DNA from: a virus
Virus record (IMG/VR): IMGVR_UViG_3300025133_000406
Span: 1 to 31,827 of that record
Length of the DNA stretch: 31,827 nt
Direction: 5' to 3' (one strand)
The notes under the pieces were generated by a model that made no database searches, was not told the origin of the DNA, and saw only the letters and a program-made list of their open reading frames with translations. Below are positions 1 to 31,827 of the stretch, in pieces (within the stretch, counting starts at the first letter, position 1; every line of letters starts with the position of its first letter). Made by a program: the position numbers and the translations under genes.

Positions 1-3000
1 GCAACAAGTTTGACATCAAGGAGGGCGGTCACAAGTGGGGCTTCCCGTTGAGTGATGCGGTTCGGTACGAGAAAGAAATCATTGCGCCGAAGTTACGAGG
101 CAGGGTGATGACCAAGCCTGAAGCGGTAAACTTCTCGGTGCAACTAAACGAGAACGTCATCCACATTCCGACAGCCTCCGAGCCTTATGTCCTGCTTCCG
201 CATGGGCCGTCCGAGATGGCCATGCATAGTTTGTTCGAGAAGAACCCAAGCCCAACGTCTAACCAGCTCGCGAAGATGCCCGGTGCGCCGAAGAAGAGGA
301 AGGGTAAGTCGAAGCTCGACGCGAACGTAAAGCCTACCAGCTACGCCGAACTCAAGGACATGGTCAACTGGGCTATCTTCCATAATGCCGAGAGGGATTG
401 GTACGACAAGTACGGTCAAGGTTTCCGCAAGATGGTTGGCGATGCCAACATGTGGGAGGCTGCTATTGTTTTCGGTATAACCTCCGCCCAGAACGCTGCC
501 GAGATTAACTTGGCTGACACGCTGCACATTATGCAGTTGGCCAGAATCCATGACCCATCAAAAGACCCGGCTGGTTTCGAGAGGGCTTTGCGAAGCGTTG
601 AAAAACCCGGTGGCCACGGCAAGCTGAAGGTTGCACAAAAGCAGATCGACGGCATCGTCAAATTCTACAAGACCGGCATCAAGGAGGGCGGACTAAAAAC
701 GACGACCTACATGCAGATGACCCGTGACCGGGGCTTTAATATCTTCAACCCGTTCAGTGTTCAGGATGTCCACATGGCTCGCGCCTATGGGTTCCGGACA
801 CAGGACTACGAGGATGTTCAGGATGAGGTCACGGCGAGGAAGGTTCGCGATCAGGTCAAGGGTCTAAAGAAAAACAAAAAGCCCCTGCAACGTGAGATTG
901 ACAAAATACAACAGAAAGCCAACGAAGCCAATGAGGGCAAAGGCCGCGAGCTGACAAAGTCCGAAGTCCGAAGGGTTAATACTTTAAACAACCAGCTCGG
1001 TGACATTGACAGCCGCATCAGTGACGGGATGGATCTGCTTGGAGCAAGCATCAAGGATGCGCCGAACATGTATCGCAAGTCGGTTGTGGACAGTGCGAAA
1101 TTTACCGGTGACTTGTCGTTGAGGTACGCCATGTACATGACCACGAAGCTGGCCAATGAATTTAACATGCGACCAGATCAGATTCAGGCGATGATTTGGT
1201 TCTACGCCAAGAGCAACCTTTCACCGAAGAAAGATTCCGGCGGCAAGAAGGCTGTTGGTGACGGCACTTACGACTCGGCGGTCAAGTATTCCCAACCGGA
1301 GATCGAGGCACTCGAAGCCATGAAGGCGGACGGGAAGTTCGACACAAGCAACCCTCTTAATCGTGCGACCAGAGCTGCCGTCCGTCCGTCCTTCACAAAG
1401 GATGTGGCGAGTGACCCTTGGTCTAACGGCAACCATTTCTTGAAGCCGCTACTTGAAACGGCACGGCAGCGAGCAGCCAACATGTTGATTGCAACTGATC
1501 CCGGCATCGAGCGGCAGTTCGCGTTCCCCCCCGGCACAACCTACGACATGAAGGTTAACTACAACCTCGATGTGCTTGAGGGAATCACTGACGGTGCAGG
1601 CAGGGTTAGGTTCTTCGATAAGATAGGTGCGCCTCACGAAATTTCACTAACCAGTGGAACCTTTTATGACCGAGAGCCATCCATGGAAATTAACTTTTCC
1701 GGCGCGGGTCTGGACTTTGTGGATCAGCTTGCCCCCTTGATGGGGGATGCGTTCCTGCAAGATGCGGTCATCACGGCCCAGCCTCAGTACAGCGGTGTTC
1801 CGTTTGGGATAGCCCTGTCCAAGGTTGATCAGTCGCCTTTTACCGAGCAGGAGATTAATGATCTGTATGCGACTATTAACCCTGAAAAGGATCAATGGGG
1901 GCTGAACTTTACCATGTCAGGATCCGGCCTAGACATGAAGTTTTTGGATGGGGTTTACTTCGGCAAGCAGGATGAGGGCAAAGATTACTCTTCCAAAGAT
2001 CTGGATAATTTTATAGAACAACTCCAGCCGGTTGCGGCATCTGCCGGTTTGGAATTCAGGACATTTAATCAGAAAGGCAATTATCATGGACATTCAGACT
2101 ATAAAGAAGGTTTGCAAAAAGCATGGAGTAAAGTTCGCACAGCCGAACGACAGGCTATACAGCGAGCCGCCATCGATGACCTTTACAAGCCGGTCTGGTC
2201 TGCGTACCAGCAGTTCCACGCCAAGCACAAGCTCCAGCCGGTACACCAAAGGCCAGCCCCGCACCTAGACGTTCAGTTCTCCGTTCAGGAGGACGCTCCC
2301 CTGTCTCCGGAAGTCGAGGCTCGCATCAACGCCATCGACGGGGCGAAGGAGATTCCGAAGGACGAGCAACCCAAGTTCGAGCCGGACACTCGCGGCAAAT
2401 GGAACGCAATACTTGGCCGTCCATCCACCGCCCTTGGTTACGTCGGAGGGCCGGAACTTCTCAAGTCCAAGAATCAATTAATCCTCGACCAAGCCTACAA
2501 GGCTAGGGCCGTCAACAAGATCACCGAGGATCTCGGAACCAAGCTCCTCAACGATGCTTACGCAAGTGTCGAGGGCTGGAAACTTCCGAAGTGGATGCGT
2601 ACCGGTAAGTGGGCCAAGCGGCTCAAGGAATTCCAAAAAGATTCTCTACCAATTGCAGCTCACCTTAACGCGACGGCGAGGGATGCTTCCGGCAACTTCA
2701 CGTTTGCCGACTTCGACATGAGGGCTGGCATGATGCCGGTTGCCCAGTTCAAGAAAGGCGAACACAAGGTCGGTGACGTAATCGAGGTTACCAACCCGCT
2801 GACCGGTGATCTGGAATTCCTTACAGTTGGCGGATTCGTAAACACTCAGGGCAGGGTCGGCTACCAGCTCACTCGTAAGATGACTGCCGACATGCAGCAG
2901 GAGTTGTATGGGCATTACAAAAAGGAATACGCCGACATGATTTGGCTGGTGGACATGTTCATCAACCCCAACCTAAAGGGCATCACCAAGGAGGTTGGTG

Positions 3001-5396
3001 GAGTCAAGGTTCCGCTCTTCAATCGGTTCGCTCTGGCCGACATGATGAAGGAAACGGATCCAAACTTTGAAGGCATTGCAGGCTACACGCCGGACGTTCT
3101 CGCAACCCGAACCTTGACGGGTATGCTGGACATGGTGATGAACCCAACCAAGGCAGGCAGATCACCGGGCCGGAAATACAAGACCGGCAAATCCAGAGAG
3201 TCAGGCAACGTCCGCGACTTGCTGACCGGTTTCAACATCAGAACTTTCCAAGCTCTGAACGAGTCAGCCAACAAGGAGTTTGCGGAGAAGGTGTTCGAGC
3301 TAGGCACCGAGCCTATGCCGAAGGACGGTGTTCCGAAAGACTACGTCAAGTTGTCTACCGGCATCGATGATCTGTTGGCAGCGGTCAAGGCTTACCGATA
3401 TTACGACAACCCGAAGGAGGGTGAAGAGGGGCATAGCGAGGCGGCTGCTAGACTGTCGGAGCTGGACAACCCAGAGAACTATTCCGCGCTACTAGCTGAA
3501 GCCTACAAGCGCAAGGGTGCCGACTTTATAATCCGCAAGGATCTGGTGAAGCTGCTCACAAATAAGTATTCTCACAGCAGCCAGCAGAACCGCCTGATGA
3601 GGGCGTTGAATTGGGGCGTAAGAAACTCGACGCAAGGTTTCCTAGTTCATCCATACTCTTATGTGGTGAACATGCTGACCAACGATTATTTTGCAGTGGA
3701 GGCGTCCTTCCACCGGGCATTCCGAGGGACTGCCTTGATGCTCAAGAAAGACACACGATCCATGGGCAAGGCGGACATAGATCAGGCTGGCCGGATCGTG
3801 GCCGGAATGGTCATCCACCGAGCTGCCGGGATCAGGCAACTGATGGGCTTCAAGACCCAGTACGACCGGGTCATCGACGAGATTCTTCCGGACGAGGTGT
3901 TCGAGAATTCAACAGCCTTGGCTGACCTGAAGGTGAACTACGATGTTGGCTGGGTTGAATACCTGAAGCAGGGCGAGATAGGTGCGGCTGGGTTGCAGGC
4001 GATCCGTTACGGCAACATCGATCTACGGCCCAAGCAGAGGCTGGCCTACGCCTACCTCAAGAGTCAGGCGGTTCGCCGTGCGAAGGACAAGGGGCTGAAA
4101 GGTAAAGCCCTCAAGGATTCGGTTGACAGTTACATGCTCAATCCACCTCAAGACGCGAGGATCGAGGCGGTCAACCAAGCTCAGTTTGAATTCCTGAACT
4201 ACGCTGACAGCCCACAACTTTTGCAGGATCTAACCAAGCATGACATGTCTCGGTTGGTGTTCCAGTATCCGCGCTTCGGCTACCACTACATGCACAAGCA
4301 GTACGACCGGCTGAAGGCACTGAAGAATCTTTTCGGTAAGCAGCCTCCCGGCCAGAGGGCGGACGCCTTGGCCCATGTGGTGACGCTGGCGACCTTTACC
4401 GGGGGCTTGGGTGGTGCTTTAGCGCATTACCTACTGAAGGCGGCAGCAGGCGACGACGAGGATGATTCAGGTCAGTACATTGGTAATTACCAGATCAAGT
4501 ACCGGGATCAGATGACCGGCGAGGTGAAGACTAAAAAGATCGACTACAGCATGATCACCAGCAACCGGATCAACTTGTCTAAATATTTCGAGGCACTTGG
4601 GATCGGTGACGGTGATGGTGAAGACTTCTGGTGGAGGGTTCGCAACTACCCGATGATTGCGATGGCCGGTGCGTCCGTTCAGGCAATCGAGGACGGTAAG
4701 AAGTTCGGGGCTGGCCATGGAGTGGCAACGTGGCTCGGCATGGCCAAGGATCTGGCAACCGACATGACCACAATCGGGGCTGGCCTGAAGGTCGGCTCGA
4801 AGGCAATTGCCTCCCTCAAGTCGATGGATTCCGGCCAACCGGAGCGACCGGCACTTGACCCTTACGGAGCCACTGTCCCGTTCAGCTTCTACCTGACCGA
4901 GGCGGCGTTGTCGTCGTTCGTTCCCGGCAAGCGACAGTTCGATGAGTTTTCACTTATGGTGGACCCAATCCACCGGAGGCGAACCGGCAGCAAACAGATC
5001 GGATACGATCCCGGCGCATGGGAAGCCATCAGGCAGGGCCATGCAGGCGGAGCCGTTGACAGGATCCTGACGGCTTTAGGAGCCGCTGACCCTCTACCTC
5101 CCGGCGGTAAGGTTGAAAACGTCTCCAGAAACGTCTCAGGGCGATCTACGGCCAAGAGCAGAGGCATCAGGCGAGAGGCCAAACAGAAGCTGGATACCAG
5201 CTCGGCTGGCCAGTACTACGATACCCATGGCAACCTCCGCTTGGGAGTGGTGCCTGATGCCAACATCCGGAAGCAGGAGCTTTGGCAGACCGGAGCCAAG
5301 TTCGGAGGGTTCAATTTGAAGTCGGTTGACCGCCGCCTTTACCTCGACCAGCTCGGTCCGCCCAAGCGGCAAAAGAGGAGAATCAAGCAGCTATGA
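1..5396 (+). CDS. Giant phage polyvalent / internal virion protein, 5' truncated
   Basis: The reading frame is open from the left edge (first full codon at base 3), so the true start lies outside the window; the TTG at 48 is only the first start-like codon. At least 1,798 residues are encoded. Numbering from the TTG, about residues 200-400 look like the 'large polyvalent protein' type of phage protein: a TYMQMTRD segment, VQDVHMARAYGF, a charged coiled-coil stretch and DQIQAMIWFYAKSNLSP. Later parts are helical and rich in Lys/Asp. A hydrophobic stretch near residues 1440-1465 (VVTLATFTGGLGGALAHYLL) could meet a membrane. Size and its place at the end of the late region suggest a virion protein delivered with the DNA, comparable in role to T7 gp16; this is inference. 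No catalytic motif was recognised. The next gene overlaps its stop by 4 bases. Confidence 0.7.
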   Translation, partial: NKFDIKEGGHKWGFPLSDAVRYEKEIIAPKLRGRVMTKPEAVNFSVQLNENVIHIPTASEPYVLLPHGPSEMAMHSLFEKNPSPTSNQLAKMPGAPKKRKGKSKLDANVKPTSYAELKDMVNWAIFHNAERDWYDKYGQGFRKMVGDANMWEAAIVFGITSAQNAAEINLADTLHIMQLARIHDPSKDPAGFERALRSVEKPGGHGKLKVAQKQIDGIVKFYKTGIKEGGLKTTTYMQMTRDRGFNIFNPFSVQDVHMARAYGFRTQDYEDVQDEVTARKVRDQVKGLKKNKKPLQREIDKIQQKANEANEGKGRELTKSEVRRVNTLNNQLGDIDSRISDGMDLLGASIKDAPNMYRKSVVDSAKFTGDLSLRYAMYMTTKLANEFNMRPDQIQAMIWFYAKSNLSPKKDSGGKKAVGDGTYDSAVKYSQPEIEALEAMKADGKFDTSNPLNRATRAAVRPSFTKDVASDPWSNGNHFLKPLLETARQRAANMLIATDPGIERQFAFPPGTTYDMKVNYNLDVLEGITDGAGRVRFFDKIGAPHEISLTSGTFYDREPSMEINFSGAGLDFVDQLAPLMGDAFLQDAVITAQPQYSGVPFGIALSKVDQSPFTEQEINDLYATINPEKDQWGLNFTMSGSGLDMKFLDGVYFGKQDEGKDYSSKDLDNFIEQLQPVAASAGLEFRTFNQKGNYHGHSDYKEGLQKAWSKVRTAERQAIQRAAIDDLYKPVWSAYQQFHAKHKLQPVHQRPAPHLDVQFSVQEDAPLSPEVEARINAIDGAKEIPKDEQPKFEPDTRGKWNAILGRPSTALGYVGGPELLKSKNQLILDQAYKARAVNKITEDLGTKLLNDAYASVEGWKLPKWMRTGKWAKRLKEFQKDSLPIAAHLNATARDASGNFTFADFDMRAGMMPVAQFKKGEHKVGDVIEVTNPLTGDLEFLTVGGFVNTQGRVGYQLTRKMTADMQQELYGHYKKEYADMIWLVDMFINPNLKGITKEVGGVKVPLFNRFALADMMKETDPNFEGIAGYTPDVLATRTLTGMLDMVMNPTKAGRSPGRKYKTGKSRESGNVRDLLTGFNIRTFQALNESANKEFAEKVFELGTEPMPKDGVPKDYVKLSTGIDDLLAAVKAYRYYDNPKEGEEGHSEAAARLSELDNPENYSALLAEAYKRKGADFIIRKDLVKLLTNKYSHSSQQNRLMRALNWGVRNSTQGFLVHPYSYVVNMLTNDYFAVEASFHRAFRGTALMLKKDTRSMGKADIDQAGRIVAGMVIHRAAGIRQLMGFKTQYDRVIDEILPDEVFENSTALADLKVNYDVGWVEYLKQGEIGAAGLQAIRYGNIDLRPKQRLAYAYLKSQAVRRAKDKGLKGKALKDSVDSYMLNPPQDARIEAVNQAQFEFLNYADSPQLLQDLTKHDMSRLVFQYPRFGYHYMHKQYDRLKALKNLFGKQPPGQRADALAHVVTLATFTGGLGGALAHYLLKAAAGDDEDDSGQYIGNYQIKYRDQMTGEVKTKKIDYSMITSNRINLSKYFEALGIGDGDGEDFWWRVRNYPMIAMAGASVQAIEDGKKFGAGHGVATWLGMAKDLATDMTTIGAGLKVGSKAIASLKSMDSGQPERPALDPYGATVPFSFYLTEAALSSFVPGKRQFDEFSLMVDPIHRRRTGSKQIGYDPGAWEAIRQGHAGGAVDRILTALGAADPLPPGGKVENVSRNVSGRSTAKSRGIRREAKQKLDTSSAGQYYDTHGNLRLGVVPDANIRKQELWQTGAKFGGFNLKSVDRRLYLDQLGPPKRQKRRIKQL

Positions 5397-5596
5397 TAAT
5401 GCCGAAAAGCTCCCGGTTTCCAGACGATCCGGATCAGGATCCGAAGGTGGATTTCAGTGACGCGCTTGGTGAGCTGATAATGAGTTTTTCCGGCAAGGTG
5501 ACCATGGGCGAAATAGTTGGTGCATTGGAAATCCACAAGCTGCAAATAGTTATCCAGAATTCCGGATCTGACGCTGACGAATCCAGTTTGGTGTAG
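5393..5596 (+). CDS. Small hypothetical protein (67 aa)
   Basis: ATG at 5393 overlaps the TGA of the giant virion gene (ATGA), which favours translational coupling and supports the start; a second ATG at 5399 is possible. The product is acidic (DDPDQDP near residue 10) with a helical middle, and no family was recognised. It is the last rightward gene before the non-coding region and convergent tRNA, so it is the distal gene of the late operon. Its stop codon lies inside the first copy of the 18-bp GTGYAGCAAAGTGCAGCA repeat. Confidence 0.6.
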   Translation: MIMPKSSRFPDDPDQDPKVDFSDALGELIMSFSGKVTMGEIVGALEIHKLQIVIQNSGSDADESSLV

Positions 5597-5835
5597 CAAA
5601 GTGCAGCAATTTGTTTTGAACCTACGGAAACCTCTCTGCTTTCTAGCGTTTAGAATCGTTTATTTTTTTTCAGTCTGAACCAGCAGTTCAATCAGAGTGA
5701 AGGCTTTCCGCATTGTATAGTTAGCCGAAAAGACTTGTTTACCCTTTGTTCGCAGGCTTTTTCAAGTTTATTCGTAGAAAGGCGCAGAACCGGCCAAAAA
5801 GGCGCAGAACCGGTTTTGTGCAGCAAAGTGCAGCA
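5591..5835. repeat. Pair of 18-bp direct repeats flanking a non-coding region
   Basis: Copies at 5591-5608 and 5818-5835 match at 17 of 18 positions (GTGYAGCAAAGTGCAGCA). Each copy is itself two GTGCAGCA units spaced 10 bp, one helical turn, as expected for a protein binding the same face twice. The 209 bp between them have no convincing gene. The position beside a tRNA and upstream of the integrase operon's end fits integrase arm-type or accessory sites of attP, but that role is inferred. A related inverted pair lies at 15424-15443. Confidence 0.7.
5780..5813. repeat. 14-bp tandem direct repeat, 20-bp period
   Basis: AGGCGCAGAACCGG occurs at 5780-5793 and exactly again at 5800-5813, separated by CCAAAA. 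It sits directly before the second 18-bp repeat and the terminator, so the 60 bp next to the tRNA are densely repetitive. Candidate binding sites for integrase or another attP protein; function not shown. Confidence 0.75.
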
Positions 5836-5837
5836 CT

Positions 5838-5866
5838 AAAAAAGCCCCCGGTTAGGGGGGCTTTGA
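5838..5866 (-). terminator. Intrinsic terminator of the leftward int-tRNA operon
   Basis: A 9-bp perfect stem (5841-5849 with 5856-5864) and 6-nt loop. Read leftward, the stem is followed by a run of Us (A tract at 5838-5843 on the + strand). It lies 3 nt beyond the tRNA 3' CCA. Read rightward the U run is short, so it should stop leftward transcripts best but may also block late read-through. Confidence 0.85.
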
Positions 5867-5868
5867 AG

Positions 5869-5945
5869 TGGTACACCGGGTAGGACTTGAACCTACAACC
5901 TACGGATTAGAAGTCCGTCGCTCTATCCAGTTGAGCTACCGGTGC
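5869..5945 (-). tRNA. tRNA-Arg (anticodon TCT), with encoded CCA
   Basis: The 77-nt minus-strand sequence folds as a full cloverleaf. The acceptor stem GCACCGG pairs with CCGGTGT (one G-U at the first pair), D-loop is AGCTCAACTGGATAGAGC, the anticodon loop is CTTCTAA with TCT at its centre, the T arm contains GGTTCAAGTCC, and the CCA is encoded. It reads AGA and AGG. It is the last element of the integrase operon and ends just before a terminator. Its first 23 nt overlap the end of the upstream coding sequence, so it must be cut from a longer transcript. tRNA genes are classic integration targets, so this may be the attP core, the phage supplying a whole tRNA gene; that role is inferred. Confidence 0.9.
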
Positions 5946-6156
5946 AATCTATCGGGATCCGAGTCTTGTCGTTTACCACGGTCACGCTGACGCCGTAGCT
6001 ATCTATCGACTTGAGCGTATCCGCGATGTTCGAGAGGCTCTCAGAGATGCTCTCAAGGCTATCGTTGAGTTTAACCAAGCCGCCTCGTCCGTTGATGCCG
6101 TCGAGGGCGTTTCCTATCTGTCCTAACCTTCCTTCGATTTCTAATAATTTATCCAT
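5923..6156 (-). CDS. Small coiled-coil protein whose 3' end overlaps the tRNA
   Basis: 77 residues from ATG at 6156; an upstream in-frame extension to 6204 would cut further into the neighbour and is not favoured. The sequence is heptad-like with repeated hydrophobics (LLEIEGRLGQIGNALDGI, then LNDSLESISESLSNIADTL), so an amphipathic, probably oligomeric helix bundle. No family was recognised. The last codons and the TAG lie inside the tRNA-Arg 5' acceptor/D-arm region. Processing of the tRNA from this transcript would destroy the end of this message, so tRNA maturation and translation of this gene compete. Confidence 0.55.
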   Translation of the reverse strand: MDKLLEIEGRLGQIGNALDGINGRGGLVKLNDSLESISESLSNIADTLKSIDSYGVSVTVVNDKTRIPIDCTGSSTG

Positions 6157-6164
6157 AATGTTTT

Positions 6165-6485
6165 TTAGTCTTCCTGTAGTCCTTCGTATCCGAACCACCC
6201 ACAATCCTCATGGGTTGGGGATGGGTAGTCCTGTTCCTGTTTATCCCCAAATTTCTGCTCCCAACCTTCAGGGCTGATTCCGGTGATCAGGAATTCCCTG
6301 TCATCATTGGAAACTGATTTGAGGGCATCCTGAATGAGCTTGCCGCGCTGGTACTGGTGCAGCTCCTGCCCCGGCACCGATACAGTCCACTGCTTGCCTG
6401 TCACGCGACATTTGCCGGTGAAGTGGTAACGATGGCCCTGCTCGTAAGTCTCGGTGTACTGGAGTTGATCTAGAGCTGGCATCAT
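6165..6485 (-). CDS. Conserved phage protein of unknown function (106 aa)
   Basis: ATG at 6485 overlaps the TGA of the upstream gene (ATGATG), giving 106 aa; the longer frame to 6509 is discarded. The sequence GKCRVTGKQWTVSVPGQEL, then a 'Y-x-x-G-x-x-IQDAL' stretch and DDREFLITGISPEGW resembles a small family common in phages and plasmids that ends in a 'REFLxxGxSP' motif. That family's biochemical role is not known to me. It is the sixth small gene of the integrase operon. Confidence 0.7.
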   Translation of the reverse strand: MMPALDQLQYTETYEQGHRYHFTGKCRVTGKQWTVSVPGQELHQYQRGKLIQDALKSVSNDDREFLITGISPEGWEQKFGDKQEQDYPSPTHEDCGWFGYEGLQED

Positions 6486-6874
6486 TCCGCCTCCACTGCC
6501 GACGACCAAGAGCCGTCTTTTTCCAAAACCTTGAGGTAGATAGCCCCGGCGTTCGGTGTTCCGAAATCGTCCAGCGGCTCCGTCAAATCGTACTCACCGT
6601 CGATCCAGCCGACGTAGTACAGATTGCCGTCCGCATCCAGCATCTTGAACTTAACCATGGTGCCGTTCAGGTCGGTGATCAAGTCGTCAGGGATGTCCGT
6701 TGACAGGCTGACGCGACCTTTCAGCCGCTTCTCAATCTCCGGAGAGATGTTTCGCGGCCCGGTCAGGCCAACGTCTGATGGATACTTGTCGTCGAGATCC
6801 GACGCGACGTAGTCCTCGGTGATGATCCAGCCATAGGGTGCGTAGTACGTTGAATAGTTATTTAATTGCGACAT
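6482..6874 (-). CDS. Conserved hypothetical protein (130 aa)
   Basis: The sequence begins with YGWIITEDYVASDLDDKYP and VGLTGPRN, followed by a beta-rich part with LDADGNLYYVGWIDG and a C-terminal SSAVEAE. This matches the layout of small accessory proteins seen in phages and mobile elements (W-x-ITxD ... GP ... DDDGxxYYxG), function unknown. Start and stop overlap neighbours: the upstream 45-aa gene ends inside its first codons and the next gene begins on its stop codon, so translation is probably coupled. Confidence 0.7.
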   Translation of the reverse strand: MSQLNNYSTYYAPYGWIITEDYVASDLDDKYPSDVGLTGPRNISPEIEKRLKGRVSLSTDIPDDLITDLNGTMVKFKMLDADGNLYYVGWIDGEYDLTEPLDDFGTPNAGAIYLKVLEKDGSWSSAVEAE

Positions 6875-6995
6875 TTTGTGTTGGTTGGTTGATGATTACT
6901 TTCTTGGTTAATGATTGATGAAACAGCAAAGCCACTATCACAAAGTATGCAATAGTGGTTGCCCAAAAGAACGGCTTGTCGAGTTTAGAGTGCAT
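6858..6995 (-). CDS. 45-aa single-span membrane peptide
   Basis: A short minus-strand frame fills the gap between two larger genes. ATG at 6995 overlaps the end of the upstream gene by 11 nt and its TAA at 6860-6858 overlaps the downstream start by 17 nt. The peptide has a short charged N-terminus (MHSKLDK), one hydrophobic segment (PFFWATTIAYFVIVALLF) and a basic tail (TKKVI). Tight packing between genes and the clean membrane profile argue that it is real. Role unknown; small phage membrane peptides can act in exclusion or host modulation, which is only a suggestion here. Confidence 0.6.
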   Translation of the reverse strand: MHSKLDKPFFWATTIAYFVIVALLFHQSLTKKVIINQPTQNVAIK

Positions 6996-7329
6996 GACCC
7001 TCCTCCACTGCCGCCTTGATGGCCTTGGCTTGCTCTGTAACGCTCTTCAGCGCGTTTTCTGCACGGTGGATACTCAGGATCAGCCAATCGGAATTGCCGT
7101 CCTTAAATCCATCGTCAGCGTTGGCCAGCTCGTAAGCTACTTTCTTACGGGCCAGCTCCAGTTCCCGCGAAGCACGGCCAATCTTGCTGATCAGCTTTTG
7201 GTACTTCGAGGTTCGGTCAAGGTGAGTAACCTCACCACTCCGCAAGCCAGCGTTTAAGCTCAGATGACTTGCCTTCACCAAGTTCGCCGCCGTGATGGCT
7301 GCTAGTTGGGTTTCTATTAGTTCTACCAT
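6985..7329 (-). CDS. Helical hypothetical protein (114 aa)
   Basis: Start taken at ATG 7329, preceded by AAAGG and the ACGCAAAA element (7345-7352); an extension to 7383 would overlap the upstream gene. The protein is alpha-helical and charged: an N-terminal helix (VELIETQLAAITAANLVKASHL), a middle coiled coil (KIGRASRELELARKKVAYELA) and a final helix (AENALKSVTEQAKAIKAAVEE). No family was recognised. It lies mid-operon between the paralogous gene pair and the 45-aa membrane peptide. Confidence 0.65.
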   Translation of the reverse strand: MVELIETQLAAITAANLVKASHLSLNAGLRSGEVTHLDRTSKYQKLISKIGRASRELELARKKVAYELANADDGFKDGNSDWLILSIHRAENALKSVTEQAKAIKAAVEEGHAL

Positions 7330-7360
7330 GTTTAGTACCTTTCGTTTTGCGTTACGCCGG

Positions 7361-7588
7361 TTAATTCCGAACGTAAAATTCATAAAAATAGTTAATTGCT
7401 TCAGGACGGTATTTAAAAAGTGTTACATGCCCAACTGACGCGCTTAAATCGTCACCCTTTGGGTTCTCATACCAGAGACGCCAGAAAAAACCTCCAGATA
7501 AAAAACTCAACTTCCGTAAACGGATTCGGTTACCGTTTTGTAACTGGATTTCCCAATTGTTCCGGATGGTTTTTTTGAAGTTAATCAC
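7361..7588 (-). CDS. Small hypothetical protein (75 aa), paralogue of the next upstream gene
   Basis: It starts at GTG 7588, which overlaps the TGA of the upstream gene (GTGA). The 75-aa product shares the layout of its neighbour at 7585-7836: an 'MI(N/L)xFKK' start, QL(Q/P)NGN, a W in the centre, PKG, and an 'R/K-x-x-A ... E-x-Y' end. This suggests an old tandem duplication. It is beta-rich and basic. No known domain was recognised. Confidence 0.65.
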   Translation of the reverse strand: MINFKKTIRNNWEIQLQNGNRIRLRKLSFLSGGFFWRLWYENPKGDDLSASVGHVTLFKYRPEAINYFYEFYVRN

Positions 7589-7836
7589 TGGTTAAATTTA
7601 TTGGCGTACTCCTCGCGAAGGGAGGCGAGGGCTTCACCCTTGGTGCGGTGTTCTTGTGATTCCACTTCGCACCCAAACTCATCTTGCACCTCAAAGCCTT
7701 TAGGGTCTGCCTCATGTGATAGCCAGATTGAACCGGCCTTGAACAATTCAAGCGTGTTCCCGTTCGGGAGCTGGGCCTGATAAGAAGAGGGCAATTCGCC
7801 TCCTAGTGCGTTGCCCTTTTTGAATTTTAGTATCAT
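7585..7836 (-). CDS. Small hypothetical protein (83 aa), paralogue of the 75-aa gene
   Basis: I favour ATG 7836 because the product then begins MILKFKKGN, matching its paralogue, and because ACGCAAAA lies 3 nt upstream of this ATG (7840-7847), as before other early genes. ATG 7863 (92 aa) is a real alternative with a GGGGAG ribosome site. The sequence has QLPNGNTLELFK, a central W, ADPKGFEV and ends in LREEYANKF. It is the first gene after integrase on the leftward transcript. Function unknown. Confidence 0.65.
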   Translation of the reverse strand: MILKFKKGNALGGELPSSYQAQLPNGNTLELFKAGSIWLSHEADPKGFEVQDEFGCEVESQEHRTKGEALASLREEYANKFNQ

Positions 7837-7868
7837 CTGTTTTGCGTGGAGTGTTCCTCCCATCAACT

Positions 7869-7882
7869 CTCCCCGAAGGGAG
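7869..7882 (-). promoter_or_regulatory. UUCG-capped hairpin between int and the next gene
   Basis: Read leftward, CTCCC-TTCG-GGGAG forms a 5-bp stem closed by a stable cUUCGg tetraloop. There is no U tract, so it is not an intrinsic terminator. Its 3' arm contains the GGGGAG ribosome site for the alternative start at 7863, so it could limit translation from there or act as an RNA-stability or processing element between integrase and the small genes. Confidence 0.4.
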
Positions 7883-7903
7883 GGCTGAAGGGAAGAGCCT
7901 GAA

Positions 7904-9373
7904 TCAGGCTCCGATGTTGGTGGTGAAGACGCAGTCCGTAAGGAGGTGAGCGTAGTGCTGCTCGGTGACCTGAACCGACTGATGCCCCAGCGCGATCTGG
8001 GCCTTGTGGAGTGACCCAGTAGCCGTCACAACCTCGCAACCGTACAACGCCCGAAGCTCATGCAGCTTCTTGGTGAAGTAGTTGGCGGCTTCAGTGCCTT
8101 CAAGAAGAACCTCCCTCCACCATGCGTTGTTGGCTTGCTTGAACGACGCTGGCGTCCAGCGTTGTTGGCCGCGAAGGATGCGTTCGTTGCGTGGCGCATT
8201 GCGGCGTTTCTGCTCGGCCCTGACCCAATCCAACAGGAAGCGCGGGACGGTAACCTCGCGAACTTGCTTGCCCTTCGGACGCCAAGCCGGTTGCTTGAAC
8301 TTTCCGTTTTTGTACGGGTCACAAGTGCGAACCGCGACGACGACAACGTCCACCGTTTTCGGCTTTTGCGATTCCGGATCCACGATTGTCTTCCGCGCCT
8401 CAAAGACGCTGTCGAAGTCGAGGTGCAACAGCTCGCCAAAGCGCAACCCAGAGTTGCGAGCGAACAGGTACAGCGTGATGCAGTTCCACAACAGCTCATT
8501 GGCGTCGTCGTCCTTGCTGAAGTCAGCGGCGTCACGCAGGGCGATCAGCTTGGCGTCCAAATCGTGGATGGCCTTCAGCGGCGGAGGGCTGTAAGCCTTC
8601 ACCTTCGCAACACCTAGCCCAGCCGACTCGCGGAACACCTTGACGGCGTCAGCCGGTATGTTGAGCCGTCCGTAAGCCGCTTTTATGTAGCGGTCGGAGA
8701 AGAGTGCCTTGGCCTTCTTCACGGTGCTGTTGTAGGTGCCTACGCGCTTCTCGTAGGTAGGGCCACAAGTCAGCTCACCACCCTCGCCATCCGACAAGAC
8801 CCGGCGACGGTAGTCGTCCAGAATCTTGCACTCGCCGTCGTCGGTCAACTCACCGAAAGATTCCAAGTTGACATGGCTAACGTCGGCTTGGCCTTTACCT
8901 CCGCGACCGGCACCAGCACCGAGAATCTGGCGAAGTGCCGCCGGGTAGTTTGTAATTGAACTAGCCGCCAACTGCTCCTTGAACTTGGTCTTGATCTTGC
9001 CGTCCTTTGCCGCCGTCTCGAATGCGTCGATCACGCACTGGGCGGAAGCCCATACCTTGCGTTCGCTGTTCAGCGCAATGTCACAAGTTTCTTCAGTCCA
9101 CTTCTGATGGGTGTACTTTGCAAAGTACGCCGCCGCAATCTCACAAGCCTTCTTTAAATTAGGCGTGTTGGTGGTTTTAGGTATGCGGTTCTTTTTCACA
9201 TGCCGTCCCTTTATGTACAACTGGCCCTGCCAGTTCGGGGAACCGGGTCGTTTGAACAGCTTGAATTCCTGAATTACGTTATTTAGGCGAGCTGTTACTT
9301 TCCTGCTTGAACCGCGATCCAGCACCGTGAATGTAGGTTTGTCATCCTTTGTTAATTTAGTATTTATGGTCAT
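7904..9373 (-). CDS. int: Tyrosine recombinase (phage integrase)
   Basis: A C-terminal tyrosine recombinase domain carries all expected active-site residues. Numbering from the GTG at 9412 (502 aa): Arg324 in ARNSGLRFGELLHLDFD, a Lys near 381, His451 and Arg454 in KLHELRALYG, His477 in ALGHQS, and nucleophile Tyr487 in EQHYAHL. The N-terminal about 150 residues would hold arm-binding and core-binding parts. I take ATG 9373 (489 aa) because a TATACT -10 lies at 9398-9403, inside the longer version; GTG 9412 stays possible. Neither start has a clear Shine-Dalgarno, but ACGCAAAA lies 9 nt before 9373. It would integrate and help excise the phage, probably at a tRNA-Arg gene. The protein is longer than many integrases. 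Confidence 0.95.
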   Translation of the reverse strand: MTINTKLTKDDKPTFTVLDRGSSRKVTARLNNVIQEFKLFKRPGSPNWQGQLYIKGRHVKKNRIPKTTNTPNLKKACEIAAAYFAKYTHQKWTEETCDIALNSERKVWASAQCVIDAFETAAKDGKIKTKFKEQLAASSITNYPAALRQILGAGAGRGGKGQADVSHVNLESFGELTDDGECKILDDYRRRVLSDGEGGELTCGPTYEKRVGTYNSTVKKAKALFSDRYIKAAYGRLNIPADAVKVFRESAGLGVAKVKAYSPPPLKAIHDLDAKLIALRDAADFSKDDDANELLWNCITLYLFARNSGLRFGELLHLDFDSVFEARKTIVDPESQKPKTVDVVVVAVRTCDPYKNGKFKQPAWRPKGKQVREVTVPRFLLDWVRAEQKRRNAPRNERILRGQQRWTPASFKQANNAWWREVLLEGTEAANYFTKKLHELRALYGCEVVTATGSLHKAQIALGHQSVQVTEQHYAHLLTDCVFTTNIGA

Positions 9374-9397
9374 TTTATCGTTTTTTGCGTTGTTTTT

Positions 9398-9435
9398 AGT
9401 ATAATTAGTCACTGGCTATCTGGTAGCTAGTCACT
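9398..9435 (-). promoter_or_regulatory. Integrase promoter with two operator-like sites
   Basis: Read leftward, a TATACT -10 (9398-9403) is followed by a short leader to ATG 9373. The 8-mer AGTGACTA occurs immediately upstream (9406-9413) and again 22 bp further (9428-9435), about two helical turns apart, covering the -10 border and the -35 position. No good -35 was seen. A regulator binding both sites would cover the promoter. The same core recurs at 9526-9532 and in the palindrome at 10718-10729. Confidence 0.5.
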
Positions 9436-9484
9436 CAAGAGCGATCAGAACTACTGGAAGGCTTCCGGCAGTGCAACACTTTTT

Positions 9485-9541
9485 TTTAAAAAAGATTAAA
9501 AATAATTGTTGACGGGGGCTAGTAGGTGACTGTCTCCTCTT
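9485..9541 (+). promoter_or_regulatory. Possible rightward early promoter region
   Basis: An A-rich stretch (about 9488-9507) precedes TTGACG at 9509-9514, like an UP element with a -35 box. No consensus -10 follows at 16-18 bp, so it may need an activator or use a different -10. GGTGACTG (9525-9532) falls in the spacer, where a repressor could block it. A similar A-tract plus TTGACG arrangement occurs at 22337-22361. Confidence 0.35.
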
Positions 9542-9550
9542 TTTCAGGTT

Positions 9551-9733
9551 ATGGGCGATCGCCACAAAGATAAGAAGGGAATCTGCATTTACGAATGGGA
9601 ATGCAATATCGATCTTCTCAAAAAACAGGCCGACAAGGAGGGCTTGACCCTAGCTACTTTGATAAAGCGATTGACCCGGCACCATGTAGAAAAAAATAAT
9701 CCGAAAGCTAAAATTCGCAAGGACAAAATATGA
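9551..9733 (+). CDS. Small basic protein, possible ribbon-helix-helix regulator
   Basis: 60 residues, first gene of the rightward early transcript. It has a basic start, a short beta-like segment (GICIYEWECN) and two predicted helices (LLKKQADKEGLTLATLIKRLTRHHVE) in the order of an Arc/CopG ribbon-helix-helix fold, followed by a lysine-rich tail. This is fold-level resemblance only. No clear Shine-Dalgarno precedes it. Its stop overlaps the next start (ATGA). Being the first gene after the GTGACTA region, it is a candidate early regulator. Confidence 0.55.
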   Translation: MGDRHKDKKGICIYEWECNIDLLKKQADKEGLTLATLIKRLTRHHVEKNNPKAKIRKDKI

Positions 9734-10398
9734 ATGAAAAAGTAAAAAACGAAGGGGAACGTGCCGCACAGGAGTACGTCGATACTACGCTTCGCGCCAG
9801 CCACTACCAACTAGCCCAGCGCGTCGCGGATAACAGCAATAAAATACTCTCAAGGCTAACTGCTTTGATAGTCGCGTGTACGCTTGGAGGAATCGGCGGC
9901 GGCTTATATGTTTATAAAGTCGGCCCAGCATTTTTGGGTCTTGTGCCAGAGCGTTACGGCGACCAACCGTATGGGAAGCTGCTCGACATCTGCGTGGCCG
10001 TTGAGAAAGAGAACGCCGTCCTGAAGGGCAAGGGGAGCTTTGCTGACGCGATCTTCAACGACACCTACTCGGAGTACCTGCATGACCATCCCTATTCGGA
10101 GTTCTCCGCGCACCAGCAGAGGCGCGTGTTTGAACTCTCCTTTGAGGCGGGGAATGTGAACGTCCTTAATTGGATCGCGGATTCACCGGAGGCACTGAAC
10201 AGTTCTCGTCGCGAGATACTGCACGAACGAATCGACGAACTCAACCGAGGCGACGATGTGCCGTTTGCTCGCCATGACGCGCTGTATTATCGCCAGAAAT
10301 ATTATGATTTGAAGAGGCACCACGAAAGCGACCTACATCCCGAGGCGGTGAGCAAGGTCGTTGCGAAAAGGGAACCAGAAGCCCCGGCAAAACATTGA
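9730..10398 (+). CDS. Membrane-anchored hypothetical protein (222 aa)
   Basis: ATG overlaps the previous stop by 4 nt. After a charged region of about 38 residues comes one membrane segment (LTALIVACTLGGIGGGLYVY, about 40-59) with Gly-rich packing positions. The remaining about 160 residues form a soluble, helical, charged domain (KLLDICVAVEKENAVL; FSAHQQRRVFELSFEAGNVNVLNWI) with no recognised motif. It is not transport-like because there is only one span. Location in the early operon beside putative regulators would suit a superinfection or host-envelope function, but nothing in the sequence proves that. Confidence 0.6.
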   Translation: MNEKVKNEGERAAQEYVDTTLRASHYQLAQRVADNSNKILSRLTALIVACTLGGIGGGLYVYKVGPAFLGLVPERYGDQPYGKLLDICVAVEKENAVLKGKGSFADAIFNDTYSEYLHDHPYSEFSAHQQRRVFELSFEAGNVNVLNWIADSPEALNSSRREILHERIDELNRGDDVPFARHDALYYRQKYYDLKRHHESDLHPEAVSKVVAKREPEAPAKH

Positions 10399-10425
10399 AC
10401 AGCATTGCAGAAACGCAAAACCAAC

Positions 10426-10698
10426 ATGACAAACGATACTACAAACGATACTACTACAGACTTGGTAAATGAGCATACCTCATTGCACATAAGCGGTGCG
10501 GCGGTAATGAATGACCATGAGAGACGGCTTAACCTTCTCGAATCATCGTTGGACAAGGTCTTGTCGATCTTGACTCCAAAAGATGAAGGGCAGGAGCCGG
10601 ATGACGGCATGACGGACTCGGAGGCTGACGCAGATGCGTTGGCCTCTGCTGGTTTTGGGACAGACGAGGACTACGGTGGATCCGACGACAGGTTGTGA
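10426..10698 (+). CDS. Acidic hypothetical protein (90 aa)
   Basis: The start is placed at ATG 10426, five nt after ACGCAAAA (10413-10420). An in-frame TTG at 10405 would add seven residues. The product is Thr/Asn-rich at its start (a 12-bp tandem DNA repeat encodes TNDT twice), then has a short helix (HERRLNLLESSLDKVLSIL), and ends in an acidic tail (DSEADADAL...GTDEDYGG). No family was recognised; the acidic C-terminus could be a DNA-mimic or partner-binding tail, which is speculation. Confidence 0.6.
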   Translation: MTNDTTNDTTTDLVNEHTSLHISGAAVMNDHERRLNLLESSLDKVLSILTPKDEGQEPDDGMTDSEADADALASAGFGTDEDYGGSDDRL

Positions 10699-10710
10699 TC
10701 CTTTTTTTTT
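10677..10710 (+). terminator. Weak intrinsic terminator
   Basis: GGATC at 10679-10683 can pair with GATCC at 10698-10702, with a long loop, and is followed by about nine Ts. The 5-bp stem is weak, but the T run is long and the next transcription unit appears to begin right after it at the GTGACTAGTCAC palindrome, which supports a boundary here. Confidence 0.4.
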
Positions 10711-10717
10711 GTCTCAG

Positions 10718-10729
10718 GTGACTAGTCAC
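10718..10729. promoter_or_regulatory. Perfect 12-bp palindrome, operator candidate
   Basis: GTGACTAGTCAC is identical to its reverse complement and lies in the short gap before the gene at 10746. Its half-site recurs three times in the integrase/early control region (9406-9413, 9428-9435, 9525-9532). Those copies are single, so this is the only full dyad. It is a natural site for a dimeric regulator, perhaps the ribbon-helix-helix-like protein encoded just downstream. Confidence 0.55.
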
Positions 10730-10745
10730 TAGCTATTCAACGACT

Positions 10746-10952
10746 ATGAAAAAACAAACAAAAGCACTGGCGGTTCCTGCCAAAGTACACAAGAAGCTGA
10801 AGGCGTTCTGCAACTCGCGAGGCGCGAAGCTCGGTGACACTGCCGGGGGTCTGATTCTGTACGGCCTAGCGGCCAAGGATCATCAAATGGAAACGGACAC
10901 CTATTTCCTCCGTAAAGAAGGAAAAATTCCACCCACTCACCTCTGCAAATGA
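10746..10952 (+). CDS. Ribbon-helix-helix-like small regulator (68 aa)
   Basis: The segment KALAVPAKVHKKLKAFCNSRGAKLGDTAGGLILYGL has the order strand (KALAVPA), helix (KVHKKLKAFCNSRG), turn (KLGD) and helix (TAGGLILYGLA) that typifies Arc/CopG-type DNA-binding proteins. The C-terminal third is charged. It starts 16 nt after the 12-bp palindrome, so autoregulation is plausible. Its stop overlaps the next start by 4 nt (ATGA). No close relative is named here; the assignment rests on fold-level pattern. Confidence 0.6.
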   Translation: MKKQTKALAVPAKVHKKLKAFCNSRGAKLGDTAGGLILYGLAAKDHQMETDTYFLRKEGKIPPTHLCK

Positions 10953-11329
10953 AAGTTGAAGCAACTCAAATACAGAACATGCTGCACTCGTTTTCGCAAC
11001 TGGTGATGAGAGAAACACAGCCCCCCATTTCCGCCATCACCGAAGTCAGCCAAGCGCGGTACTCGGTGAGTTGGGAAGAGTTGATTGGCAAACGGCGTGA
11101 CAACCCTCGCGTTGTGATGCTGCGAAGGATGGTCAGCAAGGTGTTCCGCGAGCTGGGATTCTCCTTCCCGAAAATCGGTGAGGTGATGAACCGGGACCAT
11201 GGGTCGGTGCAGCACAACGTCAACGCCATGAATGGAATGCTGGATATTTATCCGGATGTTCAGGACGAGTACAAGCAATTCAAGTGCGATGTTTCCGAAA
11301 AAATATCTAACACGAAAAGAGGTGAGTGA
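10949..11329 (+). CDS. Stand-alone DnaA domain IV-like DNA-binding protein
   Basis: Residues about 28-95 align by eye with the C-terminal DNA-binding domain of bacterial DnaA. EELIGKRRDNPRVVMLRRM corresponds to DLLSKRRSRSVARPRQMAM of E. coli DnaA. FRELGFSFPKIGEVMNRDH corresponds to [21 protein letters not shown], and the signature helix RDHTTVLHA appears as RDHGSVQHN. The protein is only 126 aa and has no AAA+ ATPase module, so it cannot open an origin alone. It may bind DnaA-box-like sequences, recruit or exclude host DnaA, or act as a regulator. The ATG overlaps the previous stop. It precedes the HTH protein and nucleases of the replication block. Confidence 0.85.
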   Translation: MKVEATQIQNMLHSFSQLVMRETQPPISAITEVSQARYSVSWEELIGKRRDNPRVVMLRRMVSKVFRELGFSFPKIGEVMNRDHGSVQHNVNAMNGMLDIYPDVQDEYKQFKCDVSEKISNTKRGE

Positions 11330-11483
11330 ACACCTTCGGGTAACCACTCGAACGGTGGACAATTACATCCGGCGAGGACGCCTCAAGGCGGTCAAGCTCG
11401 ACACTCTGGTGAGGATCGAAGCCAAGTCGGTTTACCGTTTCATAAACCACAACCCAATCAACGCCCACATGTATCTGCAATGA
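11289..11483 (+). CDS. Excisionase-like / MerR-type helix-turn-helix protein
   Basis: 64 residues from ATG 11289; a longer version from 11232 would overlap the DnaA-like gene further and adds an unlikely leader. YLTRKEVSEHLRVTTRTVDNYIRRGRLKAVKLDTLVRI is a typical winged helix of the HTH_17/excisionase group: a 'T-x-x-E-V-S-E-x-L' first helix, 'T-x-R-T-V-D-N-Y-I-R-R-G-R-L-K-A' recognition helix and wing. Such proteins bend DNA or regulate recombination, so this is a candidate Xis, though it sits 1.9 kb from int on the opposite strand. It overlaps the upstream gene by 41 nt and the next by 4. Confidence 0.75.
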   Translation: MFPKKYLTRKEVSEHLRVTTRTVDNYIRRGRLKAVKLDTLVRIEAKSVYRFINHNPINAHMYLQ

Positions 11484-11911
11484 CTATCAACGGACAAAAA
11501 AAGGGGGCAAGAGGGGAGAGGGAATTCGCCAGCTTCATTCGCGAACAGGGATGGGATGCAATTCGCGGATGCCAGAACGCTGGACGCGACAAGTCAGGCC
11601 ATACAGCACCTGACGTTCTTTGTCCGGATCTTCCAATCCACTTCGAGGTCAAGCGGGTCGAGAAACTTCAGATCCGCAAAGCCTTGGGCCAAGCCATGGC
11701 CGACGCCGAGCCGGGTCAGGTTCCGGTCGTTGCATGGAGAGAGAATCATTCGGATTGGGTAGCCGTCCTGAAGATGGATGACTTAATGAATTTTGTGAGG
11801 GAGTACATTTCTTCAACACAAGAAAAGAGCCAGCCCCCGAAGGGACTGACTCAAACGCAAAAAACGAGGGATACTAAACCTCGCGAACGAACCATAGAAA
11901 CAAAACCATGA
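11480..11911 (+). CDS. PD-(D/E)XK nuclease, Holliday-junction resolvase-like
   Basis: 143 aa. Catalytic pattern: Glu13/Glu15 in GARGEREFASFIREQGW, Pro44-Asp45 in HTAPDVL, and Glu56-Val57-Lys58 in HFEVKRVEKLQ, followed by a helix with Gln71. This order and spacing match the archaeal-Hjc/phage resolvase type of PD-(D/E)XK fold. It would cut branched DNA during recombination or before packaging, a metal-dependent reaction. The C-terminal 30 residues are a polar tail. The frame is coupled on both sides by ATGA overlaps. The exact substrate is not shown by sequence. Confidence 0.75.
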   Translation: MTINGQKKGARGEREFASFIREQGWDAIRGCQNAGRDKSGHTAPDVLCPDLPIHFEVKRVEKLQIRKALGQAMADAEPGQVPVVAWRENHSDWVAVLKMDDLMNFVREYISSTQEKSQPPKGLTQTQKTRDTKPRERTIETKP

Positions 11912-12525
11912 TACTAACAGAAAAAAAACAGTACGAGAGAGACTACATATTAGCAGACCAAGGTCTGCACCACGCAGTGTGCGTCGATCAGTTCGAGGGC
12001 ATCACTGAATTCATAGACCGGGATTCCGGCGATAGGTTGTCCGAGGAGCAAATCGTTGCAGCAGGCATCACCCAGCGTGATGACGGCGTGTGGATGGGTA
12101 TTCCGGACACGGTCAAGAAACGGGACACGATATGGCTTGGTTTCGAGCTGGATCAGAACACGCCAGAGGACGACAAGCCGTTGAGCATTCGTAAGAAGTT
12201 CACGGCAAGCATCCATGAACGTGCAACGCTTCGGTTGTTCTTGGAACGCTGGCGTGGTCGTCCGTTCACTGACGGTGAGAAGGCTCACTTCGAGACTGAA
12301 ACAGTGGTCGGCGTACCCTGCCAACTCAACGTCATCCACAAGGACTTCGGCAACGGCCCTCGCCAGCTCATTGATTTCGCAATCAAGGAAACTGATGAAC
12401 CCATGAAGCCTTCCGGCCACTACGTTCGGAACAAGGACAAGGAGCCTAAAGCCGACGAAACACCGACGCCGCAAGCCTCTCCCCAAGAGGCTGAAAAAAC
12501 AGAGCCAGTTAAGGCACCGTTCTGA
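11908..12525 (+). CDS. Phage DNA-metabolism protein, possibly ssDNA-binding
   Basis: 205 aa. The middle contains IRKKFTASIHERATLRLFLERWRGRPFTDGEKAHFE followed by VVGVPCQLNVIHKD. This 'LE-x-WRGRxFT ... xGxPCxLxVxH' pattern is shared by phage proteins usually encoded next to recombination nucleases and thought to act as ssDNA-binding or recombination partners. The C-terminal tail is acidic and Pro/Thr-rich (PKADETPTPQ...EAEKTEPVKAPF), as in SSB-type tails, and ends in F. Function is inferred from context and tail. It is the last gene before a terminator. Its message leader carries ACGCAAAA at 11855-11862. Confidence 0.6.
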   Translation: MILTEKKQYERDYILADQGLHHAVCVDQFEGITEFIDRDSGDRLSEEQIVAAGITQRDDGVWMGIPDTVKKRDTIWLGFELDQNTPEDDKPLSIRKKFTASIHERATLRLFLERWRGRPFTDGEKAHFETETVVGVPCQLNVIHKDFGNGPRQLIDFAIKETDEPMKPSGHYVRNKDKEPKADETPTPQASPQEAEKTEPVKAPF

Positions 12526-12535
12526 CCAACGTGAA

Positions 12536-12566
12536 GGGGAGGCGAAAGCCTCCTCTTCTTTTTTTT
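12536..12566 (+). terminator. Intrinsic terminator with GAAA loop
   Basis: GGGGAGGC-GAAA-GCCTCCTC forms an 8-bp stem (one G-U) with a stable GAAA tetraloop, followed by TTCTTTTTTTT. It lies between the SSB-like gene and the RecB-like nuclease, inside the early gene series. It may attenuate rather than end transcription, since the next gene has only a ribosome site (AAGGAG at 12573-12578). Confidence 0.85.
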
Positions 12567-12582
12567 AACTACAAGGAGATTT

Positions 12583-13374
12583 ATGCTCATTACTAACCCA
12601 CTTATAAAACAATACGACTCAAGTCATTGGTACACCGTTGACGGTCAGACTGCCTACGGCAAGACACTCAGGGATGCTCGCAAGGAGTGCCTGCTCCCCT
12701 CACCCAGCTCGATCAACTCGATGCTCGCAGCTCCCGGTCTGGAGTTGTGGAAACAACAACAGATTCTTGAGGCTTGCCTGACCATGCCGGAATCAGAGCT
12801 GGCCAAGTACGACGGTGACGTTGAGGCGATAGCCAAGGCTGTAATTCAAGACAGTAAATCGGCAGTCACAAAAGCAGCCGACAGAGGCACCGAAGTTCAC
12901 GCCGGAGCCGAAGCCATGCTGAACAACAAAGAATGGGACAGGGACGATCCTACGCTCGTTAAGGTGGACGAGTGGATGAAGGCCAACGTCATCTCAAAGA
13001 AGTGGACCGAAGAGATCCTCATCAACAAGGAGATCGGTTACGGCGGTCGAGCTGATGCACTGATCAACCATCAGGAACACGGCTTGGTGTTGGTTGACTT
13101 TAAGACCCAGAAATGTCGCAAACTCAAGAACGGTTACAAGCCTAACTATTACGAGAAATGGATCCTGCAATTAGCAGCCTACAGTGAATGCATTGACTAC
13201 CGTCCGCGCTGCCTGTCAGTCGTCATCAACACGGTCGAACCTACCGAATGTTACGAGAAACTTTGGACTGATGAGGAACAGGCCGAAGGCTACCGAATGT
13301 TCATCAACCTCCATGCGTTGTGGTGCTGGACTAAAAACTATTACCCGGTTCAGGAGCTGGAGAAAATAGCCTGA
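12583..13374 (+). CDS. RecB/Cas4-like PD-(D/E)XK exonuclease
   Basis: 263 aa with the motif order of RecB-family nucleases: an early helix with RGTEVH (101-106), Asp158 in GYGGRADALIN, Asp172-Phe-Lys174 in LVLVDFKTQK, and the downstream QLAAY (196-200) motif IV with tyrosine. Length and layout fit phage exonucleases that degrade dsDNA ends for recombination; a strand-annealing partner could be the preceding SSB-like protein. A good ribosome site (AAGGAG, 5 nt before ATG) drives it after the intra-operon terminator. It overlaps the next start in TGATG. Confidence 0.85.
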   Translation: MLITNPLIKQYDSSHWYTVDGQTAYGKTLRDARKECLLPSPSSINSMLAAPGLELWKQQQILEACLTMPESELAKYDGDVEAIAKAVIQDSKSAVTKAADRGTEVHAGAEAMLNNKEWDRDDPTLVKVDEWMKANVISKKWTEEILINKEIGYGGRADALINHQEHGLVLVDFKTQKCRKLKNGYKPNYYEKWILQLAAYSECIDYRPRCLSVVINTVEPTECYEKLWTDEEQAEGYRMFINLHALWCWTKNYYPVQELEKIA

Positions 13375-13604
13375 TGGAGGAATGCTGTTTAGAGGACGTT
13401 AAGGGGGAAGCTCGGTTAAGGGAGAAGTTGTGGGAGTATATCACACTTTGTGAAGACCTTGAGCGGAGGATGGATGTTGCCCACAAAACTATTGAGTATT
13501 TGACCGAGAGAATAATCGACACCTCTGGGTGTTTGGATTCTTGGCAGAATAGCCATCAAGATCGGAACCCTAGCCCTTGTAAGGGTGAGTTGGAGGGGGA
13601 ATGA
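13374..13604 (+). CDS. Small coiled-coil hypothetical protein (76 aa)
   Basis: It starts on the last base of the nuclease stop (TGATG). The N-terminal about 50 residues are an amphipathic helix (ARLREKLWEYITLCEDLERRMDVAHKTIEYLTERI), then a polar tail with cysteines. No family was seen. It likely depends on coupled translation with the nuclease. Confidence 0.55.
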   Translation: MEECCLEDVKGEARLREKLWEYITLCEDLERRMDVAHKTIEYLTERIIDTSGCLDSWQNSHQDRNPSPCKGELEGE

Positions 13605-13813
13605 ACAACAAGGAGATCAGGATGAAAAAGATGTTGGCTGATCCTAATTGGGTATCAGCTAACAAGGCGCGGATTGAGATGAACAAGGCGAGTGATAATT
13701 TAAACAATTACATTGCAGACCTAAAGGATCCGGAACTGAAGCGGTTAAGGAACGAATTCAGCGATGCCAAGTTTCGGTTCCAAGCCGAGCTGGCGTACAT
13801 TGCAGCAGTGTGA
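13601..13813 (+). CDS. Small helical hypothetical protein (70 aa)
   Basis: Coupled to its neighbours by 4-nt overlaps on both sides (ATGA, GTGA). The product is helical and charged (NKARIEMNKASDNLNNYIADL; DAKFRFQAELAYIAA) with no recognisable motif. It precedes the replication protein, so it may be a small accessory factor. Confidence 0.55.
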   Translation: MNNKEIRMKKMLADPNWVSANKARIEMNKASDNLNNYIADLKDPELKRLRNEFSDAKFRFQAELAYIAAV

Positions 13814-14643
13814 ACTACATTAAGCTGGTCAATAGCTTCTGGCATGTGGACTTGGAATACTCTTTTCCCTGCAACGCAACCCGTCTCTATTTTGGCCTGC
13901 TTAATATGGCTAACCGGCTGGGCTGGAAGAACCCTTTCGGTGCAACCAACCAGCAACTCGCAGCCCTCGTTCAGTGCGATGAGAAGACATTAATTAAGTG
14001 TCGCAAAGTGTTGGTAAAAAGTGGTCTTATTTCGGTAAAACGAGGGTGCAAGAATACCCCTAATTCTATTACCTTAAATGCCATACACTGGAATATTTCC
14101 AGTGAATCCTCCAGTGAATCCTCCAGTGTATCCTCCTGCGAATCCTCCAGCCATCTTAAAACTAAAACTAAAACTAAAAGAATATATATTGCTCAGATCG
14201 AAGAGGTGTTCGGTTTATACCCTCGCCGGGTAGGTAAAAAAGCCGCCATCAAACGTATCCGCGAAGCCATGCATGACCATGGTTACGAATTCATTCTGGA
14301 GAAGACCAAAGCCTACGCCAAAGCCAGAGAAGGTCTGCCTCTCGAATACACGCCTCATCCCGCAACGTGGTACTATCAGGGCCGCTACCTCGATGAGCCT
14401 GACACTTGGGCAGTGACCGGTTCGCAATCTGGATCCTCACCCAGCACTACCATGTCCGATTGGGAAGCCCAGAAGCAACTCACACTTGTCGAGGCAGAGA
14501 TGAAGCAAATCAAGGAGACTCACGCCTACCCCTGTCCCGGCGGTGGATATACTTGGACAGGGGTTGACAAGAAACACCTAGCCGCCTTCAGGAAGCTCAA
14601 GGATAGGCGCAAGGAGCTAAAGCCAATTGCCATGGGACTATGA
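13810..14643 (+). CDS. Lambda O-like replication initiator
   Basis: 277 aa from a GTG overlapping the previous stop. The N-terminal about 95 residues look like a winged helix (FGATNQQLAALVQCDEKTLIKCRKVLVKSGLISVKRG), then a Ser/Glu linker of about 18 residues and TKTKTK. The C-terminal half holds FGLYPRRVGKKAAIKRIREAM and EYTPHPATWYYQGRYLDEPDTW, a pattern common in phage replication proteins that load the host helicase. The linker is coded by four 12-bp iterons followed by an A+T-rich tract, just as ori lies inside the O gene of lambda. The protein would therefore bind its own gene and recruit the replisome. No helicase loader gene was identified beside it. Confidence 0.75.
   Translation: MNYIKLVNSFWHVDLEYSFPCNATRLYFGLLNMANRLGWKNPFGATNQQLAALVQCDEKTLIKCRKVLVKSGLISVKRGCKNTPNSITLNAIHWNISSESSSESSSVSSCESSSHLKTKTKTKRIYIAQIEEVFGLYPRRVGKKAAIKRIREAMHDHGYEFILEKTKAYAKAREGLPLEYTPHPATWYYQGRYLDEPDTWAVTGSQSGSSPSTTMSDWEAQKQLTLVEAEMKQIKETHAYPCPGGGYTWTGVDKKHLAAFRKLKDRRKELKPIAMGL
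14085..14184. other. Candidate replication origin (iterons plus A+T-rich tract)
   Basis: Four direct 12-bp units begin at 14098, 14110, 14122 and 14134 (TCCAGTGAATCC twice, TCCAGTGTATCC, TCCTGCGAATCC), then a partial TCCAG at 14146. An inverted half (ACACTGGA, 14085-14092) lies upstream. An A+T-rich tract follows at about 14155-14190 (ACTAAA repeated three times, then AATATATATT). Iterons plus an AT-rich unwinding zone inside an O-like gene are the established design of lambdoid origins; activity here is inferred. Confidence 0.7.
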
Positions 14644-14867
14644 CCCTCGGCGGAAATAAAAAGCCCTTACAACGCAAATATGGGACAAGTATTTACTGGA
14701 TATCCTACGCAAAAGGCATTTTAGCCCAAAACAGGCCATGGCTCTCCGAAGTCAAGTGCGCCTTGATCGGGCTAGGATCGAGTCTCAGGGACAAGGATCC
14801 GGAAGCCATCAGGCTCGCGGAGCAATTAGAGACACACAAACAATACTGTAAACGATATGACTCCTAA
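14640..14867 (+). CDS. Small hypothetical protein (75 aa)
   Basis: It starts ATGA on the stop of the replication gene. The product is basic and helical (RLAEQLETHKQYCKRY at the end, WISYAKGILAQNRPW in the middle). No family was recognised; position right after the O-like gene invites a helicase-loader or replication-accessory role, but it is shorter than known loaders. It overlaps the next gene by 11 nt. Confidence 0.5.
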   Translation: MTLGGNKKPLQRKYGTSIYWISYAKGILAQNRPWLSEVKCALIGLGSSLRDKDPEAIRLAEQLETHKQYCKRYDS

Positions 14868-15369
14868 ACAGAAAGCAGCTCGGCCCAAGCCGAAGCCCAA
14901 GAAACCAAACCAACACCTACCAGCCGAACTGGCCAACCTACCCGGCCCTCCAGATGCTGGTAGAGGAATGAAGGTCGATCCGGTGCTGTACCGGCAATGC
15001 CTCCAGATGTTCCGAGACGGTGCCACAATCAGCGCAGTGGCAGAGTTCAGTGGAGTAGGTTTCAACACCCTACAAGGCATCAGAGAACGGCACCTGAACC
15101 TCATCCCAAACCACAAGCAGAGGATGGCCAGAAAGCTCGACTATATCAGTGAGCAATGTGCCGATAGTTTGATGAATGATCTGGAGACAGGGAGTGTAGA
15201 TCCGAAAACCAAATCGATTGTCATGGGCATAAGTATTGAAAAGTCAGCCCAGATTAGGGGAGAAACGCAAACCATTCGCCATGAACACGTTAAGTTGTCC
15301 CAAGACAGTGTCGAGGATCTGCTAAACCGGCTACCAAAAGCCAATGTTATTGAGGTATCTGAACAGTGA
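14857..15369 (+). CDS. HTH protein, possible small terminase or regulator
   Basis: 170 aa. The N-terminal 35 residues are Lys/Pro-rich. A helix-turn-helix follows (CLQMFRDGATISAVAEFSGVGFNTLQGIRERH, about 48-79), then a long helical region (ARKLDYISEQCADSLMNDL; IVMGISIEKSAQIRGE) and a C-terminal tail. This arrangement (HTH, then coil ending in a DKA/KSAQ-type segment) recurs in phage DNA-binding proteins annotated as small terminase or transcriptional regulators. It is the last gene before the 15370-15564 gap and about 2.4 kb before terminase large. I cannot separate packaging from regulation. Confidence 0.55.
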   Translation: MTPKQKAARPKPKPKKPNQHLPAELANLPGPPDAGRGMKVDPVLYRQCLQMFRDGATISAVAEFSGVGFNTLQGIRERHLNLIPNHKQRMARKLDYISEQCADSLMNDLETGSVDPKTKSIVMGISIEKSAQIRGETQTIRHEHVKLSQDSVEDLLNRLPKANVIEVSEQ

Positions 15370-15423
15370 GTTCAGTTAGTGACATGCATTATGATCAATG
15401 TTTTCAGTACTTTCCTGCATCAG

Positions 15424-15443
15424 TGCTGCACTAATTGCTGCAC
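15424..15443 (-). repeat. Third GTGCAGCA pair, inverted orientation
   Basis: Read leftward, GTGCAGCA occurs twice, 12 bp apart (ATTA spacer), the same unit as the pairs at 5591-5608 and 5818-5835 which have a 10-bp spacing. It lies in the non-coding gap after the HTH/TerS-like gene. It probably binds the same factor as the sites near the tRNA. Confidence 0.6.
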
Positions 15444-15483
15444 CACCGATTCAGCCAATTTGACTAACCACTACATCTTGTGT

Positions 15484-15513
15484 TTGCTTTTCTTCCGGAC
15501 CACAACATATAGT
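15484..15513 (+). promoter_or_regulatory. Possible promoter of the packaging operon
   Basis: TTGCTT (15484-15489) and TATAGT (15508-15513) are spaced 18 bp, a fair match to a sigma-70-type promoter. It sits in the gap before the run of overlapping packaging genes starting at 15812. The -35 is imperfect, and the long leader (about 290 nt) is unexplained unless the uncertain gene at 15565 is real. Confidence 0.4.
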
Positions 15514-15564
15514 GGGGGGGAGGGGGGTCGCCTCGACCCGGTCGGCTCTCCTCTTCTATTCATT

Positions 15565-15849
15565 ATGACGCATAGAAAAATTTCACAAAAGACTTGGGCC
15601 GAGCTGGGCGACCTTCTTCAAGCCCCCATCCACTGGGGCCGTTTATTGTTTACAAAAGTCCGAAAGATTCATAGCTCACACTCACGGTCGTCTGGCCCGG
15701 TCTTTATTGAAATTTTAGGCAGAGATACCTTTGCACTGATGCGGAGGCACTGCCTTCCTTCCCACATTGGGCTGCAACCGTTGTTCGGGAAGGAGAATTT
15801 ACGAGCGAAGTATGAGTATAGAAATTCTACACTTGGCCAACCGGATTGA
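15565..15849 (+). CDS. Doubtful small basic ORF (94 aa)
   Basis: An ATG at 15565 opens a 94-codon frame (basic, with several His and Arg; IEILGRDTFALMRRH near residue 50). There is no Shine-Dalgarno, it resembles no family I know, and its last 38 nt overlap the better-supported gene at 15812. An upstream extension to 15379 is Cys-rich and unlike a protein. It may be a chance frame in a leader or non-coding region. Confidence 0.25.
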   Translation: MTHRKISQKTWAELGDLLQAPIHWGRLLFTKVRKIHSSHSRSSGPVFIEILGRDTFALMRRHCLPSHIGLQPLFGKENLRAKYEYRNSTLGQPD

Positions 15850-16114
15850 AAAACTCAAGTCGGAGGCAAAGCTGGTTTCTGGGTACAGTTTTGATGTTAA
15901 GCCGCACCGGCACAATCCCGAAAAGTGGGAGCATACAATGAAGACAGATTATTTTACACGGCAAGAGATAAAGCGGCTTCTCAAGGAGATTTGGAAGCTC
16001 CACAAGGAAGATGCCTATAGGGAGGTTGGAGTGAATCAGGACTATCGAGGCAGGAAGATGCTTCCGTTACCTCCCGGCAGGCTTATTGGAAAGTCTTGTC
16101 CTGACGGCTGTTAA
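15812..16114 (+). CDS. Hypothetical protein (100 aa)
   Basis: ATG 15812 has an AAGGAG 15-20 nt upstream, somewhat distant. The product is basic: an N-terminal helix (IEILHLANRIEKLKSEAKL), a His/Pro-rich patch (DVKPHRHNPEKWEH) and a second helix (RQEIKRLLKEIWKLHKEDAYREVG). No family recognised. It is the first clear gene of the rightward block that leads into terminase. Confidence 0.55.
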   Translation: MSIEILHLANRIEKLKSEAKLVSGYSFDVKPHRHNPEKWEHTMKTDYFTRQEIKRLLKEIWKLHKEDAYREVGVNQDYRGRKMLPLPPGRLIGKSCPDGC

Positions 16115-16115
16115 A

Positions 16116-16517
16116 ATGAGCGAAGTAGATTTAGCCAACGACTTGGGTGTTTGCCGGGGAACGGTGAAAAAAATTCGCAACCGGATCCTCAAGCTCGGAC
16201 AGGACTACGAGAGGGGCCAGCACAATCGTGTGGTGTACTTGCCTTCTGGGATAAGGAAAGTCTCTCAGGAGCTAATTCCGGGCGACTACACGCCGGTTGT
16301 GGAGGAGCCGGTCATCAAGAGCGGGAAGGTCACGAACTGGAGGTTTCGCAATGAGCGAGTTGTGGAGGTTAACGGTGAGGATCTGGTTCGGGTTAAGAAC
16401 GCGAAGCTCTACATGCCGAACGGTAGAGGGGAGCTTTGTCCGATTCGGTACAAGAAGAGTACCAACGGTTGGGTAGTGGAAGGTTCGGCACCGAGGAGGC
16501 CGGGGTACTGGAAATGA
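16116..16517 (+). CDS. HTH DNA-binding protein (133 aa)
   Basis: Start taken at ATG 16116, one base after the previous stop; the TTG at 16086 is less likely. Residues 3-24 (EVDLANDLGVCRGTVKKIRNRI) form a helix-turn-helix. The rest is beta-rich and basic (VTNWRFRNERVVEVNGEDLVRVKNAKLYMPNG) and ends in a Pro/Arg tail (APRRPGYWK). Candidate late-gene regulator or packaging-site binder; no named family. Confidence 0.6.
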   Translation: MSEVDLANDLGVCRGTVKKIRNRILKLGQDYERGQHNRVVYLPSGIRKVSQELIPGDYTPVVEEPVIKSGKVTNWRFRNERVVEVNGEDLVRVKNAKLYMPNGRGELCPIRYKKSTNGWVVEGSAPRRPGYWK

Positions 16518-16858
16518 GGCAGGACATGCCGGGTAGTTGCATGAAGATCCATCCCCCAAAGCGCATCAAGATTTTGAACCTTACCTTCAAGGTTGAGTTC
16601 TGCGCGAAGACAGACCGTCAGGCGGCGGAGGCGGACGGTTGGTGCGATTTCGAGAACCAGACGATTGTGGTTTACGGGGGGCTGGAAGACGAGTCCAAGG
16701 CGGACTGTTTCCTGCATGAGTGCATCCATGCGGTGGGTTATTTGATGGGTGTTGAGTGGACAAAGGAGGAGCAAGTGAGCAGGCGAATCGCAACCGGGCT
16801 TTGCACCTTATGGAAGGAGAATCCGAGTGCGTTTCGTTGGTGGAAGAATTTACTATGA
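16514..16858 (+). CDS. HExxH metallopeptidase-like phage protein
   Basis: 114 aa from ATG 16514 (ATGA overlap); ATG 16541 is a second option. Residues 68-72 are HECIH, a zinc-binding HExxH, in the context ADCFLHECIHAVGYLMG, and a Glu pair follows in WTKEEQVSRRIATGL, with the ending LWKENPSAFRWW. Small phage proteins with this 'LHE-x-xHA ... EEQVxRxAxGL ... NPxxxxW' layout are common and are presumed metalloproteases; substrates are not known. Its position in the packaging block gives no clear clue. Confidence 0.65.
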   Translation: MRQDMPGSCMKIHPPKRIKILNLTFKVEFCAKTDRQAAEADGWCDFENQTIVVYGGLEDESKADCFLHECIHAVGYLMGVEWTKEEQVSRRIATGLCTLWKENPSAFRWWKNLL

Positions 16859-17139
16859 ACCCAGAAGAAATAGCCCATACGTCGGTGAATCGCTTTGTAG
16901 ACAAGGCGTTCAATAAATACATGGCCGGACAAAACGAGCATGGCGGATCGTTGGTTGAAAAGAGCGAATCGCTTGAGTTTTTTATGAGTCAGGTTGAGGA
17001 GGAGATAATCGACCTTTGGCACTACGTTCAGGCTTTCCGCTTGGCGCAGGGTGAGAAGAGGCTGGCGGAGTACAGCTATGCGGACGTTAAGAAGGTTAAG
17101 GAGATTATGGACAAGGACAGGCTGGATCATGTTGTTTAA
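16855..17139 (+). CDS. MazG-like protein (94 aa)
   Basis: ATG 16855 overlaps the previous stop. The pattern FNKYMAGQNEHGGSLVEKSESLEFFMSQVEEEIIDLWHYVQAF resembles the phage all-alpha NTP-pyrophosphohydrolase (MazG-like) proteins: a 'KYxxGxxEHGG' start and an E-E-x-x-D-L helix of metal-binding residues. If so, it would trim nucleotide pools. The protein is short and only one such helix is visible, so activity is uncertain. It overlaps the next gene by 11 nt. Confidence 0.5.
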   Translation: MNPEEIAHTSVNRFVDKAFNKYMAGQNEHGGSLVEKSESLEFFMSQVEEEIIDLWHYVQAFRLAQGEKRLAEYSYADVKKVKEIMDKDRLDHVV

Positions 17140-17347
17140 AAAGAGGGTCGAGAAGGGCCGCATGTTTGTGGTCCGCAACCGTCGCGGAAAGTTTGGGGCT
17201 GCGACGGATTACATCTTTGCGTTGCTGGAGGGCGTTGAGGGGGAGACGCCTTACCTGTTTACGGAAACCCAGCTTGAAGTGGCTAGGCAGAGGGCTGAAA
17301 AGAATCCGGAAGATTTGTTGCAGCGGAAGAGGTTTTTCTTTTTTTGA
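17129..17347 (+). CDS. Small hypothetical protein (72 aa)
   Basis: Start set at ATG 17129, inside the end of the MazG-like gene. The product has a basic start (MLFKKRVEKGRMFVVRNRRGKFGAA shortened here as positions 1-25), a central LEGVEGETPYLFTE, and ends in KRFFFF encoded by a T-rich run. No motif recognised. Confidence 0.5.
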   Translation: MLFKKRVEKGRMFVVRNRRGKFGAATDYIFALLEGVEGETPYLFTETQLEVARQRAEKNPEDLLQRKRFFFF

Positions 17348-17348
17348 C

Positions 17349-17813
17349 ATGGAAGTCGAGCTGGATAATGGGGAAGTGTTGATGGCGACCATGCTTGGCC
17401 TGTTGCGTAACACTGTCGCTAGGGCGTCTGGAGTTAGGGACGGCAGGCGCGGCACGTTGGATCATCAAACCATGGACACTGAAGGGATGGCGGCGGAGGT
17501 TGCGTTTTGCAAATTCCAGAATTTGTATCCGGACTTTTCTTTAACGCCACAGAGGCTGACGTTTGATTGCCTGACAAGGGATGGCAACAAGGTTGACGTT
17601 AAGCAGACCCACTACCCTGACGGTATGCTTTTGGTGTTGCCTGAAAAGAAGGCGGCGGAAACGACGCACTACGTTTTGGTTACTGGCCGGATTCCGAAAT
17701 TTAAAATTGTCGGCTATGCCGAGAAGGATGCTGTTTTTGTTGATGCCAATCTAGGCGAGATGAGGGGCCGAAAGGTGTACATGGTTGAGCAGAAAAACCT
17801 GAAGAAGTTTTGA
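17349..17813 (+). CDS. PD-(D/E)XK nuclease-like protein (154 aa)
   Basis: ATG 17349 is one base beyond the preceding stop; the frame is open further upstream to 17166 but that part shadows the previous gene. Glu50 in EGMAAEVAFCKF, Asp73 in RLTFDCLT, and Asp83-Val-Lys85 in KVDVKQT give the E ... D ... (D/E)xK order of the PD-(D/E)XK fold, with a later strand ETTHYVLVTGRI and KIVGYAEKDAVF. This is typical of small phage endonucleases of the 'extract and cleave DNA' kind located beside terminase. The target is unknown, and the assignment is by motif only. Confidence 0.6.
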   Translation: MEVELDNGEVLMATMLGLLRNTVARASGVRDGRRGTLDHQTMDTEGMAAEVAFCKFQNLYPDFSLTPQRLTFDCLTRDGNKVDVKQTHYPDGMLLVLPEKKAAETTHYVLVTGRIPKFKIVGYAEKDAVFVDANLGEMRGRKVYMVEQKNLKKF

Positions 17814-19417
17814 ACTGGGAGAAGTACGCATATGAGCCGCATCCTGTTTATCGATTGATTACTCAGGAGGACGCCAAGCTGGCCCTCAAGGAAAAGGGCG
17901 GCGAGAAGAAGTTGCGTGAAGCGTTGCAGGCCAGAGGCACCAAGATTGGGCTGGAGCGTAGCGATCCTTACAACCATGGCTACGAACCTTTCCACTGGAA
18001 GGATGCAGAGGAGATGGTTGAGAAGAACGATGCGATTTTGATATCGGGCGGCAACAGAAGCGGCAAGACGGAATTTTGTGCAAAGTTTTGTATCAAGAAA
18101 TTGCTGGAGAAGCCGGACGTTCGGATCGTTGCCTTTCATACCACTCACCAGAGTTCGCTCCAGACGCAACAGCCGGTTTTGTACAAGTACCTTCCTGAAG
18201 AATTCAAGGGCCGGAAAATCCGGTCCACTGTTGCCAACGTCAGCTACACTCAAAAGAATGGCTTCACTGAAAGCACGTTCATCATGCCGAACCGGAGCCA
18301 GCTTTGGTGTATGCATTACAGTCAGGATCCGAGGACGGTTGAGGGGTTGGAGCTGGACTACTGTTGGGCTGACGAGTTGATACCGAAGGCGTTGCTGGAC
18401 ACGATCCGGTTCCGGCTTGTGACCCGTTCTGGGAAACTGATTTTATCGTTCACTCCGGTCGAGGGCATGACGCCTGTTGTGAAGGACTTTGTTTCTGGTG
18501 GAGAGGTGACCGAGTGGAGCGACAGCGAGCTGTTGCCGGGTATCAACCTTCCGGCTGGCCCGAAGGGGCAGATGCCCTACACAATGCGATGCCACAAGGA
18601 CCGCACAGCGGCCATTTGGTTCTTTACCAAGTTCAACCCTTACAACCCGTACAAGGAGCTTGTGAAGAGGCTGGACGGCGCACATTCGAGCGATGTCAAG
18701 ATCCGCGCCTATGGATGGGCGGACAGCTCGGTCGGGAATGCGTTTCCGCGATTTGGTGATGACCACATCATTAGCCATGCAGATTTACCAACGCATGGGC
18801 AAAACTACATGGTGACGGATCCTGCGGGTTCGCGTAACTGGTTTTTTCTTTGGGCCAGAGTGGCGGATGGCCGTGTTTACTTTTATCGGGAGTGGCCAGA
18901 TTATAGTATGGGTGAATGGAGCCTGCCCGGTGTTAAGCCTGACGGCCAACCCGGTCCGGCCCAGAGAGCCGGTGGAGGGGCCAACAGCATAGCAGAATAC
19001 AAGCGTTTGATTCTTGAGCTGGAACAGGGCGAGCCGATATTCCAGAGGCTGATTGATCCGCGAGCTGGCAGGGCCAAGTCGATGGATGGTCGCGAGATTC
19101 TGGACGAGCTGAAGCTGGGCGAAAACGGGATGTGGTTTGATCAGGCTTCAGGTGCCAAGATCGAGGAGGGCGTCACGTTGATCAACGACATGCTGTACTA
19201 CGATTCCCACAAGCCAATGCTGGACGACAACAAGCCGAGGATGTTTGTAAGTGATGCATGTAAGAATTTGATTTACTCGTTAAGGGAATGGACCGGGGCG
19301 GACAAGGAGCATGGTGCCAGCAAGGATCCGGTTGATTGTTGCCGGTACATTGTTCAGGAGGAAAATTTACTGGTGACAACCGACATGGTTGGCGTCAGTG
19401 GAGGAGGAGCATACTAA
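17810..19417 (+). CDS. terL: Terminase large subunit
   Basis: 535 aa from a TTG that overlaps the previous stop (TTGA). The ATPase half shows Walker A at residues 79-87 (SGGNRSGKT) and Walker B/catalytic acid at 184-189 (YCWADE). The nuclease half begins near residue 335 with Asp337 in YMVTDPAGSRNW, the first acidic residue of the RNase H-like active site, followed by later acidic residues (FYREWPDYS). It pumps DNA into the procapsid through the portal and cuts the concatemer. The downstream genes (small HTH, portal, scaffold, coat) complete the packaging and head module. The small subunit is not certain (see the HTH gene at 14857). Confidence 0.9.
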   Translation: MNWEKYAYEPHPVYRLITQEDAKLALKEKGGEKKLREALQARGTKIGLERSDPYNHGYEPFHWKDAEEMVEKNDAILISGGNRSGKTEFCAKFCIKKLLEKPDVRIVAFHTTHQSSLQTQQPVLYKYLPEEFKGRKIRSTVANVSYTQKNGFTESTFIMPNRSQLWCMHYSQDPRTVEGLELDYCWADELIPKALLDTIRFRLVTRSGKLILSFTPVEGMTPVVKDFVSGGEVTEWSDSELLPGINLPAGPKGQMPYTMRCHKDRTAAIWFFTKFNPYNPYKELVKRLDGAHSSDVKIRAYGWADSSVGNAFPRFGDDHIISHADLPTHGQNYMVTDPAGSRNWFFLWARVADGRVYFYREWPDYSMGEWSLPGVKPDGQPGPAQRAGGGANSIAEYKRLILELEQGEPIFQRLIDPRAGRAKSMDGREILDELKLGENGMWFDQASGAKIEEGVTLINDMLYYDSHKPMLDDNKPRMFVSDACKNLIYSLREWTGADKEHGASKDPVDCCRYIVQEENLLVTTDMVGVSGGGAY

Positions 19418-19602
19418 TGGAAACATTTCCAAAGTTACTGTCGTTTAAGGATGCGTCGGCCTTCAGTGGCCTGACCATAAAGGAGCTTCAACATCTCGCT
19501 GATGCGGGGAAGCTACGGACCGTCATTCCGGTCCACAGGAAAAGGAAATTTATTAAGCAGCAATTAGCTGAATTCATGGAGGAATTATTATGTCAAAAAT
19601 AG
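19417..19602 (+). CDS. Small HTH_17/excisionase-like protein between terminase and portal
   Basis: 61 aa from ATG 19417, sharing one base with the terminase stop (TAATG). FPKLLSFKDASAFSGLTIKELQHLADAGKLRTVIPVHRKRKFI is a clear MerR/excisionase-type winged helix: first helix, 'L-T-I-K-E-L' recognition turn, 'A-G-K-L' then a basic wing. A DNA-binding protein here is unexpected; it may help terminase or portal recognise DNA, or it may regulate head genes. It overlaps the portal start by 13 nt. Confidence 0.65.
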   Translation: METFPKLLSFKDASAFSGLTIKELQHLADAGKLRTVIPVHRKRKFIKQQLAEFMEELLCQK

Positions 19603-21653
19603 ACGTTAAACAAATCGCGTCGGAATACAGTCGCGCCGGGGGTTTCAACAACACCTACACCACATGGTACAAGGCGGATAGTATTCGGTTTAGTAGATGG
19701 AACGGGCAGACTGACGATGGCCGTAAGCACCAGCATCAACATTCCAACAAGAAAGTTTTTCCTTGGGACGGCGCAGCAGATGTTCGGGTTCGATTGGCTG
19801 ACACAATCATCAGTGAGAACGCCGACGTAATGACGACGGCATTCCAGCGCGGAACACTTCGGGCAAGCCCTACAGAGAGCGGTGACGGCTCGCAATCGGC
19901 ATTGGTGACAACCCTCCTGAAGTACTACAAGGAGAACAAGCTGATGAACGAGATGCGGCATGAGGCACACTTGCTGGCCAACTATGGTCAACAGTACGGC
20001 GTCGGCATTCTTCAGGTCGGTTGGGAGAAGGAAGAGACGAAGGCGAAGAAGCCGGTAACCATGGAGGACGTTGTTGCGTTCTCTCAGGAAGCAGACCCGC
20101 AATCCGCCGAGGCTAACCTCCCCCAGATGATCATGGATCCTGATCAGGAGGATGCAGCCATCGAGGTTGTTGCGGCACTGATGGAGGTCAGGCGCAACAC
20201 TGCCAAGCGAGGCATCAAGGAGTTGCGAAACAACGGCGTCACCGAGATTCCGGTTGCCGAGGTAACCAAGAACACGCCTCAAGTTTCGGCTTTGCGATTG
20301 GATGACGACTTCTTTGTGCCGCCCGAAACTATAGACCTTCAGGATGCGAGGTTTTGTTTCCGCCGGGTATGGATGACCGAGGTGCAGATGCGTCAAGGCG
20401 ACTTCGATGAGAAGTGGGTGGAGCGGGTTGTGGCTACCAAGTCGCAACCGGGGATGGTTTATCAGGACACCTACACCCAGTTCACAAACGACACCGGGCA
20501 GCAGGAGGGGTTGTATGAAATTGTTTATGCTTATTACCGTGAGCTGGATGAGGATGGTATGCCGGGGATTCACTGTTGTGTCTTCACGCCGCATATCACT
20601 GATGCTACGGGCAAGAAGGAGATGCTGGACTACTTGGCGGGATCGTATCCGTTCGTGGCTTACAGGCGCGAATCGGTAGCTCGCAAGTTCGTTGACAGTC
20701 GAGGAGTTTCGGAAATCTGCATGACATGGCAGGACGAGATCAAGACCCAGCGCGACATGTTGAGTGACCGCGCAAGCCTGATCATAAATCCGCCTATAGT
20801 TCATGCGGCTCGATCCGGATCCAACTATGAGTTCAAGCCGGGGACGGCAATTGCTGAGATGAGGCAGGGCGAGGTTCGCTATCTGGATCCTCCACGATCC
20901 AACCCGGCGGAGAGCTTGTCGATCATCGAGTATGTCGAGCGGCAGGCGGATGAATACTTTGGCCGTGTAACGCAGACGGGGGATCCGACAACGGCGGCTC
21001 TCAGGCGTCAGGCCATGGTTGACACTTACATGTCATGCTGGTCGGAAGCGTTCACGATGATATTCAAGTTGATTCAGGAATTCGTGAGTGACGAGGAGCT
21101 GGCTCGTATAGCTGGCAAGGAGGTTTCCCTTCCAAAGTCGTCGGCAGAGATTCAAGGCAATTACGATTTCCGGACGGTGTTCGATGTCCGCGAAATGGAT
21201 CAGGATTATATGTCCGCCAAGTTGCAGGCCATGAGTCAGTTTGTTCTGCCGGAAGACACGGCAGGCGTAATTGATCGAGCTGCCTATACCAAGTTCAAGG
21301 CGACACTGATCGACCCGGTACTTGCCGACATGGTTGTGCAGGACAAGACCGGTGCAACGCAACAGGCGTTCGAGAAGGTCAACTCTGACATTGGCTTCAT
21401 GGCCTTGGGCAATGAACCGCAATATGTTGAGAACGATCCGACTGCCGAAATGAAGATGAAGTTCATGGAACAGATCATTGGCAACAACCCGAACTATCAG
21501 CAGATGCTTCAGGAAGGCGGAGACGAAAGGTTTGCGGATCTGGTTCAGAACTATGGAAAGAACTTGCAGCATTCTGTTACGCAAAGACAGAACGCAGAGG
21601 TAGGCCGGGTCGGCGTTCAGCCGGTCGGCGGTGGACGAGAAGGCGGATACTAA
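19590..21653 (+). CDS. Portal protein
   Basis: 687 aa with a Ser/Lys N-terminus, then WYKADSIRFSRWNG, KVFPWDGAADVRVRLADTII and MRHEAHLLANYGQQYGVGILQVGWEKEE, which fit the podovirus-type portal family. A middle segment (ISEICMTWQDEIKTQRDMLSDRAS) leads to YLDPPRSNPAESLSIIEYVERQADEYFGRVT and a long C-terminal helix-rich tail. It forms the dodecameric ring where DNA enters and exits and binds terminase and the connector proteins. Scaffold and coat follow. The 687-aa length is normal for large portals (P22 is about 725). Identity rests on position and residue pattern. Confidence 0.85.
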   Translation: MSKIDVKQIASEYSRAGGFNNTYTTWYKADSIRFSRWNGQTDDGRKHQHQHSNKKVFPWDGAADVRVRLADTIISENADVMTTAFQRGTLRASPTESGDGSQSALVTTLLKYYKENKLMNEMRHEAHLLANYGQQYGVGILQVGWEKEETKAKKPVTMEDVVAFSQEADPQSAEANLPQMIMDPDQEDAAIEVVAALMEVRRNTAKRGIKELRNNGVTEIPVAEVTKNTPQVSALRLDDDFFVPPETIDLQDARFCFRRVWMTEVQMRQGDFDEKWVERVVATKSQPGMVYQDTYTQFTNDTGQQEGLYEIVYAYYRELDEDGMPGIHCCVFTPHITDATGKKEMLDYLAGSYPFVAYRRESVARKFVDSRGVSEICMTWQDEIKTQRDMLSDRASLIINPPIVHAARSGSNYEFKPGTAIAEMRQGEVRYLDPPRSNPAESLSIIEYVERQADEYFGRVTQTGDPTTAALRRQAMVDTYMSCWSEAFTMIFKLIQEFVSDEELARIAGKEVSLPKSSAEIQGNYDFRTVFDVREMDQDYMSAKLQAMSQFVLPEDTAGVIDRAAYTKFKATLIDPVLADMVVQDKTGATQQAFEKVNSDIGFMALGNEPQYVENDPTAEMKMKFMEQIIGNNPNYQQMLQEGGDERFADLVQNYGKNLQHSVTQRQNAEVGRVGVQPVGGGREGGY

Positions 21654-21656
21654 TTT

Positions 21657-21887
21657 ATGGGCCTGAACGAACAACAACTAACGACTGCAATAAAAAGCCT
21701 GACAGATGACAACGCGACTTACATTGCGTTGAAGCAACTGTTTGAACAGCAGATAAACTTGGGAGTGGATGCGCTGACGCCTCCGTCACAAAACTCAGAT
21801 GATCGGCACTGGAATGCCGGGTATGTTTATTCGTTGCAACTCCTACTCGAACGAATCGACGATCTCCGGAAAGCAAAGATAGAATAA
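21657..21887 (+). CDS. Small hypothetical protein after portal (76 aa)
   Basis: It begins 3 nt after the portal stop. It is helical and Gln/Leu-rich (LTTAIKSLTDDNATYIALKQLFEQQINLG; LLLERIDDLRKAKIE). No family recognised. Position suggests a head-assembly accessory factor. The stop lies at the start of the terminator hairpin that it shares with the opposing gene. Confidence 0.5.
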   Translation: MGLNEQQLTTAIKSLTDDNATYIALKQLFEQQINLGVDALTPPSQNSDDRHWNAGYVYSLQLLLERIDDLRKAKIE

Positions 21888-21916
21888 AAAACCCCGCGCA
21901 CCTTTCGGTGCCGGGG
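21886..21916 (-). terminator. Shared terminator, strongest for the minus-strand gene
   Basis: CCCCG-C-GCACC-TTTC-GGTGC-CGGGG forms a 10-bp stem with one bulge. Read leftward it is followed by a U run (A tract at 21886-21891); read rightward only scattered Us follow. It ends the isolated minus-strand gene and could also end the portal-operon transcript. Confidence 0.75.
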
Positions 21917-21940
21917 CTGCTTGTTTAGTATCCCTCGGTT

Positions 21941-22225
21941 TTACTCGGACGATTTCCAATCGCCGGGTTTGCCTGAATGGTTGCGTCCAGTTTCATTAAG
22001 AAACGGACACCAGCCAATCATAGGGATGAGGTGCGCTTCGCAATTATAGCGAACGATCACAATATCCTCTTTGCCTTTACGCTTCTGCTTTCGGAAAATC
22101 CGAAACGCTTCAGCCGCATAACGAGCTTTGCAATAGTCAAACTTCATTCGAGACTTATCTGGAATCTCCTTTTTCCAGCGTACTTGGTATTCGTCTGGTA
22201 GCTTTTTAGACTTCTCAATTTTCAT
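21941..22225 (-). CDS. Isolated minus-strand 'moron' protein (94 aa)
   Basis: Start set at ATG 22225, which has a near-perfect ribosome site (AAGGAGGTGA, 5 nt spacer, at 22231-22240); the frame extending to 22261 is ignored. It has its own extended -10 promoter and terminator, opposite to the head genes. The protein is very basic: MKIEKSKKLPDEYQVRWKK, then a helix FDYCKARYAAEAFRIFRKQKRKG, a strand EDIVIVRYNCEAHLIP and a tail with Asn, Gly and Trp. No domain was recognised. An autonomous cassette of this kind inside the head operon is the classic layout of a moron, often expressed in the lysogen and giving the host or prophage a benefit. Confidence 0.7.
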   Translation of the reverse strand: MKIEKSKKLPDEYQVRWKKEIPDKSRMKFDYCKARYAAEAFRIFRKQKRKGKEDIVIVRYNCEAHLIPMIGWCPFLNETGRNHSGKPGDWKSSE

Positions 22226-22230
22226 TTTTA

Positions 22231-22268
22231 TCACCTCCTTTCCGGATAGCAAAGGAGACATTATAACA
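22231..22268 (-). promoter_or_regulatory. Promoter and ribosome site of the minus-strand moron
   Basis: Read leftward: TGT-TATAAT (22268-22260) is an extended -10 (TGnTATAAT), whose strength tolerates a poor -35. AAGGAGGTGA (22240-22231) lies 5 nt before ATG. Both are unusually close to consensus compared with other genes in the window, which mostly lack clear ribosome sites. Confidence 0.75.
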
Positions 22269-22557
22269 TATTAGGTTTTTAAAAATCTGGGAATCGGGGG
22301 TTTTCGAGCTTCAAAAGTTTCTAGTTGTTAGGAAATAAAAAATTAAAAAAAACGGTTGACGCTGTTTTAGGGGAGTTAACCCGTTACCTCCCGCAAGGAT
22401 TATATCTAACTAAATTCTTCTTATTTTTCTCATTATACTTATCAGCCCAATAACCAGGTAATTGATATAACCAAGGGCTTGTTTCAGCGATATAACAGGA
22501 GCGGGTTCTTCGCACCCAAAGCGATGTCTACCTACTTGCGGGTATTAAAAATTTAGC
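22269..22557 (+). other. Leader region before the scaffold gene
   Basis: No gene is seen. It contains an A-tract (22337-22352) with TTGACG at 22356-22361 but no good -10; a small hairpin (GGGGAG/CTCCCG, 22370-22393); TATACT at 22434-22439; and GATATAAC twice, at 22464-22471 and 22489-22496. It probably holds the promoter and leader of the head-structure operon, but no single promoter could be chosen. The scaffold gene lacks an obvious Shine-Dalgarno. Confidence 0.45.
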
Positions 22558-23580
22558 ATGGATAACGACGAAAGTGTGGCGGCGGATAGCCACGATAAAG
22601 AAGCCGGAACCGCATCAGGTCACGATGCAGACCAACTGCCTGATTTGGATCAGTTACTGGTTCAGGGATTGGGCGGTGCAGAGGATGGATCAGACCCTTC
22701 TCCGAGTGGAGAAGAGGCAGAACCGGATGAGGCTGGAGAAGAAGAACCTCCTGCCGCTGAAGGGGAAGATCAGGATCTTTCTCAGGATGAAGTAGAGAAC
22801 GCCGACGCGCCTGATTGGTATCAGAAGCGCATTGATCGGTTTACTCGAAAATTACGCACGGCGGAAGAGGAGCGAGACGACTTGGCTGACAAGGTTGCAG
22901 AGCTGGAAGCGAAAGCTAAAGCCCCACAACCGGTTCAACCGGGAGCAAATCCCCTCGGCAACGTCAACTCCAATAAGGAGCTGGATGACTTGGTTACGCT
23001 CGAAGAAGCGCGACTTGATTTTGTCGAGGATCAAAAAGATTTGCTCATGGATGACGGTCTAGATCAGGTCGTTGAAAACCTCAAGGCTCAAGGATTGCAA
23101 ATTGAGGATGACGTTTCTGAAAACGAAGTCCGCAAGGAAATTCGGAACATCGAAAGGAATAGCTCGAAGAACTTATCGAGAAACATTCCGAGACGAAAAA
23201 CCGAGCTTCAACACAAGGAGCAATTCGATGCACAAGCCGAGCAGATATATCCATGGCTCGCAGATGATAAGTCTGCTGAAATGGAGATTTTCGGGGAAGT
23301 CGTTAAGTCATCACCAGCTTTGGCCAGTGTGCCTACAAGCAAACTGGAAATTGCACGGTACGTTACGGGAGTAATGATTGAACAGCAAAGGGGTAAGGTT
23401 AAGGCAACAGCCAAGGCGAAACCCAAAAAGCAACCAATAAGCCCCGGCAAACCAAAGGCGGCACCAGCCGCTGCTGATGATGCGGCCAACACCTACGAAA
23501 CATCCAAGGAAAGACTGTTCACAGATCCATCCAAAGATTCGCTAGATAACATGCTAGTGAATGCGGGAGTTCTTCAATGA
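22558..23580 (+). CDS. Scaffolding protein
   Basis: 340 aa, strongly acidic in the first 95 residues (long Glu/Asp/Pro run), a coiled coil near 95-125 (RKLRTAEEERDDLADKVAELEAKA), a helical middle, and a basic Lys/Pro-rich stretch near 280-300 (KVKATAKAKPKKQ) before the end. This layout, between portal and coat genes, is typical of phage scaffolding proteins that shape the procapsid and then leave it. The basic C-terminal part would bind coat protein, as in other scaffolds. No sequence family is claimed. Confidence 0.7.
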   Translation: MDNDESVAADSHDKEAGTASGHDADQLPDLDQLLVQGLGGAEDGSDPSPSGEEAEPDEAGEEEPPAAEGEDQDLSQDEVENADAPDWYQKRIDRFTRKLRTAEEERDDLADKVAELEAKAKAPQPVQPGANPLGNVNSNKELDDLVTLEEARLDFVEDQKDLLMDDGLDQVVENLKAQGLQIEDDVSENEVRKEIRNIERNSSKNLSRNIPRRKTELQHKEQFDAQAEQIYPWLADDKSAEMEIFGEVVKSSPALASVPTSKLEIARYVTGVMIEQQRGKVKATAKAKPKKQPISPGKPKAAPAAADDAANTYETSKERLFTDPSKDSLDNMLVNAGVLQ

Positions 23581-23592
23581 TGAAGAAATAAA

Positions 23593-24867
23593 ATGGCTTC
23601 TCCTTTATATACCTATACTCAAAATGATGAAAGCGGGTCGGCTGCTAATGTATTCGGCCCTGCACCGGGCGGTTCTAACCGCGACTTACTCAACGCCATA
23701 ACTTTAGTGGATGCAAAAGAGTGTCCGTTCATGGCTATGGTTCCGAAAGCTGGGGGAGTTACTAACCTCAACTTTGAATGGCCTGTCGATAAGGAATTAA
23801 CGGCAGATGATAACGCGACCATTGACGGCATGGATCTTCAACATGGGTTTACGTCTCAAAACGACGGCGATGCAAGCGGAGACAGTGAATCCGACTTCAC
23901 CCATGTACTCGACCAGTACGCGATCATGGACAACCGTGTCCAGTGGTTCAGACGCGCTGCCTTGGTTTCCAAGCTCACCGAGTCTGCAACCAACTTGGCT
24001 GGCGTTGCTAACCAAAGGGCGTTTGCGGTTCGCAAGCAGTTGCTGGCACTGAAGCGGGACATGGAAGTTCGCCTTTGCGCGGATGACATTCCGAAGACGA
24101 CCGATGCGGTTTATTACAACGCCAATGCGGTAACCGGCTCAAGTACTGCCGGTAACAAGACCCGTGCCTTGGGTAAGTTCATCGACAACGGTGCGGCTGC
24201 TGGCGATGTGCCTGCTGGTTATAAAACCCCGGCGGCTTCGGTCTTGCAGACAGATGCCGGTGGTAATGACTATGCAACTAACTTTGCTGATGCTGGCACA
24301 ACTACATCTGCCAACCTCACAGAGGATCAGGTGAACAGTGTGTTGCAGTCTGTCTACGAGCAGACCGGCAAGATCAACACCAAGACTCTGCTTTGCGGCC
24401 CGAACCTAAAGAAACGGTTCAAGGACTTCACGGCTGTTACGAGTGGCACGACCGATTCGGCAGTTGTTGCTCGCAGCTACGGGGCTAGTCTTGCTGACAA
24501 GAAAATCATCTCGACGGTTGATGCGTACGAAGGTGATTTCGGCTCCATCGTTTTGGTGCCGACTTTGTGGAATGCGTTTCACAATTGGTCTTCTGGAAAT
24601 GTTTCCGGAACCAAGGGCCATGGTTGGGCTGGAACGGATCCGGATTCTACGGACAATCCGAACACCAACACCAACTTGGGTGCCAACCCTAACTTGTCTT
24701 ACGGTTATCTGTTGGACATGGATCTGGTTGAGCTTCGGTTCCATCAGTTGCCACAAGTTCAGCCGCTACCTAACCAAGGTGCAGGCGAGCGTTTTGCAGT
24801 CGATGCAATCGCCGGATTGTGCGTGAAGAACCCGCTTGGGCTAGGTGCCTTCAAGTTGCTGAAATAA
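23593..24867 (+). CDS. Major capsid protein, SU10-like
   Basis: 424 aa. N-terminal SPLYTYTQNDESGSA and NRDLLNAITLVDAKECPFMAMVPKAG start an HK97-type fold. The later segment QVNSVLQSVYEQTGKINTKTLLCGPNLKKRFKDF, then DKKIISTVDAYEGDFGSIVLVPTLW, has the 'nTLLVGPxxKxxI ... VDVYExDFGxxxIV' pattern of the SU10 / DUF5309 major-capsid family, which fits a short-tailed phage. It forms the icosahedral shell with scaffold help. The gene begins 12 nt after scaffold, and the next gene starts on its stop (TAATG). Confidence 0.8.
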   Translation: MASPLYTYTQNDESGSAANVFGPAPGGSNRDLLNAITLVDAKECPFMAMVPKAGGVTNLNFEWPVDKELTADDNATIDGMDLQHGFTSQNDGDASGDSESDFTHVLDQYAIMDNRVQWFRRAALVSKLTESATNLAGVANQRAFAVRKQLLALKRDMEVRLCADDIPKTTDAVYYNANAVTGSSTAGNKTRALGKFIDNGAAAGDVPAGYKTPAASVLQTDAGGNDYATNFADAGTTTSANLTEDQVNSVLQSVYEQTGKINTKTLLCGPNLKKRFKDFTAVTSGTTDSAVVARSYGASLADKKIISTVDAYEGDFGSIVLVPTLWNAFHNWSSGNVSGTKGHGWAGTDPDSTDNPNTNTNLGANPNLSYGYLLDMDLVELRFHQLPQVQPLPNQGAGERFAVDAIAGLCVKNPLGLGAFKLLK

Positions 24868-25193
24868 TGTCAGACCTTGTCGATCTTTCTGAATTTGGGC
24901 CGGGGCAGAAGAACGCCATCATCAAGGAATTGGTGACAGGGCATCAGATGCAGATGGTTCAGTCTGAAATTAATCAGAAGAAAATCGCCAAGGAGAATCA
25001 ACGCGACCACCGGTCAAGCAATGGGTTTGGCCGGTTGGTCGCTAGGTTCGATCTGAACGGGTATCTGTCTAACTTCCTACGCAAGGGAGAATCGATTCAG
25101 GACAACGACTACCTCAAGTGGGTGGTCAAGAATCATCCTGAAGTCGCGGTCAAAAACGTAGGGACGAAGACCCAAGTGGGGCATGGAAGCTAG
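24867..25193 (+). CDS. Capsid-proximal conserved protein (108 aa)
   Basis: Start at ATG 24867, one base shared with the coat-protein stop. The sequence FGRLVARFDLNGYLSNFLRKGESIQDNDYLKWVVKNHPEVAVKN resembles a phage family found next to major capsid genes whose shared pattern is 'D-x-x-x-Y-x-x-F ... D-x-x-FLKxx-x-x-x-x-PE-x-x-V'. Function unknown; possibly head completion. The TAG overlaps the next GTG (TAGTG). Confidence 0.6.
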   Translation: MSDLVDLSEFGPGQKNAIIKELVTGHQMQMVQSEINQKKIAKENQRDHRSSNGFGRLVARFDLNGYLSNFLRKGESIQDNDYLKWVVKNHPEVAVKNVGTKTQVGHGS

Positions 25194-26092
25194 TGAGAAA
25201 AGTTTCAGCCAGAAACGTATTACAAGGGGCGGTCGAATCTACTGGCCGTCTCTATTCTAATTTAACCAACGACGAGTTTGTTCTCTTTCGAGGATCAATG
25301 AACCGTCGTCTCAGGGAGGCTTACGAGCTGGAGTTTTGGCCTGACCTGATGACAATCGAGAAGAGGTACTGGCGGGACACTTGGTTGCCGGTATATACAT
25401 ATGCGGACGGAGCAGAGGTTTATGTTTCCGCACTGGACAAGTACTACACAAACTCTAGCGGCGGCGACACAACGGGAACACCCGGCGCAAGCTCGGATTG
25501 GGCCGAGTTGACCAGCTTTATAAATTATGTTTCCCATGAGCAAAATCCGTTATTGCTCGGCTCAAACAGCACAGAAGAAATAGGGGCGACGTATCGCGGA
25601 ACGTCAAAGGATCCAAGGCTCAGTTTGGACTACGAAACTTTCCCGTTTGAGGTAAAGGATATTGGGGTTGTGTTTCCGTATGTGGACAAGAGTTATATTT
25701 ATCTGGAATACAGAAAACGTGCGCCGGAGATAAAGGGAGACAAGTTCGATTCGACCAAGACTTATTATCCCGGCCAGCAAGTTTTCTATGAAGGGACAGA
25801 CAGCCGGGATGTTGGAGAGTTTTATGATGTCCAGTTAGAAAGCACAAACAGCACAACATCCGCTCCAAGCACAAACGGAACAGTTCACGCTGATTGGAAG
25901 AAGGTAGACATTCCCTACATCTTCGGAGCTTATCTGGAGAAAGCCATCTCGGCGGACATATTATTGCTGGACGAGAAATCAGATCTGGCCGGGATACAAT
26001 TTAATGAGTCGAACCGTTTGTTGGGTTGCGAAGTTAAGAAGGCAACCAACCAACAGGGCGACACGGTTCAACCAAAGTTTAGAGGATATTAA
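25193..26092 (+). CDS. Head-tail connector/adaptor-like protein with CBM-like inserts
   Basis: 299 aa from a GTG overlapping the previous stop. The core is helical: VLQGAVESTGRLYSNLTNDEF and RLREAYELEFWPDLMTIEKRYW look like podovirus adaptor proteins that bind the portal, and IFGAYLEKAISADILLLDEKSDLA closes the fold. Two beta inserts (near residues 80-105 and 180-235) are carbohydrate-binding-module-like, e.g. TKTYYPGQQVFYEGTDSRD ... WKKVD and DKYYTNSSGGDTTG ... WAEL. Such inserts in a connector could touch the host cell surface. The combination is inferred from sequence pattern. Confidence 0.6.
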   Translation: MRKVSARNVLQGAVESTGRLYSNLTNDEFVLFRGSMNRRLREAYELEFWPDLMTIEKRYWRDTWLPVYTYADGAEVYVSALDKYYTNSSGGDTTGTPGASSDWAELTSFINYVSHEQNPLLLGSNSTEEIGATYRGTSKDPRLSLDYETFPFEVKDIGVVFPYVDKSYIYLEYRKRAPEIKGDKFDSTKTYYPGQQVFYEGTDSRDVGEFYDVQLESTNSTTSAPSTNGTVHADWKKVDIPYIFGAYLEKAISADILLLDEKSDLAGIQFNESNRLLGCEVKKATNQQGDTVQPKFRGY

Positions 26093-26094
26093 TT

Positions 26095-26346
26095 ATGAAC
26101 ACTGTAAGACAGGCACCGAGTTCCTCGGTGAAAAGCGTTGCGACGACCCTTGTAGCAAACACGGCAAGGCGGCGGTTGCTTATTTCAAACGGCACGGGAG
26201 CGGCTGCTTATGTGAACTTCTCCACAACGGCGGGAGCTTCTAATGCTTACCACTTGAAGTTGGCCATTGCTGAAAACCTTATGATTGAGGCATACGACGG
26301 CCCAGCTACCGCTGGCAGCGCGGTGGTTTTTACGGAATTTATTTAG
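26095..26346 (+). CDS. Small beta-rich virion protein (83 aa)
   Basis: It starts 3 nt after the adaptor stop. VATTLVANTARRRLLISNGTGAAAYVNFSTTAG and LKLAIAENLMIEAYDGPATAGSAVVFTEFI read as beta strands with a 'N-x-x-R-x-x-L-x-I-x-N-x-G' core, found in small phage decoration or tail proteins. It likely sits on the head-tail neck or capsid. Function is inferred from neighbours. Confidence 0.55.
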   Translation: MNTVRQAPSSSVKSVATTLVANTARRRLLISNGTGAAAYVNFSTTAGASNAYHLKLAIAENLMIEAYDGPATAGSAVVFTEFI

Positions 26347-26352
26347 TTAGAC

Positions 26353-26532
26353 ATGAACGCAAAACAAGCACTAAACCTACTGTTCCAAGCTGCCGGTATG
26401 GCGGCTTTAAATCGCGAAGGCCACGAACAAGTGGCGCAGGCCGGACAAGTTTTAAACGAACTTGTTAAAGACATTCCGGATGAAGAGCCGAAGGCTCCTG
26501 AACCGGACGAGAATGGTGAACTGGTTGGATGA
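26353..26532 (+). CDS. Small helical hypothetical protein (59 aa)
   Basis: ATG 26353 to TGA 26530-26532. The N-terminal half is a helix (QALNLLFQAAGMAALNREGHEQVAQAGQVLNELV); the C-terminal half is acidic with prolines (DEEPKAPEPDENGE). The gene starts 6 nt after the previous stop and overlaps the next by 20 nt. No family recognised; start of the lysis cluster. Confidence 0.55.
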   Translation: MNAKQALNLLFQAAGMAALNREGHEQVAQAGQVLNELVKDIPDEEPKAPEPDENGELVG

Positions 26533-26680
26533 CGCCAAGGTACTTTTAGCTTCGACAGCAGGGGTTGGTAACCTCCTGTTGAACATAGATCTTTGGCTGA
26601 AGATAACTGTCTCGCTTCTCACTTGTGTTTACCTTGGGTACAAGGTTTATCAGATACATTGTAATATAAAAAACAAATGA
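26513..26680 (+). CDS. Small membrane protein, holin-like (55 aa)
   Basis: ATG 26513 lies inside the previous gene. One to two hydrophobic segments: AKVLLASTAGVGNLLLNI and LWLKITVSLLTCVYLGYKVY, with a basic end (NIKNK). Such short membrane proteins next to spanins are often holins or holin partners. It overlaps the next gene by 4 nt (ATGA). Confidence 0.55.
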   Translation: MVNWLDDAKVLLASTAGVGNLLLNIDLWLKITVSLLTCVYLGYKVYQIHCNIKNK

Positions 26681-26865
26681 AAGCGTTAGAAGCCATTTCT
26701 GGCAAAAAGACCTACTCCACCGGCATAGGTGCCATAGCTGTTTGTGTTGGGATGTTTTTACAAGATCCCGAAACGATGCCTATGTCCACGATGATACAGT
26801 CCATAATCACCGCCCTCCTCGCCATGTTTATTCGGAGCGGGGTGAAGTCGGACACTGCCGGATGA
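26677..26865 (+). CDS. Second small membrane protein, holin candidate (62 aa)
   Basis: KTYSTGIGAIAVCVGMFLQ and MIQSIITALLAMFIRSGV are two hydrophobic segments with a short loop (DPETMPMST), a hairpin topology used by class II holins. The pattern 'KKTYxxGIGxI ... RSGVK' recurs in small phage membrane proteins beside lysis genes. Two small membrane proteins side by side could be a holin/antiholin pair. No endolysin was found in the window. Confidence 0.55.
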   Translation: MKALEAISGKKTYSTGIGAIAVCVGMFLQDPETMPMSTMIQSIITALLAMFIRSGVKSDTAG

Positions 26866-27149
26866 TTCAGGGCATCATTGCTTTGTTCAAGGCGGTGCCA
26901 TTATTGGCAAAGCTATTTGAGCAGGCGGTTGATGCGTATCGTATTCAAAAAGCCAATGCTCGGCATGGCGAAAAGGTTCGCAACATCGATGATGCTATTG
27001 ACGGCATTGTTGGCGACAGGATGTCAATCGGTAGCATTGAACAATACCGAGAGGCTGATGACGGGCCAGAACGAGAGGGGCTTCAGGAAGGCGGCGATGG
27101 CCAGTCCGGAATGGTGCCGGGAAACTTTGAAAACGATAGCGGGTCTTGA
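26862..27149 (+). CDS. Inner-membrane spanin candidate (Rz-like, 95 aa)
   Basis: Start ATG 26862 overlaps the previous stop (ATGA). A hydrophobic N-terminal helix (MIQGIIALFKAVPLLAKLFE) can anchor in the inner membrane, followed by a charged helical stretch (QAVDAYRIQKANARHGEKVRNIDDAID) and a polar tail. This is the layout of i-spanins, and a second gene with a lipoprotein signal starts inside it in another frame, as in Rz/Rz1. The membrane helix contains a Lys and Pro, so it is weaker than usual. Would fuse inner and outer membranes at the end of lysis. Confidence 0.5.
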   Translation: MIQGIIALFKAVPLLAKLFEQAVDAYRIQKANARHGEKVRNIDDAIDGIVGDRMSIGSIEQYREADDGPEREGLQEGGDGQSGMVPGNFENDSGS

Positions 27150-27183
27150 AAGGGAAATTGAAAAATGCCCCAACCACCGATAA
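26965..27183 (+). CDS. Outer-membrane lipoprotein spanin candidate (Rz1-like, 72 aa), nested
   Basis: ATG 26965 opens a frame shifted relative to the preceding gene and runs 34 nt beyond it, into the next gene's start. The first 20 residues are a lipoprotein signal: MAKRF, hydrophobic stretch ATSMMLLTALLAT, then Gly-Cys20 (lipobox LATGC, slightly imperfect). The mature part is short (52 aa) and charged. Nested lipoprotein genes beside a membrane-anchored gene are the signature of Rz1. It would act at the outer membrane, so the host is probably Gram-negative. Confidence 0.65.
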   Translation: MAKRFATSMMLLTALLATGCQSVALNNTERLMTGQNERGFRKAAMASPEWCRETLKTIAGLEREIEKCPNHR

Positions 27184-29261
27184 CCGATTTGGATCAGGGA
27201 TTCGTCGGGGTGAACGGACGAACGGATCCGGCCTTGACGAAACATGGATTGGTATCTTCCGCCAAGAACCGAAGGTTCATTAAGGGCGTTGCCACTACCC
27301 GGCGAGGGGTGAAGATTCTGCCTTGGTCAAACAAGGCTTCTGGTTTCTACGAGGACGCCGCCTACGCTACTGGCGACATCGTTCGGTTTTCCGGCCTGAA
27401 GATAGAAGGCGGAACAGGCGATTCAGCTACCGTCATTACGACAGCGACCGAGGCGTACAACGGGGTAACGCCGAATGCAGATCCTGATGGCCCAAGCAGC
27501 AACAGGCTTGCTGGCCCTTACTTCGAGCGAACCAGTTTAAATTCCGGATCGGGGCAAGGGCAACTGCCGGTCACGGCGTATAACACCTCCGGCCCTGCCG
27601 TCACGGTCAACACTAGCTACTGGACTGACAAGGGTGCGTTGGTGTTCAAGTACGGCACCGTGTACGGAGCTGGAGTTTTCCGGACGCCCAACGACATCGA
27701 GTGGTTGGTTGTAGCGACGACGACCGGGGTTTTTATTACTCAGGAAAACAACGCAAGCGAGGAGCTGAAGGTTGACGGAAAAATTTATGCAGCGTCGGCT
27801 GACTCAACTCACTACACAGACCTGATAACAGGATCCCATGACCGGGTAACCTTTGTTCAGTGCTTTGAGAAGTTGATCATGTTCAGGGGCAAGGACGATG
27901 CTCCGCTTGAGTTAAGTGAAGACCTTGCTGCCGGATTTAAAATAGTAGGCAAAGAGGAGAGTGAAGATGTTGACGAAAACCCAAACGGCACCGGTTTGGA
28001 AAGCATCCCGAACGCTGACACAGGAGTATACTTTGGAAACCGATTGGTGGTGCCTCATGGCCGGGATGAAATTGCAGTTTCCGATTACCTGAATTATACG
28101 GCTTACGATTCCACCAGAAGCAGCCTGCGTGTGAATGTCGGCTCCAGCGATGTTCTTAAAGCGGTGTTCAAGTTCGATCCTAACACCATGATCGTCTTCA
28201 AGACGGGTTCGGTCTATGCAGTCCGAAATCTGTATGGCGACTTGGCCGGGGCTTACCTCGATCTCATTACGGATCAGTACGGGCTGAAGGCATCCAAGAG
28301 TTTGGCGGCGGCAGGCAAGGATCTGATCTTTCTGTCAGACCAGCGCGGCGTTGTCAGTTTGCAGATGACCGAGTCAGGCCAGACCCAAGGGGTGGATGTT
28401 CCGTTGTCGGAACCCATCAGCAACATCATCGAGAACATCAACTGGCCTTACGCTGACAATGCGGTCGGCGTCTACCATGACAACAAATACTTTCTGGCAG
28501 TCCCTCTGAAAGGGTTGAACGGTGACAACCCAACAGAGAACAATGCCGTGCTGGTTTATGACTTCATCAACAAGGCATGGAGCGGCATCGATCACGGCGA
28601 CGCAATTGGTAAGCTGACCGGATCCACTTGGACAGGAATTCGGGAATGGATCCTGAAGGACTACCGGGGGGCGAGGCGTTTATTTTTTATTAGCAGCGAC
28701 GGAACGCTTGGCTTGTATGACGACAACATGTTCGGCGGCTACATGGATGAGGTTATCAACACAACAACCAACAAGGTTGACGAGAAGACGATAGCGACCG
28801 AGCTGGTGACTCGCGGGTATGGCGGCAGCGTTCCGGACATGAAACGGTTTCAGGCTTTGTCGATGGGAGTGGCGAGCTGGTATCCAAACTACTCAGTGTC
28901 GATCTTGGTTGATGGCGTTGAGGAGAGCGTCAGTCTGGTCACCGACAAGAAGTTTGACCGGACAAAGTATCAAACCTTTGCAGATGCGGACTATGTCGCG
29001 ACAAACGCCAACAACGATTTTCATAATCCCAACCGTCAGGACTACAGTGTTGCGATCCCGTTTGTATTGGGGAGCAAGGGCATCACGCCTGACCTGAAGC
29101 AGAGCTGGATGGATCGTCACAGGTTTTTGAAGGAGGGCCGGTTTGCCCAAGTGAAGATAACGACCCAATCCGACACAAGTGAGTACGGCGTTATAGATAT
29201 AAAAGAGTTAACAATTTTAGGAACGCAGAGAGCGAGAACGATAACATCTGAAGCAGTATGA
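27165..29261 (+). CDS. Tail nozzle / tail tubular protein B-like
   Basis: 698 aa starting ATG 27165, overlapping the end of the nested lipoprotein gene. The N-terminus (TDLDQGFVGVNGRTDPALTKHGLVSSAKNRRFIKG, RRGVKILPW) matches the start of podovirus nozzle proteins (gp12 of T7, 'GGxSxxxDPxxxxxG...N...R.G'). A beta-propeller-like body follows with FKYGTVYGAG, LIMFRGKDDAPLELSEDL, KTGSVYAVRNLYGDLAGAYL and FFISSDGTLGLYDDN. It likely forms the distal tail tube through which DNA leaves. The identity is supported by length, position and the conserved start pattern, not by alignment. Confidence 0.65.
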   Translation: MPQPPITDLDQGFVGVNGRTDPALTKHGLVSSAKNRRFIKGVATTRRGVKILPWSNKASGFYEDAAYATGDIVRFSGLKIEGGTGDSATVITTATEAYNGVTPNADPDGPSSNRLAGPYFERTSLNSGSGQGQLPVTAYNTSGPAVTVNTSYWTDKGALVFKYGTVYGAGVFRTPNDIEWLVVATTTGVFITQENNASEELKVDGKIYAASADSTHYTDLITGSHDRVTFVQCFEKLIMFRGKDDAPLELSEDLAAGFKIVGKEESEDVDENPNGTGLESIPNADTGVYFGNRLVVPHGRDEIAVSDYLNYTAYDSTRSSLRVNVGSSDVLKAVFKFDPNTMIVFKTGSVYAVRNLYGDLAGAYLDLITDQYGLKASKSLAAAGKDLIFLSDQRGVVSLQMTESGQTQGVDVPLSEPISNIIENINWPYADNAVGVYHDNKYFLAVPLKGLNGDNPTENNAVLVYDFINKAWSGIDHGDAIGKLTGSTWTGIREWILKDYRGARRLFFISSDGTLGLYDDNMFGGYMDEVINTTTNKVDEKTIATELVTRGYGGSVPDMKRFQALSMGVASWYPNYSVSILVDGVEESVSLVTDKKFDRTKYQTFADADYVATNANNDFHNPNRQDYSVAIPFVLGSKGITPDLKQSWMDRHRFLKEGRFAQVKITTQSDTSEYGVIDIKELTILGTQRARTITSEAV

Positions 29262-30451
29262 GTTTAAATGTAACAGTAACACCGGGCCACACTTTCACCG
29301 ACAGTGAAACGGTAACAACAGGGAAGCTGAATGCGGCGTCAACGCCTACCGTGTCGGTGAGCGGATCCATCGATTCAAGTGAGTTGGGGGCTAGTTCGGT
29401 TGACACAACGCAGCTTGCAGCCGGGGCGGTTGATCCTTCCAAAATGGGAGAGTCAACGCTTACCCCAACAGCGTCAGGCGGCGTCACAATGGATCCGTCT
29501 TCTTATAACAAGAAGGGAGTTATTCTTGCGAGCGGTGCAATCAACAACACGCCGACAGGACAGTTCGAGGAGTTGTGGGCTGGCCAGCCTAACAGTTTTC
29601 TGATCGGACATGCGACAGAGCTGGATGGAACATGGACAGGCGATTGGTCGCTGAAGAGTAAAACGCTTCACGCAAACTCAACAGTATATGTTTCCCAACA
29701 GGACGAGGGTTCAGCGAACAGCAACACCTTCACCCTTCAGGTGAGGGACGGGTCGATCTCAAAGAACATGCTTCAGGGTGGAGCTGTAACTAACTCAAAG
29801 TTATCAAACTATTCCGTCACCGTTGACAAACTTACTCCCGGCGGAGGTGCGGCGTCTTCAAACATTGGAGGGATATCAGAAACTGACGCTACCTTCTGGG
29901 GAGGAATAATTGATTTTGATCCATCTGACGCGACGACCAGCACGAAGTACAATGGTACTGCAAAGGTGTTGCAACCTGATGGGCCTAATCAAGTTATAAG
30001 GTCAACATCCGAGGGGGGTAGGTTAGCGTTCGGTTATCACCCATGCATACCAAAGGCTTTCATTTATGTCTGTCAAACCAGCGGAACGCGCAATGCCGAG
30101 GGCGGTTCGCTTGATGCTTCAAATTACACCATCTACACCAGCAGCGGGGTTGAGCAAATAACTCGGAGCGGAGCCGCTGGTGTTCTCGACCACTCAATTC
30201 GTTTTGCTACCGGTCTTTATGAAGAAGGCGATACAGTTAAATGCATGGGTACCGGGTGGTACAACCATGAAACTGTATATATGGCGGTCACAGGAATACA
30301 CAACGCAACCCCAGACCCAGACGTTCCAGCTTCAAACAATGGAACCGTCGATGCCAACCGTGATGTGAAAGTTACCTTTTACCATGCACATAATGGATCG
30401 GTTCCGTCCATTCCCAGAAACCCAACTGTCATCCAACTCTGGTTCTATTAA
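29258..30451 (+). CDS. Tail fibre-like protein 1 (397 aa)
   Basis: ATG 29258 overlaps the nozzle stop. N-terminal part: VTPGHTFTDSETVTTGKLNAASTPTVSVSG, then repeated short units (DSSELGASSVDTTQLAAGAVDPSKMG), a pattern typical of fibre shafts that bind the tail. A C-terminal domain (about 210-397) has YHPCIPKAFIYVCQTSG, CMGTGWYNHETVYMAVTG and a final hydrophobic strand (TVIQLWFY), probably the receptor- or host-binding head. No chaperone domain seen. The stop shares one base with the next start (TAATG). Confidence 0.65.
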   Translation: MSLNVTVTPGHTFTDSETVTTGKLNAASTPTVSVSGSIDSSELGASSVDTTQLAAGAVDPSKMGESTLTPTASGGVTMDPSSYNKKGVILASGAINNTPTGQFEELWAGQPNSFLIGHATELDGTWTGDWSLKSKTLHANSTVYVSQQDEGSANSNTFTLQVRDGSISKNMLQGGAVTNSKLSNYSVTVDKLTPGGGAASSNIGGISETDATFWGGIIDFDPSDATTSTKYNGTAKVLQPDGPNQVIRSTSEGGRLAFGYHPCIPKAFIYVCQTSGTRNAEGGSLDASNYTIYTSSGVEQITRSGAAGVLDHSIRFATGLYEEGDTVKCMGTGWYNHETVYMAVTGIHNATPDPDVPASNNGTVDANRDVKVTFYHAHNGSVPSIPRNPTVIQLWFY

Positions 30452-31233
30452 TGATCAATGGTGGACAAATTGCACAAGGCGCGATTACCGACAACAAGGT
30501 TGGTAAGAACGCCAACATCAAGCACTCGAAGCTGGACACGGCGAACGAGGGCGAGGTGCTTGTCGCGCAGAGAGACGGGAAGCTGAAGGCAGTCCGGATC
30601 TCTGGTGACGCCAGAATGTCCACCTCCGGCAAGCTGACGGTTACTGTTCCGGAAATAGAGCTTCCAGAGATTGCGGTCGATGAAGGAGTTTTAAGGAAGT
30701 CTGACATCAAAGAGGGCAAGACCCTCGTAGGCGGTCCGACAAAGCCGGAGGAGGTGCTGGTAGGGTCTGGAGCCAACGCGATCCCACAAAGGGATTCTAG
30801 CGGCAACCTAAAAGCTGAAACAGCGGATAGCGCAACCACAGCAACCAATGCCGATGATGCGACTCTGCTAAACGGCAACAATATGGACTACTACCGAAAC
30901 GTGGCCAACCATGTTGCGGAAACTGAAACAACGTCCACCGATTCAAACAGCAACGAGACAACCCACAAGAAAACCCCTCACAAGGTTTTTGAGTTTGATG
31001 TGCCGAGTGACTCTGGCAGCTATTCAGCGGGGGGAACAACCTCTTCAAACTACCCGATAGAATTTACACACAACTGCGGATATATACCCGATGTTTCGGT
31101 TTACTATAAAAGCAATAATGCACAGGCATCTGATCCGTGGGAGGAAGTCGATGCGGAGGTGCAAAACACAACGACGATTACGAAGGTGCAAATATCTGCA
31201 CAGAACGCTCAGTTAAAAATAGTAGCAAAATAG
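30451..31233 (+). CDS. Tail fibre-like protein 2 (260 aa)
   Basis: It starts within the previous stop (TAATG). The N-terminal GGQIAQGAITDNKVGKNANIKHSKL has the same short-unit shaft pattern as fibre 1, then LVGGPTKPEEVLVGSGANAIPQRDSSGNL and the tail-fibre-type ETADSATTATNADDATLLNGNNMDYYRN. The C-terminal beta domain (PIEFTHNCGYIPDVSVYYK) may bind a host surface. It seems a separate fibre subunit, perhaps replacing or capping the first. Confidence 0.6.
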   Translation: MINGGQIAQGAITDNKVGKNANIKHSKLDTANEGEVLVAQRDGKLKAVRISGDARMSTSGKLTVTVPEIELPEIAVDEGVLRKSDIKEGKTLVGGPTKPEEVLVGSGANAIPQRDSSGNLKAETADSATTATNADDATLLNGNNMDYYRNVANHVAETETTSTDSNSNETTHKKTPHKVFEFDVPSDSGSYSAGGTTSSNYPIEFTHNCGYIPDVSVYYKSNNAQASDPWEEVDAEVQNTTTITKVQISAQNAQLKIVAK

Positions 31234-31234
31234 C

Positions 31235-31827
31235 ATGGCATCAAAAAAGGTTTTTACTAGTTTAGAATTTCAGTCTGGAGCAAAGCTGCTCAAGGCAAAA
31301 ATTGACCCACAAGCGGCAACCGACTTGAGCGGGGCTGATCCCACATTTGGGGCATCAGCGGGACAGGTAGCTTACGGAGATGACACCAACCTTTACCTTG
31401 GTGTGGGGGCAGAATGGAAAAAGCTATACCGACAAGGCATAGGAATCTCCACCGCATCTGTACTTACTTCTACATTAGCTTCAAACAGCGGAGCAGCACC
31501 ACCGTTTGTAGTCGCCTCAACGGACAAGGTTGCCAACCTCAACGCTGACCTACTGGACGGGGCGACTGCCGATAATGCGGCTGGAGGCAACCTGACGATC
31601 CCTGTTCGAGATGCGAACAACCTATTTCATGTTGGTGACGATCCATCATCAGGAACCCATGTAACGAACAAAAATTATGTGGATTCAGTTGCCCAAGGGT
31701 TGACGATCATTGACCCTTGTTACCACGCAACTGCCGCTGCCCTTCCTACCTGTACTTATGCAAACGGAACGGCTGGAGTTGGTGCTACGTTAACGGGTGA
31801 TGCTAATGGGTCATTAACCATAGATGG
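31235..31827 (+). CDS. Tail fibre-like protein 3, 3' truncated
   Basis: ATG 31235 begins a frame still open at the window's right edge (at least 197 codons). It contains FGASAGQVAYGDDTNLYLGVGAEWKKLY, the fibre-type VANLNADLLDGATADNAA and VTNKNYVDSVAQGL, the 'NKxYVD' collar repeat common in T4-like and podovirus fibres. It starts 1 nt after the previous stop. It is the third fibre gene in a row, which suggests a modular, variable tail end. Confidence 0.7.
   Translation, partial: MASKKVFTSLEFQSGAKLLKAKIDPQAATDLSGADPTFGASAGQVAYGDDTNLYLGVGAEWKKLYRQGIGISTASVLTSTLASNSGAAPPFVVASTDKVANLNADLLDGATADNAAGGNLTIPVRDANNLFHVGDDPSSGTHVTNKNYVDSVAQGLTIIDPCYHATAAALPTCTYANGTAGVGATLTGDANGSLTID

Follow-up and report, generated by a model that had tools for sequence, protein, structure and literature searches.

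Results

The initiator gene and its product

The window, IMGVR_UViG_3300025133_000406, is a virus contig of 31,827 bp and contains genes for an integrase-like protein, a terminase and a major head protein. The gene studied here occupies positions 13810-14643 on the + strand, has a GTG start and encodes a protein of 277 residues. It is set in a replication and recombination block with an Hjc-like nuclease and an exonuclease, and its product has full-length relatives of 60-96% identity. The protein matches phrog_270, "replication initiation protein", with an E value of 4.8e-21, other related initiator families match too, and the N-terminus matches phrog_23776 (E 1.2e-15). In the AlphaFold2 model, residues 1-90 (13810-14080, + strand) form a winged-helix DNA-binding domain (pLDDT 84-94), whose nearest folds in the PDB are the N-terminal domains of RepA_N initiators. 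Residues 94-123 are predicted to be disordered (pLDDT < 50), and residues 120-199 (14167-14406, + strand) form a helical C-terminal domain that resembles actinophage replication initiators. By family and predicted fold, the protein is best regarded as a replication initiator whose N-terminal domain is of a DNA-binding type.

We infer that the C-terminal domain contacts the host helicase machinery; in two actinophages with a similar C-terminal domain, a gene for a DnaB-like helicase is the immediate neighbour of the initiator gene or is separated from it by a single gene. The two genes following the initiator gene (14640 and 14857) were scanned for a helicase loader (gene P), and neither gave a match.

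The window contains three further features of interest. A 126-residue protein (10949-11329, + strand) corresponds to the C-terminal, box-binding domain of DnaA and to no other part of DnaA (Bac_DnaA_C, E 4.6e-8); in Tenacibaculum phage Gundel_1 (L176, 1406-1831), a gene annotated as DnaA-like directly precedes the phage's own initiator. A tRNA-Arg (tct) gene (5869-5945, - strand) is located about 2 kb from the integrase-like gene (7904-9412, same strand), a proximity that possibly reflects an attachment site. Finally, an open reading frame of 1782 codons (48-5396, + strand) matches no PHROG at E 0.001 and probably encodes a virion protein.

Iterons, palindrome and A+T-rich tract

The codons of the predicted disordered linker contain a tandem array (14098-14151) of period 12 and 4.4 copies, which scores highest of all tandem repeats in the record (score 85, Tandem Repeats Finder). 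Iterons 1 and 2 (14098-14109 and 14110-14121, + strand) both read TCCAGTGAATCC, iteron 3 (14122-14133, +) reads TCCAGTGTATCC and iteron 4 (14134-14145, +) reads TCCTGCGAATCC, with two mismatches; a half iteron, TCCAGC (14146-14151, +), closes the array. The array is stronger than expected by chance, whether bases or synonymous codons are shuffled (z = 4.2). Outside it, the 12-bp unit has only scattered matches of 10-11 out of 12 letters in the whole record.

At the 5' boundary of the array, an inverted iteron copy (14083-14093), a 3-nt gap and the start of the first direct iteron (14097-14107) make up a palindrome (14083-14107; p 0.01 against shuffles). Its core is perfect, with CACTGGAA at 14086-14093 and TTCCAGTG at 14097-14104 separated by TAT, and the second arm overlaps the first unit. 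The 3' end of the array adjoins a tract of 80-82% A+T (approximately 14150-14190, + strand) with A on the coding strand, which we propose to be the unwinding element; its segment 14150-14189 ranks in the top 0.14% of the record's 40-mers by A+T, and TAAAAC is repeated 3.8 times within it (14157-14179). The initial annotation had described four direct 12-bp units starting at 14098, 14110, 14122 and 14134, an inverted half upstream and an A+T-rich tract right after, all in the codons of a flexible linker; these elements are real, the unit positions are exact, and the half iteron comes in addition. No DnaA box with one mismatch or fewer lies within 1.7 kb of the array, and the GC skew has no sharp switch that would place an origin there.

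Conservation in related phages

The array lies at the same codons in all six complete close relatives (60-96% protein identity), despite differences in the encoded amino acids. The letters of the units change in concert. In L005 and L008 the units read CCAGTGAAAACG or CCAGTATAAACG, so that the linker is NASENVP.. or NASINAS.. in place of Ser/Glu. L003 and L004 contain TCCACACAAAGC units, and the upstream inverted half is now GTGTGGAA, the reverse complement of TTCCACAC; the other close relatives retain the boundary palindrome. Taken together with the wider family described below, these comparisons strongly support the earlier proposal that the gene encodes an initiator binding its own coding DNA.

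A wider family was collected from viral contigs and species genomes with the N-terminal winged-helix domain as query, and reduced to a non-redundant set of 109 genes, the domain sequences of which differ by over 10%. Named hosts are chiefly Bacteroidota, with Clostridia, Bacilli and others also represented. In the segment following the domain, the mean self-similarity of the 109 genes is 0.435, 0.394 and 0.352 at 12, 24 and 36 nt, compared with a background near 0.28. No other period stands out, and the three peaks are absent from the flanking parts of the genes. By comparison with shuffled sequences, a significant 12-nt array is present in 89 of the 109 genes; the same test was positive for the domain itself in 0 of 109 and for the upstream region in 2 of 99. 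Of these 89 arrays, 78 also exceed shuffles in which synonymous codons are exchanged and the protein sequence is left unchanged. In a stricter test of lags 9-18 (n = 111), the period was 12 in 82 cases and 11 in three, and the result holds after clustering at 50% identity (19 of 28 groups with period 12, two with period 11). In 90 out of 111 loci of about 6 kb, no other 12-nt repeat is stronger than the array; arrays have a median length of 5.4 units and start near codon 97.

The initial annotation had named conserved iteron number and phase in relatives as a check. Iterons are present throughout the close relatives and in most of the wider family, while about a fifth (20 of 109) have the N-terminal domain and no significant 12-bp array; some of these have 11-bp repeats. 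By inspection, L009, L101, L102, L137 and L144 have dispersed or both-strand repeats, and L088, L139, L141 and L159 have no visible repeats after the domain. Two inverted-copy pairs, CCGTGGTA / TACCACGG, stand in for the direct array in L101 (3001 onward, gene nt ~280-350) and encode TVVKNTTV and AVVNNTTE.

The flanking elements recur as well. Of 85 families, 46 have a significant palindrome at the 5' edge, in which an inverted copy is paired with the leading direct unit, and 39 do not; significance is reached at the 3' edge in five families and in the control in two. With strict clustering the corresponding values are 9/21, 1/21 and 1/21. The gap of the 5' palindrome is most often 1 or 3 nt. 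Across the family, A+T content is highest (0.70) in the 30 nt that follow the array on its 3' side, and 68 of 82 loci have a 40-mer from the gene's top 5% by A+T within 100 nt past the array.

DNA-level constraint on the linker

In L049, L160 and the Gundel_1 locus, the arrays have a period of 11 bp, with copies in all three reading frames and no repeat in the protein, and the repeat unit must therefore be one of DNA and not of protein. Among clades the encoded repeats are wholly different, for example SDTL, NDSI, GGIS, VANS, EVSK and LPPN. That the Ser/Glu and TK repeats are a by-product of the origin DNA, as had been suggested from the window alone, is strongly supported by relatives that vary the amino acids and keep the array, by the synonymous-codon shuffles and by the 11-bp arrays. 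There is strong support at the sequence level for regarding residues 94-123 as what the putative origin DNA happens to encode, a clear case of a protein sequence dictated by a DNA function.

We also compared iteron similarity with the similarity of each protein domain. For the N-terminal domain, the Mantel correlation is 0.28 (p 0.001), or 0.27 without the window's clade; for the C-terminal domain it is 0.10, or 0.04 without this clade. Given that domain and array adjoin in one gene, linkage itself inflates the N-terminal correlation, and the weighty comparison is with the equally close C-terminal side. L071/L166 and L029/L085, for example, are pairs that have a common C-terminus (normalised alignment score 0.96) and unrelated iterons. 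Across the sequences compared, the iterons are inherited together with the DNA-binding domain and not with the C-terminal domain.

Comparison with known initiators

Searched against solved structures, the profile of the N-terminal domain finds the RepA_N initiator domain with an E value of 0.0065; the single protein sequence gives weak RepA matches. The top matches of the fold comparison, 4pql, 4pt7 and 5kbj, include one DNA complex and are of modest significance (E 0.004-0.02, TM about 0.5 over the target). Pfam RepA_N (PF06970) is matched neither by the window protein nor by the family members scanned, in which HTH_36 is the commonest Pfam match (15 of 38 members). The winged helix at the N-terminus of pSK41 Rep binds to boxes located centrally in rep. 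The origin encodes the middle part of this protein, a dispensable linker, and the C-terminal domain is separable; in the chimeric Rep of pPR9, domain and origin have been replaced jointly by a phage-type HTH_36 module (PMC5703833). The window family resembles these staphylococcal RepA_N systems in its presumed mid-gene sites, in its nearest solved fold and in its frequent match to HTH_36, the type of module found in pPR9; the iterons of the window lie mid-gene, in codons of a linker predicted to be disordered. It differs in belonging to phages, not plasmids, and in carrying, where those plasmids have four Rep boxes, several consecutive 12-bp units preceded on the 5' side by a palindrome.

In phage lambda, too, the initiator gene, O, has iterons and an A+T-rich region at its centre, and part of the protein sequence is determined by the iterons (PMC7466680). 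The four 18-bp iterons annotated within gene O (NC_001416) start 20-24 bp apart, whereas those of the window are 12 bp long and contiguous. No match to the Pfam family of lambda O was found in the window protein or in the family members, and the match to the O-like phrog_678 is weak (E 1.5e-4), far below that to phrog_270. The description of this putative origin as lambda-like is apt for how the mechanism would work, and does not extend to membership: with 12-bp contiguous iterons and a fold nearest to RepA_N, the system is not lambdoid.

The lactococcal replisome organisers Rep2009 of Tuc2009 and ORF13 of TP901-1 bind repeat-rich regions in their own genes, which are the phage origins (PMC8965321); the Tuc2009 record is annotated "contains origin of replication". 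Their N-terminal domains differ from that of the window protein, and the repeat periods are multiples of 5 in Tuc2009 and 15 in TP901-1. The RepA/RepO-like initiators of the actinophages phiPsal1, Aleemily, Yvonnetastic and Rousseau have a homologous C-terminal domain and, as in the window, repeats in the middle of the gene, but other N-terminal domains and repeats of period 15, 15, 5 and on both strands, respectively. Among the loci collected, L178, L179, L180 and L181 are actinophage initiators that have the C-terminal domain alone in common, with mid-gene repeats of period 5, 15, 15 or on both strands. From these comparisons, repeat period seems to go with the family of the N-terminal domain.

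Discussion

By its repeats, its A+T-rich region and the identity of its initiator, the locus appears to be of the general kind in which an intragenic iteron origin is paired with a cognate initiator. The sequences analysed make it very likely that 14083-14190 is the phage's replication origin, located inside the initiator gene and bound by the gene's own product. The intragenic phage origins of lambda and the lactococcal phages, together with the RepA_N fold and the pSK41 and pPR9 parallels, make the step from sequence to origin a well-founded one.

Could the repeats be a property of the protein, or of no consequence at all? A Ser-rich disordered linker might have grown by tandem duplication of codons, without any function of the DNA; the array does encode such a linker, and most arrays are in frame, 12 nt being four codons. 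Neutral in-frame growth, however, predicts periods of 6, 9, 15 and 18 nt besides 12, and only 12, 24 and 36 stand out. The 11-bp arrays run through all frames, codon choice repeats beyond what the amino acids require, and neither slippage nor a protein repeat leads one to expect a palindrome and an A+T peak, each on a fixed side. We regard this explanation as improbable. A slightly smaller likelihood attaches to the idea that the array is a site of the same protein for gene control, either as an operator or as an intragenic roadblock to transcription. Winged-helix domains of this type are also found in transcription regulators, and a protein bound inside the gene could block its transcription. 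The A+T-rich tract 3' of the array, the initiator annotation, the C-terminal domain and the RepA_N, lambda and lactococcal precedents favour an origin instead, although control of the gene could coexist with an origin function. The role of a promoter operator was rejected: upstream of the family's genes, iterons occur in 4 of 78 loci, no more often than after shuffling (6 of 78).

Short tandem repeats mark centromere-like and packaging sites as well, and a centromere-binding protein of pNOB8 is a weak fold match. A partition or packaging site that lies in this gene by chance is nonetheless the least probable of these explanations: site and winged-helix domain are co-inherited, the gene is within the replication and recombination block, and no partition protein was noticed among the open reading frames scanned in the record.

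For the replication origin that we favour, we envisage the following mechanism. The N-terminal winged-helix domain would bind head-to-head at the boundary palindrome (14083-14107), and additional molecules would then occupy the adjacent 12-bp iterons, spaced by about one turn of the helix. The strain of this assembly would open the A+T-rich tract that follows directly on the 3' side (14151-14190), and the host helicase or primosome would be recruited by the C-terminal domain. Binding, cooperative assembly, unwinding and helicase recruitment are all inferred steps.

The layout of the locus recurs, with different letters, in roughly a hundred related genes of phages and prophages. It is probable, on balance, that a large family of mostly Bacteroidota phages shares one origin grammar, in which a palindrome, a row of 12-bp (rarely 11-bp) iterons and an A-rich tract all lie within the initiator's coding sequence, flanked by the parts for a winged-helix reader and for a C-terminal domain that can be exchanged. 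The reader together with its iterons would then form one swappable cassette with divergent letters and fixed spacing, and the family a library of dozens of reader-site pairs that probably define phage compatibility groups. That an initiator can bind an origin inside its own gene is a principle already known; the family-wide 12-bp grammar with its boundary palindrome appears to be undescribed in the literature searched, in which we found no published origin for the window's initiator family. Replication origins may be read directly from sequence in many phages and prophages, mostly of Bacteroidota, for none of which a described origin was found in that literature. The family also offers many matched examples of a small DNA-binding domain encoded beside the site that it presumably reads, within one gene; they would allow direct tests of the domain's reading code and of phage compatibility.
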